Shown piece by piece: positions 1-64,000 of a DNA stretch of 64,000 bases. How positions within the stretch are numbered: position 1 is the first letter of the stretch; every line of letters starts with the position of its first letter. The stretch is from Ignavibacteria bacterium (GTDB lineage: Bacteria > Bacteroidota > Ignavibacteria > Kapaibacteriales > UBA961): the NCBI GenBank assembly GCA_016873735.1, contig VGWD01000001.1:1-64000 (forward strand). The letters are read 5' to 3'. Made by a program: the position numbers and the translations under genes. Under the pieces are notes generated by a model. The model searched no databases. It was given only the letters and a program-made list of their open reading frames with translations, and was not told the DNA's origin.

Positions 1-2
1 GG

Positions 3-182
3 ATCATAACCCGCTTCATTCTTCTACCCGACTCTGTTGATTCTTCCTTTCTTGTCAACCATTCAGCATTGCCTCTCTGCGAAGCAATCTCGGCCGCCGT
101 CGCAGCCGAATGGGAGTACAAATCTACAACTCTTCTCTATTACAACCAAACCCTTTATCGGGTTTTTGGAATATTTTTTTGA
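3..182 (+). CDS. possible 3' end of an unknown gene cut by the window edge
   Basis: Reading frame 3 is open from the left edge for 59 codons and stops at a TGA at 180-182. The translation has a protein-like composition (for example LCEAISAAVAAEWEY followed later by YRVFGIFF), but I recognise no family. A hairpin followed by a T-run lies over its end. The opposite strand is also open for 45 codons (about 136 down to 1) without an ATG start, so the coding strand is uncertain. If the + reading is right, the gene converges on tilS, which ends at 240. This is a tentative call. Confidence 0.3.
   Translation: MITRFILLPDSVDSSFLVNHSALPLCEAISAAVAAEWEYKSTTLLYYNQTLYRVFGIFF
146..180 (+). terminator. possible intrinsic terminator
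   Basis: CCAAACCC (146-153) can pair with GGGTTT plus GG (160-169, with a two-base bulge), followed by ATATTTTTTT. The T-run sits on the + strand side, which would fit termination of a + strand gene entering from the left edge. The stem is imperfect, so confidence is modest. Confidence 0.35.
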
Positions 183-239
183 GTTTCGTTATTCAAATGC
201 ATGACGATATTCAATGTGGATAACCCTCTAACTTGCTGA

Positions 240-2711
240 TTAATGAGACTTTTTCGGGGATTTACCGGGCTTTTTCACAGTTTGGTTTGGCCCCATAGGT
301 TTTTTTTCAACTTTTGATTTTACCGATACTTTAGGTGCTTCTTGTTGGTCTTTGTCATGTTTAGGCAATGCCTTTTCCGCTTTTACTACTTTTGCAGGCG
401 CCTTTTTGGGAGCAGGTTTCTGTGGCTGTCTGCTTGATTTTTCCGCTTGCAAATAATTGACAGACTTATCCAGCATCATTTTCATACGAATGATTGACTC
501 GGTTTTTTGCGTTACCTTGAAACCATTGTGAATGCGATAACCAATAATCCACAACACTTCATCTGCCGAGCATAAAACAAGCACCTTTCTTTTGTCTGCT
601 ATATTCATCTTCGCATTGGTCAAAAAATCACTCACGGTCATTGATCCATCCATACCAATCGGTGTTATTCTATCACCATCTCTCCAATGACGTATCACCA
701 ATTGCTCGGGTAACAAATCGGCATCGAAATATTCGATCAATGGATGCTCACCAAAGTTTACGCTTCTTGGATCGGCAATTTCACCTGTATATGAAATGCC
801 ATTGGACGTAAATTGACCAACCTTGTTTACAGGAACAAACAACTCAATAACTTGCTCGGGTCTGGAGAAAACCAATTCTTCTCTATCACGAATGACAAAC
901 AAATCTTTCGTGATATCCAATCTTCCACCTGCAGGGCCTTTTGCCATTGCAAGGATGGAATCAATAGCATGCATGGAAATAGGCTGCATGTGAAGATATG
1001 ATCTCAGTGATGCTTGAATCAATTCCCCCTTTGCAAAGTCCTTGATTGAATCAAACATCCCTATTTGTATCGCAAAAGAATGTTTGGAAACTTCTCTCAC
1101 ACCCTGCTTCATAATATGAATGATTCGCTCAGCTATAAACTCTTGTGCCTCACGCATGAGTGTCGTCGTGCGATTCAATACGTCTGTCAATCCAGGAGAA
1201 TAGTCAGAACGCAATAATGGCAGCAATTCATGCCTGATTTTATTGCGAGTGAAATTCAATGATGCATTTGATTCATCTTCTCTCCATTCAAGAGAACGTA
1301 CTTTTGCATAGTGTTCAATTTCTTTTTTGCTGAGCCATAAAATGGGTCTGATATACGATAATTTTCTATCAATATCTCTTCTTGGTGGAATACCTGCCAG
1401 ACCTGTGATGCCTGAACCTCTCATCAGATTCATCAATAATGTTTCTGCATTGTCTTCGGAATGATGTGCAGTGGCAATGACATCTGCATGTGCCACTTTT
1501 GCAGCTTTTTCAAAGAATTGATAACGCATGATGCGTGCGGCGACTTCGGTACCAAGGTTATATTCCTTGGCATATTGTGCCACGTCGGCTTGGGTATGAT
1601 GAAAATGAAGTCCATATTTTGCAGCCAACTTCTTCACGAAAACTTCATCTTGCTGCGAAGCTTCGCCACGCAATAAATGATTGCAATGCGCAATATGTAT
1701 GGTGCTCCAACCACACGTGCTTATCAATGCCAATAGATCAAGTAGGACCACTGAATCAATTCCTCCACTGACACCACATAGAATGGTCACCGGCTTTTTG
1801 ATTCTGATTTCTTGCTCAAGAAATTGAATTGTCTTTTGCAATATTGGTTCAAGCTCTTTTTGAAGAGGATCCACCTTGGCTTTCGACATGGAATTACCCC
1901 AATTTTCCACTTTCTTGATTGGTGGAAAATCTTTTCCAACTTTGTCCAGAGGCAAAACTCTAGACTGCCCTTGCACCGGTTTTACATTTTTTTGAACAAC
2001 CTTCACTTGCTCTTTGGTTTGCTCCTTTGTGACGTCCTTTTCTTTCTTTACTTGTACAGCAGTCGCAACAACGGTCTCCTCCGAAGCTATTGCGTTATAT
2101 GTTTCAGTGGTTTGTTCAGGATTATCTTTATTTAGCTGTTTTTCCTGTAAAAGCTGAAGGCGCTTCAATTTTTTTCTTTCTTTCCATTCGCGAAGTCTTC
2201 TTTCTTTACGAGATAGCTTTTCCTCACCTGATTGAGATGCCGTCTCACCATTATGCGGAGCCTCAATATGCTTAATTTTAGATTTGATTGCTTCTTCATT
2301 CGAAGTTGCAGGAATTGCATCCTCGGTTTTCTTCTTTTTCTCTTTTGTAGCTCTGTCATTCGCAGTTACATTCTTGGGTTTTTTGCTTGATTTTTTCTCA
2401 GATACGATGGTTTTTGTTTGTTCATTTTTTATTGCCTTGTCAGCTGATTTAGCTTGCTCCATCCCGGATACATCTTGAATTATATCCGCTATTTTTTTGG
2501 ATGTTTTCTTGACTGCTTTTTCAATCGGAGCATCACTTTTCAATGTGGTCTTTTTGGCTACCTTCGCAACTAGCCCTTTCGGTTTCGCAATCGAAACAGT
2601 CTTAATTTTCTTCGGCTCTTGAATCTGTACTTTGTTTTCTGCAGATGCACTTTCAGGTTGGGAAGCAACCTTCTTGGTTGCACCTTTTTTGGTAGGTATT
2701 GTTTTTGCCAT
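240..2711 (-). CDS. tilS: tRNA(Ile)-lysidine synthetase TilS with long lysine-rich tails
   Basis: TilS uses ATP to attach lysine to C34 of the CAU-anticodon tRNA(Ile), so that it reads AUA rather than AUG. The PP-loop ATPase motif SGGIDS lies at residues 315-320, followed by the N-type core (HCNHLLRGEAS, ATAHHSEDNAETLLM) and a C-terminal TilS domain. The start is set at the ATG giving MAKTIPTKK; a TTG eight codons upstream is less likely. The protein is 823 residues, about twice a usual TilS. Roughly the first 300 residues are low-complexity, rich in Lys, Ala, Glu and Thr, with clusters such as KEKKKK, and the last 65 or so are Lys/Pro/Ala-rich, like histone H1 tails. The enzyme core looks intact, so I infer a working enzyme with added nucleic-acid-binding tails. 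Confidence 0.9.
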   Translation of the reverse strand: MAKTIPTKKGATKKVASQPESASAENKVQIQEPKKIKTVSIAKPKGLVAKVAKKTTLKSDAPIEKAVKKTSKKIADIIQDVSGMEQAKSADKAIKNEQTKTIVSEKKSSKKPKNVTANDRATKEKKKKTEDAIPATSNEEAIKSKIKHIEAPHNGETASQSGEEKLSRKERRLREWKERKKLKRLQLLQEKQLNKDNPEQTTETYNAIASEETVVATAVQVKKEKDVTKEQTKEQVKVVQKNVKPVQGQSRVLPLDKVGKDFPPIKKVENWGNSMSKAKVDPLQKELEPILQKTIQFLEQEIRIKKPVTILCGVSGGIDSVVLLDLLALISTCGWSTIHIAHCNHLLRGEASQQDEVFVKKLAAKYGLHFHHTQADVAQYAKEYNLGTEVAARIMRYQFFEKAAKVAHADVIATAHHSEDNAETLLMNLMRGSGITGLAGIPPRRDIDRKLSYIRPILWLSKKEIEHYAKVRSLEWREDESNASLNFTRNKIRHELLPLLRSDYSPGLTDVLNRTTTLMREAQEFIAERIIHIMKQGVREVSKHSFAIQIGMFDSIKDFAKGELIQASLRSYLHMQPISMHAIDSILAMAKGPAGGRLDITKDLFVIRDREELVFSRPEQVIELFVPVNKVGQFTSNGISYTGEIADPRSVNFGEHPLIEYFDADLLPEQLVIRHWRDGDRITPIGMDGSMTVSDFLTNAKMNIADKRKVLVLCSADEVLWIIGYRIHNGFKVTQKTESIIRMKMMLDKSVNYLQAEKSSRQPQKPAPKKAPAKVVKAEKALPKHDKDQQEAPKVSVKSKVEKKPMGPNQTVKKPGKSPKKSH

Positions 2712-2778
2712 GAGTATTTCTGTAAATGATATCAATCATGAATGGAACAGCATAATGCATACACTTTGCGTATATGCA

Positions 2779-3813
2779 TCAAGCAACATCATCCTGTAAT
2801 TGATATGAATGTAAAAATTCAATATATGCCTCAAGCCGATCTTCAACTTGGGCAAAGGACTCATACTGTTGCACATCTTGCTTGACGGCTGATGCGCAGT
2901 ATAATCCTCGTAAATATCCTGCATAAAATTTTCGGAATTCAAGAACTGCTCTCCGCTCTTGCTTTTGAGACAATTGCAGTCGCAAATGTTCTAAGCATGT
3001 CCGAATTTTCTCTTCAAAAGTCGGTTCAGGAGCTTCTACTCCATGTGCCAACAAATGTCTAGCTTCTCTGAAAATAAATGGATTGCCAACTGCCGCACGT
3101 CCAATCATGACAGCATTACAACCACTTTCCTTGAATGCCCTCAACGCATCCTGAGCAGAGGCAACATCTCCATTCAATATCACGGGAATATTCACCGCTT
3201 TTTTGATTTTTGGGATCCACGACCAATCGGCATCACCCGAATGACCCATATCACGTGTTCTGCAATGAACAGTAATCGCCGCTGCACCTGCTTGCTCCAA
3301 TCTGGCAGCCACATCTTCTATGACTATGGCTGATGAATCCCAACCCAAACGTGTTTTTACAGTTACGGGAAGCTTAACGGTATCAACAATTGCTTTGGTC
3401 ATTGATGCCATGAGGGGAGGATCTTTCAGCAGTGCCGCCCCGGCATTTCTGGCCACAACATTTCGTACCCAGCAGCCACAATTGATGTCAATGAAATCGG
3501 GCCCTGATGCCTCAGCAACGGCCGCAGCTTCTTTCATCACATCAATTTCTCCTCCGAAAATCTGAATGGAAACCGGATGTTCCTCTTCCGATAAACGGAG
3601 TTTTTCAATGGATCTTCTGGCATCCCGAATCAAACCATCTGAGGATATGAACTCGGTATAAACAATATCTGCCCCCATGCGCTTGCATATTACTCTGAAA
3701 GGAAGATCTGTAACATCTTCCATTGGAGCCAAAAGCACTCCATTGTTCACGTTGACACCGCCGATGGTGAGTTCGGCAAATCTATGTTCATTGAACGTAT
3801 CGGGCTTATCCAT
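2779..3813 (-). CDS. dusB: tRNA-dihydrouridine synthase (DusB/NifR3 type)
   Basis: This FMN enzyme reduces uridine to dihydrouridine in tRNA. The sequence has the Dus TIM-barrel start LLAPMEDVTDLPFR, the YTEFISSDGL segment, SIQIFGG, the catalytic-cysteine region NCGC followed by NAGAALL, the KTRLGWD segment, TVHCRTR and the FMN phosphate-binding LNGDV and VMIGRAAVGNPFIF. It is 344 residues from the ATG giving MDKPDTF; another ATG ten codons upstream (3843) is in frame, but family members normally start close to the barrel. It lies directly upstream of tilS on the same strand, so two tRNA-modification genes sit side by side and may be cotranscribed. The family is certain; which U positions it modifies cannot be read from sequence. 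Confidence 0.92.
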   Translation of the reverse strand: MDKPDTFNEHRFAELTIGGVNVNNGVLLAPMEDVTDLPFRVICKRMGADIVYTEFISSDGLIRDARRSIEKLRLSEEEHPVSIQIFGGEIDVMKEAAAVAEASGPDFIDINCGCWVRNVVARNAGAALLKDPPLMASMTKAIVDTVKLPVTVKTRLGWDSSAIVIEDVAARLEQAGAAAITVHCRTRDMGHSGDADWSWIPKIKKAVNIPVILNGDVASAQDALRAFKESGCNAVMIGRAAVGNPFIFREARHLLAHGVEAPEPTFEEKIRTCLEHLRLQLSQKQERRAVLEFRKFYAGYLRGLYCASAVKQDVQQYESFAQVEDRLEAYIEFLHSYQLQDDVA

Positions 3814-3865
3814 TTGGACTAAAATACAATAAAAAAACGGCATTTATATGCTTCACTTCTTCACC

Positions 3866-4207
3866 TTACCGTGGTTTTCGGTCATATTTGCAGCAAGAAT
3901 GAAGATTTTCATATGCTGTATCATCGGCAGATAGCTTTTCAGTATCATAACCAATTACCGTTATGGCTTTTTCTATTAAGTTTAGCGATGTTTTAGTGTC
4001 TTCATATGCAATCGTGAGTGTCTTTTTTTTCTTGTCCCAATTGGCGGATTCAACACCATCAACAGATTTAGCTGCTTTTTCAATGGCTTTTTTGCAGGAT
4101 CCGCAATTACCATAAACTGTGATAACTCGTTTCTGGATGGGAAGTGCAGTAATAGTTGTTACTTGGAATGACAACATTGCAAGTAATATCATAAAAAAGT
4201 ATTTCAT
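3866..4207 (-). CDS. exported heavy-metal-associated (HMA) domain protein
   Basis: This 113-residue protein has an N-terminal signal peptide (about residues 1-22, ending near ITALP) followed by one HMA ferredoxin-like domain with the metal-binding motif GNCGSCKKAIEKA. The end of the protein carries a further Cys pair (HSCCKYDRK). Small exported HMA proteins of this layout are common in Bacteroidota and are presumed to bind copper or another soft metal in the periplasm. No copper ATPase or CopY-like gene lies next to it, so its partner is unknown. It is divergent from the DUF2723 gene and followed by dusB 52 bases downstream. Confidence 0.85.
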   Translation of the reverse strand: MKYFFMILLAMLSFQVTTITALPIQKRVITVYGNCGSCKKAIEKAAKSVDGVESANWDKKKKTLTIAYEDTKTSLNLIEKAITVIGYDTEKLSADDTAYENLHSCCKYDRKPR

Positions 4208-4312
4208 AGTGATGTTATGTGTTTGTGATAGAAAAGAAGATCTTAAGTCGAATCAGTTCTTCAATTAGCGTAAACTTAGGCATAAGTCGGCCCTTTTTTC
4301 AAGGATAAATTG

Positions 4313-4320
4313 TATTTTTG
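4313..4320 (+). promoter_or_regulatory. Bacteroidota-type -7 promoter element
   Basis: TATTTTTG matches the TAnnTTTG -7 consensus of Bacteroidota housekeeping sigma factors. No clear TTTG -33 box is seen at the expected distance. If used, transcription would start near 4325, which rules out the TTG at 4318 as the start codon of the next gene and favours a downstream ATG. Confidence 0.4.
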
Positions 4321-4380
4321 ACCACTAATGCCATCATGTTCGCATGGCAAATTCTCATTGTTTCACTACCGGCCTTTACC

Positions 4381-7161
4381 ATGAACATACTTGTATTGCG
4401 CAGGGCATTTGGATTTCTATCTTTCATCGTGGCATCTGTCACGTATATGTTAACTGTTCAGGAATCCGTTCCTTTTTGGGATTGCGGTGAATTTACCGCG
4501 GCTGTTGCTGAACAGCAAGTTCCGCATCCTCCTGGTGCTCCGCTATTTCTTATCGTGGGGAAATTATTTCATTTGCTTCCATTCGGCGATCCGGGTTGGA
4601 GAGTGAATTTAATGTCTGCTTTTGCAAGTGCCATCACAGTTGGACTCCTCTATTTGGTGATTGTTCAAGTGATCGAAAACTTCCGAGGGAAAAATTATGA
4701 TTCATTCAGCGATGCATTAGCTGTATTTGGCTCTGCTTTTGTTGGCGCAAGTGCATTGACATTCAGCGACACATTTTGGTTCAATGCAGTTGAATCCGAA
4801 GTATATGCTTCATCCACATTGCTTGTTGCAATCATTGTTTGGTTAATGATGCGCTGGAATGAAGAAGCAGAGAATCCCGGAAATGAAAAATATCTATTGT
4901 TGATTGCGTATATCATCGGTTTGTCTACCGGTGTTCATTTGTTCAGCATTTTGGCAATATTTTCATTGGCATTGGTGGTGTATTTCAGAAAGTATGATTT
5001 CAAATTGTCATCCTTCTTTGCGATGGGCGCAATCACAGTCGTGAGCTTTGGTCTTATTTATCCCGGTATCGTAAAAGTATTGCCCGCAATGCTTGGTGGG
5101 AATCTTTTCAGATCCGATGCCAGAGATTATGTCATTATGGATTCCATGTTTCCAAGATTATTGGCAGTTGGATCAATTATTAGTGCTGCTTTTGGAACAT
5201 ATCATGCAAGTAAAAACAATAAACCAATTTTAAATCTTGCCTGTTCATCATTTTTACTCATCATACTTGGGTATAGCACATATACGCAAATTCTATTGCG
5301 TTCAAATGCCAATCCTCCGATGAATGAAAACACTCCGAATGATCTCATAAAGTTGAGTGCTTATCTTGGACGCGAGCAATATGGTGATGCACCATCATGG
5401 CCTCGAAGATGGCAGGTTGACCCCATGTATACATCACGTCATATGGAATATGGTCCTTGGTCTGAACCACCAAGAAAAGTGGTGACTCGCCAAGATGGCA
5501 TGCAATACACAGTACCCGATTATTCTGCAATGAAAAAGAATATGTCGGGAGAATTGAATTTCTTGTTTAAGTATCAACTCAATCACATGTATCTCCGATA
5601 TTTTTATTGGAATTTCATTGGTAGAGTCGGCGATGTTCAAGATGCGCCTGCAACCATGTCGAGCAATAGAGAATCGATTGACTTCAAAGAATTCAATTAT
5701 ATGTCTGGTTATAAAGACATGTTCCCAATTACATTTTTTGCATTGCCATTACTTCTCGGATTATTCGGCTTGATATTCCATTTCAAGAAACAACCTCGCA
5801 TGGCTTTGGTATATGTCACATTATTCCTCCTGACGGGACTGCTTGCCGCATATGCACAGAATCAGCAAAATCCTCAACCAAGAGAGCGTGATTATTTCTA
5901 TGTGGGTTCTTTTTTCGTTTGGTGCATGTGGATCGGCATCGGTACATATGGAATCATTTCAACAATTCTGAAAAGAGATGAACAGCTCTCACCTGCAATA
6001 TCAGGATTAGTCATTGGGATGTGCTTTGTAGCAGTTCCGGTAAATATGGCAATGGGTGGTTGGAAGATGCATGATCGCTCAGGAAATTTCCTTCCATTTG
6101 ATTATTCATACAATGTTCTTCAAAGTTTGGAGAAAGATGCAATTGTCTTTACCTATGGAGACAATGACACATTCCCACTTTGGTACATACAAGATGTGGC
6201 AGGTGTTCGTCGAGATGTACGCGTTGTGAATTTAAGCTTGGGCCAAACAGGTTGGTATATGTATGAATTGAAACACAATGCTCCTTGGGGTGCAAAGAAA
6301 ATCCCATTGACATTCAGCGACAATTCCCTTTTGGCGGATGAAACAAGCACGGAAGCAATTGGTCCTGAATTATCCGAAGGTGAAAAAATCACTATTCCAG
6401 TCAGCAAGGAGATATTGAAACGCTTCACGGTTGATTCAGCAATTCTTGCAAATGGCGTGATGCAATTTCAATTCACGGGAGATGGCAATCCTCGCCCCGG
6501 AGAGAATGAGAATGTTCCCGTGTTCTATAAGGGGCCGCAGCACAAATTGGTTGCAGATATTCTTAAAGTGGTCAAATTTGAAAGACCGGTTTACTTCACA
6601 CAAGGTTCCGATTCATATATGGGATTGGATGAGTTTCTTCGCACGGAAGGTCTGGCACAGCGTATATGCCCTGTAAAACAAGGGCAAAGTAGATCTTATG
6701 AAGAATCCATCATGAATAAATGTTTGTTGAACCCAGTTGCGGATGATATTGCGCATTCAGAACCACATTTTGGTTTCAAGTTTAGAAATCTCAACAATAA
6801 AGATGTGTATTATGATGAAGTTCACAGAAGATTCATGGATAGTTATCGCATGACATTTTTGAATTATGCAACCTATCATTTGGAAAAGGGTGACAGCGCA
6901 CAATGCATTAAGGTACTTGATGCAATGAATAGATATATTTCACCAGATCAATTCCCAATTGCTTATGTATTGGAATATCAAATCGGAGAAGTATACGCTA
7001 GAGCAGGAGCGAAGAAGCAGTCAAAAGAGTTTTATGATCGATGCATCAAAAGCGCCGATTATATAGAACAAAACCAACTTCATGCAATTGATAGATTTTC
7101 ACGAGATTATCCCCCGACTGAAATCATGAAGAGAGCAAGAAGTATGAAATCACAACTTTAA
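4381..7161 (+). CDS. DUF2723 polytopic membrane protein, protein O-mannosyltransferase-like
   Basis: The 926-residue protein has an N-terminal multi-span region typical of GT-C transferases and an acidic motif in the first loop (FWDCGEF, soon followed by HPPGAPLF), which is the DUF2723 signature and resembles the catalytic loop of protein O-mannosyltransferases. About ten membrane spans reach to roughly residue 570. A soluble C-terminal part follows and ends in TPR-like helices (GEVYARAGAKKQSKEFYD). ATG codons at 4336 and 4381 and a TTG at 4318 are in frame; 4381 puts the first hydrophobic helix at the normal distance from FWDCGEF. Its role is inferred to be transfer of sugars from a lipid carrier to exported proteins. 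The hairpin terminator at its stop codon ends the unit. Confidence 0.82.
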   Translation: MNILVLRRAFGFLSFIVASVTYMLTVQESVPFWDCGEFTAAVAEQQVPHPPGAPLFLIVGKLFHLLPFGDPGWRVNLMSAFASAITVGLLYLVIVQVIENFRGKNYDSFSDALAVFGSAFVGASALTFSDTFWFNAVESEVYASSTLLVAIIVWLMMRWNEEAENPGNEKYLLLIAYIIGLSTGVHLFSILAIFSLALVVYFRKYDFKLSSFFAMGAITVVSFGLIYPGIVKVLPAMLGGNLFRSDARDYVIMDSMFPRLLAVGSIISAAFGTYHASKNNKPILNLACSSFLLIILGYSTYTQILLRSNANPPMNENTPNDLIKLSAYLGREQYGDAPSWPRRWQVDPMYTSRHMEYGPWSEPPRKVVTRQDGMQYTVPDYSAMKKNMSGELNFLFKYQLNHMYLRYFYWNFIGRVGDVQDAPATMSSNRESIDFKEFNYMSGYKDMFPITFFALPLLLGLFGLIFHFKKQPRMALVYVTLFLLTGLLAAYAQNQQNPQPRERDYFYVGSFFVWCMWIGIGTYGIISTILKRDEQLSPAISGLVIGMCFVAVPVNMAMGGWKMHDRSGNFLPFDYSYNVLQSLEKDAIVFTYGDNDTFPLWYIQDVAGVRRDVRVVNLSLGQTGWYMYELKHNAPWGAKKIPLTFSDNSLLADETSTEAIGPELSEGEKITIPVSKEILKRFTVDSAILANGVMQFQFTGDGNPRPGENENVPVFYKGPQHKLVADILKVVKFERPVYFTQGSDSYMGLDEFLRTEGLAQRICPVKQGQSRSYEESIMNKCLLNPVADDIAHSEPHFGFKFRNLNNKDVYYDEVHRRFMDSYRMTFLNYATYHLEKGDSAQCIKVLDAMNRYISPDQFPIAYVLEYQIGEVYARAGAKKQSKEFYDRCIKSADYIEQNQLHAIDRFSRDYPPTEIMKRARSMKSQL

Positions 7162-7193
7162 CAATAAAGCCCGCACATCGCGGGCTTTATTGT
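7161..7193. terminator. bidirectional intrinsic terminator
   Basis: A perfect 14-base inverted repeat (7161-7174 with 7180-7193) with a five-base loop ACATC lies between two converging genes. The arm starts with ACAATAAAGCCCGC, so the stem has T-rich flanks on both strands. The hairpin holds the last base of the DUF2723 stop codon and the stop codon of the cyclo-ligase gene, and can serve both. Confidence 0.9.
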
Positions 7194-7786
7194 TTTTGAG
7201 CAGAACGTATTCCTAATTCATCAATAATGAAATCCGGAGAATGATCATGTGATTCCACAGGTAATGCTTGTTCGCTAAACTGACATGAAAAACCAAGTCC
7301 GACAGTTTTGAAACCTTCATGATTTGAAAGAAAAGCATCATAAAATCCACGACCATAACCCAAGCGATGTCCCTGTTCATCAAATGCAAGCAAAGGCATG
7401 ATGCATAGAACGGACGAATGGTCTTTGAAAACAAATGGATGGCCTATAGGTTCGCGAATCTCATATTCATTCACATCATAGCGTGAGTTTTCAGTCACTT
7501 GCACCATGCTCATCGATCTGTTTCCATCTATTCTTGGAAGCAAAAGAGTTTTATTCAAGGCGAGTATTCCATCATTCAAAAAGAGTGTGGAGACTTCATC
7601 ACCAAATGAAGCATAAGAACAAATAACATCAGCAGATTCGACCATTATTGATGATAGGAGCGTCTCCGAAATCACAGCCGACAAAGACAAACGTTCCTCG
7701 ATCGACAATGCTGATCTTTGGGTTTTGAAGAAAGCCCTTAAATGTTTTTTGCGCTCTTTTAGTGCAAGAGTTTGATCATTGTTCAT
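7187..7786 (-). CDS. fau: 5-formyltetrahydrofolate cyclo-ligase
   Basis: This enzyme converts 5-formyl-THF to 5,10-methenyl-THF with ATP, returning a storage form of folate to one-carbon metabolism. The 199-residue protein carries the family signature near its C-terminus (LGYGRGFYDAFL, then TVGLGFSCQF and HDHSPDFIIDE) and the N-terminal Lys/Arg helix that binds ATP phosphate (LKERKKHLRAFFKTQRSAL). The ATG giving MNNDQTLALK is chosen; upstream in-frame codons would add a Cys- and Phe-rich stretch not seen in the family. It converges on the DUF2723 gene across the shared terminator. In other bacteria the gene often sits beside ssrS (6S RNA), but no such RNA is apparent here. Confidence 0.88.
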   Translation of the reverse strand: MNNDQTLALKERKKHLRAFFKTQRSALSIEERLSLSAVISETLLSSIMVESADVICSYASFGDEVSTLFLNDGILALNKTLLLPRIDGNRSMSMVQVTENSRYDVNEYEIREPIGHPFVFKDHSSVLCIMPLLAFDEQGHRLGYGRGFYDAFLSNHEGFKTVGLGFSCQFSEQALPVESHDHSPDFIIDELGIRSAQKQ

Positions 7787-7825
7787 GATATGTGGGAAAC
7801 TCAGATTGGCAAAAGCAAAGCAATA

Positions 7826-7838
7826 CGCTAAATTAGCG
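7826..7838. promoter_or_regulatory. 13-base palindrome between divergent genes
   Basis: CGCTAA and TTAGCG flank a single central A, giving a perfect short palindrome in the 85-base gap between fau and the helicase-like gene. Its position fits an operator for either gene, but no regulator is known and short AT-rich palindromes arise by chance. Confidence 0.25.
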
Positions 7839-7871
7839 AAGCAGCCACAAATCATTCCATGATTTTTCTAC

Positions 7872-8657
7872 ATGAAAGAAGAAATGATGCCTCAAGGAAT
7901 CGGGCAGACCCTTGGGGACATGATTCATTTGCCCGTTATAACCGTTCGACCACCCTTTGCATTCAGAACAGGTCAATTACATTTTTTGCATAAACTGTCC
8001 GCACGACTATTACAAAGAAATCATTATCATCTCTGTGTATTCGTTCCGGGTTATGGGAAAACTATAACGGCATTCGCATCATACATAAATGCAAGATATC
8101 TCAAAAAAGCAAATAAACTCATAGTATTCGTTCCAAGAGGAAATCTCCGTGATCAATATGCCGATGTAAAAGAATTATCGAGCGTATTCAGAAATATCGG
8201 TGCTCCACCTCTCACATTTTGTACCGCTGATTCCGATGCAACATTTTTGAAAAATGCATCAATGGACATCATCATCACGACATATCAATATGCCTCCGGC
8301 AAATCAGGAAATGCCGCGCTGCCAACATACTCATCCAAAGAGCAATGCATGTTTGTTTTTGATGAAGTGCATCATTTATCGGATGAAGGAACATGGGCAA
8401 AAGCAATAAATAATCTTCCGCATACATGTAGCGTCGCTTTGTCCGGAACACCGGTACGCTCTGAGAATAAAGCTTTGTTTGGAGTTCCATTTGAGATTCG
8501 TAATGATGAACGCTTCTATACAGCCTTGCATGAAGTATTACTGAGAGATGCACATGAAGAAGGAAAAATTCTGAAGCGTGTTTCTGTTAATATGATCGAT
8601 TATAAAATCAAATTGAGAAATATAGAAACGAAAGAAGAAATCGATGACCGAACCTGA
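7872..8657 (+). CDS. one-lobe superfamily II helicase-like protein, probably truncated
   Basis: The 261-residue product contains only the first RecA-like lobe of a DEAD/DEAH-type helicase: motif I PGYGKTITAF, motif Ia VFVPRGNLRDQ, a motif near TTYQYASG, motif II DEVHHL and motif III SGTPVRS. The segment after it (LHEVLLRDAHEEGKILKRV) is the kind of linker that normally leads to the second lobe, but the reading frame stops 40 codons later and no helicase C-terminal domain follows in any frame. It is therefore either a deletion remnant or a split protein. Its end overlaps the next small gene by 14 bases. It sits between housekeeping genes fau and rimM, as a small insertion would. The cellular role is unknown. 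Confidence 0.65.
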   Translation: MKEEMMPQGIGQTLGDMIHLPVITVRPPFAFRTGQLHFLHKLSARLLQRNHYHLCVFVPGYGKTITAFASYINARYLKKANKLIVFVPRGNLRDQYADVKELSSVFRNIGAPPLTFCTADSDATFLKNASMDIIITTYQYASGKSGNAALPTYSSKEQCMFVFDEVHHLSDEGTWAKAINNLPHTCSVALSGTPVRSENKALFGVPFEIRNDERFYTALHEVLLRDAHEEGKILKRVSVNMIDYKIKLRNIETKEEIDDRT

Positions 8658-8916
8658 AGCTTCTTTCATAGAGCCGGAACAAGTACTGGCAATGAATGTT
8701 ATAGAATTGGAGCAACAGTTACGTCAGGAATGTGCAAATCTTGCTTATCGCCTAACACAATCACTGAAATCTCAAGGATTAAAAGCCGATATTCGTACAA
8801 TTCATACTGCTTCAAAAAAACGATTTGGAAAATCCCAAGATGATATGAATCTTCGTGAGTTGGAAGCAAAAAAAGAATGGTTATTTCAATGTTTGGAACG
8901 TGGAAGGATTTTTTAA
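8644..8916 (+). CDS. small unknown protein coupled to the helicase fragment
   Basis: This 90-residue, charged and mostly helical protein has no signal peptide or membrane segment and I do not recognise it. The C-terminal half holds KKRFGKSQDDMNLRELEAKK, a basic stretch followed by an amphipathic helix. The start overlaps the upstream helicase-like gene by 14 bases in a different frame; an in-frame stop lies nine codons upstream of the ATG, so it is not simply the continuation of the helicase after one frameshift. Its stop is ten bases before rimM. It may be the partner of the helicase, part of an old mobile element, or a real conserved small gene. Confidence 0.55.
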   Translation: MTEPEASFIEPEQVLAMNVIELEQQLRQECANLAYRLTQSLKSQGLKADIRTIHTASKKRFGKSQDDMNLRELEAKKEWLFQCLERGRIF

Positions 8917-8925
8917 TGGTGCATT

Positions 8926-9462
8926 ATGGGCTATAGAAATATCGGAACAATTAGTAGAACACATGGTACATCGGGAGCCATGATTCTTACCCAGTGCCCT
9001 GATACATCTATAAATATCAAACCCGGTACACAAGTTTTGATAGGGTTTTCGGCCAGCTTTTCAAAACCATATACTCTTACTTCGTGTGAAACCTATAAAC
9101 AGTCTCTGATCATTACATTAAACAATGTGTCAATGAATGATATCTCAGATTTAAAGGATAATGGTGTATTTATTGAGGAGACAGCTTTATTGCGCACTGA
9201 TGACAACTATTTCATTGGCGATTTGATTGGCTGTTCCGGTTTAGATGAACAAGGTAATCTATTGGGTACGATCACGGATGTATGGATCATGCCTGCAAAT
9301 GATGTATGGGTTTTGTCAATGCCCGAGGGAGATATTCCATTGCCTGTAATCGATGATGTGATTCAATCAGTGGATATTCCAAAAAAACAAGTCATTATTC
9401 GACTCATAGACGGATTGCGTGATCTTCTCCCAAAATCAACAGATGACTCTCAATTAGATTGA
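8926..9462 (+). CDS. rimM: 16S rRNA processing protein RimM
   Basis: RimM binds ribosomal protein S19 and helps mature the head of the 30S subunit. The 178-residue protein has the N-terminal RimM domain (NIGTISRTHGTSGAMIL) and the C-terminal PRC barrel (ITDVWIMPANDVWVL, then IPLPVIDDVIQSVDI and RLIDGL near the end). Its usual neighbours rpsP, trmD and rplS are absent: it follows the helicase fragment instead, which suggests rearrangement at this spot. The 3' end overlaps the 3' end of priA on the other strand by nine bases. Confidence 0.88.
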   Translation: MGYRNIGTISRTHGTSGAMILTQCPDTSINIKPGTQVLIGFSASFSKPYTLTSCETYKQSLIITLNNVSMNDISDLKDNGVFIEETALLRTDDNYFIGDLIGCSGLDEQGNLLGTITDVWIMPANDVWVLSMPEGDIPLPVIDDVIQSVDIPKKQVIIRLIDGLRDLLPKSTDDSQLD

Positions 9463-11973
9463 GTGATAAGCATCTACATCGATGGTTATTTTTACCGAGT
9501 TTTTTGCATGATGTTCTGCATAGGCATGCATTGCCATACGAAGATTCCTTCTCATGATTTCGCCTGATGGATCATCTTGTTTATTGCCCTTCAACACAAG
9601 TATTCTGCGATAATGCGACTTTAGTTTTGCAATGAATGGAATTGTAGGACCAAGCATTTGATAGGGTACACCCTTAGTGGGCAATAATGTTACTATCGTT
9701 TGAATTGCTTCATGGACGGCATATTCATCAGGACCAGTCGTTTCAATGGTGACGATTCTGGAAAATGGCGGATAGTCTGCATCCTTTCTGATTTGCAATT
9801 CATCATTGTACAATAATTCATAACTCCCCATTAGTGCAGCAATGATGGACTGATGTTCCGGATGCGAAGTCTGCAATAATACCTCACCCTGCAATGCCCC
9901 CGTTCTTCCTGCCCTGCCAGCAACCTGAGTCAAGAGTTGAAATGTACGTTCGGACGAGCGGAAATCAGGCATGAACAATTGATGATCAGCATCTACGATT
10001 CCAACAAGTGAGACATGCGGAAAATCCAGTCCTTTGGCGACCATTTGCGTACCAATCAAGATATCGATTTCTTTCTTTGCAAATGCCGTGAGCAATCTAC
10101 GATGCTCGCCTTTCTTGGAGGTTGAATCCAAGTCCATTCGAGCAATTTGAGCATGTATTCCTCGTGATGCGAGCAATTCTTGTAATTCTTCTTCAACCTT
10201 TTGCGTTCCAGTGCCTGCTTCTTTTATGTCTGAACCTCCGCAAACAGAGCAAGAATGCAATGATTTTTCGGAATAGCCACAATAATGGCAACGCACCATT
10301 CCCGAATGTTTATGTAATGTGAGTGATACACTGCAATGTTTGCACATCGGAATATATCCGCAATCCAAACATTCTTGAAAGCGAGCAAACCCTCGGCGAT
10401 TATGAAAGAGTATCGTTCCCTCTTTTTTGATTACTCTATGAATGATAGATTGCAGGAGTTCTTCAGAAAACGAACCTTGCATCGTTCCTCGTTTTCTATG
10501 CTCACGAATATCAATGCATTCTATCTTTGGCAATGTAGCACCATCAGCTCTTGATGGAATGTGGAGATAATGATATTTCCCTTGTTGAGCATTGTACATG
10601 CTTTCCATCGATGGCGTTGCAGATCCAAGAATGGTGACAACTTGTTCGATTGCTCCTCGTACAACGGCAAAATCTCTGGCATTATATCTTGGTGCAGGAG
10701 CTTCTTGTTTATAAGAGGATTCATGTTCTTCATCAACAATGATCAGTCCGAGTCTTTGATCACGAAATGGGGCAAACAATGCCGACCTTGCGCCAATGAC
10801 AATTCGAGCTTTTCCTCTTCTAATCTTCCTCCAATGCTCATAGCGCTCTTGATTGGTCATTTTGCTGTGTAATACAGCGATCAAATCACCAAATGTTGCA
10901 GAGAAACGATCAACGAGTTGAGGAGTGAGTGATATTTCCGGAACAAGTAGTAAGCAATCCCTATCAAGAGACAATGCTGAGAGAATCGCCTGAATATACA
11001 CCAATGTTTTTCCACTTCCAGTAATACCATGAAGAAGAAATGTCTTTGTTTCTTTTCCATGCAAAGCTGAGTGTATCATAGCATGAGCATGTTGCTGCTC
11101 CATTGTCATCGTCAATAACGACTCGTCTCTTCGTGCTAGACTATTCCTCACTTCCGAGGAATCAGGAGAATATTCTTCCTTTTTCTGAATGAGAATTTCT
11201 TTTGAGCAAAGTGTCTGTATTGGTGAGGTGGATTGCAGATTCAATGTAGCTTTCACTTCATTGATCAGTAAACCGGAACCATGAGTTTGTTGATGAAGAT
11301 AGACATGACTAAGTATTGCAGCTTGTTTCGGGGATGCTTTATCTAGATGATTCAAGAGTTCTTTCAATGCAAGATGATTATTCAACAATACATCTGACAC
11401 ATATATCATGGATTGCATTCTGGGTTTTGCAGATGGCGCAATATTTCTTTTTGTTAGGATTACCCCGGCATTCTCCAAGGCATCCAGCTGATCAGAAACA
11501 GAGCCTGTTTTGAGCATCTTTTCAAGATACACTTCCGTTAATGGACCGGAATGATCCATTAGCAGTCCCAATAATGCCGCTCGCTTTGGAGCACGCTTTT
11601 GCATTGATCGCAATTCTTCGGGAGACGGTCTATGTATCAATTCAACATGCATCACGCTTTGTGGAGTCATACCACGTGGAATACCTGCCTTCAATGCTTC
11701 ACCCCAAGAACACAAGTAATAGTCAGCCATTTTTCTAGTGAGTTGAAGCATCTGTTCAGTAAAAAACGGGGTTTCATCAAGGATTTCAATAATATCCTTC
11801 ATGCCTTGAACCGGCTCCCCCAAGCCGACTATGACCCCGGTCAGAATGCGCTTGCCAAAAGGAACTAATGCCCTACAGCCAAGCAGGGATACAGGATTTC
11901 GGTCATATTCATACCGATATGTGAATACCTTTTGAACCGGCAAAGGTAATGCTATGGAGAGATAGGAAACCAT
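9454..11973 (-). CDS. priA: primosomal replication protein N' (PriA helicase)
   Basis: PriA recognises stalled or recombination-made forks and loads the replisome there. In order, the 839 residues hold the N-terminal 3'-DNA-binding domain (VFTYRYEYDRNPVSLLGCRALVPFG in pieces), a winged-helix region, helicase lobe 1 with GITGSGKTLVY, VPEISLTPQL and DEEHESSYKQ, the zinc-binding insertion with eight cysteines (CLDCGYIPMCKHC, CHYCGY, CSVCGG), and lobe 2 (GTQMVAKGLDFPHVSLVGI, VAGRAGR). All key motifs are present and the length is normal for the Bacteroidota/Chlorobi side of the family. The start is the ATG giving MVSYLSIALPLP. It is divergent from htrA across 114 bases. Confidence 0.95.
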   Translation of the reverse strand: MVSYLSIALPLPVQKVFTYRYEYDRNPVSLLGCRALVPFGKRILTGVIVGLGEPVQGMKDIIEILDETPFFTEQMLQLTRKMADYYLCSWGEALKAGIPRGMTPQSVMHVELIHRPSPEELRSMQKRAPKRAALLGLLMDHSGPLTEVYLEKMLKTGSVSDQLDALENAGVILTKRNIAPSAKPRMQSMIYVSDVLLNNHLALKELLNHLDKASPKQAAILSHVYLHQQTHGSGLLINEVKATLNLQSTSPIQTLCSKEILIQKKEEYSPDSSEVRNSLARRDESLLTMTMEQQHAHAMIHSALHGKETKTFLLHGITGSGKTLVYIQAILSALSLDRDCLLLVPEISLTPQLVDRFSATFGDLIAVLHSKMTNQERYEHWRKIRRGKARIVIGARSALFAPFRDQRLGLIIVDEEHESSYKQEAPAPRYNARDFAVVRGAIEQVVTILGSATPSMESMYNAQQGKYHYLHIPSRADGATLPKIECIDIREHRKRGTMQGSFSEELLQSIIHRVIKKEGTILFHNRRGFARFQECLDCGYIPMCKHCSVSLTLHKHSGMVRCHYCGYSEKSLHSCSVCGGSDIKEAGTGTQKVEEELQELLASRGIHAQIARMDLDSTSKKGEHRRLLTAFAKKEIDILIGTQMVAKGLDFPHVSLVGIVDADHQLFMPDFRSSERTFQLLTQVAGRAGRTGALQGEVLLQTSHPEHQSIIAALMGSYELLYNDELQIRKDADYPPFSRIVTIETTGPDEYAVHEAIQTIVTLLPTKGVPYQMLGPTIPFIAKLKSHYRRILVLKGNKQDDPSGEIMRRNLRMAMHAYAEHHAKNSVKITIDVDAYHSI

Positions 11974-11977
11974 TCAG

Positions 11978-11985
11978 TATTTTTG
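11978..11985 (+). promoter_or_regulatory. possible -7 promoter element for htrA
   Basis: TATTTTTG fits TAnnTTTG and lies about 100 bases before the htrA start, which would give a long leader. No -33 TTTG is clear. The leader would contain the two competing inverted repeats described for 12009-12052. Confidence 0.3.
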
Positions 11986-12008
11986 GGAAATGTTTTTGCT
12001 ATTGAAAC

Positions 12009-12052
12009 GTCAAAAGCACACGAAGAAATGGAGGTCGCCCCGTTTTGACCTC
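12009..12052 (+). repeat. two mutually exclusive hairpins in the htrA leader
   Basis: GTCAAAA (12009-12015) is complementary to TTTTGAC (12043-12049), and GAGGTC (12031-12036) is complementary to GACCTC (12047-12052). The right arms overlap, so only one stem can form at a time. This is the geometry of a leader switch, but both stems are short and no ligand or leader peptide is evident. Confidence 0.3.
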
Positions 12053-12087
12053 ATGCAAAGATAATCAACCGACAGTTTATCAGGTGT

Positions 12088-13272
12088 ATGCTCATGAAAA
12101 CTTCATCATTGCTCATAGCTCTTTGTTCCCTTTTGCTTACAAGCTCAACCGGTCTGATAGCAGGTTGCAAAAAAGAACGTTCATTTCTGAATGAATCCGA
12201 AAAGGCACAAAAGCCTCGTACTGAATTGATGCAGAAAAACGATGCAATCTCGAATTCCAGGCAGACTGCCATAACCGAGACTGTTCGCATTGCCAGCCCG
12301 GCAATTGTTGGTATTAACGTTACAGAAGTTCGTCAGGTTGGATATAGTCCATTCGGAGGTTTCTTCGGCGATCCGTTCTTCGATCAGTTTTTTACTCGAA
12401 GAAGAAATATGGAAGTTCGCGGAGCGGGTTCGGGCTTCATCATTTCATCAGATGGATATATCGTGACCAATGATCATGTGGCCGGGAATGCAAAAAAGAT
12501 TGTTATCACCATGACAAATGGCAAGCGTTATGATGCAAGAATTATTGGGTCTGATCCCGTGAGCGATGTTGCTTTGCTAAAAATCGAAGGAGAAGATTTC
12601 CCTTTTCTTCAATTTGGCAATTCAGAACAAACAATCATAGGTGAATGGGCAATAGCTTTTGGCAATCCTTTTGGTCTTTTTGACAATAATGCAAAACCTA
12701 CCGTCACCGTTGGAGTGATTAGTAATTCAGGTGTGAGTTTCACCCAAGAGAATCGAGTATACAAGGACATGCTTCAAACAGACGCGGCAATCAGTTCCGG
12801 AAATTCAGGCGGACCCTTATTGAATGCAAGAGGAGAAGTAATAGGTGTCAATACGGTCATTTTTTCCACTGCCAACAATAATCAAGGATCCGGCAGCATT
12901 GGTATTGGATTTGCTGTCCCAATCAATCGAGTGAAATCTGTTCTGGAGCGTTTGAAAGAAGATGGTAAGATCGATAGAAATTTTAATACGGGTATGCTGG
13001 TTCAACAGATTGATGATCGTATCGCTAGATATTTCCAACTAGAAAAAAAAGAAGGTGTGGTGGTGGTAGAAGTACGCAGAGCCACTCCTGCTGAGAAAGC
13101 AGGGGTTGAACCTGGCGATATCATCCTGGAAGTAGATGGAAAGAAGATCGATAAAAATGATGATTTGGAATTGGCTATCTATGATGGCATCGTTGGACAA
13201 ACCATGACCCTCCTCATAGATCGTGGGGGAGAGACAATGAAGAAAAAATTGTATCTTGATCGCAGTAAGTAA
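12088..13272 (+). CDS. htrA: HtrA/Deg-family serine protease, predicted lipoprotein
   Basis: This envelope protease degrades or refolds damaged exported proteins. The 394-residue product has a lipoprotein signal with lipobox LIAGC (Cys27), a trypsin-like domain with the triad His130 (TNDHVAG), Asp160 (SDVALLKI) and Ser240 ([10 protein letters not shown]), and a single C-terminal PDZ domain (about 295-390, [17 protein letters not shown]). One PDZ rather than two is DegS-like, but a lipid anchor replaces the DegS membrane helix. The ATG at 12088 is used; a second ATG two codons on is equally possible. It heads a probable envelope operon with lptB, an ABC ATPase, a lytic transglycosylase and lgt. 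Confidence 0.92.
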
Positions 13273-13294
13273 TTCATCAAACCGGGTTTTTCCA

Positions 13295-14044
13295 GTGTCA
13301 ATAGACCAGATTCAAACAATACGATCAGAGCATCTCATCAAGCGTTATAGCAAGCGCACAGTTGTGAATGATGTATCGCTCGAATTGAAACAAGGCGAAA
13401 TCGTAGGTTTGCTGGGTCCGAATGGAGCCGGAAAAACAACATCTTTCTATATGATGGTCGGCATGGTGAAGCCAAGCTCCGGAAATGTTTACTTGAATGA
13501 TCGTAAGATCACCTCTATGGCAATGTATCGCAGAGCTAGAATGGGAGTAAGTTATCTCCCACAAGAAGCATCCATTTTTCGCAAGTTGTCGGTTGAAAAC
13601 AATATCATGGCAATCCTTCAATTGCAAGCCATGAAACGTTCGGAACGTAAAGAAAGACTAGAACAATTATTAGAAGATTTCAGCATCACGCATATCAGAA
13701 AAAGCAAAGGGTATATGCTTTCAGGTGGAGAAAGAAGACGTTGCGAAATTGCCCGAGCATTGGCATCCAATCCAAAGTTCATTTTTCTTGATGAACCATT
13801 CGCAGGGATAGACCCAATAACAGTTGAAGAAATCATGATGCTTGTTCGCGAACTCAAGAAGAAGGGTATCGGTGTTTTAATAACAGATCATAATGTTCAT
13901 GAAACACTCTCAATTACGGACAGAGCATATATCCTCATAGATGGCACTATTTTCTGCTCAGGATCCGCACAAGAAATCGCAGACAATGCAGAAGTTCGCA
14001 AACGCTATCTCGGGGAGACATTCTCCTTGGAGCGTTATGAATGA
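13295..14044 (+). CDS. lptB: LPS export ABC transporter ATP-binding protein LptB
   Basis: LptB is the ATPase that powers extraction of LPS from the inner membrane by LptFG and its passage along the Lpt bridge. Visible are Walker [10 protein letters not shown], the Q-loop region [17 protein letters not shown] typical of LptB, the signature MLSGGERRR, Walker B with [11 protein letters not shown] and the switch His in [10 protein letters not shown]. No ATG precedes the core; the GTG at 13295 gives a normal 249 residues, and a TTG at 13256 would overlap htrA. The stop overlaps the next gene as ATGA. LptF, LptG, LptA and LptC are not adjacent. Confidence 0.92.
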
Positions 14045-14676
14045 AGTCATTCCCACACTTTGAGCTGAAAGCCACATCAATTGAGGCATCCTTCGACGGT
14101 ATTCACTCGGTCTTTCCAGAAACAAATCTCAAGCTCTCTAATGGGGATATCGTAGGAATTACCGGCATGAATGGTTCCGGAAAATCAACGCTTATCAAAA
14201 TCTTGGCAGGGGTTTTGTCAGCTCGGCAAGGAATGATTCAATTACATATTGAAAATAAACCCATCGACAAAGAAACACTTCCAATGCATATTGGATTGGT
14301 TGCACCATATTTGGAATTATATGAAGAATTCACACCCTTGGAGCATATGGGTATCTTTTGCGCAATGAGCGGTATTCAAGCAAATGAACAAGATGCTCTA
14401 GAAGCATTGCAATTGACCGGATTGTCTGCTTATGAACATAAGCGCATCGGCACATTTTCCTCGGGAATGAAACAGCGTATGAAATATGCATTGGCAATGA
14501 TCAGAAAACCAATCATATTGCTACTTGATGAGCCTTCAACGAATTTCGACCTCAAGGGACATGAGCTTTTCAGAAGAATAGTACAAATTCAAAAAGAATT
14601 AGGTGGTGGCACAATTATTGCGACCAATGAACAGGCGGAAACAGAACTCTGCGAACACATCATCTCATTATCTTGA
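14041..14676 (+). CDS. ABC transporter ATP-binding protein, CcmA-like
   Basis: A 211-residue stand-alone ABC ATPase with Walker [10 protein letters not shown], signature TFSSGMKQR, Walker [12 protein letters not shown] and a short C-terminal end. SSGMKQR instead of LSGGQ is typical of CcmA- and NatA-like exporters. It starts inside the lptB stop codon (ATGA overlap), so the two are translationally coupled, yet no permease gene lies nearby. The heme-exporter assignment is therefore only a similarity; it may serve a permease encoded elsewhere. The lytic transglycosylase starts seven bases after its stop. Confidence 0.8.
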
Positions 14677-14683
14677 TACACTT

Positions 14684-15607
14684 ATGAATAGTTTTTTTGA
14701 AGTTCGTCGAGCCGGTATGGTCTCGTGCTTGATTATTCTCATGAATCTTATGTTTGTATCTTGCAATGGCAAGGACAATAAAGAACCGCTTTCATCAAAG
14801 GATCTCAAAGAGAATTATCTCGCATTTTTATCCAATGTCCCATTCCCTACGACATTAAGTTTTTGTGGTGAAAAAGTTCCACTCGACATACCGGAAGTTC
14901 GTGAAAGAGCTGAACGCGAGTTCTATCTGAATCTTCAAACCCCCGGCCAATTGATTCTTTATATCAAAAGGGCAGGAAAATTTTTTCCGATATTCGAACA
15001 AATGTTCAAGCAAGAGAATGTTCCGGATGATTTGAAATATCTGGCTGTTGCAGAGAGTGCATTATTCATGGCTCGATCACCAAAAGATGCGATCGGTATT
15101 TGGCAATTCATGGAACCAACAGCACGCTCGATGGGATTGCGGGTTGATGAATTCATCGATGAAAGAAGACATGTTGGAAAAAGTACCAAAGCCGCCATTC
15201 AATACTTGAAAAGTGGATATTCTTCTTCAAAAAGCTGGTCATTGGCAGCTGCCGGATATAATATGGGTCATGGGAGCGTCAAAGAAAACATCGATTTCCA
15301 AAAAGGCGAAACATTTTATGATTTGTTTTTGAATGAAGAAACTTCACGCTATCTGCTACGCATTGCGGTCATCAAAGAATTGATGGAACATGCGGAGAAA
15401 TATGGATTAAGTATATCTGAAGACGAGTTATACAAGCCATCCAAAGTGAAAACCGTCATGGTTGACCGAGCGATCACCGATTTGGCTGAATGGGCAATCA
15501 ACAATGGAACTTCCTATAAAGATGTAAAACTCCTTAATCCTTGGATTCTCAAGCGCACATTACCTGCACCGAAAGGAGGGGCTTATTATATCGATGTTCC
15601 CAATTAA
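14684..15607 (+). CDS. membrane-bound lytic transglycosylase, GH23 (MltD-like) lipoprotein
   Basis: It cleaves peptidoglycan between MurNAc and GlcNAc with formation of 1,6-anhydroMurNAc. The 307-residue product starts with a lipoprotein signal (lipobox MFVSC), followed by the SLT domain: catalytic Glu in AVAESALFM, then KDAIGIWQFMEPTARSMGL and AAAGYNMGHGSV. A helical C-terminal region ends without LysM repeats, unlike the E. coli MltD. The start at 14684 gives MNSFFEVRRAGM and a proper signal; upstream in-frame codons lie within the ABC gene. Together with lgt it fits an operon for envelope lipoprotein and wall turnover. Confidence 0.86.
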   Translation: MNSFFEVRRAGMVSCLIILMNLMFVSCNGKDNKEPLSSKDLKENYLAFLSNVPFPTTLSFCGEKVPLDIPEVRERAEREFYLNLQTPGQLILYIKRAGKFFPIFEQMFKQENVPDDLKYLAVAESALFMARSPKDAIGIWQFMEPTARSMGLRVDEFIDERRHVGKSTKAAIQYLKSGYSSSKSWSLAAAGYNMGHGSVKENIDFQKGETFYDLFLNEETSRYLLRIAVIKELMEHAEKYGLSISEDELYKPSKVKTVMVDRAITDLAEWAINNGTSYKDVKLLNPWILKRTLPAPKGGAYYIDVPN

Positions 15608-15674
15608 TCACTTGATTTGCAAAGCAATCAAAATACGCTATACTTGTATTTGATTTCGGCGGAGTTTCACACCC

Positions 15675-16502
15675 ATGTACCCAACTTTACTGCATATCGG
15701 ACCTTTAACCATCTATAGTTTCGGATTGATGGTTGCGATTGCATTTCTCACGGCAAATTGGCTTTTGAATGCTGAATTGAAAAGAAAAGCATTCCCGAAT
15801 GCAGAACAACTTGGATCTTCCATAACATTATTGGCTTTGATTGGTGGAATTTTTGGAGCCAAATTATTCCATCTACTGGAAAATCCATCCTATTTCTTTG
15901 AGGATCCGATTGGTTCCTTATTCAGTGGCGAAGGTCTCACATTTTATGGAGGCCTCATAACCTCGATTGTCATGATCATCGTATATCTAAGAACCAAGCA
16001 AACTCCTTTTTTGGGAATTGCTGATGCTGCCTCCCCTTCACTCATGATTGCATATGGCATTGGAAGAATCGGTTGTCAATTGGCAGGCGATGGAGATTAT
16101 GGCATCCCTACAGATCATCCTTTTGGCATGAGCTATCCCGAAGGAATGGTTTCCACCTTATCGGCAAGAAATACAGAATTGGTTCGCTATTTTCAGGAAT
16201 TGTTTCCGGGACGTCCTATTCCGGAAGATATCATTGTTCACCCAACCCCTGTTTATGAAACATTGATTGCTTTCTTGTTCTTTGGGATATTATGGAAATT
16301 CAGAACAAAACAATTGGGCATGGGTCAATTGTTTGGAATGTATCTGATATTGGCAGGAATTGAGCGCTTCCTTGTTGAGTTTCTTCGCATGAACCCATTG
16401 TATATGGGTCTTTCACAGGCACAATGGATTTCCGTCATGCTTGGAGTGATTGGAAGCATCATCTTTATTCGAAACAGGATCATTAATCATTCAATCCAAT
16501 GA
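15675..16502 (+). CDS. lgt: prolipoprotein diacylglyceryl transferase
   Basis: Lgt adds diacylglycerol from phosphatidylglycerol to the lipobox cysteine of prolipoproteins, the first step of lipoprotein maturation. The 275-residue polytopic protein has the Lgt signature GRIGCQLAGDGDYG, an HPFGMSYPEG stretch, and the HPTPVYE motif, with about seven membrane spans. GGAG lies 11 bases before the ATG. At least two upstream genes of this operon (htrA and the transglycosylase) encode predicted lipoproteins. The 3' end overlaps the 3' end of waaA by 20 bases on the other strand. Confidence 0.94.
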   Translation: MYPTLLHIGPLTIYSFGLMVAIAFLTANWLLNAELKRKAFPNAEQLGSSITLLALIGGIFGAKLFHLLENPSYFFEDPIGSLFSGEGLTFYGGLITSIVMIIVYLRTKQTPFLGIADAASPSLMIAYGIGRIGCQLAGDGDYGIPTDHPFGMSYPEGMVSTLSARNTELVRYFQELFPGRPIPEDIIVHPTPVYETLIAFLFFGILWKFRTKQLGMGQLFGMYLILAGIERFLVEFLRMNPLYMGLSQAQWISVMLGVIGSIIFIRNRIINHSIQ

Positions 16503-17745
16503 TATCTCTGAGGATTATCTCAGTCATTCCTCTTCGGGATTGAATATATTCTTTTGATGCTTCTCCTGCATTACCCATTATGCCGGCGCAAATCGCCTTC
16601 AACCATCTCGCTGCATCATGCACATTTCCAATGATTTCTAATGCCCCCATTTGATGCAAAATTCCGGCATCAGGTGATCTGGAAATGAAAGGTCCGGCGG
16701 CCAGAGGAATTTCATATCCTGCCGGTTCAGCGCAACTATGGACGCCTGCACCAAAACCACCTCCGATAAACGCAGCATCCGCAATTGCATAGATGGCAAG
16801 CAAATTGCCGATCGAATCAACAATAATATGTTGATTGCCAATATCCTCATTGCATTCACTCAATAGAATACTATTCGGCAAAGACTCATTCAGTGATGTA
16901 CAATGTTCAAATGTTGGTTCATGAGGAACGATAATCAAACGCAATGGTTCATCAATCAAAGAAATTGCTGACAAGAACACAGCTTCATCCTCCCTCCATG
17001 AACTCCCAAGCACGATACAAGGCATCGAGTGTTTTTCAATTCCGGGGAGCAATTCTCCAATCATGGATGTATTAGAAGTGATTGCAGAAACTTGTTCATG
17101 TATTCTGTCTATTCTTGTATCATTTCCATCATGAATGATTACATTAGAATGTAGTGCTTTGAAGGCATCTTTTTCATTGGAGTTTACAGCATAGATGCCG
17201 GAAAACAATTCCAATATTGATCGTAAAAGCCACGGGAATAATTTCCAAATCCGGGATCTTGGGAATGTTGCATTGATCACATACACAGGAATGGCCTGCT
17301 TTCGCGCCTCAAGCAGATAATTCAACCAGAATTCATAACGAATAAACAATAACACATCCGGATTGATGCGATGTAGAAATGAAGCAGCGTTCTTGGAAGA
17401 ATCGATTGGCAAATACAATACTCGATCTGCACATTCATAGGCATGACGAATCCTATAGCCCGAGGGAGAAAAGAATGTGACTGTCACATCGATGTTCGGA
17501 TTTCTTTTTTTCATCCCTTCAATGATTGGTCGAGCTTGTTCGAATTCGCCCAAAGATGATGCATGGATACAAACCGAAAGGAAATCACTCGGCATTCTTT
17601 TCCAATCATTCTGCCTGATCACGCCTTGTTCACGTTCACGAAACTTTGCCGAAACAAGCATGAATATTGGACGAATAAGAAATAGAGCATAAGACCATAT
17701 GGTACCAAGAAACATCAAAAATGCGGGAGGATTACCATGAACCAT
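16483..17745 (-). CDS. waaA: 3-deoxy-D-manno-octulosonic acid transferase (WaaA/KdtA)
   Basis: WaaA transfers Kdo from CMP-Kdo onto lipid A precursor at the inner leaflet. The 420-residue GT-B protein begins with a membrane helix, followed by the catalytic ASSLGEFEQARPII (Glu within GE) and FFSPSGYRIRH, LPIDSSKNAASFL, RYEFWLNYLLEA, and late IGGGFGAGVHSCAEPAGYEIP, all Kdo-transferase signatures. The start is set by GGAGG eight bases before the ATG at 17745; it overlaps the upstream gene by 14 bases. It is last in a tight five-gene minus-strand unit. Its presence shows the organism makes Kdo-containing LPS. Confidence 0.93.
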   Translation of the reverse strand: MVHGNPPAFLMFLGTIWSYALFLIRPIFMLVSAKFREREQGVIRQNDWKRMPSDFLSVCIHASSLGEFEQARPIIEGMKKRNPNIDVTVTFFSPSGYRIRHAYECADRVLYLPIDSSKNAASFLHRINPDVLLFIRYEFWLNYLLEARKQAIPVYVINATFPRSRIWKLFPWLLRSILELFSGIYAVNSNEKDAFKALHSNVIIHDGNDTRIDRIHEQVSAITSNTSMIGELLPGIEKHSMPCIVLGSSWREDEAVFLSAISLIDEPLRLIIVPHEPTFEHCTSLNESLPNSILLSECNEDIGNQHIIVDSIGNLLAIYAIADAAFIGGGFGAGVHSCAEPAGYEIPLAAGPFISRSPDAGILHQMGALEIIGNVHDAARWLKAICAGIMGNAGEASKEYIQSRRGMTEIILRDIIGLND

Positions 17746-19075
17746 AGACACTTCCTCCGGCAACTCCGACTATCGAGTCAAAACCACCCATCCCAAATTC
17801 ACGATAATAGATCAATCCTATAAATGCATGACCTGCCCTTGCCGTATTGCCCTCGAATTCTTCTGCAGTCAAACGAATTGCCTTACGATTGTCAGCATCC
17901 ACTTCACCGGTCATGTACAAATAGCCATGTCTTCCACGCGGCACCCATTGTCTTAGTCTATACAATTTGGTTTCTTCATCCCATTTCATGAGCCAACTTG
18001 GATCCGGCTTCCAATTATTGAATGATCCACTGACAAATACTTCGCGTTCAGCTTGTATCAATTGGGTATTGAGTAAAAATTCCAATTGAATATAATCTCT
18101 ATCCCCTATTGCTATGAACCTCGTATTCATATAACCTCCGTCAGATTTTTCGAAGAATGATCCATTTCTCCAAAGATCCGGAGTCCACATGCGTAATGGT
18201 GCATTCGAACGAGGGAAGAGTGAATAATCGGCCAAGTTCAATACACGATATTCATTTTCTGCCGGGATGCGTTCAATTCTAAATCTCCTTCCTGTCATCC
18301 CAAAACCTGCAAGCATTGTTTGCAGAGGATAAGCATGAATTCGTTGATTCGCATCTTCATACGATGATATATCGGAAACTATGAATGGTTCATCATAGCG
18401 ATTGAGTCTGTAAAACACAGCAGTATTCAATTGTCCATCATTCATGCCATCAACCGAACGAACATTGGCATCAATCGTATATGCACCTGAGGAGTACACA
18501 GTATTTTTGGGCGAATAAAAATCACCGGTCACATCCATGCGTGTTTCAACACGAGGATCAACTACAAAGAAATGAGCAGTAGCAATTGGAATTCGAGGAT
18601 CATCATATAGGAAGAACTTTGCTTTCCAATTTCCGCCAAAATTGAATTTCACATGTTCATTTGGAATTTTCAATGTACCCGTATACGAATACCAAACTGA
18701 TGCCGGTGGTGCAATACGCCAATCGATGCTGCTTGTTCGAAGCAAAGCCGGATCATTCAAGAATGAATTATCGTGTTCTGACCAATCAGCATTACAATGT
18801 GAAAAGACTACAAACATCTGTGGTGGTGTGGGTGATTGAATATCCAATTCAATTGTCACATGAGAAAAATTAAATGGGATATTCGGTCTGCGAAGATTCG
18901 TCGGCCTGGAAGTCATTGCAATTGGAGGCATTGATTCATCATCACCCCCAAAAACGCGAAGAAATTTCACCTGCGGAGGAATCGCCTTGCGCAATGCTTC
19001 ATCGATGTCATCCCCAATTGCAGATAGAGATGAAGCGATACATAAACAAGCGATATGAAACATAAAACTTCGCAT
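17732..19075 (-). CDS. type IX secretion plug protein family (DUF5103-like)
   Basis: The 447-residue exported protein (signal peptide about 1-19) matches the layout of the Bacteroidota family once called DUF5103: an N-terminal beta-sandwich region (PFNFSHVTIELDIQSPTPPQ in pieces, FFVVDPRVETRMDVTGDFY) followed by an Ig/CBM48-like C-terminal domain containing FVSGSFNNWKPD. One member of this family was shown to plug the lateral opening of the T9SS SprA channel. The start at 19075 overlaps the stop of the DUF1207 gene as TGATG, so translation is coupled. With two T9SS-sorted proteins elsewhere in the window, a role in T9SS is likely but inferred. Confidence 0.75.
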   Translation of the reverse strand: MRSFMFHIACLCIASSLSAIGDDIDEALRKAIPPQVKFLRVFGGDDESMPPIAMTSRPTNLRRPNIPFNFSHVTIELDIQSPTPPQMFVVFSHCNADWSEHDNSFLNDPALLRTSSIDWRIAPPASVWYSYTGTLKIPNEHVKFNFGGNWKAKFFLYDDPRIPIATAHFFVVDPRVETRMDVTGDFYSPKNTVYSSGAYTIDANVRSVDGMNDGQLNTAVFYRLNRYDEPFIVSDISSYEDANQRIHAYPLQTMLAGFGMTGRRFRIERIPAENEYRVLNLADYSLFPRSNAPLRMWTPDLWRNGSFFEKSDGGYMNTRFIAIGDRDYIQLEFLLNTQLIQAEREVFVSGSFNNWKPDPSWLMKWDEETKLYRLRQWVPRGRHGYLYMTGEVDADNRKAIRLTAEEFEGNTARAGHAFIGLIYYREFGMGGFDSIVGVAGGSVYGSW

Positions 19076-19872
19076 CAATACACAACCCTGAAGCCATAGC
19101 CCAAGAAATCTTCTCGTTCTGTGTGATACATTCCATGTATTGATCTGCCAGTGGAAGCTATAAGTCCAAACCATATTCCTGTGCGTTTTGAAAATGCATG
19201 TTTCACTCCGCATTGAATTGAATGTGTTGGCAATGTGATGCCTGCGACTTCACTTACTCTTAGATCATAACCTGCTTCAATATTCAAGTTTGATGTGATT
19301 GCATATCGTGTATCAATTCCCAGTTGCGGAACAACTCTTCCAACATTTCTTGGTTGTGTGGACCATATCCAAGTGATGCCTGTATAGAGGCGAATTTGTC
19401 CTATCATTGCATAAGCGGAGACATCAGCGAATTCCCTGCTATACACAAAGGGTTTACGCGGGAAAAACACACCTTGTGCATCTGCCGAACCATCAACCAG
19501 ATGAGTCGAGATATGGGAAAGTCGCAAACGTGCTCCAACTGGCGTGGTATTGATTGAACCATGAGCAGAGGCCTGCAAACCAAAAAAATAATCGGCGGTT
19601 TCAACCGGAAACTTAAAATTCCCTTCACTGCGCAATCTTGTCAAGATAAATGCATCTGCACCCATGCCTGCTTTCCATCCATTTCCAATTTCAAATTCAG
19701 TCATGTCTATAGTTTGACCAATATCCAATCTCAATCGATCTACATTTGGCTGATAATATGATCCAACACGTGCTTCAAGGGGATTTGCAATATAATGAGG
19801 ATAAAATGTATCCTGTCCTAACACTGTTGCAGTCTGCAGCAAGATTGAAATGATGAACATCAAGTGTTTCAT
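19075..19872 (-). CDS. DUF1207-like outer-membrane protein
   Basis: A 265-residue exported protein with a signal peptide (about 1-21, ending VLGQ). The opening after cleavage (FYPHYIANPLEARVGSYYQ) is characteristic of DUF1207 proteins, and the rest alternates polar and hydrophobic residues like an outer-membrane beta barrel, ending in an aromatic-rich FGYGFRVVY-like strand. The biochemical function of the family is unknown. The start chosen puts the signal peptide first and lies four bases after the HAD gene stop. It is coupled to the downstream T9SS plug gene by a one-base TGATG overlap, which suggests related roles at the outer membrane. Confidence 0.68.
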   Translation of the reverse strand: MKHLMFIISILLQTATVLGQDTFYPHYIANPLEARVGSYYQPNVDRLRLDIGQTIDMTEFEIGNGWKAGMGADAFILTRLRSEGNFKFPVETADYFFGLQASAHGSINTTPVGARLRLSHISTHLVDGSADAQGVFFPRKPFVYSREFADVSAYAMIGQIRLYTGITWIWSTQPRNVGRVVPQLGIDTRYAITSNLNIEAGYDLRVSEVAGITLPTHSIQCGVKHAFSKRTGIWFGLIASTGRSIHGMYHTEREDFLGYGFRVVY

Positions 19873-19876
19873 TGAT

Positions 19877-20488
19877 TTATAGAAATTGTGATGTGATGTC
19901 TTGCACCCAATCTCGTGCAAGTGGATCGATGAGACGAACATGCATGCCAAGTGATTGAGCGCTTTCGCAATTTTTTGGAGTATCATCAAGAAAGAGGATG
20001 GTATTTGCCTCATAACCTGTTTGATCCAGGACAAAACGAAAAATCTCCGGATCAGGTTTCTTCATGCCAAGTTCATAAGAAAGGAATACATGATGAAACT
20101 TTGCAAACAATAGTGAGCATTCATCGGCTATGCACTGATGATGACATGGATTGATATTGCTGAGCAAAGCAATGGGGATAGTATCTCGAAGAGAAGAAAT
20201 AAGCGAAAGCGCATCAGGATAGAGTCCCAAAAGCATGGCATTCCAAGCATTCAACACATCTTCATCGGATGCCTGCAGAGCATAATCATGTTGGAGTGAT
20301 CGCACGAATTCATTGGTAGTGATTTTCCCGGCATCATATCGAGCAAAAATGGGATCAGCCACTTCGAGCGAGAAACCAATATTGCACTCCGGATTCAAGC
20401 TAGCAGTTTTCAGAGCATTTCTGGTTCTAGCATGCTCGATATTATAGAGAACACCCCCCAGATCAAACAGTAAAAGTCGAATATCCAT
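19877..20488 (-). CDS. HAD-superfamily phosphatase (subfamily IA)
   Basis: The 203-residue protein carries HAD motif I FDLGGVLY (nucleophile Asp), motif II around ALLSNINPCH, motif III Lys in KKPDPEIFRFVL and motif IV ILFLDDTPKNCESA. The alpha-helical cap lies between motifs I and II. The closest familiar group is the YihX-like sugar-phosphate or nucleotide phosphatases, but substrate cannot be assigned. It starts one base after the upstream barrel-protein stop and ends four bases before the DUF1207 gene, so it is embedded in an envelope operon and may act on a sugar phosphate of LPS or glycan synthesis. Confidence 0.85.
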   Translation of the reverse strand: MDIRLLLFDLGGVLYNIEHARTRNALKTASLNPECNIGFSLEVADPIFARYDAGKITTNEFVRSLQHDYALQASDEDVLNAWNAMLLGLYPDALSLISSLRDTIPIALLSNINPCHHQCIADECSLLFAKFHHVFLSYELGMKKPDPEIFRFVLDQTGYEANTILFLDDTPKNCESAQSLGMHVRLIDPLARDWVQDITSQFL

Positions 20489-20489
20489 G

Positions 20490-21272
20490 TCAGAACAAAC
20501 CGATATACTCTATACCGGCATATCGTAAAAATCCCTGAGCATTAGCTCTGCTTTGCAATAAATCTCTTCCCTGGAAAAATAGATTTACTCCTTTGAAAGG
20601 AGAATATTTGACTGCACAATTCAGCAATCCATTGCGATTCATGAATTGCGGGTCTTCATTCCATGTTCCTGCATATTCCACGGACAAAGTCACATTAGAA
20701 TACACAGATTGCTCAATGCCCAAAAATGCGCTTGGTGTTTGGGAATAAGCTGCAGGCATAACCGGATAATTGATTCCACCATGGAGAGAAAGTATGCCGG
20801 CTTCCCAAGAGATGTTTTTTGAAGCGCATGCATAGATTCCCGGAGCATTATAATCGAATCGTCTGACATCTCTCCACTGACCTATCCCTTGCGTATTTAC
20901 ACCGATTGCGATGGCCGGAGTCTTTTTTGTTTCAGCGAACAATCGTGCTTTGATTTCGAATAATAACAGAGGTTGCAACATTGGATCACCTTCCCCAAAA
21001 AGAGGCATCGAAGAATAGGAAAAACCTAGATTCACATTTTTTGCCAAGCCATATGATGCTTGCGTCAGCACTCCCGATTCCTGCATCAGCAATCCTGAAA
21101 CTCTATAAGCACGCTGAGGAAGAATTCTTGCAGTCGGCATGTCCACAATTGACAATCTGGGCATCTTCCCTTTTGATCCCGAACTTCCTTGAGCACGCAA
21201 TATCCCTTGCATCGAAATCAATATCGCGATACAAATCAGGTTGCGTATGATTGGGGCATTATACTGATTCAT
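20490..21272 (-). CDS. YjbH-like predicted outer-membrane beta-barrel protein
   Basis: The 260-residue product has a signal peptide (about 1-27, ending LRAQG) and then repeated amphipathic beta strands with many Tyr, Phe and Gly, ending in the aromatic residue Phe as typical barrel proteins do. Segments such as AIAIGVNTQGIGQW, LSLHGGINYP and LSVEYAGTWN recall the YjbH-like barrel family associated with exopolysaccharide or envelope functions. The ATG at 21272 is used (the preceding codon is TTG). It is first in the five-gene minus-strand unit that ends with waaA, and is divergent from pta. Confidence 0.55.
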   Translation of the reverse strand: MNQYNAPIIRNLICIAILISMQGILRAQGSSGSKGKMPRLSIVDMPTARILPQRAYRVSGLLMQESGVLTQASYGLAKNVNLGFSYSSMPLFGEGDPMLQPLLLFEIKARLFAETKKTPAIAIGVNTQGIGQWRDVRRFDYNAPGIYACASKNISWEAGILSLHGGINYPVMPAAYSQTPSAFLGIEQSVYSNVTLSVEYAGTWNEDPQFMNRNGLLNCAVKYSPFKGVNLFFQGRDLLQSRANAQGFLRYAGIEYIGLF

Positions 21273-21365
21273 CAAACCCTTTTTTGCATTTTTGTACAGA
21301 CTGAATGGTGAATCATCACCTTCTCAATGCTCAATTTACAAAATGCAATCCAATTAAGTCTTTAC

Positions 21366-22346
21366 ATGAATAATGATTCAATTTCAGATAGTAGAACCTT
21401 GCTGATTCACAATGCGAAAAGCAAGCTCCTAACCATTGCATTTGCCGATGCTTTGGACAAACGTGTAATGCAAGCCGCACTGTTGCTAAAGCAAGAACAA
21501 TATGCCAACCCGGTTTTGATCGGAAATAGGCAGGATATCGTAAATTTTGCCAACAATCACAGTATTGATATATCTTCCATCGAAATCAGGGATCCCGAAG
21601 AGTTAATCACGCAGGAATATGTTGATGCATTGATGTGCGCCATACCAAGTCTGAATTCAGCTAAAGAGACTCGACTCTTATTAGTAAATCCACTGTATTT
21701 TGCCGGCATAGAGGCAAAACTTGGACATATACATGGTTGCATAGCCGGGAACATATCAACAACGGGAGAAGTGCTTAGAGCCGGAATCAAGAGTGTGGGT
21801 CTTGCAGAGGGCATCCAAACAGTCAGTAGTTTTTTTGCGATGATTTTTCCTGATAAAATTCTTTTCTATGCTGATTGTGCTGTGGTACCCTCCCCAAGTG
21901 TCGAGCAATTATGCGATATCGCGGCGATAACGGCTGAAAATTTCAAGAAGATCAACAACATGGACCCCAGAGTCGCATTTTTGTCATTCTCAACAAAAGG
22001 AAGCTCTACGCATGAAGATGCAAAAAAAGTCCGCGATGCATTTGAGCTCTTCACTCTCAAACATCCAACCATACTCGCCGATGGCGAATTGCAATTTGAT
22101 GCGGCATTTATTCCTGAGATAGCCGGACTTAAAGCTCCGGTGTCTCCTCTTGAGGGTAAGGCGAATGTATTGATCTTTCCCGATCTTGATGCCGGAAATA
22201 TAGCTTACAAAATAACTCAGAGAATGGGTGGTGCAAGAGCAATAGGGCCAATAGTACAGGGCTTGAGCAGACCATATTTTGATTTATCGCGCGGTTGTTC
22301 CACAGAAGACATCATTGACGTTGCCTTGATTTGCGCCGCTTTGTAA
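21366..22346 (+). CDS. pta: phosphate acetyltransferase
   Basis: Pta interconverts acetyl-CoA plus phosphate and acetyl phosphate plus CoA. The 326-residue protein is the short single-domain form, with KSKLLTIAFADALDKRVMQAA at the start in pieces and the PTA/PTB signatures AGNISTTGEVLRAGIKSVGL, VNVLIFPDLDAGNIAYK-like region and GPIVQGLSRPYFDLSRG. ATG at 21366 is chosen over an upstream ATG that adds 13 residues. The usual partner ackA is not adjacent. It stands alone, followed by a 126-base gap. Confidence 0.9.
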   Translation: MNNDSISDSRTLLIHNAKSKLLTIAFADALDKRVMQAALLLKQEQYANPVLIGNRQDIVNFANNHSIDISSIEIRDPEELITQEYVDALMCAIPSLNSAKETRLLLVNPLYFAGIEAKLGHIHGCIAGNISTTGEVLRAGIKSVGLAEGIQTVSSFFAMIFPDKILFYADCAVVPSPSVEQLCDIAAITAENFKKINNMDPRVAFLSFSTKGSSTHEDAKKVRDAFELFTLKHPTILADGELQFDAAFIPEIAGLKAPVSPLEGKANVLIFPDLDAGNIAYKITQRMGGARAIGPIVQGLSRPYFDLSRGCSTEDIIDVALICAAL

Positions 22347-22406
22347 GAAGTACGTTTCTTTATCCACATCAACCTGTAATCAGGGATAAACAAGGTCCAA
22401 ATTTTA

Positions 22407-22414
22407 TATCTTTG
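22407..22414 (+). promoter_or_regulatory. Bacteroidota-type -7 promoter element
   Basis: TATCTTTG matches TAnnTTTG and lies 58 bases before the GTG start of the T9SS-sorted protein gene, within the only sizeable gap in this part. No convincing -33 box is seen. Confidence 0.4.
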
Positions 22415-22472
22415 CAGGGTATAGAATCATTCTGTAAATGCATTTCCCAACCTCAATAATATTGACTTTTTT

Positions 22473-23237
22473 GTGCATAAATTGCCATTATATATAATTT
22501 CATTCATTGCATTCTCAGTAATGGGAACAATGCTTCGTGCAGGTACTGCAGAGATTTCCATTCCGGACACTTCTCTTCAGCTGGGTTTGACTATAGACCT
22601 TCCGATGCTGCTGAATACAACAGATGATGCAAGAAATGCTTCATGTACATTGATGGTTTCGATTCCTAAGAAACGTTTATTGCTCAAGGAAGTGATAACG
22701 AAACCCGGTACACTGTTTAGTTGCAAAAACCCAACGATCACATTGATTTCAGAAGATGCAGAACGACGCATGTTTGCCATTACATGTCAAAATCCGCTTA
22801 TTCAATCGCAGGGAATATTGCTTTTTCTTCGTGTGGAAGCATTGGCCGGAACCGAAACATCATCGCAAATCAATGCCACGTCATTTCTTGTTGGTGGTAC
22901 AAATCAATCAATCATTCAATCCGGTGGCACAATCACATTTACTGACCCACCGGTTATTCAGGCAAAAGCCGAAGGGATGGATTTAAATATTCCGAATCCT
23001 TTTGAATATACCACTTCATTCATCTATCATCTTGGAACAGATGGCGAGGTCCAATTCACTTTGTTTAATGCTCAAGGCAAAGTAATTCAGGAATTTCCGA
23101 TTGAATTCAAAAATGCGGGACGTCATACATTTGTTTTGTCCATTGACGATCCCACGAATTTTTCAAGTGGTGTTTACATCATTCGCATGCGAACCGAAAG
23201 GGGATTGTATCACATGAGCATGGTTCACAAAAAATGA
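22473..23237 (+). CDS. small exported protein with cohesin-like domain and T9SS sorting domain
   Basis: This 254-residue protein starts with GTG, giving a signal peptide ending near MLRAG. The middle (about 25-165) is all-beta with the feel of a cohesin or carbohydrate-binding fold (ISIPDTSLQLGLTIDLPML). The last 80 or so residues are a type A T9SS sorting domain: NIPNPFEYTTSFIYHL, then VQFTLFNAQGKVI, AGRHTFVL and SSGVYIIRM before a basic end (VHKK). Such domains direct export through the T9SS and are usually cleaved. It overlaps the next gene by ATGA, so the two are translated together and may interact on the cell surface. Confidence 0.8.
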   Translation: MHKLPLYIISFIAFSVMGTMLRAGTAEISIPDTSLQLGLTIDLPMLLNTTDDARNASCTLMVSIPKKRLLLKEVITKPGTLFSCKNPTITLISEDAERRMFAITCQNPLIQSQGILLFLRVEALAGTETSSQINATSFLVGGTNQSIIQSGGTITFTDPPVIQAKAEGMDLNIPNPFEYTTSFIYHLGTDGEVQFTLFNAQGKVIQEFPIEFKNAGRHTFVLSIDDPTNFSSGVYIIRMRTERGLYHMSMVHKK

Positions 23238-25753
23238 AAAATGCACATACAATTCGGTTGATATTATGTTCTATCATGATGGTATTTTCCTTCATGCAGG
23301 GACTCTCACAAGAACCTCAAAAGAGTATCACCAAAACATCTGAGGGAACAGAGTTCTGGGTTTGTTTTCAGGAAAATTCTTGGCATCATTCCAGAGATAG
23401 AGTCGGCAAAATGAAATTGACTGATGCTCGTGGGGGAGATGTATACATTGAGGATAGAAGCACGCCGAATTTCGAATTATTCATCAGTTCTGATATCACC
23501 ACTCGACTTCGCATTGAAATCATCGGAGCCAGATACAAATTGGACACATTGGTTTTAGGTGGTACTGTTAGAAGGTTAAGTGTGCCCCCGATAGCAGAGG
23601 TGACCGGTGATGGAACATTGCAGCCTAATGCTGTGCGCATAACTTCAGACCATCCAATTTCAGTAACATGTTTGAATGAACGTGGAAGTTCAACCGATTC
23701 TTATCTCGCATTACCCACAACTGCTCTCGGCATTGAATATTATGCTATGAGTTATCAATCGACTCCGAAGAATGATTTGGTATCTCACATGGCGATTGTT
23801 GCAACGCAGGATAGCACATTCGTATATATCACGCCATCGGTCATGACCTCACGAAACAAAAGTGCAAGAATACCCTTCCCGGTGATCATGAATAAAGGCG
23901 ATGTATATCAAATCGCAGCTATGAATTTTCAGCCGATGGCAAAAGACATGCAAGGTCGGGATAGTGTGATCTTTCCGGATTTGACCGGAACTCGCATTCA
24001 ATCCTCAAAACCAATTGCTGTATTTAGCGGACATCAATGCGCAGATGTTCCGATGCTTGTGCCATTTTGCAATTATATCGTTGAGCAAGTTCCTCCTGTC
24101 ACTTCATGGGGCAAACACTTCATATTGGGTCAATTCGCAAAAAGAAGTAGTTATGCCTATCGAGTATTGGCATCAAGACCTAATACCAAGGTATTTGAAA
24201 ACTCAGTATTTACAAAAGAGTTGCAACAAGGTGAGATGTATGAGAATACCTCTGCAGGCTCTCGAAATATCATGCTTACAGCCAATGAGCCGGTGCTTGT
24301 TGCCCAGTATTCACATGGATATCTTGGTGGTATAGCACGCAATGATGAACGGGGATTGACTATTAGGGGTGATTCCATCGGAGACCCAATGATGTTGATT
24401 GTTAGTCCAACTCAGCAATTTTTGAAAGAATATCGTTTCTCGACTCCAAAAACTAGCTACACGAATTGGAAGCATTATGTGAACATCATTGTACCCACAG
24501 AGGGCTTGCCTTCTTTGCGATTCAATGGCAGAATTGTAGACACCATAAAGTACACACCGGAAAATGTTGGCCTTAGCAATTATGTGACAATGAAAATGGA
24601 TGTTCCTTTTGGTGTCCATGTCTTTAAGTCGGACATTCCTTTCGGACTCTACTCATATGGCTTTGCAACAAATGATGCATATGGAAATATGATTGGACAG
24701 GGATTTGAAGTCTTGCAAGAAATAGTTGATACATTGCCTCCATTATTCGAAAGAAGAAATCTGGACAAAGCAATGAATATCATCATTCGTGATGAACGTT
24801 CACAAGATAAAGGTTTGGAACGCATTCGTGTTCTTTCTTCTCAAGGTTTGATAGCATACGAAAACAATTCCAAAATCACCGAAGCGAACATCTCGAAAGG
24901 AATGCCTCAATACACATTATTTGTCAAACCTGCATTTGGCATTACAAAAGGTATGATGGAAATTGAAGCAATCGATATTGCGGGGAATATTTCAAAGTTC
25001 ATATTGCAATATGAGGGCACTTCTTTTCAAACCAAAGTTGAAGAAAAGCCAATCGAACCAATGCAAGCCGGTTGGGAATGGGGGCTATTTGCCATAGCCA
25101 GTTCACAATATCATGAAGTGCAATCTTCACAAACATCATTTGCTTTAATCCAAGCACCCGGGGGTTTCCAAGCGGAAAGTGCTTCTCCATTGGGGATTGG
25201 ATTCCATATCGGTTCAAAACACAGATCGAATTTTTCACCTATGTTTCGGATAGAATATTTGCCCTATTCGGTGTTATTACGTGGTCAGGATACGAATGCC
25301 GTGCAAGTATATGATAGTTTACTTACTACATATGTTCCATTTAGAGAATCAATGGTGCTTCAGGCAAATCTTCCCTCTTTGGCACTCTCCGGAGGTTTCC
25401 GTTGGCAAATGCATGAATTGCTTTATATGTTCGCAATGGGTCAAGCTGCTTTTTTACCTGATAAAGAAGCTGATGCATTCAGACAAATTGAAGCACCGCT
25501 TTCTTTCACATATGTTCAAACCGGAACAAGAGAATTGCCACTTGGAAAGAAATCACTCGATGAAGTATCATCACTTTGGTTTTCAGCCAATATCGGTATG
25601 GGATTGCAGAAACAAATTTCAGAATCGATATTCATTTTTGGTGAAGCAGAATATCAGCGCGTACTCAATTCGATCATTAGTCTTGAAAATAATAGTAATA
25701 CATGGGATTTTTCATCTTTGCGATTTAATCTTGGCATAAGAAGTACATTTTAA
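23234..25753 (+). CDS. IgGFc-binding-domain protein fused to a C-terminal outer-membrane barrel
   Basis: The 839-residue protein has a signal peptide (about 1-25, ending GLSQ). Residues of roughly 35-500 resemble the IgGFc-binding N-terminal domain: TEFWVCFQEN at the start, RITSDHPISVTCLNERGSSTDSYLALP-like strands, KPIAVFSGHQC, and VPPVTSWGKHFIL. A short beta-rich linker follows, and the last 220 residues alternate like an eight-strand OmpA/OmpX-type barrel (LGIGFHIGSKHRSNFSP, ALSGGFRWQMHELLY, FNLGIRSTF), ending in Phe. A surface-exposed adhesive or sensing domain anchored by its own barrel is inferred. The family name reflects similarity to a mucin-type human protein and does not imply antibody binding. 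ATGA coupling joins it to the T9SS-sorted gene. Confidence 0.7.
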   Translation: MKNAHTIRLILCSIMMVFSFMQGLSQEPQKSITKTSEGTEFWVCFQENSWHHSRDRVGKMKLTDARGGDVYIEDRSTPNFELFISSDITTRLRIEIIGARYKLDTLVLGGTVRRLSVPPIAEVTGDGTLQPNAVRITSDHPISVTCLNERGSSTDSYLALPTTALGIEYYAMSYQSTPKNDLVSHMAIVATQDSTFVYITPSVMTSRNKSARIPFPVIMNKGDVYQIAAMNFQPMAKDMQGRDSVIFPDLTGTRIQSSKPIAVFSGHQCADVPMLVPFCNYIVEQVPPVTSWGKHFILGQFAKRSSYAYRVLASRPNTKVFENSVFTKELQQGEMYENTSAGSRNIMLTANEPVLVAQYSHGYLGGIARNDERGLTIRGDSIGDPMMLIVSPTQQFLKEYRFSTPKTSYTNWKHYVNIIVPTEGLPSLRFNGRIVDTIKYTPENVGLSNYVTMKMDVPFGVHVFKSDIPFGLYSYGFATNDAYGNMIGQGFEVLQEIVDTLPPLFERRNLDKAMNIIIRDERSQDKGLERIRVLSSQGLIAYENNSKITEANISKGMPQYTLFVKPAFGITKGMMEIEAIDIAGNISKFILQYEGTSFQTKVEEKPIEPMQAGWEWGLFAIASSQYHEVQSSQTSFALIQAPGGFQAESASPLGIGFHIGSKHRSNFSPMFRIEYLPYSVLLRGQDTNAVQVYDSLLTTYVPFRESMVLQANLPSLALSGGFRWQMHELLYMFAMGQAAFLPDKEADAFRQIEAPLSFTYVQTGTRELPLGKKSLDEVSSLWFSANIGMGLQKQISESIFIFGEAEYQRVLNSIISLENNSNTWDFSSLRFNLGIRSTF

Positions 25754-25765
25754 GAGGTTATAATC

Positions 25766-26065
25766 ATGAGTTATGGACTTATCACTCCCGAAGAATTACA
25801 AATGAGGCTCGATATCGGCGAAACTCCTGTCCTTATCGATGTTCGCCAGCCGGAAGAACATGAACAATCAAATATTCCACATTCAATTTTGATTCCACTG
25901 GATGCCCTTCCTTCAAGGATTCAAGAATTGGAACATTTCAAGGAACATGAATTGATTTTGTATTGCAGAAGCGGCGGAAGAAGCGCAAGAGCCTGTGAAT
26001 ACTTATATGCAAGAGGGTTCAATGTATTGAATCTGGTTGGTGGCATGCTTGATTGGGAAACTTGA
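25766..26065 (+). CDS. single-domain rhodanese-like protein
   Basis: A 99-residue cytoplasmic rhodanese fold with LIDVRQPEEHEQSNIPHS near the start and the active-site loop YCRSGGRSA (Cys67). Such proteins move sulfane sulfur in thiosulfate metabolism, tRNA thiolation or stress response; the exact partner is not shown. AGAGG lies ten bases before the ATG. The stop overlaps the next start as TGATG. It opens a four-gene run with a flavin reductase, an SDR epimerase and a MurG-like transferase. Confidence 0.9.
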   Translation: MSYGLITPEELQMRLDIGETPVLIDVRQPEEHEQSNIPHSILIPLDALPSRIQELEHFKEHELILYCRSGGRSARACEYLYARGFNVLNLVGGMLDWET

Positions 26066-26730
26066 TGAATGTATCGAAGCATATACAATCCCAAGACATT
26101 GTCACCATGCCCGAACGGTATCGAGCGACAATGTTCAATTCCTTGTCAGGTTTCAAATCATTGGCCTTGATTGGAACAAAGAATGCAGCAGGACGAACAA
26201 ATATCGGCGTCTTCAATTCAATCGTTCATATCGGTGCAAATCCTCCTTTACTCGGAATGGTATTTAGACCGGATACGGTACGCCGACACACTTTGGAGAA
26301 TATTCTGGAAGAGCAACAATACACAATCAATCAAGTACATGTCGGCATGCTTCCGATGGCTCATCAAGCAAGCGCAAAGTTTGATGATGATGTATCCGAA
26401 TTCACTGAATGTGGATTTACCGAAGAGTATACCTCAAGCGGTACCGCTCCATATATAAAAGAAAGCGCAATCAAATTGATGTTGCAATATCGCATGCATA
26501 TACCCATTCCATTGAATGGTACCATTTTCTTGATCGGAGAAATCATTGAAGCCATCATACCTAAGTCATGCATCCAAGAAGATGGATATGTAGATTTACA
26601 AAAAGCCGGGACTGTAACTGTTGCCGGACTTGATGCTTACTTTTCCACCGAGCTTATTGACAGATATGCATATGCGAGGCCCGGAGTTCTTCCACATTCA
26701 TTAGTGAACAGAAGGGAGCAATCCTCATGA
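26065..26730 (+). CDS. flavin reductase-like FMN-binding split-barrel protein
   Basis: The 221-residue protein has the flavin reductase/DIM6-NTAB fold: LSGFKSLALIGTKNAAGRTN at the front in pieces, then GANPPLLGMVFRPDTVRRHTLENI, which binds FMN, and VGMLPMAHQASAKF. Members reduce flavins or act as small oxidoreductases; substrate is unknown. ATG at 26065 is chosen because it overlaps the rhodanese stop by one base, giving coupled translation. The stop overlaps the next gene as ATGA. Confidence 0.83.
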   Translation: MNVSKHIQSQDIVTMPERYRATMFNSLSGFKSLALIGTKNAAGRTNIGVFNSIVHIGANPPLLGMVFRPDTVRRHTLENILEEQQYTINQVHVGMLPMAHQASAKFDDDVSEFTECGFTEEYTSSGTAPYIKESAIKLMLQYRMHIPIPLNGTIFLIGEIIEAIIPKSCIQEDGYVDLQKAGTVTVAGLDAYFSTELIDRYAYARPGVLPHSLVNRREQSS

Positions 26731-27644
26731 AATCCATCATTGTAACGGGTGCTGCCGGTTTAATCGGCAAAAAACTTGTGAAAGTTTTATGCGAAGCAGG
26801 ATATGCTGTCATAGTATTTAGTCGATCTCCCGATCGAGCGCGCCGCATACTGCCTTTTGCTCATGATTTCATAAAATGGAGTGGCGAGCTCAATATCTCC
26901 GCGGAATGCATTGAAAAGATCAATGGTGCTCATGCAGTGATTCATTTGGCCGGAGAACCTGTCGCAAAACGATGGTCGGATCAACAGAAAAAAGAAATTT
27001 TTGAAAGCAGAAAAAATGGAACGGCCGGTATTGTGAAAGCAATATCACAAGTATCACAACCACCTGAGTTTTTCTTCTCGGCATCAGCGATCGGTTTTTA
27101 TGGTTCTGATGGAGGTGATGCAATTTTCACTGAATTCTCAGAGGCAGGTACCGGATTCTTGTCTAATGTATGTGTTGAATGGGAAAAGCAAGCACTGCAA
27201 GCAAATGAGTTCACACGAGTCGTGATCGGAAGAATTGGCATTGTCTTGGATCCAAGAGAAGGAGCTCTCTCCAAAATGCTATTACCCTTCTCTCTGTTTA
27301 TGGGTGGGAAGATTGGTTCAGGAAATCAATGGATGTCATGGATTCACCCAATAGACATTATTGGATTCATCCTACATGCATTGGAGCATGAGCATGTGAA
27401 AAGTACATATAACGTGGTTGCACCCGGTGCTGTCACCATGAACAGATTTACAGAAATGTTATCCTCTATTTTACATAGACCATCCTGGCTACATGTACCG
27501 GATATTGCTTTGAATATACTCCTTGGAGAAGGTGCTGTGATTGCAACAGGCGGACAACATGTCTTGCCACAAAGAACGATTGAATCCGGTTATAGATTTC
27601 ATTATACTGATTGCGATCAGGCATTAAGAGATTTGCTTGGCTGA
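26727..27644 (+). CDS. NAD(P)-binding SDR epimerase, TIGR01777 (YfcH) family
   Basis: The 305-residue extended SDR begins with the dinucleotide-binding IVTGAAGLIGKKLV. VIHLAGEPVAKRWSDQQKK and SASAIGFYGSDG (with the catalytic Tyr in place) are hallmarks of the TIGR01777/YfcH group, and the C-terminus has the DUF1731-like WLHVPDIALNILLGE segment. No substrate has been settled for this group. ATGA overlap ties it to the flavin reductase, and the MurG-like gene starts five bases after it. Confidence 0.88.
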   Translation: MKSIIVTGAAGLIGKKLVKVLCEAGYAVIVFSRSPDRARRILPFAHDFIKWSGELNISAECIEKINGAHAVIHLAGEPVAKRWSDQQKKEIFESRKNGTAGIVKAISQVSQPPEFFFSASAIGFYGSDGGDAIFTEFSEAGTGFLSNVCVEWEKQALQANEFTRVVIGRIGIVLDPREGALSKMLLPFSLFMGGKIGSGNQWMSWIHPIDIIGFILHALEHEHVKSTYNVVAPGAVTMNRFTEMLSSILHRPSWLHVPDIALNILLGEGAVIATGGQHVLPQRTIESGYRFHYTDCDQALRDLLG

Positions 27645-27649
27645 ATACC

Positions 27650-28777
27650 ATGAATCATCAACAATCCATAGAACAATCAAGCATTTTGATAGCTGCAGGT
27701 GGAACCGGAGGCGATTTGTTTCCTGCAATTGCAATCATTGAGGAATTGCGAAAATTAGTACCCGATTTGCGGGTTGAGTTCACGGGAAGTCCTGATCGAA
27801 TTGAATCCAGATATTTGCCAAAACATGGATTCTCATTTACTCCATTGAAGAGTCTGAAAGGATTCCGCGGTTTATCTTCATCAATGCTGAACATACCATT
27901 TACAATAATTAAATCATTGTTTGAAGTTCGTGCAATTGCACAACAAAGTAAGCCGGCATGCATTATTTGCGGCGGGAATTATGTTTCATTACCCGCAGGA
28001 TTGTATGCCATACTATCCGGCATTCCACTTATCATCATCGAGCCGAATGTTCGACCCGGAAAAACCAATGCCTTGCTTGGTTCATATGCCAAGCTCATCA
28101 TTGCAGCTTTTGAAGAAACAGCATCATTTTTTAAAGCATCAGTACGCAAACATATATACCATTGCGGTAACCCTCTGCGTTCCACTTTCGTGAGAACCAT
28201 TCCTTCGCGGGAATCAGCTGCAAGTGTCTTTGGCCTTGATCCCAGCAAACAAACGTTGTTCGTATTTGGTGGTTCTCTTGGAGCACGATCCATCAATCAA
28301 GCTTTAATCAAATGCATAGATCGTTTAGCCGAACATGGCATCCAAATTCTGTGGCAAACAGGAACTGATTTTATTGTTAACCGCGAACTTCCCAAAGATG
28401 TACATGTGATGCAATTCATCGATGATATGCCCTCTGCTTATGCAAGTGTAGATCTCATTGTTTCAAGAGCAGGTGGTGGAACGGTGGCTGAATTGGCAGT
28501 TTGTGGAAAGCCGGCCATATTGATACCATTGCCTGGTTCATCAAACAATGAACAGGCTCAAAATGCCGAAGCACTTCATCAACATGGAGCGGCAATAGTC
28601 ATAGAGGATGCAGCACTTTCAACTGAACTCGAATATGCTATAGAGCATCTTCTAAAACATCCTGAGAAACTCACCGAAATGAGTCGCAATGCCTTGAAAC
28701 ATGGGAAACCCCAAGCAGCCAAGGAAGCTGCTGACTTGATTGTACCCTATTTGAAAAAGGCAAATAATCCTGTCTAA
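27650..28777 (+). CDS. murG: MurG-family UDP-GlcNAc transferase with altered glycine loop
   Basis: MurG makes lipid II by adding GlcNAc to undecaprenyl-PP-MurNAc-pentapeptide at the inner face of the membrane. The 375-residue GT-B protein shows ICGGNYVSLPAGL, FGGSLGARSINQAL, a C-terminal RAGGGTVAELAVCGKPAILIP-like donor site and NNEQAQNAEAL. The first glycine loop reads AAGGTGGDLFPA, with Asp22 where MurG has a conserved His. ATG at 27650 is chosen. There are no dcw (mur/fts) genes around it: it follows an epimerase and precedes a SPOR protein. It is either the true MurG moved out of the cluster or a paralog with another acceptor. Confidence 0.78.
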   Translation: MNHQQSIEQSSILIAAGGTGGDLFPAIAIIEELRKLVPDLRVEFTGSPDRIESRYLPKHGFSFTPLKSLKGFRGLSSSMLNIPFTIIKSLFEVRAIAQQSKPACIICGGNYVSLPAGLYAILSGIPLIIIEPNVRPGKTNALLGSYAKLIIAAFEETASFFKASVRKHIYHCGNPLRSTFVRTIPSRESAASVFGLDPSKQTLFVFGGSLGARSINQALIKCIDRLAEHGIQILWQTGTDFIVNRELPKDVHVMQFIDDMPSAYASVDLIVSRAGGGTVAELAVCGKPAILIPLPGSSNNEQAQNAEALHQHGAAIVIEDAALSTELEYAIEHLLKHPEKLTEMSRNALKHGKPQAAKEAADLIVPYLKKANNPV

Positions 28778-28945
28778 ATGAAGGAATCTGTCTGAACTAA
28801 TGATATTTTCCCTAGATAATGACTTTAATCCCTGAAAAATCATGAGTTTGGCACAAAAGTGGTGAATTATTTATGTTGATATCACCATATGTTTTACAGT
28901 CAATGCAGAACTATGACCATGAGAACCATCTCAATCATTCATAGC

Positions 28946-29731
28946 ATGGCAAAACCGATTAATCACATAATCTCGGTTATTTTCCTTTTCATTTTGTTCA
29001 CGACACCCTCATTTGGACAGTCCAATGAAGTAAAGGGTGCCTTGCAAGAATTGGGAATGGGAAATCGGACCAATGCAATGAATGCTTTGCTCGACTTAAT
29101 CATTGAATTTCCCGATGATCCCGGGGTCGTCTTTTTGCATGCATCGTTATTGAAGAACAATGCAAAAGCAATCCCGATGTACAAGAAAATCGTCAAAGGC
29201 AAACCTGATTCAGAATGGGCTGATGATGCTCAATTTCGCATAGTCAGTTATTATGCAACCAAAAGTGATACGGTGAAAGCCAGAGAAGAAATGCAGAAAT
29301 TTCGCGATACATATCCAAGATCGGAATTTCTGCCGGATGCATATGAGATTTTGAGAAATACGGTAGGAGGTGCGGGTAAAAACAATCCTCAGCCCAAGAC
29401 CGATGATACGAAGAAGGGCGCAAAACCCAGTAATGAAGAACTTATCATTGCTGATACAACCGAAAGAATTCCTCCATCGGCCTCATCAGGATCATTCACC
29501 TTGCAGGTTGGTGTGTTCAAAACACGCGCAGCAGCAGAGGAAGACTATCGGGGTTATAAAAGCAAACGCATGCGTTGTGATTTATCGGAAAGGAAAATGC
29601 CTGATGGATCTATGAGATATGTGGTGACGATTGGAGAGTATACCTCCAGAAAGAATGCCGAGGCTGCAGTGCCGATTGTTCGCGATCAATGCAATTGCAC
29701 GCCACTAATCATACAAAAAGCAATGAAGTAA
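28946..29731 (+). CDS. exported TPR and SPOR domain protein
   Basis: The 261-residue product has a signal peptide (ending PSFGQ), a TPR-like helical region (about 28-130: KGALQELGMGNRTNAMNALL, SEWADDAQFRIVSYY), a polar linker rich in Lys and Pro, and a C-terminal SPOR domain (FTLQVGVFKTRAAAEEDYR, YVVTIGEYTSRKNAE). SPOR domains bind peptidoglycan stripped of stem peptides at the division site. The position after a MurG-like gene fits a wall role. Two upstream ATGs in frame (about 28913 and 28919) would place extra residues before the signal. A strong terminator follows its stop. Confidence 0.82.
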   Translation: MAKPINHIISVIFLFILFTTPSFGQSNEVKGALQELGMGNRTNAMNALLDLIIEFPDDPGVVFLHASLLKNNAKAIPMYKKIVKGKPDSEWADDAQFRIVSYYATKSDTVKAREEMQKFRDTYPRSEFLPDAYEILRNTVGGAGKNNPQPKTDDTKKGAKPSNEELIIADTTERIPPSASSGSFTLQVGVFKTRAAAEEDYRGYKSKRMRCDLSERKMPDGSMRYVVTIGEYTSRKNAEAAVPIVRDQCNCTPLIIQKAMK

Positions 29732-29734
29732 ATG

Positions 29735-29765
29735 AAAAAGCTCTCAGATCATGAGAGCTTTTTTT
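29735..29765. terminator. bidirectional intrinsic terminator
   Basis: AAAAAGCTCTCA (29735-29746) pairs perfectly with TGAGAGCTTTTT (29752-29763) around a five-base loop, and T residues continue to 29765. It serves the SPOR gene on the + strand; the A-run on the other side also allows termination of hutI, whose stop lies inside the hairpin. Confidence 0.9.
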
Positions 29766-31005
29766 ATCGTATTCTCTTCCCTTTTGCCCATGTTTGCTGC
29801 ACATGATTCACCCCAAAATGATAGATCAAATCGGTATATGAATCAGTGTCGAGTACTATGAAGTCGGCACTTTTCCCTGATTCGATGCTTCCACATTCAT
29901 GTTCTCTCGTCAAAGCATAAGCTCCATGAAGCGTGGCTGCTGTCAATGCTTCCTCCATGCTCATACCCATATTCATACAGGCCAAAGATAAGATGGTTTG
30001 CATATTCGGTGTATAGCAAGAACCGGGATTACAATCACTTGCAAGGGCAACGATCAGTCCGGCATCAATCATTGTTCGTGCAGATGCATAAGGGAGTCTC
30101 AATGTATATGCCGTACCCGGAAGCAATGTTGCCACGCAACCTGATTCTCTCATTGCATGCATTCCTTGTTCGGAGCAAAACAATAAATGATCTGCAGATA
30201 CAGCATGTAATTGAGCAGCCATTTCAGCAGCACCGAAAGCGGACAATTCATCAGCATGTACTTTCAACTTGAAACCAAGAGAAGCTGCCGATTCCATAAT
30301 GCGGATGGAATCTTCAATCGTGAAATAGCCGGTATCAGTGAATATGTCGCAAAATTCTGCAAGGCCAGATTCCTTAACTGCGGTCAACATCTCATTGATT
30401 ACCATGGATACATATGTTTGACGATCATGAGCATATTCCGGAGGCACATCATGAGCGCCCATGAAAGTGCTGATGATGCGAATAGGAACATGTTGCCGAA
30501 CAATGTCTATTGCTTTCAGCAATGCGATTTCCGATTTCAAAGAAAGTCCATAACCACTTTTTATTTCGAGTGTCGTGGTTCCATGATTGACTGCTTCAAG
30601 GGCCAGTGCAATTCCTTTTTCGGCAAGTTCTTCAATGGACGCCTTTCGAACCGATGAGACTGTCGATAAAATACCGCCGCCTTCGGAAGCAATCTGTGAA
30701 TAAGATACACCGCGAAGTCTTCTGGCAAATTCATCGGATCTATCGCCCGCGAAAACACAATGAGTGTGGGAATCTACGAAACCTGGGAGGATCACTTTTC
30801 CGGCGATGTCAATCAATTCATCATAATGAATATCGGATGGAATATCATGTGAAGAACCAATCCATTCAAATGTATCCGTGATTATCATCGCTGCATTGGT
30901 CAGCACTGAAATGTCATTCATCTGCTCCCTGATATGTCCCCTTATATTGTCATGTTGAGACATGCATATAAGCTGACCAATATTCTTGACCAATATCCTT
31001 TTCAT
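29764..31005 (-). CDS. hutI: imidazolonepropionase
   Basis: HutI hydrolyses imidazolonepropionate to formiminoglutamate in histidine degradation. The 413-residue amidohydrolase has the metal-binding HTHCVFAGDR start, RLRGVSYSQIASEGGGILSTV-like substrate loop, TLEIKSGYGL, MGAHDVPPEY, KVHADEL and ASDCNPGSCYTPNM. The start at 31005 puts MKRILVKN first and lies four bases after the pduO stop. No hutH, hutU or hutG is seen in the window, so the other steps must be encoded elsewhere if the pathway is whole. Confidence 0.92.
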   Translation of the reverse strand: MKRILVKNIGQLICMSQHDNIRGHIREQMNDISVLTNAAMIITDTFEWIGSSHDIPSDIHYDELIDIAGKVILPGFVDSHTHCVFAGDRSDEFARRLRGVSYSQIASEGGGILSTVSSVRKASIEELAEKGIALALEAVNHGTTTLEIKSGYGLSLKSEIALLKAIDIVRQHVPIRIISTFMGAHDVPPEYAHDRQTYVSMVINEMLTAVKESGLAEFCDIFTDTGYFTIEDSIRIMESAASLGFKLKVHADELSAFGAAEMAAQLHAVSADHLLFCSEQGMHAMRESGCVATLLPGTAYTLRLPYASARTMIDAGLIVALASDCNPGSCYTPNMQTILSLACMNMGMSMEEALTAATLHGAYALTREHECGSIESGKSADFIVLDTDSYTDLIYHFGVNHVQQTWAKGKRIR

Positions 31006-31009
31006 GGAT

Positions 31010-31555
31010 TTATGCTTTCCATTCGATATCTGCAAAACCCTCTTTTGCATTCGCATAGCGAGCCGCAACAAACAAATAATCTGAAAGACGATTGATGAAG
31101 CGCAAAACAGTAGAATTTATTTCTTCTTCATGCTTCAATGCAACAATCGCTCGCTCGGCTCTTCTGCAAACGGTTCTTGCCAAATGCAAATGAGCACCTG
31201 CCTGCGAACCTCCGGGAAGAATAAAATTCTTCAGCGCAGGCAAATGAGATTCATATGTATCTATCCAATGTTCCAATTGAGCAACATGATCTTCGGTTAC
31301 ACTTGGAACAGAAGATTTTACGGATGCGTCTTGTGGAGTGGCTAAGTCAGAACCTACGGTAAACAATAGTGAAGAAAGAAGAGTCAAGTGTTCACGAATC
31401 AATGAATCCATGTTGAGCGTCAAAGCAATTCCTATTACTGCATTGAGTTCATCAACAGTTCCATATGCATCTATTCTCATTGAATATTTAGTAACTCTTT
31501 TGCCACCGAATAATCCCGTGGTACCATCATCACCCGTCTTTGTATAAATTTTCAT
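31010..31555 (-). CDS. pduO: PduO-type cob(I)alamin adenosyltransferase
   Basis: The enzyme attaches the 5'-deoxyadenosyl group of ATP to cob(I)alamin, making coenzyme B12. The 181-residue protein begins IYTKTGDDGTTGLFGGKRV, which binds ATP in the PduO family, followed by DAYGTVDELNAVIG and the helical C-terminal CRRAERAIVAL and NRLSDYLFVAAR motifs, all well kept. It is in a run of minus-strand genes between folD (20 bases upstream) and hutI. No B12-dependent mutase or B12 synthesis gene lies nearby. Confidence 0.93.
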   Translation of the reverse strand: MKIYTKTGDDGTTGLFGGKRVTKYSMRIDAYGTVDELNAVIGIALTLNMDSLIREHLTLLSSLLFTVGSDLATPQDASVKSSVPSVTEDHVAQLEHWIDTYESHLPALKNFILPGGSQAGAHLHLARTVCRRAERAIVALKHEEEINSTVLRFINRLSDYLFVAARYANAKEGFADIEWKA

Positions 31556-31575
31556 TCTTTTCCTATAGTGTAGAT

Positions 31576-32424
31576 TTATGATATTCCCAATGCTCTCTCG
31601 GCTGCTGTCAATGTTTGAGACATCAATGTACTGATCGTCATCGGACCTACTCCACCGGGAACCGGCGTATATGCTGATGCGAGTTCAAATGCTGCAGGAT
31701 CCACATCGCCAATTCCACCGGGATGATATCCGGCATCAACAATTACCGATCCGGGTTTGATCCACGATGCCTGAACAAATGCCGGCATTCCAACGGCAGC
31801 CACAATGATGTCTGCTTGACGAACATGTGATTGCACATCATAACTTCGAGAATGACAAACAGTTATCGTACAATCTTCATTCAATAACATTGCAGACATT
31901 GGTTTTCCAAGAATTGGGCTTCGACCCAATATCACCGCATGCTTTCCTTTCAAGGGAATGTCATAATATTTGAGTATTGTCATGATTCCGGCAGGCGTAG
32001 CCGAACCATAGGCATCGCATCCCATTGTCATTCTACCGAATCCAAGACATGTGACACCATCAACATCTTTCTCTTGTGCGATTGCATCAAAACAGTAACG
32101 CTCATCTATTTGATGAGGTACGGGATGCTGAAGAAGAATTCCATGAACATCAGGATCGGCATTCAATTGACGAATTACTTGTTCCAATTCGGCGGTTGTT
32201 GTGTTTTCGGACAATTCTATTGATCGGGAATCCATTCCGATTCTTCTGCAAGCATTGCCTTTCATTTTCACATATGTAGCACTAGCGGGATCATTGCCCA
32301 CAAGGATTGTTGCAAGAATCGGCGTTCTTCCAGGGGCATGAGCAAGCAATGCGGAAGTTCTTTCCGCCAATGTCTGCTCAATGTTCTTGGCAAGAGTTTT
32401 TCCGTCTAAAATCAGGGGATTCAT
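31576..32424 (-). CDS. folD: bifunctional methylene-THF dehydrogenase / methenyl-THF cyclohydrolase
   Basis: FolD interconverts 5,10-methylene-THF and 10-formyl-THF with NADP. The 282-residue protein has [19 protein letters not shown] (the YxxxK catalytic pair), [41 protein letters not shown] and a C-terminal [15 protein letters not shown], all standard. A second folate gene in the window is the cyclo-ligase at 7187-7786. It is 48 bases after manA. Confidence 0.95.
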
Positions 32425-32472
32425 CGTAAACCGAAGGATTATCTACAGGTAAATTTAACCAATTCAATTCAA

Positions 32473-33450
32473 TCAAATGTCATTCTGAGCGGCAATGAGA
32501 ACTTGTGCCGACTGATCTTGCTTCTCGCAGCCAATACTAACATGCTCCAATGCGGCCGGGAGAAAAGCAGATGTGGCAATTGGCAGCGTGATGGACATTG
32601 CACCATAGGTCAGATAAACATCATGTTTGCCGATATTGGTCAATAATGCAGCTTTCCCATTCATTGCCAAAAAAAATGGCTGCTTTCCTAGTGACACTTT
32701 GTCCAAAGTGAAATATGTTTCACGGATGAGCGGTAAAACACAATTCCCATCAATCATGAGAGCTTCTTTGACTGGATACGGATATCGTCCTGATCCAGGC
32801 TTGCTACATAGCAGTCCTTTTTCAATATGAAGTTCTCTGGGTTTGCCATCAAGGCCTACTCTATCCCAATCATACAGTCTATATGTTGTATCACTGGTTT
32901 GCTGCAATTCATATAACATGATGCCCGGTCCGATTGCATGAACAGTACCTGCGGGAACATAAATGATGTCTCCGGCTTTGACCGGTAAAAATTCCAAGCA
33001 TCGCTTTGGCTGGCCATTGTCAATTGCATCTGCATAATCCCCAATAGTGCAATCATGCTTTATATCATATTGGATGCATGCTTCTTCATCTGCATGTAAA
33101 ATATACCAGCACTCCGTTTTACCACGAGACTCACCCTCCAATTCCAAGGCCAATGCATCATCAGGATGAACCTGCACAGAGAGCCATTCTTTTGCATCGA
33201 GAATTTTCACCAATAAAGGAAATTCTTCGGACTCATTGCTTCCTATCATGCATTGTGGATTTGCATCAATCAATGACTGCAATGTCAATCCTGCATTTTC
33301 ACCGTTTCGAATGACATTCTCAGAAAATATCTCCCAGGATTCGCCGATTGGTTTTTGGGATTCTGTCCCATATTTCCAATGATGAATGGAATGCCCACCC
33401 CATACTTTTTCCAGGAGTGTTGGTTCGAACAAAAGAGGATACATAGTCAT
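32473..33450 (-). CDS. manA: mannose-6-phosphate isomerase, class I
   Basis: It interconverts mannose-6-P and fructose-6-P, feeding GDP-mannose synthesis for glycans. The 325-residue type I isomerase shows KVWGG near the start, GESWEIFSE, the zinc-ligand motif VQVHPDD, GKTECWYIL and VPAGTVHAIGPG. A second in-frame ATG two codons on (33444) may be the true start, as MYPLLFEP is a common beginning. It lies seven bases after the LpxH-like gene. Mannose supply would fit the glycosyltransferases of 40-48 kb and the DUF2723 protein. Confidence 0.9.
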   Translation of the reverse strand: MTMYPLLFEPTLLEKVWGGHSIHHWKYGTESQKPIGESWEIFSENVIRNGENAGLTLQSLIDANPQCMIGSNESEEFPLLVKILDAKEWLSVQVHPDDALALELEGESRGKTECWYILHADEEACIQYDIKHDCTIGDYADAIDNGQPKRCLEFLPVKAGDIIYVPAGTVHAIGPGIMLYELQQTSDTTYRLYDWDRVGLDGKPRELHIEKGLLCSKPGSGRYPYPVKEALMIDGNCVLPLIRETYFTLDKVSLGKQPFFLAMNGKAALLTNIGKHDVYLTYGAMSITLPIATSAFLPAALEHVSIGCEKQDQSAQVLIAAQNDI

Positions 33451-33457
33451 GATTTAT

Positions 33458-34180
33458 TCAAAAACATTCTCGCAATTGTATTCCGTGGCGAGAACAAATG
33501 GTTATGAAATGAGAGGGTCTATCTGTCCAGCAACCTGAGTTACAATACAAAACACCATCTTTCTCTTTGATCAGTGGAATATGTGTATGCCCACAGAATA
33601 CGGCTTGTGCTCCGTACTTACGCGCATATTCAATTGCAGAATCAGCACTTGATTCAGACAATTGCAACCATTTTTTGCTGGTGCGTTTTACCCACCTGCT
33701 CAATTGTTGCTCTTGCGAGTCCACTTTTTGCAGAAGCAGATACAAATAGGATGCAATATCAGTCAATCTGGCATTCTCGGTTATGAATGAATCAAATTGA
33801 TGGCCATGCAAAGCAAGATATGTTTTGCCATTGTCGCTCCAGAGATATTCCTCAAGAACTTCTATTCCGAGCAAATGCGAAAGCACCTCTGCCACGCCAT
33901 CATGATTGCCAATCACCCAAATTACATGTGCATGAGATTTGTGTGAAGACATTTTTCTGATATATGATAAAAATTTCCAATCGCTTTTACTCAAGCGCTT
34001 GAAATTCAAATCATCAAACACATCGCCATTCAGAATGAGTTGCTTATAACGATAATGCATTAATGTGTCTAATAACTGTTTCGACCGAGAAACTTCTGAT
34101 CCAAGATGAATATCAGATACGATGATGGTATTCACTTCTTCCAGTATATCGGGTTCCATATCGATGAAATCTTCAATCAT
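33458..34180 (-). CDS. lpxH: LpxH-like UDP-2,3-diacylglucosamine phosphatase family
   Basis: The 240-residue metallophosphoesterase has all calcineurin-type metal motifs: SDIHLG, NGDVFDD, GNHD, LHGHQFD and CGHTH. The helical insert between GNHD and GHTH, with SRWVKRTSKK, matches the LpxH/LpxH2 group that cleaves UDP-2,3-diacylglucosamine to lipid X in lipid A synthesis. ATG at 34180 is used; a TTG four codons upstream is also in frame. Lipid A synthesis is supported by waaA and lptB in the window. A wider role as a general phosphoesterase cannot be excluded. Confidence 0.75.
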   Translation of the reverse strand: MIEDFIDMEPDILEEVNTIIVSDIHLGSEVSRSKQLLDTLMHYRYKQLILNGDVFDDLNFKRLSKSDWKFLSYIRKMSSHKSHAHVIWVIGNHDGVAEVLSHLLGIEVLEEYLWSDNGKTYLALHGHQFDSFITENARLTDIASYLYLLLQKVDSQEQQLSRWVKRTSKKWLQLSESSADSAIEYARKYGAQAVFCGHTHIPLIKEKDGVLYCNSGCWTDRPSHFITICSRHGIQLRECF

Positions 34181-34270
34181 CGTTATTCGCAAAAATTGTG
34201 TTTAAACATATTACAAATATACTTTGCCATCACATTTGGGAAGCAAAACATTATCATTTGTTATGTCTCA

Positions 34271-34963
34271 TCACGAAGTAAGATATGATCCGATCAAAGA
34301 AAACACTGCATACCAAGACATGACAATGCCTATTGCAATGATTGAACTAATCAAGCCATATCGAGACTCAATCCTGGAATACCCGATCATGGCATATGAA
34401 GCAAGGATATAAGAAAGGATGAAAAAAATATTAATCCTGGCCATGATTGCAAACATGAATGGATGTGCGGAGGGGTCAATCAAGATACCGAGATGCGGAC
34501 CCCATTGTAGCGAGCCAAAAGAGAATGCCATGATTCCTGTAACCACCGTTCCAAGGGCATATACACCTGAGCCATATGAGGCAATGCCTGCTATTTCATA
34601 GAGCTTTCTACTTTCTTTTGTCAATACCCAATGAATGATCCAAAGCACAAAACCAAATGCAAGTATGCCAATAAAAGAAGTAGTCAGGGTAGATAATAAT
34701 GCTTGATCGAATGGAAGTGAAGTCAATGTGGATGGTTGTTGCTGCTGACCATTCTTCATCCATGGCTTCATCATCAATATATTTTCGGCAATCAGTTCAG
34801 GGCTTTTTCTATGCAGCCATGCCACCATCAATGAAGCAGCAGTCTCCAATAGCCCTGCAAATACTATTGACTTCAATGGCTCTGCATTTCCCGATAATCC
34901 GGTCTGATGTGGCTGGTGGAGTATGCGCACAAAGCCGCGTAGCCAAGAATAATCATGATTCAT
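34271..34963 (-). CDS. Yip1-domain membrane protein
   Basis: The 230-residue protein has five predicted membrane spans after a polar N-terminus of about 25 residues. The layout and segments like GIASYGSGVYALGTVVTG fit the Yip1 domain family, whose bacterial members have no known function. Its start overlaps the plsC stop as ATGA, so it is translationally coupled to the acyltransferase. A 90-base gap separates it from the LpxH-like gene downstream. Confidence 0.68.
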   Translation of the reverse strand: MNHDYSWLRGFVRILHQPHQTGLSGNAEPLKSIVFAGLLETAASLMVAWLHRKSPELIAENILMMKPWMKNGQQQQPSTLTSLPFDQALLSTLTTSFIGILAFGFVLWIIHWVLTKESRKLYEIAGIASYGSGVYALGTVVTGIMAFSFGSLQWGPHLGILIDPSAHPFMFAIMARINIFFILSYILASYAMIGYSRIESRYGLISSIIAIGIVMSWYAVFSLIGSYLTS

Positions 34964-35709
34964 GAAAATTCCTTGACACGTGATTGCATATTTGGTGGTA
35001 ATGCAGCATTGATCATATCATGAACTGTTTGCTGCAGGGCTGCTTCTTGATCTCTGTTCATTTCTTGCAAAGGTTCTATCGGAGGAAGTATAGTCATGGA
35101 AACAGTTCCCGGATAGAATCGCAATTGGTCTTTTGGCATGATTGTTTGCGCTCCGGCAATTGCAATCGGAATAAGTTGTTTTCCAGATCTTGATGTAAGC
35201 AAGAATGCACCTCGTTTGAATGGTCCTAAACGTCCATCCTTGGAGCGCGTGCCTTCAGCAAAAATCACCACAGATTCTCCATTGCTAACGGAATTCACGG
35301 CTTCATCGATCCCTCTCATTGCATTGCGTGCATGTTCTCTTTGAATGCCGATATAAGGAGATGCCGCAAGACTCCACCCCATGAAAGGTATGCGTTCAAG
35401 ATTTTTTCTGTACATAATACGAACATTGTCAGGTATTGAAGCAAGGATGATGGGGATATCGAAATAACTGGTATGATTCACCACATAAATCCTTCTCTGC
35501 ATTGGATGAAGATGTTCCATCCCTTGCTTGTGGATTTTCACTCCGGCACATTTCAATAAAACGGAAGACCATTGTCTTGCAAAAATGAAATATGCGCTTC
35601 TCATACCACTGAATCCCAATATCAATGAAAGACTGGCATAAAAGACAGTGCTAGTCACGATAAGAAATACTCGGCAAAGGAATGCAATGAATGAGATTAC
35701 ATCTTTCAT
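34960..35709 (-). CDS. plsC: 1-acyl-sn-glycerol-3-phosphate acyltransferase
   Basis: PlsC acylates lysophosphatidic acid to phosphatidic acid in phospholipid synthesis. The 249-residue protein has an N-terminal membrane helix, the catalytic NHTSYFD motif (HX4D), the FAEGTRSKDGRLGPFKRG motif that binds glycerol-phosphate, and LIPIAIAGA. ATG at 35709 leaves seven bases after lolD; a GTG at 35730 would overlap lolD. It is coupled to the Yip1-domain gene. Confidence 0.92.
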   Translation of the reverse strand: MKDVISFIAFLCRVFLIVTSTVFYASLSLILGFSGMRSAYFIFARQWSSVLLKCAGVKIHKQGMEHLHPMQRRIYVVNHTSYFDIPIILASIPDNVRIMYRKNLERIPFMGWSLAASPYIGIQREHARNAMRGIDEAVNSVSNGESVVIFAEGTRSKDGRLGPFKRGAFLLTSRSGKQLIPIAIAGAQTIMPKDQLRFYPGTVSMTILPPIEPLQEMNRDQEAALQQTVHDMINAALPPNMQSRVKEFS

Positions 35710-35716
35710 GGATGAT

Positions 35717-36433
35717 TTATTGGGTGGCACCGGACTGTGTATTGACTTCAGAGGATATCACTCCATCTCTCAATGTGATTATCCGTTCTGCCATTCTTGC
35801 CACATCCATACTATGCGTGGCTATAAGTAATGTGAGCGAGCGTTCTTGCCTTATCGAACGAATGAGTTGCAATACCGAGATTGTATTTGCGGAATCCAAG
35901 TTCCCTGTAGGTTCATCTGCGATGATGATTTCCGGATCATTCATCAATGCGCGTGCAATGGCTATACGTTGTTGTTCTCCGCCGGATAACTCGGAAGGCC
36001 TATGCTCGCAGCGATGCATCATACCCACTTGCTCGGCTAGTGCCAAAGCTTTACTTCTTGCTTTTGACATGGACATGCCGGCAATCAAAGCAGGCATCAT
36101 GATATTTTCCAAGGCGGTGAATTCGGGAAGTAGGTGATGGAATTGAAAGATGAATCCGATATATCGATTTCGCAATTCGGCGGATATATGTTTTTTCAAT
36201 GCATCATGCGTGAATGTTTTACCGGAAAGTTCATAATGCAAAGTTCCGGAATCGGGAGAATCGAGCAATCCTAAAATATGGAGCAATGTGCTTTTCCCGG
36301 CTCCTGAAGGCCCCATGAATGCAATGAATTCTCCTTTCTGAATGCTGAGTGAAATCCCCTTCAATACAGGAGTATCATTCTCCGCAAGCATTGAATATGA
36401 TTTCACAATTGAATCGGCAGTAATGATGCTCAT
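35717..36433 (-). CDS. lolD: LolD/MacB-type ABC transporter ATP-binding protein
   Basis: The 238-residue ATPase has GPSGAGKST, the family-typical IGFIFQFHHLLPEFTALENIMMP in pieces, LSGGEQQR and IADEPTGNLDS. The HHLLPEF stretch after the Q-loop is the LolD signature, pointing to lipoprotein release from the inner membrane (LolCDE). Its permeases LolC/LolE are not adjacent. ATG at 36433 is used; the preceding codon is GTG. It begins eight bases after the pheS stop, so it may share the pheS transcript. Confidence 0.85.
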   Translation of the reverse strand: MSIITADSIVKSYSMLAENDTPVLKGISLSIQKGEFIAFMGPSGAGKSTLLHILGLLDSPDSGTLHYELSGKTFTHDALKKHISAELRNRYIGFIFQFHHLLPEFTALENIMMPALIAGMSMSKARSKALALAEQVGMMHRCEHRPSELSGGEQQRIAIARALMNDPEIIIADEPTGNLDSANTISVLQLIRSIRQERSLTLLIATHSMDVARMAERIITLRDGVISSEVNTQSGATQ

Positions 36434-36441
36434 CACGAATC

Positions 36442-37458
36442 CTAAAATTGCCGTAAAACGCGCATGTCATTCTCATATAATGCACGTATGTCATCTATTC
36501 CGGTGGCGAGCATGGTGACACGCTCTATGCCAAATCCGAATGCAAATCCTGAATAGATATCAGGATCAATTCCACAATTTCTTAATACATTCGGATGCAC
36601 CATTCCACAGCCGCAAATCTCAAGCCATCCTGAATGCTTACACACTTTGCATCCTTTTCCTGAACAGAGATAACAATTGATGTCAACCTCAGCACTCGGT
36701 TCAGTGAATGGAAAATATGAAGGGCGAAATTTGAATATTAAAGACTCTCCATACATCTGTTTCGCAAATGATGTGATTGTGCCTTTCAAGTCGGCAAAAG
36801 TAACACCCTTGTCTATATACAATCCTTCAACTTGATGGAATTCTGCAAGTGATCTGGCTGTAACCGCTTCATTTCTATAGACTCTTCCCGGCATTATTGA
36901 TCTGATCGGCGGTGCATGATACTTCATCATGCGAATTTGGACAGGAGAAGTATGCGAACGCAACATCACATCACCTGCAGCATCATCTATGAAGAATGTG
37001 TCCTGCATATCTCTTGCAGGATGATCTGCGGGAAAGTTCAATGCTTCATAATTATGATAATCATCTTCAATGTCTATTCCCTCAGCCACGGAAAATCCCA
37101 TGCCCGCAAAAATATCCACGATGCGATCAAGTGTTTGACGGATAGGATGAACATGTCCGATTGCAGGTAAAAGACCGGGCAATGTGACATCGATTGTTTC
37201 AATGCCGGAATGTTGATGTTCAATGCTTTCTTTGGCTGATGCAATGCTCGATTCCACAAATTGTCTGAGCTCATTGAGCACTTTGCCGATTGCAGGCTTC
37301 TCTTCTTTGGGAATGGTTCTCAATTGATCCACCAATTCCTGAAGTGTGCCTTTTTTCACGAGATGCTTCAGACGAAAAGTCTCTAATGAAGCAGCATCAT
37401 GAATCATTGCAAGATCCTGCTCGATTACGGTACGCAATTGTTGAATAGTCTCAATCAT
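36442..37458 (-). CDS. pheS: phenylalanyl-tRNA synthetase alpha subunit
   Basis: PheS carries the catalytic site of the alpha2beta2 enzyme that charges tRNA(Phe). The 338-residue protein starts with the coiled-coil arm, followed by GHVHPIRQTLDRIVDIF, LRSHTSPVQIRMM (motif region binding ATP), RVYRNEAVTARSLAEFHQVEG and the motif 3 region GFAFGFGIERVTMLATGI. Start at 37458 avoids reading through the terminator hairpin, which an in-frame upstream extension would do. pheT does not follow; lolD does. It comes after rplT in the common infC-rpmI-rplT-pheS order. Confidence 0.95.
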   Translation of the reverse strand: MIETIQQLRTVIEQDLAMIHDAASLETFRLKHLVKKGTLQELVDQLRTIPKEEKPAIGKVLNELRQFVESSIASAKESIEHQHSGIETIDVTLPGLLPAIGHVHPIRQTLDRIVDIFAGMGFSVAEGIDIEDDYHNYEALNFPADHPARDMQDTFFIDDAAGDVMLRSHTSPVQIRMMKYHAPPIRSIMPGRVYRNEAVTARSLAEFHQVEGLYIDKGVTFADLKGTITSFAKQMYGESLIFKFRPSYFPFTEPSAEVDINCYLCSGKGCKVCKHSGWLEICGCGMVHPNVLRNCGIDPDIYSGFAFGFGIERVTMLATGIDDIRALYENDMRVLRQF

Positions 37459-37481
37459 TGAATGCCAACAATGAAGTACAT

Positions 37482-37507
37482 AAAAAAAGGCGTTCCGGAG
37501 AACGCCT
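37482..37507 (-). terminator. intrinsic terminator or attenuator between rplT and pheS
   Basis: On the minus strand an eight-base stem (AGGCGTTC with GAACGCCT, loop TCCG) is followed by seven T residues. It lies 24 bases before the pheS ATG. It would end most infC-rpmI-rplT transcripts and could act as an attenuator for pheS, as in other bacteria, but no phenylalanine-rich leader peptide is visible. Confidence 0.85.
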
Positions 37508-37530
37508 CGAACATACGGAAAACACAAAGA

Positions 37531-37878
37531 TTATCCAATTGCTGAACGCACGATCCGCTTGAAAACGGATGGCTGATTTGCAGCAAGATCTGCCAATACT
37601 TTACGATTGATGGATATATTCTTTTGCTTGAGTGCATGCATCAAACGAGAATATGTTGTGCCATTCAATCGAGCGCCTGCATTGATGCGAATAATCCACA
37701 ATCTGCGGAAAGAACGCTTCTTATTGCGACGATCACGGTATGCATAGAGCAAACCCTTTTCGATATGATTTTTGGCAATTGTCCATACTTTGCTTCGCGC
37801 GCCCCAATAACCTTTGGCGAGTTTTATAAACTTGCGGCGGCGGCGATGCGATGCTACTTTATGCGTGGAACGTGGCAT
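37531..37878 (-). CDS. rplT: 50S ribosomal protein L20
   Basis: L20 binds 23S rRNA early in 50S assembly and in many bacteria represses its own operon. The 115-residue basic protein has [20 protein letters not shown] at its start, [14 protein letters not shown], the [18 protein letters not shown] segment and the conserved C-terminus. The start at 37878 is set by a GGAGG motif seven bases upstream. The gap to rpmI is 103 bases and contains a small hairpin. Confidence 0.97.
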
Positions 37879-37954
37879 GATGCCCTCCTGCATGTAAATT
37901 GTTGAAAAAAGCGGTCAAAGGGGAGCTTCGCTAATATCCCATTGAACCAACCAA

Positions 37955-37971
37955 GCATTCACTCGGAATGC
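37955..37971 (-). promoter_or_regulatory. small hairpin in the rpmI-rplT gap
   Basis: GCATTC (37955-37960) and GAATGC (37966-37971) flank a five-base loop. The 103-base gap between two genes that are usually close together leaves room for a structured leader, possibly an L20 or translational control element. The stem is short, so this is a suggestion. Confidence 0.3.
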
Positions 37972-37981
37972 AGAGCGCCAA

Positions 37982-38179
37982 TCAGCGCAGACATAATAAA
38001 CGTTTGATATTTTGCTCATCGGCAACATTTACGAGTGCCGCTTGACGCAAATTACGCTTGCGTTTTCTGGTCTTGTGTGTGAGAATGTGATTCTTGAAAG
38101 CACGATTGCGACGAATCTTTCCGGATCCGGTAGGCGTAAAGCGCTTCTTCGCACCACTATTCGTTTTCATTTTAGGCAT
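37982..38179 (-). CDS. rpmI: 50S ribosomal protein L35
   Basis: The 65-residue L35 begins [20 protein letters not shown] and continues with the usual [20 protein letters not shown] and a divergent C-terminal end (NIKRLLCLR). The ATG at 38179 gives the standard MPKMKTNS start. It lies 63 bases after infC in the usual order. Confidence 0.96.
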
Positions 38180-38242
38180 TGAACATACCTGAAATTGTGA
38201 AAAAAACAATTTGACTTCATGCAAAGCCAAATCCTGTCAGTC

Positions 38243-38977
38243 TTATTCTTCGTCCGAAGATTTTTCCTTCTTGGGCTTCTTGCCAACCTTGTCAGGGGCA
38301 AGAATGACAGACAATGTTCTGCCTTCAGGATGAATCGGCTGATCGATTCTGGAACAATCCTCAAGTGTAGCGACAAATCTCTCAAGCAAAGCCAATCCGA
38401 TTTCCTGATGCATGATCTCACGACCTTTGAACATAACAGTGGCTTTCACTTTATGACCCTCACCAAGAAATTCACGGGCATGCCTCGTCTTGAAATCAAA
38501 ATCATGCGTGTCCGTACGCCATTTGAAACGTACCTCCTTCAATTGAGCATGATGCTGCGCCTTCTTGGCCAATTTTTCTCTTTTCTGCTGCTCATATGCA
38601 AATTTCCCATAATCGATGATTTTACACACCGGCGGAACTGCCTGTTGAGCAATCTCAACCAAATCTTTCTCACGCTCATATGCCAATTCAATGGCCTCTC
38701 TGGTTTGCATCACGCCCAGCATGACGCCCTCTTCATCGACAACTCTCACCTCAGGAACACGAATTTCCTCATTGATTCTATTCTTTCTCTGCTTTTCCGG
38801 CATGGGCTCGCGATCACGAGGACCACGCGGAACCGATGGCCGAGGGCCGGACATCGGTGGCCTTGGACCACGAAATCCTCCGCTTGGAGATGAAGATTGA
38901 GGACGCGAAGGTCCACTGCCTTGAGTGGGTCGGTTCTGGGATTCACCCGCCCCTTTGTTCGATGATGTATGTTCCAA
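38243..38977 (-). CDS. infC: translation initiation factor IF-3 with N-terminal extension and TTG start
   Basis: IF-3 binds the 30S subunit, blocks subunit joining and checks the start codon. The IF-3 core begins near residue 65 (KNRINEEIRVPEVRVV) and has the expected PPVCKIIDYGKFAYEQQK and FKGREIMHQEIGLALLERF motifs. About 60 residues precede it, rich in Gly, Pro, Arg and Ser (GGFRGPRPPMSGPRP), not present in E. coli IF-3. The only suitable start is TTG at 38977, since a TAG lies two codons upstream; an AGG is positioned before it. A poor start codon is what makes infC self-regulate in E. coli (AUU there), so the same control is plausible. The C-terminus is Lys/Glu-rich. Confidence 0.92.
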   Translation of the reverse strand: MEHTSSNKGAGESQNRPTQGSGPSRPQSSSPSGGFRGPRPPMSGPRPSVPRGPRDREPMPEKQRKNRINEEIRVPEVRVVDEEGVMLGVMQTREAIELAYEREKDLVEIAQQAVPPVCKIIDYGKFAYEQQKREKLAKKAQHHAQLKEVRFKWRTDTHDFDFKTRHAREFLGEGHKVKATVMFKGREIMHQEIGLALLERFVATLEDCSRIDQPIHPEGRTLSVILAPDKVGKKPKKEKSSDEE

Positions 38978-39106
38978 ATACTACCTAAGAGATGATGCGT
39001 AAATTGTGATCAAACATGATGACCACAGACTTTTCGACGGCCTGCAATTTACTAAAAATCCGTGGTATAATACCTATGGAAATCGTGAATTACAGCATGA
39101 ATTGTG

Positions 39107-39114
39107 TACTTTTG
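39107..39114 (+). promoter_or_regulatory. Bacteroidota-type -7 promoter element for lysS
   Basis: TACTTTTG matches TAnnTTTG and lies 39 bases before the chosen lysS start (39154). A transcript starting near 39121 would still carry the TTG at 39133, but the ATG is preferred. No good -33 TTTG is seen. Confidence 0.4.
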
Positions 39115-39153
39115 TAGAGTTTTTCTGAAAATTTGACCAAAAAGAGTGTTTTC

Positions 39154-40659
39154 ATGAGCATACAACAGAGAAATGACCAAGAACAAAGGCGTTATGATGA
39201 ACTTCACGAACTCCGAAGCAAAGGGATAAATCCTTATCCTCATACATTTGATCGTACACATACATCTTCTGCGATTCATTCTCATTTTTCCGATGAACAC
39301 CCGGACATACTGTCTGATGTCTCCATTGCCGGAAGAATTATGGCCATACGAAAAATGGGGAAGGCAACATTTGCCACGATTCAGGATCAACAGGGTCGCA
39401 TTCAGATTTATGTAAAGCAGGATGAATTGCCGGAATTTTATGAATGCATCAATCTTTTGGACATTGGAGATTTCATAGGGGTAAGTGGATATGTATTTCG
39501 GACACGCATGGGTGAAATTAGCGTTCATGCTCGTCAAGCCCAATTATTGACAAAATCCTTGCGACCCATTCCAATTGCCAAAGAAGAGACTGATGCCGAT
39601 GGAAACAAAGTCGTGTATGATGCCTTTTCCGATAAGGAATTACGATATCGCAAACGTTACATCGATTTGATTGTAAATCCACAAATCAGACATGTTTTTG
39701 AAAAACGTTCACTCATCATCAGCGCAATGAGACGATATTTTGATGATCAAGGATGGATGGAAGTTGAAACCCCGATTCTGCAACCGTTATATGGAGGCGC
39801 CTCTGCAAGACCATTCATCACGCATCACAATGCGCTTGATTTTGATTTATATCTTCGAATCGCCATTGAATTATACCTTAAAAGGCTGATTGTAGGCGGA
39901 TTCGAAGGTGTTTATGAAATCAGTAAAAATTTCCGCAATGAAGGGATGGACCGGACCCATAACCCCGAGTTCACAATGATGGAAATATATGTTGCCTATA
40001 AAGATTATTTCTGGATGATGGACATGGTGGAAGATTTGTTCAGAGCGATTGCGGACAAAGCACTGGGCAAAAGAGACATCACCATTGGTGAACATGTGAT
40101 TTCATTTGATCAACCATTCAGAAAAGCAACGATGTTCGATTTGTTTTTGGAACATACGGGCATGAATCTTCGAGGACTTAATCGTGCAGAATTGTTGCAA
40201 GCTGCCAGATCACTCAATGTTGATGTAGCCAATGATGCAACGGCGATGAAAATTCTTGATGAAATATTCTCACAAAAAGTTGAACATCATTTGATTCAAC
40301 CCACATTCGTGATGGATTATCCCGTAGAGATGTCACCACTCGCAAAAGCTCATCGCTCTGAAGAAGGGCTTGTTGAACGCTTCGAATTATTCATCAATGG
40401 ATATGAATTCGCAAATTGTTTCACGGAATTGAATGATCCCGTGGATCAGCGCCAAAGATTGGAAGAGCAAGCAAGAGACAGAGCAGGAGGCGATGAAGAA
40501 GCAATGGTATTGGACGAGGATTTCTTGCAGGCAATTGAAGTAGGCCTGCCTCCAACCGCCGGATTGGGAATTGGCATCGATCGCTTGGTTATGCTGCTTA
40601 CAGGACAAGATTCCATCAGAGATGTGTTATTCTTCCCTACCATGCGTCCGGAAGTATGA
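39154..40659 (+). CDS. lysS: lysyl-tRNA synthetase, class II
   Basis: It charges tRNA(Lys) with lysine. The 501-residue protein has an N-terminal OB-fold anticodon-binding domain ([21 protein letters not shown]), then class II core: RKRYIDLI, motif 2 [20 protein letters not shown], and motif 3 [16 protein letters not shown] near the end. ATG at 39154 gives MSIQQRND; a TTG 21 bases upstream is in frame. The stop adjoins the 3' end of the GT2 gene on the other strand. It is divergent from infC. Confidence 0.96.
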
Positions 40660-41403
40660 TCATTTGCGATACATGGGAAATGATGCCAGCCCCATGCGCT
40701 GAAGTGCATGCTTGATTGAAACAAGCAAAACCCCAAAGCCATAGATTGAACTGCGATAGAGATTGATGCTTGAAGCTTCCGGAAAATATTTGGTCGGACA
40801 GGTTATCTCTCCAATCGGAAATCCCGCATAAATGATTTGCGACAACATTTGATTGTCGAATACGAAATCATCTGAATTTTCTTCGAGACGCAATGATTCC
40901 AAAACCTCTTTGGAAAAGGCACGATATCCCGTGTGATATTCGCTGAGTTTTTCTCCGACGAGAATATTTTGAATCAATGTGAGCAATCTATTGGCAATGT
41001 ATTTATATGTTGGCATCCCACCCTTCAAAGCCCCTTTGCCCAAAATACGGGAACCCAATACCACGGGATATAATCCTTGTGCGATGATGCTCGCCATTGC
41101 AGGAATCAGTTTGGGTGTATATTGATAGTCAGGATGCAGCATGATCACTACATCGGCACCCAATTCCAAGGCCTTGGCATAACATGTTTTTTGATTCCCA
41201 CCATACCCTTTATTGCTTTCATGCCTTATGACATTCTTGATTCCGAGAGCATGAGCAACCTCGATGGTATGGTCTCTGCTTGCATCATCAACAAGGATTA
41301 CATCATCAACAATGTCAAAAGGAATCTCCCCATATGTTTGCTCAAGTGTTTTGGCAGCATTATATGCAGGAAGCACAATCACGATTTTCTTTGAATGCAA
41401 CAT
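40660..41403 (-). CDS. family 2 glycosyltransferase, polyprenyl-phosphate mannosyltransferase-like
   Basis: The 247-residue GT-A protein starts [17 protein letters not shown], with [28 protein letters not shown] and HPDYQYTP (acidic metal-binding region), and [23 protein letters not shown]. This profile fits the dolichol/polyprenyl-phosphate mannose synthase-like group without the extra membrane domain. Such enzymes make lipid-linked sugars used by GT-C transferases such as the DUF2723 protein, a possible functional link. Its end adjoins lysS (stop to stop) on the opposite strand. Confidence 0.85.
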
Positions 41404-41452
41404 GTGTCGTTTCTGTATTTTTCACTGAAAAGTTCAGACAAAAATAGGCTTT

Positions 41453-42637
41453 ATGCAACAGCAAGTGAGAAAAATCACCAATATTATCAAGTGGATCCTC
41501 GGCAGCCTTGCTATCATTATCTGCAGCGCCGCTTTCATTGCCACATTACCCTATGCACTGTTCACCAATGTGTATGATTTCCCTGCGCCCAAACCATTCA
41601 GTGGTAAAACATGGTATAATCCCTATACAGGACTGGCATTTGATGATATCAATCATTGGAAAAAATCCAATTTTCACGGTCATACCAAAGCATGGCAAGG
41701 AATCACTGATGGTCATTCCGATCATGCAATCTATGACAGCGTCTATCGTGCACTCGGATATCATTCCATAGGCATATCGAATTATCAGTTCATTGATACA
41801 ACATTCAACAAATCAATCGGATATGTTCCATGCTATGAACATGGCTATAATGTATGGAAGCGCCATCATGTATGCATTGGGGCTCAATCCGTCACTTGGC
41901 TTGATTTTCTGTTCGGACAAAGCATTCACCATAAGCAGACGATGCTGGATCATCTCCGGCCAACAATGGACGTTCTTGCAATTGCTCACCCAAGATTCAG
42001 AGGGAGTTTCGATGCTGAAGATTTCCTGAAATTATCGGGATATGATTGCATTGAAGTTTTGAATCATTATCGCATTTCAGATGAGCAATGGGACTCCGCC
42101 CTCTCTGCAGGATATCCCGCATGGATCGTGGGTGATGATGATACGCATAATGCAAGCGCCGAAGGTGAAACCGGAGTATGTTGGACCATGATTCATGCAC
42201 CGGGAAATGCCAAAAGAACAGAGTTGACAACATCTCTGAAACAGGGAAGAGCTTTCGGCTTGACAGGTAAAAGAGGAATTGTAGAAATATATCCCACTCG
42301 CCATGAAATCATCGGCGATACCGTTCTCCACATCAGCTTGAGCGATACTGCAAGAAGCATTGAATTGATTGGACAGGGTGGGAATCTCATCGGCAGGGAT
42401 ACGCTTGTAAGAGAAGTCAATCATCGATTGCAATCTTCCGACAACTATGTCAGAGCAAAGATTAATGGTGATTCTTCGATCATGTGGATGAATCCGGTCA
42501 TGCGATGGGATGGGAAGCAAAGAGCAAAACCAATAATCAATGTAACAAAAACAATTGTTTATCGAAGCACATGGTGGATTGGCTATACCCTCATCATTAT
42601 TGTGATAGCAAAACGCTTTCGAAAAAGAAAAAATTGA
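41453..42637 (+). CDS. membrane-anchored PHP-domain protein
   Basis: The 394-residue protein has an N-terminal membrane helix (about 12-35), a PHP-type metal-dependent phosphoesterase domain and a second helix at the very end (STWWIGYTLIIIVIAK) followed by RKRKN. Metal-site motifs are KSNFHGHT, DGHSDH, AIAHPRF and GDDDTHN. Positive charges flank the helices on the outer sides of the protein, so I infer both ends are in the cytoplasm and the PHP domain is in the periplasm. PHP proteins are mostly cytoplasmic, so this placement is unusual. Substrate is unknown. Confidence 0.72.
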   Translation: MQQQVRKITNIIKWILGSLAIIICSAAFIATLPYALFTNVYDFPAPKPFSGKTWYNPYTGLAFDDINHWKKSNFHGHTKAWQGITDGHSDHAIYDSVYRALGYHSIGISNYQFIDTTFNKSIGYVPCYEHGYNVWKRHHVCIGAQSVTWLDFLFGQSIHHKQTMLDHLRPTMDVLAIAHPRFRGSFDAEDFLKLSGYDCIEVLNHYRISDEQWDSALSAGYPAWIVGDDDTHNASAEGETGVCWTMIHAPGNAKRTELTTSLKQGRAFGLTGKRGIVEIYPTRHEIIGDTVLHISLSDTARSIELIGQGGNLIGRDTLVREVNHRLQSSDNYVRAKINGDSSIMWMNPVMRWDGKQRAKPIINVTKTIVYRSTWWIGYTLIIIVIAKRFRKRKN

Positions 42638-43909
42638 TTATTCTTTTTTCCCTTTGTATAATGGGAATTCAAGTAATCGACATTCTATATCGGCATTAAA
42701 AAACGGAATTCTCTTAGAGGTTCTTAATCCGATTGATTTTGCTGCCTGCATATTTCCGGTGAACACATATCCCGTCCAACCTGAGCAGTTCTGCTTGAAC
42801 AGATCCCCGATGTCCTTGTATTCTTCTTCCAAAGATTTTTCCGACCCCAATCTTTGACCATATTCAGGATTCATGATGATGATTCCCTCTTGATCCGGCA
42901 TTACAATATTGCGTACATCACAAACGGACCATGAAATCCAATCTTCAACTCCGGCTTCTTTGGCATTTTCTCTTGCAATGCGAACAGCACCCGGATGAAT
43001 GTCTGAAGCAATAAAGCGCGGAACTTCACATTCTCGCCTTGCTTCCATTGCATCAAATTTCAAATGTCTCCATAGTTCTTTGTCATAACCGAAGACATGC
43101 ATGAATCCAAAATTGGATCTCATTGACCCCGGAGCCGTATCAGAAGCCATCATCGCAGCTTCGATTGCAAGCGTTCCGGATCCACACATCGGATTGACAA
43201 AAGGCATGGAATATGGCGCCCACACAGTTGCCGAAATGACGGCTGCGGCAAGATTTTCTCTCATTGGGGCTCGCCAAGGATTCATGCGATATCCTCTGCG
43301 ATGCAGCGGTGTTCCCGACATGTCCACATAAACCGAACATTTTGTGTGATGCCAATACAGAAAAATCACAGTCTTATCTTTTTCCGCACCGGAATCAGGT
43401 CTGCGTTGACGATACTTACGAATTCTATCCACAATACCATCTTTGCATTTTTGCCCTGCAAAATGTGTATTCGTGATTGTCTTTGTGTCGATGGAAGTAA
43501 CAACCGTAAAATACCCATCATCAGGAATGATTTCTTCCCATGGAAGAGAATACACGCTTTTATACATGTCCATCGGGGTTCGTACATAAAATTCCTTCAA
43601 CAATAACAAGACCCTTGAAGCAATGCGAGAATGCAAGCATAAAGCCATTGCCTCTCTAATGCTGCCTTTGATACTTACTCCCACATCGAAAACCGATTCA
43701 GGAATGAATCCGAGAGACTTGATTTCTTGTTCAAGAAATGGTGCCAATTTTAATGGGCATGTAATAAAAAGCGTTGTTTGTTCAGATAGGATATTCGCCA
43801 AAAGCGTGCTCCGAGTGAAATCATGAGAGCAATTTACTGTTTTGATTCGGGGATTAGCCCCACTTCCCATAAAATGCCGATAATTCCCTATTTTACGGTA
43901 TTCTTTCAT
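42638..43909 (-). CDS. THUMP-domain class I rRNA methyltransferase (RlmL-like)
   Basis: The 423-residue protein has an N-terminal ferredoxin-like/THUMP region (TLFITCPLKLAPFLEQEI), RGYRMNPWRAPMRENLAAAV, the SAM-binding PMCGSGTLAIEAAMMA and a catalytic motif MNPEYGQRLG. In E. coli RlmL the motif is NPPYG; here the second Pro is Glu, as I recall from some related proteins. It likely makes N2-methylguanosine in 23S rRNA. ATG at 43909 is listed; a second ATG at 43870 is possible. It is divergent from the GT fusion gene with only 20 bases between. Confidence 0.84.
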   Translation of the reverse strand: MKEYRKIGNYRHFMGSGANPRIKTVNCSHDFTRSTLLANILSEQTTLFITCPLKLAPFLEQEIKSLGFIPESVFDVGVSIKGSIREAMALCLHSRIASRVLLLLKEFYVRTPMDMYKSVYSLPWEEIIPDDGYFTVVTSIDTKTITNTHFAGQKCKDGIVDRIRKYRQRRPDSGAEKDKTVIFLYWHHTKCSVYVDMSGTPLHRRGYRMNPWRAPMRENLAAAVISATVWAPYSMPFVNPMCGSGTLAIEAAMMASDTAPGSMRSNFGFMHVFGYDKELWRHLKFDAMEARRECEVPRFIASDIHPGAVRIARENAKEAGVEDWISWSVCDVRNIVMPDQEGIIIMNPEYGQRLGSEKSLEEEYKDIGDLFKQNCSGWTGYVFTGNMQAAKSIGLRTSKRIPFFNADIECRLLEFPLYKGKKE

Positions 43910-43929
43910 CCCTCATTTACTCGAATTGC

Positions 43930-45885
43930 ATGGATATTTCCGTCATCATCGTGAATTACAATGTCAAGGACTTCCTTGTGCAATGCCTGAACTCATTGCA
44001 GATTGCCCTTGAAGGAATTGATGCGGAGATCATTATCATCGACAATGATTCTGAAGATGGATCACAAGAATATATACCCAGAAAATTTCCTGATCTTCGC
44101 TATCATTGGCTGGATCGAAATATAGGTTTTGGTACGGCAAACAATATTGGGATACAAGAAGCAAAGGGTAGATATGTGCTCTTATTGAATCCTGATACAA
44201 TAATCGAAAAGGGCACAATTCGCAGCATGATTGCATTCATGGATCGAGAACCAAATTGCGGTATCGCCGGATGCAGAGTACTCAATGCAGATGGAACATT
44301 TCAACTCGCTTGCCGAAGAGGCCTGCCCACACCTTGGGCTTCCTTTTGCAAGTTATTCGGATTACAGGCCTTATTCCCTTCTTCCCCTCTGTTTGCTCGC
44401 TATAATATGACCTACAAAAGCGAGCTTGAAACCTATGATGTCGATGCATTGATTGGAGCTTTCATGTTTTGCAGAAAGGAAGCCTTGAATCAAGCATCGG
44501 GTTTCGACACCGATTTCTTCATGTATGGAGAAGATGTCGATCTATGCCACAGAGTGCAAAAGAATGGTTGGACAATCCGATATTTCCATGAGCCAACAAT
44601 CATTCATTTCAAGGGCGAGAGTTCAAGAAGAAGCTCATTGAATGAAATCAGCGTGTTTTATGATGCAATGGAAATATTTGCTCGAAAACATTTTGGTCAT
44701 TCCACATTGTTCTTGTTTATCCTTCGCATAGGCATCAAACTACGATCAATGTATGCGATGATCGAAGAACATATTTGGGATGTCTTGTTCATGCTTTTGG
44801 ACGCGATTTCAATTGTTTCGGCCTTAATGCTTGCAACAACAGTCAGATTCGGAGCGCCATTTGCATTCCCGGATTATGCTTATCCCACCGTATTCATTGC
44901 GATGATTTTCATCACATTGATTTCACTCTTGATTTCCGGCGGATACTTTGAACATACTGGACGCATCAGACCGGTTATAACGGGTTATTTTGCTGCATTC
45001 TTTGTCCTTTCTTCCTTAACATATTTCTTCAAAGATTTTGCTTTCAGCAGAGGCGTCCTGCTGATGAGTATGGCTTTTGCACTTGGATGTTCAATCATTG
45101 CCAGGACGTTGTGGCATGCTTATCATACGATAAAAGGAAAAAAAGCTGATAGAAGAGTATTGATCATTGGGAAAAATGAACATGAAACAGAAATTCTCAA
45201 TGCATTGCAAACAGCAGATAAACATAATGCCATCATCATCGGAAGAGTAAAAACGCATTTAGATGATACTCAACATGTGCATTTGCCAATTCTCGGAGAA
45301 CTCTCAGAATTGGAAACAATCGTATTACATCATGACATCGATGAAATCCTCATCATTGACAATTCCATTGATGCCATGCACATGCTTGGATTGTCGATGG
45401 CTTTGCAACAGCATAAAGTACGCATCCATGCTGTGAGTGAATATGATGATGTGATTGTATCCCATATAGCACAGGAAATCTCCGGTATTTCACCCGATAT
45501 ACCGAAGGTGAATTTGAGAATATTCCGCCATCGCTTGATAAAGCGTTGCGGTGACCTTGCTTTAGCCCTTTTCTTTTTGAGTCTTGGCCTCCCACTCGTA
45601 TTTTTGTTATCCGATCATCCGATATCTTTCATCAAAACAATGATCGATGTCTTGATCGGCCGCATGAGCATCGTTGGTGTGTATACAAATGACACATTAT
45701 TTCCGGATGCACTTCCCGGAATGACCGGTCTTGCGCATATTGGTAATGCAACCATGATGTCTCCTTCGGTGATTCATGATCTGGACGCTCACTATATTCG
45801 TTATCACACTCCCGGGCTGGACCTGGAAATACTCTTGAAACACTTTGTAAGGAATGGTTTACGTGGCTTCAAACTTCGTTCTTGA
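43930..45885 (+). CDS. GT2 glycosyltransferase fused to a degenerate polyprenyl sugar-phosphotransferase
   Basis: Residues 1-260 form a rhamnosyltransferase-like GT2 domain ([30 protein letters not shown] at 85-90, GEDVDLCHR at 200-208). Four to five membrane spans follow (about 283-395), then a nucleotide-binding-like CoA_binding_3 domain ([16 protein letters not shown], about 408-510). The last 115 residues align with polyprenyl glycosylphosphotransferases ([18 protein letters not shown] at 538, GRMSIVG at 577, [10 protein letters not shown] at 596), but the middle that should hold the KFRSM and DELPQ catalytic motifs is missing. The transferase half is probably inactive or has a new role. 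accA overlaps its end. Confidence 0.85.
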
Positions 45886-46819
45886 ATTCGAAAAACCAAT
45901 AGTAGAACTTGAGCAAAAAGTAACTGAAATGCGAAGTCTTCCGAATGCATCGGAAATTGAATCGCAAATCAATGAACTCGAAAACAGCATTGAAGAATTG
46001 CGTTCGAATATTTATGCGCATCTCACTCGATGGCAACGAGTACAAATTGCACGTCACCCTGATAGACCCTATTCTCTTGATTATGCAGATTTCACATTCA
46101 CGGATTTTGTTGAATTGCATGGCGATCGGGGTTTCAGGGATGATCCGGCAATCATAGGTGGTTTGGCTAAGCTTGATGGTCAGCCCGTGATGCTCATTGG
46201 GCATCAAAAAGGGCGAGACACTAAATCAAATCTGTACCGAAATTTCGGCATGCCAAATCCAGAAGGGTATAGAAAAGCGAAACGATTGATGCTCTTGGCG
46301 GAAAAGTTTCAGGTGCCCGTCATTTGTTTGCTCGATACACCGGGTGCATATCCGGGCATCGAGGCAGAAGAACGCGGACAAGCTCAAGCAATTGCTGATA
46401 ATCTCCTTGCAATGTCTGGCCTAAGTACACCCATCATCATTTGCATCATCGGCGAGGGTGCTTCCGGTGGCGCTTTAGGCATTGGCATCGGAGACAGAAT
46501 ACTCATGCTTGAAAATGCATGGTATTCGGTGATTGCTCCGGAATCTTGTTCGAGTATTTTATGGAGAAGTTGGGACTTCAAAGAACAAGCGGCTGAGGCA
46601 TTGAAATTGACAGCTCCAGATCTTCAGCAATTTGGCATCATCGATCGCATAGTTCCTGAACCTGTGGGTGGCGCACACAGAGCTCCAATTGACATGTTTG
46701 AATCATTGAAGATCATACTAAGCGAAGAATTGCATACACTCAAACAAAAAGACCTAACGACATTGATCAGCGAGCGACGCGATAAATTTGCCCAAATGGG
46801 CGTTTGGACGGAGTCTTGA
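45854..46819 (+). CDS. accA: acetyl-CoA carboxylase carboxyltransferase alpha subunit
   Basis: AccA with AccD transfers the carboxyl group from biotin to acetyl-CoA, giving malonyl-CoA for fatty acids. The 321-residue protein has the family motifs [70 protein letters not shown] and [12 protein letters not shown]. The start overlaps the GT fusion gene by 32 bases; GTG at 45863, with AAGGA nine bases before it, is an alternative. It is sandwiched between two glycosyltransferases, with no accD or accBC nearby. Confidence 0.95.
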
Positions 46820-46824
46820 ACATA

Positions 46825-48006
46825 GTGAGTAAATCAACAATAGTATATGTCGTCAATGCAAAGGTGCCGGAAGAAGTAAGAGCAGAAAAAATATGTGCAT
46901 CTTTGGTACAACATGGTCATAATGTGATCATCGCTTGCAAATGGTCAGGGGAAACAGAAATCAGAGAAAAGCATGATGGATACACAATCATTCGCATAGG
47001 CAAGGGTAAAGGGATTTTTGCAACATGCTTTCCGGGCAATCCTTTTTGGCAGGCAGCAATTTCATCCATCATCCAAGAATTCAATCCGAACTTGATCATC
47101 TGTAGAGAGATGATCCCAATGCAATCTTGCGTCAAAGCCACAAGAAAAACCATTCCGATCATACTTGACATGGCAGAACATTATCCGGCCGCAATGAGAG
47201 AATGGAAGAAATATCGGATGAATCCGATTTCTCGTTTGGCCGTTCATCACCTCTATATCCCGGACTTCATTGAGAAGCATGCGGTTCAACACGCTGATGC
47301 CATCATCACTGTTTGCAAAGAACAAAATGAACGACTCAATGCTGAATATGATATTGGGAACAATGCAATGTTCATTGCTCACAATACTCCTGATGAGTGT
47401 AGTATCAATGGCATTCGCAAAGGATCTTCGCTGCCGCCAATCGTTTTCGGACATCATGGTTATTTTACACTGGAACGAAACTTGGAAATGCTTGTGAAAG
47501 GATTCGCCATAGCAGCACAAAGGCATCCGAATATCAAACTTCTTCTTGCAGGTTCAGGCGAAACATTCAATGATGTATATGCCATTGCCTCTTCACTCCC
47601 CTGCTCAGATCAGATTGAATTCACAGGATCCTACACATCACATGATTTGGCTGATTTGTATGGTAGAACTGATATTGGCATTCTGCCTTATGCCGAGCAA
47701 CAATTCCGTCAATACACCTTACCAAATAAAGCATTTGATTATATGGCCAGTGGCATACCGATCATAAGTTCAGGTTTAAGACCGATGAGACGATTATTGG
47801 ATGAAACCCAAGCAGGCATATATGGTTCCTGCGAAACACCCGAGAACATCGCTGCGCTTATCGACATCATGATGCGTTCAGATATCCCTTCAATGGCCGA
47901 AAACGGCATAGAATCTTTCAAGAAAACATATAATTGGGGGCACGATTTCAAACAAATTCTGGCTTCAATTGATTTTACCCTATCACATAGTCGAAAAAAC
48001 CTTTGA
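46825..48006 (+). CDS. family 4 glycosyltransferase
   Basis: The 393-residue GT-B protein has a donor-side LLLAGSGETFNDV, YGRTDIGILPYAEQQF and YTLPNKAFDYMASGIPIISSG, typical of GT4 retaining transferases. The acceptor-side domain has the usual VRAEKICASLVQHGHNVI. No ATG starts the frame; GTG at 46825 is chosen, and TTG at 46816 would overlap the accA stop. It is likely part of a surface polysaccharide or glycoprotein pathway with the neighbouring transferases. Confidence 0.85.
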   Translation: MSKSTIVYVVNAKVPEEVRAEKICASLVQHGHNVIIACKWSGETEIREKHDGYTIIRIGKGKGIFATCFPGNPFWQAAISSIIQEFNPNLIICREMIPMQSCVKATRKTIPIILDMAEHYPAAMREWKKYRMNPISRLAVHHLYIPDFIEKHAVQHADAIITVCKEQNERLNAEYDIGNNAMFIAHNTPDECSINGIRKGSSLPPIVFGHHGYFTLERNLEMLVKGFAIAAQRHPNIKLLLAGSGETFNDVYAIASSLPCSDQIEFTGSYTSHDLADLYGRTDIGILPYAEQQFRQYTLPNKAFDYMASGIPIISSGLRPMRRLLDETQAGIYGSCETPENIAALIDIMMRSDIPSMAENGIESFKKTYNWGHDFKQILASIDFTLSHSRKNL

Positions 48007-48030
48007 TTTTCATTGTTTTTTGTAGATTTG
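48002..48030 (+). promoter_or_regulatory. complete Bacteroidota-type promoter
   Basis: TTTG (48002-48005) and TAGATTTG (48023-48030) are separated by 17 bases and lie just before the ATG at 48041. This is the best two-box match in the window to the TTTG/TAnnTTTG consensus and supports the phylum-level placement. The leader would be only a few bases for the first ATG, so the second ATG (48056) may be used. Confidence 0.55.
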
Positions 48031-48040
48031 TATCGATTTT

Positions 48041-48841
48041 ATGAAAGTGCATTACATGAAACACCCCGATGAGCCCGGAAATTGTGCCTTACTCATCGTA
48101 TCATGTGACAAATACAAGGATTTGTGGGGACCTTGCATAACTTTGTTAAGAAGATTTTGGACGAACTGCCCGTATCCCGTTTATTTACTATCGAATACTG
48201 AAGCAGCTGATTTCCCCAATGTCTCTTCGATAATGACCGGATCAGACATATCTTGGTCGCATAATCTTCGTATTGCTCTCGAACACATTCGCGAACCCTA
48301 TGTATTGCTTTATGTAGAGGACTTGTTTTTGACAAAAGAGGTACAATCCTCAGCTGCTGAATCTCTCATAGAACGCTGCGTTTCCGAACATTGGAACTAT
48401 GTACGATTGAATCCAACACCAAAGGGTGATATTCGAATAGACAATGCTGTATCAAGAATTTCACCCGGCGCAGTATATAGATCTTCCGTTGTGTTTTCGG
48501 TTTGGAATAAAGATGTGTTGAATAGTCTCCTTCTGGATGGAGAATCCGCATGGGATTTTGAAGAAATCGGTTCGAAAAGAACAGATAAACTCGATGGTTT
48601 CTATGCTTCAAATCATACATTGATTCATGCAAGCAATACCGTGATAAAAGGGGTTTGGGAAGTGGAAGCCCTTAATATCGTGAGGAAGCTCGGAATTGAG
48701 CCGGACATACATTCCAGAAGAGTGATGACAAACAAAGAATATGCTCTGTGGAAACTGAAACAGTTGCGCTCTTTGTTGTTCCATTTATTGCCACATGGAA
48801 CAAAGCGAAAGGTAAAAGGATTCTTTCGTCAAAAAAAATAA
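48041..48841 (+). CDS. unnamed glycosyltransferase-like protein
   Basis: This 266-residue protein contains LLIVSCDKYKDLWGPCITLL at the start in a GT-A style, a DLF region (LLYVEDLFLTKEV) in the place of a metal-binding motif, NYVRLNPTPKGD, YRSSVVFSVWNKDVL, SAWDFEEIGSKR and VIKGVW. I recognise the arrangement from hypothetical proteins encoded in polysaccharide clusters but know no tested function. It has no signal or membrane spans, and a basic C-terminus (FRQKK). A second ATG five codons on is equally likely as start. Confidence 0.6.
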   Translation: MKVHYMKHPDEPGNCALLIVSCDKYKDLWGPCITLLRRFWTNCPYPVYLLSNTEAADFPNVSSIMTGSDISWSHNLRIALEHIREPYVLLYVEDLFLTKEVQSSAAESLIERCVSEHWNYVRLNPTPKGDIRIDNAVSRISPGAVYRSSVVFSVWNKDVLNSLLLDGESAWDFEEIGSKRTDKLDGFYASNHTLIHASNTVIKGVWEVEALNIVRKLGIEPDIHSRRVMTNKEYALWKLKQLRSLLFHLLPHGTKRKVKGFFRQKK

Positions 48842-48956
48842 AAACGTTTATTGATCAGTTAGTCTTGATGGAAAAGTTGACAAGGTCGTATCCTTCTTGC
48901 CACACTTCAAGACACTTTGTGGGATGCAGAAAGCCAAACTGCATTATTTTTTATTA

Positions 48957-48993
48957 GCGCAGGGATAGCGCGGTTTTTTTGCCCGAGAGGCAA
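48957..48993 (+). other. tandem small hairpins before the RGG-protein gene
   Basis: GCGC (48957-48960) pairs with GCGC (48968-48971) and is followed by seven T residues, which may terminate the upstream gene weakly. TTGCC (48979-48983) pairs with GGCAA (48989-48993) around CGAGA. The second stem lies 11 bases before the ATG at 49005 and could affect translation of the RNA-binding protein encoded there. Confidence 0.35.
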
Positions 48994-49004
48994 GTGAGAG
49001 TATT

Positions 49005-50645
49005 ATGAGTTATCCAACACCAGATTCGGATGATCGTTCTTTTAATGATAATTCCGAATCACAACAGCCAATGTATTCCTATGATGGTAGTCATAAATCC
49101 GTGAATGAAGACTCTCAGGAATTTGGTAATCAGGATAGAGAGCGCAAGCCAAGAACATTTCGTTCTCCCGAAAGAAGCACAGATGATGAAAGGCCATCCG
49201 GTGATTTTGGTAGAGGACAGAGCCAGTATGGTTCAAGACCCGACTATCAAGATCGCGGTGATTATCGTAGTCCTTCTTATGGTGACAATCGCTATGAAAG
49301 ACGCGATCAGCAACAGAGACCCTACAGGTCACAAGACAATTATCGTCAAAGCAATTATGGCTCTGACAGGCCAAATCGCGATTATCAAAACAGATATAGT
49401 CGAGGCTCGGAAGGTGGTTCCGGTGGTTATCGCCAAGATTATAGACCACGCAGAGAATATGGTGATCGCCCACAATATGGACGCCAAGGCGGATATGAAT
49501 CACGTGGCAATTTTGACAATCGCGGTAGTGGTGGCGGTTATGACAATCGCCGCTCATATGATCAGCGTTCTGATTATAGACCACGTCGTGAATATGGAGA
49601 TCGCCCACAATATGGTCGCCAAGGTGGTGGTGGCTATGACAATTATGAACGTAGACCGCGCCAGTTCGATGATCGAGGTGGCTATGGCGAACAAAGAACA
49701 ATGCGCCCGCGGAATTTCGGGGATAATCGCTATCAACAAGATTATCGCGGTGGCGGTGGTGGTGGCGACTATTATCGTAATCCCATGAATCGTCCAATCA
49801 CATTGGTCAAAGCAATTTCAAAATGTGATTATGGTTCACCACGCATTTGCCTTAGAGCCATTCGCGAAGGTTTGGTTTCTGTCAATGGAGAAATCGTCAC
49901 AAATCCCAATGCACGTGTTCGCATAAACAGGGATATGTTCGAGGTCAATGGCATTCCGGTAAATCAGAATCTTGATAAGATGTATATAGCCGTGCATAAA
50001 GGAAGGCATTTCTCAGGATCAAATGAAATGTCCGTCCCCTCCATTTATCGATTGATGAAAAATAAATTCGGATGGTTTGCACCTTTGGGTTGTTTGGAAA
50101 TTGCTTCAAGCGGCATGATTATTTACACGAATGATATAAGCTGCAAACGCTCTTATGGAGCTGAACTGCAACATATCGCTAAAACTTATAGGGTAAAAGT
50201 ACATAGACCATTGCAGTCAATTGAAGAAGTTGAACGCATCTTAGATTTTGTTCGCACCCAAACAGAAGAACATGTCACTGTAGAACTCGAAAAAGTAAAT
50301 ACTCGCAATTGTTGGCTGAGATTTGATGTTCGTACTTCAACACCGACTGACATTCGCACTGCATTGAAAGAATATGGTTTGGAAACTTTGGCTTTTGAAA
50401 GAACAGCCATTGGTCATTTGACTGTTAAGAATTTCCATCCCGGTTCATGGAGACGCTTGGATGATCGTGAAATCGGCAAATTGCTCAAATCAGCAGAAGA
50501 ACCGATTGAACCATATATCGTTCCAGATGATTATAAAGTAGTCCCTCCTGGCAGTCCAATCAACAAAGATGATCAGCCAAACAAGAAGGCTTGGCGTGCA
50601 CTATATAAAGAGTGGCAAAAGGATATAGCTGAAAATTTGGATTGA
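49005..50645 (+). CDS. RGG-rich RluB/RsuA-family protein lacking catalytic motifs
   Basis: Residues 1-260 are a low-complexity tail of Arg, Gly, Tyr, Asp and Asn with RGG, GGGG and YGDRPQYGR runs, typical of RNA-binding disordered regions; a 19-residue unit is repeated at 145-163 and 190-208. An S4 RNA-binding domain follows (about 263-320, KAISKCDYGSPRICLRAIREG). The rest aligns with RsuA/RluB pseudouridine synthases, but the catalytic motif GRLD is GCLE at 362-365 (Asp replaced by Glu, Arg by Cys), and the EGRNREVRR-like motif is TSTPTDIRTAL. It keeps TND and YRVKV. I infer an RNA-binding, probably non-catalytic homolog. A terminator follows its stop. Confidence 0.82.
   Translation: MSYPTPDSDDRSFNDNSESQQPMYSYDGSHKSVNEDSQEFGNQDRERKPRTFRSPERSTDDERPSGDFGRGQSQYGSRPDYQDRGDYRSPSYGDNRYERRDQQQRPYRSQDNYRQSNYGSDRPNRDYQNRYSRGSEGGSGGYRQDYRPRREYGDRPQYGRQGGYESRGNFDNRGSGGGYDNRRSYDQRSDYRPRREYGDRPQYGRQGGGGYDNYERRPRQFDDRGGYGEQRTMRPRNFGDNRYQQDYRGGGGGGDYYRNPMNRPITLVKAISKCDYGSPRICLRAIREGLVSVNGEIVTNPNARVRINRDMFEVNGIPVNQNLDKMYIAVHKGRHFSGSNEMSVPSIYRLMKNKFGWFAPLGCLEIASSGMIIYTNDISCKRSYGAELQHIAKTYRVKVHRPLQSIEEVERILDFVRTQTEEHVTVELEKVNTRNCWLRFDVRTSTPTDIRTALKEYGLETLAFERTAIGHLTVKNFHPGSWRRLDDREIGKLLKSAEEPIEPYIVPDDYKVVPPGSPINKDDQPNKKAWRALYKEWQKDIAENLD
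49437..49628 (+). repeat. duplicated 57-base unit in the RGG tail
   Basis: The units at 49437-49493 and 49572-49628 encode the same 19 residues (DYRPRREYGDRPQYGRQGG) with only synonymous differences. Silent divergence with an unchanged product suggests an older duplication kept by selection on the protein rather than a recent slip. Confidence 0.8.
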
Positions 50646-50662
50646 TATGTATTGAATATTTC

Positions 50663-50695
50663 AAAGGGCGCCCCATTAGGAGCGTCCTTTTTTTT
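50663..50695 (+). terminator. intrinsic terminator
   Basis: AAAGGGCGCCCC (50663-50674) pairs with GGAGCGTCCTTT (50679-50690), with one G-T pair and one mismatch, loop ATTA, followed by T residues to 50695. It lies 17 bases after the RGG-protein stop and before the M61 peptidase gene. Confidence 0.85.
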
Positions 50696-50715
50696 GACCA
50701 CATGTGTACACGTTA

Positions 50716-52557
50716 ATGCAAACTCCATTCATCATAGAACAAAACGATCATCAGTTGATCGGATCGAAAGCAGATATCACCTATGAGATTTCTTTTGAAC
50801 ATGCAACCAGACATTGCATTTCAATTCGCATGATCATAGCGAATAATACATCCTCCACGATTATTGCTAAAAGCCCAGTTTGGATTCCCGGTAGCTATAA
50901 AGTTCGAGATATGAATGCACATCAACATGCAGTCACTATCCATGAAGTGAATGGCAATCCATTGGAATGGAAATGGCTTTCGAAGCATGTCATGGAAATT
51001 CATAATACCTCTAAATCCGATATCGTGATTGCTTATGAATATTATGCAAATGACAAAGGCGTCCGCACTTCACATGTGAATAGAAATCATGCATTCATCA
51101 TGCCGGTTGCTTGCTTAATGTATGTTGAAGGCAGAATGGAAGAGATTCATCATGTCAGGATAGATGCCGGACATTGCGAATGGAAGCATATTACCACAGC
51201 TCTCTCACCGGTTGATCAGAGTGATAATCCACAGATTCCAACATTTGGGGCATTGAATTATCATATCTTGATTGATTCCCCGATTGAAGTTGGAAATCAC
51301 CGTTGTTCTTCATTCGAAGTTGCAGGAGCAAAGCATGAAATTGCTCTCATAGGCCAAGAGTCTGTAGACATGGATTGGATCAATGGAGAGATCAAAAGAG
51401 CAGTCGAAATTCAACATCAATTTTGGGGCGATCTTCCCTATGATCGATATGTGTTTTTCCTTATGATCGGTGAAGGTTTACGCGGTGGTTTGGAGCATTT
51501 GCGCTGTAATGTAAGTGCGGTTGAGCCCTCGGCATTTTTGGATAGAACTTCCGCACAAGGAATGATGGCTTTATTGGTGCATGAATTTTTCCATACATGG
51601 AATGTCAAGCGCATCAGGCCAATTGAACTCGGACCATTTAATTATGAGGAAGAAAATTATACAACGATGCTTTGGTTGGCTGAAGGCTGGACTTCGTATT
51701 ACGATGATTTGCTTTCCTATAGAAGCGGATTTTACTCAAGAGACGAATATTTATCCGTACTTGCCCAAGCACATCTTGGGAAATTGGCCAGAGTGCCCGG
51801 ACGATTTGCAATGTCATTGAAAGATAGTTCCTTTCTCGCATGGACCAAACTATATGCAGTAAGTCCGGATCAACACAATCAATTCCCTTCTTATTATACC
51901 AAGGGTGGAATCGTTGCTTTACTATTGGACTTACTCATCATAGCAAAGTCGGACGGCAAACATAAGCTAGAACATGCACTCCGTGCAATGTGGGAAAAAT
52001 ACAAAGTAGATGGTCAAAAAGGTTTCACTGAAGATGACATCATTGCGATTATTGAAACAACATGCAATGTATCAATCAAACAAGAATTCGATGCATGGCA
52101 TAATGGAATCGAAGAATTACCATATCAATCCATATTCGATCAAATTGGTTTGGAGTGGAAAGAACATCAAGCCCATGCACCCCAAGAATGGTATGGAGAT
52201 TTTCGTCCATTTCATCCCAAAAACCCTCATATCTTTTTCGGAAGCGTGATTTCGGAGGATTATGGAAGATTATTCGTTCGGGAAGTTGAAAAGAATTCTC
52301 CTGCAGACAAAGCAGGTATTGGAATAGATGATGAAATCATTGCAGTGAATGGCAAGAGAGTAAGCACAAGAATCATGCTGATCAATGCATTGCAGTCTCA
52401 AGGTATCAAGCAGCCTGCCGAGCTCATTGCACAATGCGATGGCAGAATGTATGAAACTAAAGTGCAATTGATTCCGGCAATTTCATATTCATTGAAGATA
52501 TCTGACACCATCACAAATAAGCAAGAACGCCTCCTTGAATATTGGCTCAATGCTTAA
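50716..52557 (+). CDS. M61-family peptidase with PDZ domain
   Basis: The 613-residue protein has an N-terminal beta-rich domain (ITYEISFEHA, SPVWIPGSYKVRDM), the zinc motif HEFFHTWNVKRIRP with the third ligand Glu in LAEGWTSYYDDLL, then YYTKGGIVALLLDLLI, and a C-terminal PDZ domain (SPADKAGIGIDDEIIAVNG). M61 enzymes are glycyl aminopeptidases or broader proteases. No signal peptide is seen, so it is probably cytoplasmic. ATG at 50716 is preferred; a GTG four codons upstream is in frame. Its end overlaps dedA by four bases. Confidence 0.88.
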   Translation: MQTPFIIEQNDHQLIGSKADITYEISFEHATRHCISIRMIIANNTSSTIIAKSPVWIPGSYKVRDMNAHQHAVTIHEVNGNPLEWKWLSKHVMEIHNTSKSDIVIAYEYYANDKGVRTSHVNRNHAFIMPVACLMYVEGRMEEIHHVRIDAGHCEWKHITTALSPVDQSDNPQIPTFGALNYHILIDSPIEVGNHRCSSFEVAGAKHEIALIGQESVDMDWINGEIKRAVEIQHQFWGDLPYDRYVFFLMIGEGLRGGLEHLRCNVSAVEPSAFLDRTSAQGMMALLVHEFFHTWNVKRIRPIELGPFNYEEENYTTMLWLAEGWTSYYDDLLSYRSGFYSRDEYLSVLAQAHLGKLARVPGRFAMSLKDSSFLAWTKLYAVSPDQHNQFPSYYTKGGIVALLLDLLIIAKSDGKHKLEHALRAMWEKYKVDGQKGFTEDDIIAIIETTCNVSIKQEFDAWHNGIEELPYQSIFDQIGLEWKEHQAHAPQEWYGDFRPFHPKNPHIFFGSVISEDYGRLFVREVEKNSPADKAGIGIDDEIIAVNGKRVSTRIMLINALQSQGIKQPAELIAQCDGRMYETKVQLIPAISYSLKISDTITNKQERLLEYWLNA

Positions 52558-53174
52558 TCTTGGTGACGTCGTTTTTTCTGTTTATTCATCCACCAATAAC
52601 CGGTGGCTATCAGAATGAACAATAGAAGTATGGGTGTGATTGCCCTTCCATATACCTCGAGATAAGTACCTATGTTTCGCCAATGTTCCCCGAGCACATT
52701 ACCTGCATAAAGCAATATTCCATTCCAAATCAATGCACTTATTGCAGAAAAGCCAATGGCAGTGGCCATATTGACATTCGATGCACCTGCAACGAAGGAA
52801 ATAACCGCCCTTGTACCTGATAAAAAACGGTTGGCAATAATCAAGCTGAGGCCATATTTCCTGAACCACTCTTCTGCTTTGAGAATAGTGGTTCTTTTCA
52901 TAAAAAGAAAACTAGGGCGATCAGTGAAAACATGCCCCATCTTTGAGCCAATCAAAAACATGACATAAAATCCAACCGTGCTTCCGGCTGTGGCAGAACC
53001 CAATATGATCATGTATCTGAGTATGTCGCCATCGATGAGCGTGCCAATGAACACGAGTAAAACATCGCTTGGTGAGGGAGGAAAAATATTCTCAATGCAG
53101 GTCAAAAGAAAAGCTGCCAGCAGAATTCCCTCTATGGGAAGCGCTTGTAAATAGATAACAAGTGAGTCGATCAT
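52554..53174 (-). CDS. DedA-family membrane protein
   Basis: The 206-residue polytopic protein has the DedA motifs ENIFPPSPSDVLLVFIG, AGSTVGFYVMFLIG and the C-terminal ANRFLSGTRAVISFVAGASNV, the F/YxxxR-Gx-R region conserved in the family. DedA proteins act as membrane-lipid (undecaprenyl-phosphate or phosphatidylethanolamine) flippases or help membrane energetics. ATG at 53174 is used; an upstream TTG is also in frame. Its end overlaps the end of the M61 gene by four bases. Confidence 0.9.
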   Translation of the reverse strand: MIDSLVIYLQALPIEGILLAAFLLTCIENIFPPSPSDVLLVFIGTLIDGDILRYMIILGSATAGSTVGFYVMFLIGSKMGHVFTDRPSFLFMKRTTILKAEEWFRKYGLSLIIANRFLSGTRAVISFVAGASNVNMATAIGFSAISALIWNGILLYAGNVLGEHWRNIGTYLEVYGRAITPILLLFILIATGYWWMNKQKKRRHQD

Positions 53175-53426
53175 TATCAATCACAATCAAATTGCAGAAA
53201 AAGCGAAGTTCAAAATTGCATTAATTATTACTTAGTACAATGATAATGTATCTATTGTCTTCAAGGCCATCATTTAGTGGATATGTTTTGCAAATACATA
53301 TGAGAAATATCCCATCTCATTTTTTTAAGTCCATTCAATGTAAAAGATACTATATTTTGTGAATCTCGTTGACAAAACTCATTGTTTTGCTCGATCGGGT
53401 TTATTTACAATTACGCATATCATAGC
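53175..53426. other. intergenic region between dedA and dcuC-like gene
   Basis: This 252-base AT-rich gap is the longest in the window. It separates divergent genes and must hold their promoters. I see no RNA gene, no perfect repeat and no exact TAnnTTTG element in front of the + strand gene; TATATTTTG near 53350 is a near-match. Confidence 0.5.
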
Positions 53427-54716
53427 ATGATTGAATCCATCGGTATATTCATCATTATTCTTGCCGGATTTGCACTCATAAGAGGAATCGATGTGCGATT
53501 CGTATTATTCATCGCAGGCATTGCACTTGGCCTAGTTTCAGGAAATGTATTTGCCATATTCAATGAATTTCAAGAATCAATGGGCGAGGGTAAGACCATT
53601 GCACCGATTTGTGCATCGATGGGGTATGCATTTTTGCTTCGCATGACCGGTTGTGACAAGGCAATGGTTCATTATATCATTGCACCCATAAAGAAATTGT
53701 CATGGTTTTTATTGCCCGGAAGTTGCATAGTCGGACTATTAACAAATATTGCCATTCCAAGTCAAACAGCCGCTGCAGCTGCTGTTGGCCCTATCCTCAT
53801 TCCAATTTTGACTGCAGCAGGTTTTCATCCCCTGATTGCAGCATCGGCTCTGGTTCTTGGTTCTTCAGGTGGTGGTGATTTATTCAATCCCGGTGAGCCG
53901 GAAGTAGTATCCATACAAGTCGGCACAGGTGCTCCGCTCACCCAAGTGATGGATACATTGGCACAATATGAAATCCTGGCATTTTCTATTGCCACTGTTA
54001 TTTTCGTTGTCTTATCCTATATAAAACCTCCAACAAAGCAAATTGAATATCATACCCATCAACTTGATGATGAACATCATCCTACGGTGTTCAAAGCAAT
54101 CATGCCTCCCTTGCCTATCTTGACATTGTTACTCATCAGACCCGGCAATGCGCTCTTTGCACCACTCTTGGAAATCTATCCTCAAGGACTGCCTGTTGCA
54201 CATGCTATGGTGTTTTTCGGTTTTCTCTTAATCATGTTCAATACGAAACGCATATCGGCATTGACCAATGAGTTTTTCAAAGGATTGGGATTCGGATATG
54301 CTCATGTGATTTCATTGATTATCACAGCAAATTGTTTCATAGCCGGACTTGAATCCATTGGCTTCATGCAATCAATCATTTCATTTATCCTACATGCCGG
54401 ACCATTTGCTCATATTGCCGGTTCTCTATCAGTTTGGGCCATGGCTGTTGTTTCCGGATCGGGCACTGCGCCAAGCGTTGCTTTTTCAAATGGCGTATTA
54501 CCAACAATGAGCGCCATCGACATGAAAAACGCCATTGACCTTGGAGCATTGGGTGCATTGGGATCGGCCTTTGGAAGAACAATGTCGCCGGCGGCAGCGG
54601 TGATGATTTTTGCAGCCGCATTGATCGGAGTTTCACCACTTGAAATCGTCAAGAGAACCACAATACCATTGCTTATTGGCTTGATTCTAACTATAATTGC
54701 GTCAATCATTCGGTGA
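53427..54716 (+). CDS. dcuC: DcuC-family C4-dicarboxylate transporter
   Basis: The 429-residue protein has about 12 membrane spans and family segments: FIAGIALGLVSGNVF, SMGYAFLLRMTGCDKAM, AIPSQTAAAAAVGPILIP, SSGGGDLFNPGEPEV and VVSGSGTAPSVAFSNG. DcuC-like carriers move fumarate, succinate or other C4-dicarboxylates in anaerobic metabolism. The ATG at 53427 gives MIESIGIF and a first span at the expected place; a TTG 15 codons upstream adds a non-homologous stretch. The downstream pair DUF1800/DUF1501 follows after 65 bases. Confidence 0.86.
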   Translation: MIESIGIFIIILAGFALIRGIDVRFVLFIAGIALGLVSGNVFAIFNEFQESMGEGKTIAPICASMGYAFLLRMTGCDKAMVHYIIAPIKKLSWFLLPGSCIVGLLTNIAIPSQTAAAAAVGPILIPILTAAGFHPLIAASALVLGSSGGGDLFNPGEPEVVSIQVGTGAPLTQVMDTLAQYEILAFSIATVIFVVLSYIKPPTKQIEYHTHQLDDEHHPTVFKAIMPPLPILTLLLIRPGNALFAPLLEIYPQGLPVAHAMVFFGFLLIMFNTKRISALTNEFFKGLGFGYAHVISLIITANCFIAGLESIGFMQSIISFILHAGPFAHIAGSLSVWAMAVVSGSGTAPSVAFSNGVLPTMSAIDMKNAIDLGALGALGSAFGRTMSPAAAVMIFAAALIGVSPLEIVKRTTIPLLIGLILTIIASIIR

Positions 54717-54781
54717 TGAATATGTAACTTTCATCCAATTCGATCATTATTTCTTCATTGACCCGCATTTCGGGAAGCATC

Positions 54782-56437
54782 ATGAAAAGAAGAGAATTTT
54801 TCAGTCTGAAAACCAAGCATGAAGAGAGTTTTTCAGGACTCAGCCAAGATGCACATATTCCACATATGAAAAGAGTCTCTGCAGGTCTGGAGCCATTCAT
54901 TCCATCAGACTCTCAACCCTGGGATTATGAGAGGGCGGCTCATCTTCTACGCAGAACAATGATTGGCCCAACAGACAAGGAAATTCGTCAGGCATTGTCA
55001 TTGGGTATAGACAAAACAATTGCAATGTTATGTACCCCACATCCGATCGATTCCAAAGAAATTGAACCTTGGTGCAAGTCGGAACCACAAATAAGAGCAA
55101 TTCCGGCAAATAGCGATATCCCCGGTTTGAAAGATCAGGAATTTCAAACCCAAATACTCATCAGAAGAGAACTCATCACACGTTGGTATATCAAAACACT
55201 TGCGATTTCTCCTATCAGCGTGCAAGAAAAAATGGTGATGTTTTGGTCGGGCATTCTTACAACAGAAATCGATGTCGTGAATTTTTCAGAGTGGATTTTC
55301 AATCAACAACAGCTTTTTAGAGATCAATGTTTAAAGAATTTCAAATCACTGATTCAAGAAATCACCATTGATCCGGCGATGTTGACTTATCTTGATGGTA
55401 GATTGAACCAAAAAACATCGAAAATAAATCAAATAAATGAAAATTATGCAAGAGAGCTCATGGAGCTATTTACTTGTGGTCCTACAGATTGGAATAATGC
55501 ACCCAATTACACTGAAGAAGATGTCCGGGAAGCAGCCAGAGCTTTGAGTGGATGGACAATTGCCGTCAGCACCAACGCCAATGCTGCAGCCAGATCATAT
55601 TATTTGGGACTGAAAAGCAATTTCATTTCTTCCAGATGGGATTCCGGAAATAAAACATTCATGGGTGAAACAGGTAATTGGAAAGCTTCAGACATCATCA
55701 ATATACTGTTTCAAAAAAAGAGTTTACAGATTTCTCAATTCATCTGCGAAAGACTCTATAAGTCATTTGTCTATGATATCCCTGATAGAACAATCATTGA
55801 TGAGATGGCGTCGATCTTCCGAAAAGATTGGGAAATTAAACCCGTGCTTGAAACATTGCTTCGCAGTGCACACTTTTTTGATTCAGAAAATATCGGTGCA
55901 ATGTATAAAAGCCCAGCGTCATTCCTCATTGGATCAATTCGTTCGATGAATATTTCCAAAGTACCGGATTTTCGCATGGATGTTTCTTCTGTCACAAACA
56001 GAGATTTATCAAACAGAATGAGTAGTATGGGAGAAATTCTCTTTAATCCTCCAAATGTAAAAGGTTGGCCCGGTGGACGTTCATGGGTGAGCACATCCAC
56101 GGTGTCACTTCGCCATAAATTCATGTTGGATGTTATTGATGGTAAAATTATGATTCGTGATAATGGAGCCTTGACACAATTTTACGTATTTGATGCTCTT
56201 GCATTTGCTCGAACTTTCCCTGAACCAAATGATCCTGAAGCTCTGTGCATGGACATGACACAATTCATGTTGAATCGCAAACCAACGGAAAAAGAATATT
56301 CCACCTATTTGGAAGCTTTGTTGAAGGGAGCGAAAATCTATGAGTGGAATATTGATGATCCAGCATTCAAGCCCATGGACCGTATAAAAAATCTTTTACG
56401 CATGTTGGTTGTGCAACCCATGCATCAATTGCATTGA
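54782..56437 (+). CDS. DUF1800 protein
   Basis: The 551-residue protein carries the DUF1800 pattern: ERAAHLLRRTMIGPTDKEI near the start, INENYARELMELFTCG, YTEEDVREAARALSGWTI, HRF-like HFFDSENIGAMYKSP and NPPNVKGWPGGRSWVST. It begins MKRREFFSL, a twin-arginine-like start, but no hydrophobic stretch follows, so secretion by Tat on its own is doubtful. Such genes nearly always pair with a DUF1501 gene, as here. Function is unknown; a hydrolase or sulfatase-like role for the pair has been guessed from fold similarities. Confidence 0.88.
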   Translation: MKRREFFSLKTKHEESFSGLSQDAHIPHMKRVSAGLEPFIPSDSQPWDYERAAHLLRRTMIGPTDKEIRQALSLGIDKTIAMLCTPHPIDSKEIEPWCKSEPQIRAIPANSDIPGLKDQEFQTQILIRRELITRWYIKTLAISPISVQEKMVMFWSGILTTEIDVVNFSEWIFNQQQLFRDQCLKNFKSLIQEITIDPAMLTYLDGRLNQKTSKINQINENYARELMELFTCGPTDWNNAPNYTEEDVREAARALSGWTIAVSTNANAAARSYYLGLKSNFISSRWDSGNKTFMGETGNWKASDIINILFQKKSLQISQFICERLYKSFVYDIPDRTIIDEMASIFRKDWEIKPVLETLLRSAHFFDSENIGAMYKSPASFLIGSIRSMNISKVPDFRMDVSSVTNRDLSNRMSSMGEILFNPPNVKGWPGGRSWVSTSTVSLRHKFMLDVIDGKIMIRDNGALTQFYVFDALAFARTFPEPNDPEALCMDMTQFMLNRKPTEKEYSTYLEALLKGAKIYEWNIDDPAFKPMDRIKNLLRMLVVQPMHQLH

Positions 56438-56453
56438 TATCGCGGGGTGAATC

Positions 56454-57992
56454 ATGAAACGTAGAACATTTGTCCAACAACTTGCCGCCACGGGAATGCT
56501 CCTTCCCATGTCACTAGGATTCCCTCGCTTGCGTGCCTTTGCACAAGCACCTCCGGGCTCAGAATTCATGAAGCTTGCTACTATCAATAGTGATGCCATC
56601 ACGGTGATCATACGTCTGGCCGGTGGCAATGACGGATTAAATACCATTGTCCCTTATACAAATGCAGAATATTACAAACTTCGTACTGATGGCTCTTTGT
56701 TCATTAAAGACACCGATGCATTGAAACTATCAGACAATGCAACCATGGGATTACATCCATCACTTGCGGGGTTGAAAACGCTATACGAAGAACAGAAAGT
56801 ATCTATCATTCAAAATGTTGGATATCCAAATCAGAATTTCTCTCATTTCCGTTCTACAGACATTTGGCTTTCGGGAACAGATGCGGATGTATTCGATACA
56901 AGCGGATGGTATGCCAAGTTTTTGGAAGAAATGTACCCTGATTATCCCGATGTATTGCCAACCGATCCTTTCGCCATAGAATTGGGAACATTTTTGAGCT
57001 CGACTCTCATCGGCAAAAAAAACAATATGGGTATAGCCATTGCCAATCTGAATTATGTCCCCGATCAGCCGGATGATCAACCTATTCCATCAACACATGT
57101 TGGAATTGAAGAAGCATATGTTCGCGAAGTCATTAAACAAACAAATATTTTTACAACTCGCATCATTGAAGCTGGATCGAAACAAACAAAGAATATGGTT
57201 ACCTATCCCACCAATAATGCTCTTGCTTCGGGTTTGGCCGGAATCGCTCGCATCATCGCAGGTGGTTTGAAAACACAAATGTACATTGTTAATCTTGGTG
57301 GTTATGATACTCATTCGAATCAGTTGACGCAGCATGCGAATCTTCACAAACAATTTGCGGATGCGGTATTGGCATTTCAGCGAGACCTGGAAGCATTCGG
57401 ACTTGATAAACGCGTTTGCATGATGACAATCAGTGAATTCGGCAGAAGGGCGATTTCCAATGGTTCAGGGACAGATCATGGTTCCGCTGCTCCTTTATTT
57501 GTTATTGGATCCGGTGTGAATGGAGGATTGATTGGCTCTGATCCAAATTTGACAGCTTTACAGGGTCCGGGCAATATTCCCATGGAACATGATTTCCGAC
57601 AGGTTTATGCCTCTCTTCTTGGTCAATGGTATGGAGCAAGTGAACAACTCTATGTACCGGCAGCTTTACCCAGACCTTTTCAACAATTACCAATATTCAA
57701 AAAGTTATCCACATCCGTCCTCGATGATACTGCTCAGCATATCTCGCTGGGGATGCATTATCCGAGTCCGGCAAATGAATCCACCATTATACCAATTGGT
57801 GGTATACTTTCCGGAACAGAGGGCAAATTGGAAATATACACCCCCGAAGGTCGCTTGATTACTGAATATCGGATCCTTCCGGGGACTGAATCAATTGAAG
57901 TTGACACCCGGTCCCTTCCTTCCGGGTCTTATGTGTATTCCTTAAGATCCGGCGCCCATGAATTGAAGCAGACTATGATCGTTCAGCATTGA
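56454..57992 (+). CDS. DUF1501 protein with Tat signal and T9SS sorting domain
   Basis: The 512-residue protein starts with a good twin-arginine signal (MKRRTFVQQLAATGMLLPM). The DUF1501 body has VIIRLAGGNDGLNTIVPY, LHPSLAGLKTLYEE, QNFSHFRSTDIWLSG, NLGGYDTHSNQ and ISEFGRRAISNGSGTDHGSAAP, related to alkaline phosphatase-fold proteins. The last 75 or so residues are a T9SS sorting domain (YPSPANESTIIPI, LEIYTPEGRLI, LPSGSYVYSLRSG, ending MIVQH). GGGG lies eight bases before the ATG. The two signals imply folding in the cytoplasm, Tat export, then T9SS passage to the surface. A terminator follows. Confidence 0.9.
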   Translation: MKRRTFVQQLAATGMLLPMSLGFPRLRAFAQAPPGSEFMKLATINSDAITVIIRLAGGNDGLNTIVPYTNAEYYKLRTDGSLFIKDTDALKLSDNATMGLHPSLAGLKTLYEEQKVSIIQNVGYPNQNFSHFRSTDIWLSGTDADVFDTSGWYAKFLEEMYPDYPDVLPTDPFAIELGTFLSSTLIGKKNNMGIAIANLNYVPDQPDDQPIPSTHVGIEEAYVREVIKQTNIFTTRIIEAGSKQTKNMVTYPTNNALASGLAGIARIIAGGLKTQMYIVNLGGYDTHSNQLTQHANLHKQFADAVLAFQRDLEAFGLDKRVCMMTISEFGRRAISNGSGTDHGSAAPLFVIGSGVNGGLIGSDPNLTALQGPGNIPMEHDFRQVYASLLGQWYGASEQLYVPAALPRPFQQLPIFKKLSTSVLDDTAQHISLGMHYPSPANESTIIPIGGILSGTEGKLEIYTPEGRLITEYRILPGTESIEVDTRSLPSGSYVYSLRSGAHELKQTMIVQH

Positions 57993-58016
57993 TTGAGATT
58001 CCTTGATTATGAATAC

Positions 58017-58043
58017 AGCCGGCTCACAAGAGTCGGCTTTTTT
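58017..58043 (+). terminator. intrinsic terminator
   Basis: AGCCGGCTC (58017-58025) pairs with GAGTCGGCT (58030-58038), with one G-T pair and loop ACAA, and is followed by T residues to 58043. It ends the DUF1800/DUF1501 unit just before the gcvP promoter region. Confidence 0.88.
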
Positions 58044-58068
58044 GTTGAACTTATGATGCGTATTTTTG
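58041..58068 (+). promoter_or_regulatory. Bacteroidota-type promoter for gcvP
   Basis: TTTG (58041-58044) and TATTTTTG (58061-58068) are 16 bases apart. The -33 box overlaps the terminator T-run. Transcription would begin near 58074 and favours the ATG at 58114 over the upstream in-frame codon at 58066. Confidence 0.5.
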
Positions 58069-58113
58069 TGTTCTACGATCATCACAAGTATACTCAACAA
58101 ACATCATACACAC

Positions 58114-61008
58114 ATGAATAAAGCTTTGCTGCATATCGACAGATTTGAGGATCGCCATATTGCCCCTCGCCCGAATGACATTCAACACATGCTCGATGCC
58201 ATTGGCGTAACAAGCATTGATGAGTTGATAGACAATACCATTCCGGGTTCCATTCGATTGAATCAAGAACTTAATCTACCTGCACCGATGACCGAACAAC
58301 AGGTATTGTCCAGACTAAAACAGATTGCATCTTCCAATATCCGCAAGCGTTCTTATATCGGTCTTGGATATTATGGCACTGTAACGCCCACCGTAATACT
58401 GCGCAATATCTTGGAAAATCCGGGTTGGTACACACAGTATACACCATATCAGGCAGAGATTGCACAAGGTCGATTGGAGTCGCTACTCAATTTCCAAACA
58501 ATTATCATTGACCTAACCGGAATGGAAATCGCAAATGCCTCATTGCTTGATGAAGCCACTGCGGCTGCTGAGTCAATGCATTTGATGCATGCAGCAAAAA
58601 CAAAAAAAGCGATTGAATCAAATGCAAATACATTGTTTATCTCTCGAACATGCTTCCCCCAAACCATTGAGCTTTTACAAACCCGATCAGAACCGCTCGG
58701 CATTGATATCAAGATAGGAGACATCAATGAGATTCCAACAGATGGATCAGTATTTGGGATCGTCCTTCAATATCCTGCAGCAGATGGATCAATACAAGAT
58801 TTGACAGAACTTTGTGCCAAAGCTCATGAGCATGGCGCACTCATAGCATGTGCAACTGATTTATTATCGCTTACATTACTTGTTCCTCCCGGTGAATTCG
58901 GTGCTGACATTGTCTATGGTTCAGCACAACGATTCGGCGTCCCAATGGGATATGGCGGACCTCATGCAGCATTTTTTGCTACGAAAGAAGAATATAAAAG
59001 ACAAATTCCCGGTCGTATCATAGGTGTCTCTATAGATGCGCAAGGAAGTGTTGCATTACGCATGGCGCTGCAAACACGTGAACAACATATCAAGCGCGAT
59101 AAAGCAACGAGCAATATTTGCACGGCTCAAGCATTGCTTGCAAATATTTCAGCGATGTATGCTGTGTATCATGGGCCTGATGGTCTGAAGTCAATTGCAC
59201 ATCGCGTTCATGCAATGACAGCACTTTTGGCACATGCCCTCCAATCAATGGGATTTGGATTACAATCGACCACATATTTTGACACGCTCACCATTTCAAT
59301 GAATGAAGATGAATTGAATCGATTCATGAATGCCGGAAACGATGTCAATGTCAATGTCAATGTCAAACAGAATGCAATCGGTATTTCTTGCGATGAAACA
59401 ACAACCATTCAGGATATCCAACATTTGATTGACATCGCGGCAAAAGCAAAACAATGCTCTGCTCCATCCATTGATGCATTCACAGCCGATACGCTTGATG
59501 CGATTCCGCAATCACTCAAAAGAACATCATCATATCTCACTCATCCTGTTTTCAATAGATATCATTCAGAACATGATTTGCTTCGTTATATGAAATCGCT
59601 TGAAAACAAAGATCTTTCCATGGTGCATTCCATGATACCTCTTGGATCTTGCACGATGAAACTCAATGCCACAACGGAAATGATTCCCGTGACTTGGGCT
59701 GAATTTGGAGACATGCACCCATTTGCTCCTGTTGATCAAGCAAAAGGATATGCTGAAATTTTTGCAACGCTTGAACAATGGCTTTGTGAAATCACGGGTT
59801 TTGATGCAATGTCATTACAACCCAATGCCGGAGCACAAGGTGAATATGCAGGCCTCATGGTGATACGCGCTTATCATAAAAGCCGTGGAGATCATCACCG
59901 CAATATCGCTCTCATTCCATCTTCTGCTCATGGTACCAATCCTGCAAGTGCAGTGATGGCCAGCATGAAAGTGATCGTTGTGAAATGCGATGAACATGGC
60001 AATATTGATCTTGCCGATCTAAAAGAAAAAGCCACCGCTTATAAAGAAAATTTAGCTGCATTGATGGTGACATATCCATCAACTCATGGAGTATTTGAAG
60101 AAGCCATCAAAGAAATTTGCGACATTGTCCATGAATATGGAGGACAAGTCTATATGGATGGTGCAAACATGAATGCTCAAGTTGGATTGACTTCCCCAAA
60201 TAATATCGGTGCCGACGTTTGCCATTTGAATTTGCATAAAACGTTCTGCATACCACATGGTGGCGGAGGTCCGGGTATGGGCCCAATCGGCGTGAAAGCA
60301 CATCTTGCTCCATTCTTACCAGGGCATTCCATAATCAAGACCGGTGGAGAACATGCCATCTCTGCAGTCTCTGCTGCACCATGGGGCAGTGCGTCCATAC
60401 TGCTTATCTCATGGGCATATATTGCAATGATGGGTGGGAAAGGTTTGACAAGGGCAACAAAAATTGCAATACTTAATGCAAATTATATCAAAGCACGATT
60501 GGCCGACCATTATCCAACACTCTATGTTGGCTCAAAAGGAAATGTCGCTCATGAGATGATCATCGACATGCGACAATTCAAACAAAGTGCAAACATTGAA
60601 GTAGAAGATATCGCCAAGCGCTTGATGGATTATGGATTCCATGCTCCAACAGTTTCATTCCCCGTTCCGGGAACAATGATGATTGAACCAACAGAGAGTG
60701 AGCCTCTCGAGGAATTGGACAGATTCTGTGATGCCATGATTGCTATTCGCAAAGAAATTGCAGAAATCGAACAAGGCAAAATGCCGAAAGACAATAATCT
60801 CTTGAAAAATGCGCCTCACACCGCACATGTGATCATGCAGGATTCTTGGGACAAACCATATTCACGATTCCAGGCAGCATATCCTCTTCCATTTGTTCAT
60901 GATAAAAAATTCTGGCCAAGCATCGGTCGAGTAAACAATACCCACGGTGATAGAACATTGATTTGTTCATGTCCTCCAATGGAAGCATATGAACAAGTGG
61001 AAGCTTGA
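58114..61008 (+). CDS. gcvP: glycine dehydrogenase (decarboxylating), P protein
   Basis: GcvP decarboxylates glycine with PLP and passes the aminomethyl group to lipoyl-GcvH. The 964-residue protein is the full-length fused form, with [13 protein letters not shown] and [18 protein letters not shown]-like N-terminal half and the catalytic half containing [19 protein letters not shown], in which Lys709 binds [20 protein letters not shown] and [12 protein letters not shown] are also present. Near residue 410-418 a run of VNVNVNV is coded by four TGTCAA repeats. gcvT, gcvH and lpd are not in the window. The ATG at 58114 follows the promoter; the frame extends upstream to 58066. It opens a five-gene run ending in feoAB. 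Confidence 0.95.
59343..59366 (+). repeat. gcvP: four exact copies of a hexamer inside gcvP
   Basis: TGTCAA repeats four times in tandem and codes alternating Val-Asn. A change in copy number would add or remove two residues at a time without breaking the frame. Confidence 0.85.
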
Positions 61009-61028
61009 ACTATCTAAGGCATCATTCA

Positions 61029-61409
61029 ATGGGATTAAAAGGCAGACTCATACTCATCTCCGGCTTCGCAATGACGATCATATTTGCCGGGAGCAAGGCA
61101 TTGATCTCGACAATGGCCGGTGAATTGCCTTCATTGCAAAGCATGACATTGGTGATATTATCAGGTTTTCATTTTTTTCTGCTAGACATCAAGAAATATC
61201 ATAATGTTCGATTCAGTTATGGGTTTTTATTGTCCGCCCCTGCCGGACTCGCCCTAGTATTTTTTCCATATAATACGCTTGATCTTGAGCATCTTATATT
61301 ATTGGCTTTCAACATCGCTCTTTTGCATGTTGGAATATTGATCATATTTTCAAAACATGTGACAGAATACCTCCGAGGCAACTCCAATTCGGGGACAATA
61401 CAAGAATGA
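61029..61409 (+). CDS. small membrane protein of unknown function
   Basis: The 126-residue product has four predicted membrane spans (LILISGFAMTIIFAG, MTLVILSGFHFFLLD, LLSAPAGLALVFFP, LLAFNIALLHVGILIIF) with short loops and a polar C-terminus. I do not recognise the family. ATG at 61029 is used; a TTG at 61005 would overlap the gcvP stop. Its stop overlaps the next gene as ATGA, so it is cotranslated with the oxidoreductase. Confidence 0.65.
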   Translation: MGLKGRLILISGFAMTIIFAGSKALISTMAGELPSLQSMTLVILSGFHFFLLDIKKYHNVRFSYGFLLSAPAGLALVFFPYNTLDLEHLILLAFNIALLHVGILIIFSKHVTEYLRGNSNSGTIQE

Positions 61410-62413
61410 AAGCCGTCTTATTGAATTCAAAAGAATCCTCGATAATTGTGGATGAAATTCCCGCTCCGATACATGGTATTGACGAGGTTTTGATTGCATT
61501 ACAAGCAAGCGCTTTGAATCATCGCGATGTCTGGATCAGCAAGGGTTTATATGCAAAAATCCAATACCCCGTCATCCCGGGTTCCGATGGCGCAGGAATT
61601 GTAATTTCCTCCTCCACGAAACAAACTCCTTTGGGAAGCAGAGTACTCATCAATCCAAATATCAATTGGGAAGAGAATACTTCCATACAATCATCCCGAT
61701 ATGAAATTTTGGGAATGCCATCTCAAGGCACCATGGCGGAGATGATTTCAGTTCCTGCTCACAGGGTTCATCCGATACCTGAACATCTTACTTTCGAACA
61801 AGCAGCGGCATTACCTCTTGCAGGTCTTACCGCCTATCGTGTGGCTTTTACAAAAGGACTGATTCAATCCGGCAATACCGTACTCATAACCGGAATAGGT
61901 GGAGGCGTGGCATTGATGGCAATGCAATTTGCATTGGCGGCCGGAGCGAAGGTGTATGTCACATCAGGAAGTCAAACAAAAATTGATAAAGCAATGCAAC
62001 TTGGAGCATCCGGCGGAGCATTGTACACAGTTGCCAATTGGGCGAAAAAACTGATTGGTGAAATCCCCAACGGTTTTGATTGCATCATAGATTCTGCTGG
62101 TGGACCTGAGTGGAGTAATTTGACAAGTTTGATTACCATGGGCGGAAGATTGGTTTTTTATGGAGCTACATTGGGGAATGTCCCAGATTTATCACTCCAA
62201 AGATTGTTTTGGAAACAAATCACGATATGCGGAAGCACCATGGGAAATGATGCAGAATTTGAAATGATGTTGCATTTCTGCGAACATCATCGAATCGTTC
62301 CGATTATTGACAGCATGTTTTCAATTGATGAAGCCGAGCTGGCATTTGCGCATTTGGATAAAGGACAGCAATTTGGGAAAATTATATTACATCATGGACA
62401 AAAAGGATCATGA
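61406..62413 (+). CDS. MDR-family zinc-independent oxidoreductase (quinone reductase-like)
   Basis: The 335-residue protein has the GroES-like N-terminal domain (ALNHRDVWISKGLY, PVIPGSDGAGIV) and a Rossmann fold (VLITGIGGGVALMAMQFALAAGAKV). LPLAGLTAYRVAF sits before it. The four structural-zinc cysteines of classic alcohol dehydrogenases are missing, so it fits the zinc-independent quinone or enoyl reductase-like group. Substrate unknown. ATGA overlaps link it to genes on both sides. Confidence 0.86.
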   Translation: MKAVLLNSKESSIIVDEIPAPIHGIDEVLIALQASALNHRDVWISKGLYAKIQYPVIPGSDGAGIVISSSTKQTPLGSRVLINPNINWEENTSIQSSRYEILGMPSQGTMAEMISVPAHRVHPIPEHLTFEQAAALPLAGLTAYRVAFTKGLIQSGNTVLITGIGGGVALMAMQFALAAGAKVYVTSGSQTKIDKAMQLGASGGALYTVANWAKKLIGEIPNGFDCIIDSAGGPEWSNLTSLITMGGRLVFYGATLGNVPDLSLQRLFWKQITICGSTMGNDAEFEMMLHFCEHHRIVPIIDSMFSIDEAELAFAHLDKGQQFGKIILHHGQKGS

Positions 62414-62646
62414 TGGACAATACCCTTCGTACTATGCCAATCGGTTCAAAAGCCATTCTCACTTCACTTGAAGGTGATTCGGATTTCATTCGCCGACTCA
62501 ATGAATTGGGTTTTCTCCCAGGGACTACATTTACATTGCTGCGAAGAGCGCCATTCGGCGGACCTGTTGAAATAGGATTTGGTCAATCACGCATTGCATT
62601 CAGGCCTGATTCAACAGTACGCATACATATCCATCAATTCACATAA
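62410..62646 (+). CDS. feoA: ferrous iron transport protein A
   Basis: FeoA is a small SH3-like cytoplasmic partner of FeoB in Fe2+ uptake. The 78-residue protein has RTMPIGSKAIL, FIRRLNELGFLPGTTFTLLRRAPFGGPVEI in pieces and the final VRIHI strand, all typical. It starts in the stop of the MDR gene (ATGA) and ends immediately before the feoB ATG. Confidence 0.92.
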   Translation: MMDNTLRTMPIGSKAILTSLEGDSDFIRRLNELGFLPGTTFTLLRRAPFGGPVEIGFGQSRIAFRPDSTVRIHIHQFT

Positions 62647-64000
62647 ATGTCCCAACAAGATTCCCCACATATAGCATTTGTTGGAACACCTAATTCCGGC
62701 AAAACAACCCTGTTCAATGTCATGACCGGCATGAGAAAAAAAGTTGGAAATTTCCCCGGCATAACAATTGAACCTGCACTCGGATTTGTCGATCATGAAG
62801 ATCGCCGCATCGCAATCATTGATTTACCCGGTACATATAGTCTTCTTCCAACATCTCCTGATGAGAAATTGACTATTTCTGTATTGCGTAATGAACTTCC
62901 ATCCATTCCAATACCAAGTGCAATTGTTTTTGTCATGGATGCAACCAATATCGACAAGAGTTTATATCTGTATTCTCAAGTTGCCGAATTGGGATTAAAG
63001 ATGATCATTGCCCTTACGATGGTGGATGGCGTGAAAGCTCGGTCGGGCGTGGTTGATGACATAGCGCTCGAACGATTGACCGGGTTGACTGTTGTGCCCA
63101 TCGTTGGTCATAAGGGAATAGGAGTAGAAACATTAAAAAAAGCAATCAATGAAGAGCATTCATGGCATATACCGAATACACCTCCCGTATTCGAGGAGAT
63201 TCGCGATCGTGTACATTGGGTGAAAACCATTTCCGACACCATCATTCGCATGAAAGAAGGCGACAAATTGACGCAAAGATTGGACTCGATTCTCTTGCAT
63301 CCTATTGGTGGCATCATGTCTTTTCTATGTATCATGGCAGTGTTTTTCCAATCGATATTTTCTTGGGCAATCCCATTCATGGATTTCATTGAATCAGGAT
63401 TTTCAGCATTGGAACAATTGGTTTTGTCATCCATGGGTACCGGAATGCTGAGCGATCTCATTGCGCGAGGCCTTATCGCTGGAGTGGGATCTGTCATTGT
63501 GTTTTTGCCACAAATCATCATCTTGAATGTCTTCATTGTGATTCTTGAAGATTGCGGATATCTTGCCAGAGCAGCATTCTTGATTGATCGTCTGATGGGC
63601 GCCTTTGGATTGCAAGGTCGTTCATTCATCCCATTGCTTGGATCCTATGCTTGCGCAATACCAGGCATCATGTCTGCACGCATCATACCATCGCATCGTG
63701 ATCGCATGACAACAATGCTGATAGCACCACTCATGACATGTTCAGCCAGACTCCCTGTATACACTCTCATTATCAGTGCATTCATACCTCCGATGATTGT
63801 TGGAGGATTCTTTTCTCTGCAAGCAGTGATACTGGCCGGTCTTTATGCACTTGGTGGCTTAACAGGTTTATTTGTCGCATTCATCATGAAAAAATCTTTG
63901 TTCAAAGGAGATATAATCCCGTTTCTGATTGAGTTTCCACCCTATCGCATGCCATCATTGAAAAGTTTGAGAGTGTCGGTTTCCGAAAGAGCCATTGATT
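62647..64000 (+). CDS. feoB: ferrous iron transport protein B, 5' part (cut by window edge)
   Basis: FeoB is the G-protein-linked membrane permease for Fe2+. The 451 visible codons contain the G-domain with G1 GTPNSGKTT (13-21), G3 DLPGTYSLLP (59-68) and a G4 position reading TMVD (124-127) where NxxD is expected, a GDI-like helical region and the first membrane spans of the permease, including the gate motifs GVGSVIVFLPQIIILN, EDCGYLARAAFLIDRLM and IPLLGSYACAIPGIMSAR. The frame is open at the window end, so the C-terminal half lies outside. It starts right after feoA. Confidence 0.93.
   Translation, partial: MSQQDSPHIAFVGTPNSGKTTLFNVMTGMRKKVGNFPGITIEPALGFVDHEDRRIAIIDLPGTYSLLPTSPDEKLTISVLRNELPSIPIPSAIVFVMDATNIDKSLYLYSQVAELGLKMIIALTMVDGVKARSGVVDDIALERLTGLTVVPIVGHKGIGVETLKKAINEEHSWHIPNTPPVFEEIRDRVHWVKTISDTIIRMKEGDKLTQRLDSILLHPIGGIMSFLCIMAVFFQSIFSWAIPFMDFIESGFSALEQLVLSSMGTGMLSDLIARGLIAGVGSVIVFLPQIIILNVFIVILEDCGYLARAAFLIDRLMGAFGLQGRSFIPLLGSYACAIPGIMSARIIPSHRDRMTTMLIAPLMTCSARLPVYTLIISAFIPPMIVGGFFSLQAVILAGLYALGGLTGLFVAFIMKKSLFKGDIIPFLIEFPPYRMPSLKSLRVSVSERAID

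Follow-up and report, generated by a model that had tools for sequence, protein, structure and literature searches.

An ancient RsuA/RluB-type branch with altered active sites in Kapaibacteria: candidate non-catalytic RNA-binding factors with Arg-rich N-terminal regions

The window (the whole stretch of DNA that was analysed, 64,000 nucleotides) encodes a 546-aa protein of the RsuA/RluB family in which most of the active site has been replaced, and its relatives in Kapaibacteria, which are little-studied bacteria, form one branch. Catalysis has very probably been lost in this branch, and sequence comparison supports the retention of an RNA-binding fold. Our best explanation, which we consider reasonably probable, is an ancient RsuA/RluB pseudoenzyme branch whose members probably serve subunit assembly by binding rRNA without catalysis. 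Homology annotation would easily give the gene the label ‘pseudouridine synthase’, but the active site does not support this label. The ORF was confirmed as real, and the gene is laid out as follows.

49005..50645, + strand: whole gene, 546 aa, predicted RsuA/RluB-family pseudoenzyme with an apparently disordered N-terminal region (ORF, homology, orthologues)
49005..49784, + strand: N-terminal low-complexity region, residues 1-260, defined by composition, with two copies of DYRPRREYGDRPQYGRQGG
49785..49964, + strand: S4-type RNA-binding domain, with the Pfam match at residues 279-308 and approximate outer limits
50088..50099, + strand: motif II, GCLE (residues 362-365) replacing GRLD, with Arg108 changed to Cys363 (base-flipping) and Asp110 to Glu365 (catalytic)
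50187..50189, + strand: Tyr395, the equivalent of RluB Tyr140 and the sole core active-site residue retained
50334..50384, + strand: motif III region TSTPTDIRTALKEYGLE (residues 444-460), with Thr at the equivalents of Arg192 and Arg194, and including the family-invariant Lys455 and Glu460

Homology across the S4 and synthase region of the window protein is firm and, as judged from alignments and profiles, not in doubt. The RsuA/RluB-like core comprises residues 261-500 and shows the arrangement of the RsuA/RluB/RluE/RluF homology family, namely an S4 domain followed by a PseudoU_synth_2 fold, alignable over the full length. The S4 domain, which the first-pass annotation had described as kept, indeed scores above the Pfam gathering cut-off (24.2 vs 22.8 bits). 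PseudoU_synth_2 stays under its cut-off in the window protein (17.7 vs 26.8 bits) and is matched (E <= 0.01) in 21 of 23 relatives. The NCBIfam model TIGR00093 gives the window core 43.4 bits, below the curated cut-off of 109.3, and matches all 30 members of alignment A1 at E <= 0.01; the window protein also lies far below the NCBIfam RsuA cut-off (41-43 vs 275 bits). The window core matches RsuA (1ksk) directly with an E-value of 7e-9, while a profile of 30 relatives finds RsuA (1KSK; E 3.5e-27), RluB (9cl9; E 3.5e-19) and also 3DH3. An hhalign comparison of the family with an alignment of 34 canonical-type proteins yielded a probability of 100 (E 2.7e-54). An AlphaFold2 model derived from seven close sequences had a pLDDT of 44, which is too poor to interpret the pocket.

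The roles of the active-site residues are taken from the work on RluB (PMC3919597), and positions are given in E. coli RluB numbering. Mutation of the Asp abolishes the activity of TruA, TruB, RluA, and RsuA, and the RluB variant R108A retains 0.6% activity (PMC3919597). In the window protein, motif II (GRLD, containing the catalytic Asp and the base-flipping Arg) reads GCLE, and this stretch aligns with the GRLD of RsuA (1ksk), a second RsuA entry (1vio), RluF (3dh3), and the canonical paralogues, exactly as the first-pass annotation had placed it. The downstream EGRNREVRR-like motif was likewise correctly reported as lost: motif III (EGxNRxVRR, including Arg194) is replaced by RTSTPTDIRTALK, with the window protein reading STPTDIRT. 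The Arg108, Asp110, Arg192, and Arg194 positions thus hold Cys363, Glu365, Thr, and Thr, the Arg17 position in the S4 domain is Pro, and Tyr140 is retained as Tyr395. Since four of the five active-site positions (Asp110, Arg108, Tyr140, Arg194, and Arg17) are altered, the earlier wording of a ‘broken active site’ understates the loss. Arg17, Arg192, and Arg194 contact RNA, and because they are lost the protein may bind another RNA target than RluB does. The same active-site state is seen in all seven genomes of the genus that were searched, one of them with Gly instead of Glu, and the altered site is, from these sequences, not a matter of chance.

Across the whole branch, 52 members were compared with 37 other RsuA-family proteins from the same order and class. 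The latter have R108 in 37/37, D110 in 36/37, Y140 in 37/37, and R194 in 34/37 cases. Among the 52 members, the Asp110 position is occupied by T (14), E (10), D (6), L (5), P (4), G (3), S (3), A (2), R (2), N (2), or V (1), and the Arg108 position by R (22), C (15), P (7), V (4), or others (4). Every member of families f1 and f7 has Cys in place of the base-flipping Arg, and Glu at the Asp110 position occurs in f1g1, f1g2, and f7. Tyr140 is kept in 43/52 members; of the eight f2 members, seven lack it. The equivalent of Arg194 is still Arg in four members and lost in the other 48. Arg108 and Asp110 are found together in two members only (G122 and the split copy of G036), for which residual activity is therefore possible; none of the four members with Arg194 has this pair, so the three residues are combined in 0/52 members. 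By parsimony, loss of the full catalytic set is a single change on the tree, and the Asp state requires three changes in all, with the motif columns left in the tree.

Other positions are held. K398, K455, E460, R466, G480, and W482 (window numbering) are invariant in 52/52 members, the motif I Lys (K332) is conserved in 51/52, and the K455 position is usually Glu in other RsuA-family proteins. A conserved Asp elsewhere in the active site was looked for, and no newly conserved one was found among the 52 orthologues. The matched core of the family members contains no internal stops, and dN/dS of the core, calculated by NG86 for pairs with estimable dS, several of them near saturation, is about 0.03-0.12 across pairs and about 0.03-0.08 within the window's genus; by this measure the core is under purifying selection. 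A catalytic pocket that drifts while other residues are held presents the pattern of a change of function. The pseudoenzyme reading, which had been proposed for the window protein, is thus supported by the catalytic drift in 52 orthologues, the fixation of other residues, and the purifying selection on the core.

The survey covered 61 related genomes and then 123 genomes of the order (Kapaibacteria). The branch is carried by 52 of the 123 genomes, with 51 members scoring 203-377 bits against the family profile and one copy split over two contigs (G036); other RsuA-type proteins in the order reach 187 bits or less. Genus mates of the window species include Candidatus Kapaibacterium sp., Ignavibacteria bacterium UBA961, and Chlorobiota bacterium OPB56. 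The branch was not found in the remaining 71 of the 123 genomes, which belong to family f3 (54), genus g5 of family f2 (11), and six others, among them G064 with its truncated copy; ribosome assembly as such therefore does not depend on it. Set against canonical and outgroup proteins, the family is recovered as one clade (support 100/99), and it stays one clade when the most distant group is omitted. Its branches mostly track the genus and family groupings, the pattern that vertical inheritance would produce. It occurs in most families of the order and in one further family of the class (f13), whose placement with the family involves long branches and rests equally on accA synteny and the tree. 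The f13 proteins (L118-L121) read GRLT, have no motif III, contain Arg-rich regions, and are encoded directly after accA, a position suggesting that the branch probably predates the order. In L118-L121 the Arg-rich region precedes the core, and L118 and L119 have about 300 further residues after it. Outside the class, no members were found at E 1e-42 or better among 395 genomes of the phylum, a threshold that more divergent ones could escape. The first-pass annotation had made the case for a new family depend on conservation across related genomes, and this is what we found: one branch, at one genomic site in most loci, in most families of the order and one more. No RsuA-type pseudoenzyme family was found among the matched Pfam/NCBIfam models or in the open-licence literature searched, nor did we find this branch described there.

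The earlier suggestion was to look for an intact RluB alongside the pseudoenzyme. The window genome also encodes an RluB-like, an RluF-like, and an RluE-like protein (L004, L005, and L006, respectively), all with GRLD, and the motifs of the first two are intact. Family f2 contains a series from full length to loss, with a very divergent gene in G060, a truncated one in G064, and none in genus g5 and G023. The very divergent G064 copy (genus g14; L175:1650-2243) lies directly after accA and has no disordered head, Tyr strand, or motif III region. A 126-aa ORF after accA in G023 was considered as a gene remnant and rejected, since tblastn shows no relation. In genus g9 of f6 (L154, L157, L158, L159, and L162), the ordinary RluB-type copy is also changing, with GRLE in G018, G040, and G050 and GRLD still in G027 and G034; motif III of the G018 copy reads CGRDRLLHRAF. 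Judging from the motifs, a synthase active site seems to be disappearing here for a second time, independently.

In most loci with enough flanking sequence, accA is located shortly upstream of the pseudoenzyme gene and is itself preceded by the gene of a 650-aa sugar-transferase-like protein. The counterparts in the window are given below.

43930..45885, + strand: putative glycosyltransferase/sugar-transferase-like protein of 651 aa, upstream of accA (conserved gene order; function by sequence appearance)
45854..46819, + strand: accA, which serves as the family's conserved landmark on the upstream side, with two genes intervening in the window's genus

The gap to accA measures 20-60 bases in several f2, f7, and f1 genomes, 0.5-0.8 kb in f5, f6, and f9, and 2 kb (two genes) in the window's genus. 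The intervening stretch of the window (46804-48841) contains a glycosyltransferase-like gene and a gene for a 266-aa protein, and genus g4 has both of them as well. Genus g5 shows the same neighbours downstream of accA, with the pseudoenzyme gene cleanly missing from that site. A functional operon with accA was rejected, because genomes that lack the gene still have these neighbours. Given that the glycosyltransferase and further neighbours are equally conserved without it, the accA linkage looks like general gene-order conservation. No Rfam RNA elements were found in the window.

The 260-residue Arg/Gly/Tyr-rich region announced by the first-pass annotation is present, but it is N-terminal (residues 1-260) and not a tail. 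Its composition is 18% R, 15% G, 11% Y, and 12% D, with about 5% hydrophobic residues. Residues 1-262 contain 47 R, 2 K, 31 D, 13 E, 30 Y, and 39 G, resulting in a net charge of about +5, and include only two RGG triplets, whereas an RGG box has clustered RGG/RG and a high positive charge. The region is therefore better described as a near-neutral Arg/Tyr/Asp/Gly polyampholyte, and the terms ‘RGG tail’ and ‘strong RNA binding’ were dropped for the window species on account of this charge and triplet count. Weak multivalent Arg/Tyr contacts are what may fairly be inferred for the window protein. An Arg-rich, hydrophobic-poor N-terminal region of about 80-430 aa (some lengths being shortened by contig ends) was found in 51/51 members with a readable N-terminal side, with a mean of 16% R (minimum 10%) and 3% K. 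The RGG count is zero in many orthologues, yet all are Arg-rich, and the region is apparently disordered in the members. No other matches to it were found in the window genome. Two canonical RluB-type copies of family f8 (L073 and L074, in G020 and G028) have N-terminal repeats of 220-330 aa as well. These are Lys-rich or Ser/Lys/Arg-rich and thus of another type than the pseudoenzyme's Arg/Tyr/Gly head. As some canonical RluB copies also have such long regions, disordered heads appear to be a habit of the lineage.

Three other explanations have to be weighed. Pseudouridylation might still be catalysed with Glu365, or another residue, replacing the Asp. Glu is a conservative change that recurs in more than one group, and both Tyr140 and the motif I Lys are widely kept. 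However, L012 of the same genus has Gly at this position (GCMG), and T, L, P, S, A, R, N, and V are found there across the family. The Cys replacing the base-flipping Arg throughout f1 and f7 affects the position at which R108A nearly abolishes RluB activity, motif III Arg194 is mostly gone, and no other Asp has become conserved, all of which makes retained catalysis very unlikely. The drift of the active site, together with the divergent, headless, or missing f2 genes, would also be expected of a decaying paralogue that is nearing loss and has no present function. This we regard as improbable in view of the low dN/dS within several lineages, the non-catalytic residues that are invariant in the 52 members, the matched core of the family members, which is free of internal stops, and the presence of the gene in two distant families of the class.

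The main rival to a role in rRNA assembly is a protein that binds and regulates mRNA (e.g., that of the adjacent accA operon) or scaffolds condensates, instead of a ribosome factor. In its favour, the gene has a conserved place downstream of accA in most families, and an Arg/Tyr/Gly/Gln/Asn-rich region suits weak multivalent contacts. Regulation of accA nevertheless fits poorly with the two genes in between in the window's genus, the wider spacing in f5, f6, and f9, and an upstream glycosyltransferase and other neighbours that are just as conserved without the pseudoenzyme gene. Nor does the window contain an Rfam RNA element. We consider this rival unlikely, although less so than the two above.

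The preferred explanation remains an rRNA-binding factor. In this scenario, a paralogue of an RsuA-family synthase, mostly inherited vertically, would have retained the S4 and synthase fold together with other residues that form a conserved set, and would have lost the catalytic machinery: nearly every member lacks the motif III Arg, and most lack the Asp, the base-flipping Arg, or both. The S4/synthase body would dock on an rRNA stem-loop of the RsuA-family type during subunit assembly, with the disordered head contributing weak multivalent contacts. That selection has kept a dead enzyme across many genera suggests that its task is binding and not chemistry, and the rRNA-assembly role is based on the homology to rRNA stem-loop binders and on precedents of synthases acting without chemistry. 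We give a non-catalytic rRNA-binding factor in subunit assembly, the most likely role by this analogy, about an even chance. A more specific proposal is put forward tentatively: Kapaibacteria, and one or more other families of the class, would have a dedicated rRNA-binding assembly or chaperone factor with an Arg-rich disordered head that might form condensates. The sequence, the residue losses, orthology, synteny, selection, and the N-terminal composition are what the data show; loss of activity, RNA binding, the rRNA target, and the assembly or chaperone role are what we infer. RNA-modifying enzymes are increasingly thought to be important as RNA chaperones apart from their chemistry. If the explanation is true, a natural clade with lost catalytic residues and a fold still under selection would offer a direct test of this idea. 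The comparison is also a clean one: the protein is encoded in 52 genomes, is missing from the corresponding site in close relatives, and has intact paralogues beside it within one cell.

The window protein resembles RsuA (16S rRNA pseudouridine-516 synthase; 1KSK) in the order of the S4 and synthase domains, the near full-length alignment, and the kept Tyr, and differs from it in having GCLE instead of GRLD, a lost motif III, and a 260-aa low-complexity N-terminal region. RluB and RluF (23S rRNA U2605 and U2604 synthases; 4LAB and 3DH3) share its fold, domain order, and end-to-end core alignment, but the equivalents of their Arg108, Asp110, Arg194, and Arg17 are all replaced. Pseudouridine synthases with a catalysis-independent role are known in TruB, a tRNA chaperone whose inactive form rescues fitness (PMC11301382), and in PUS1, which acts as an assembly factor of the mitoribosome and whose pocket points away from the rRNA (PMC13294482). 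These two are intact enzymes with an extra role, whereas the branch described here is of the RsuA type with an S4 domain and its catalytic residues are gone clade-wide.
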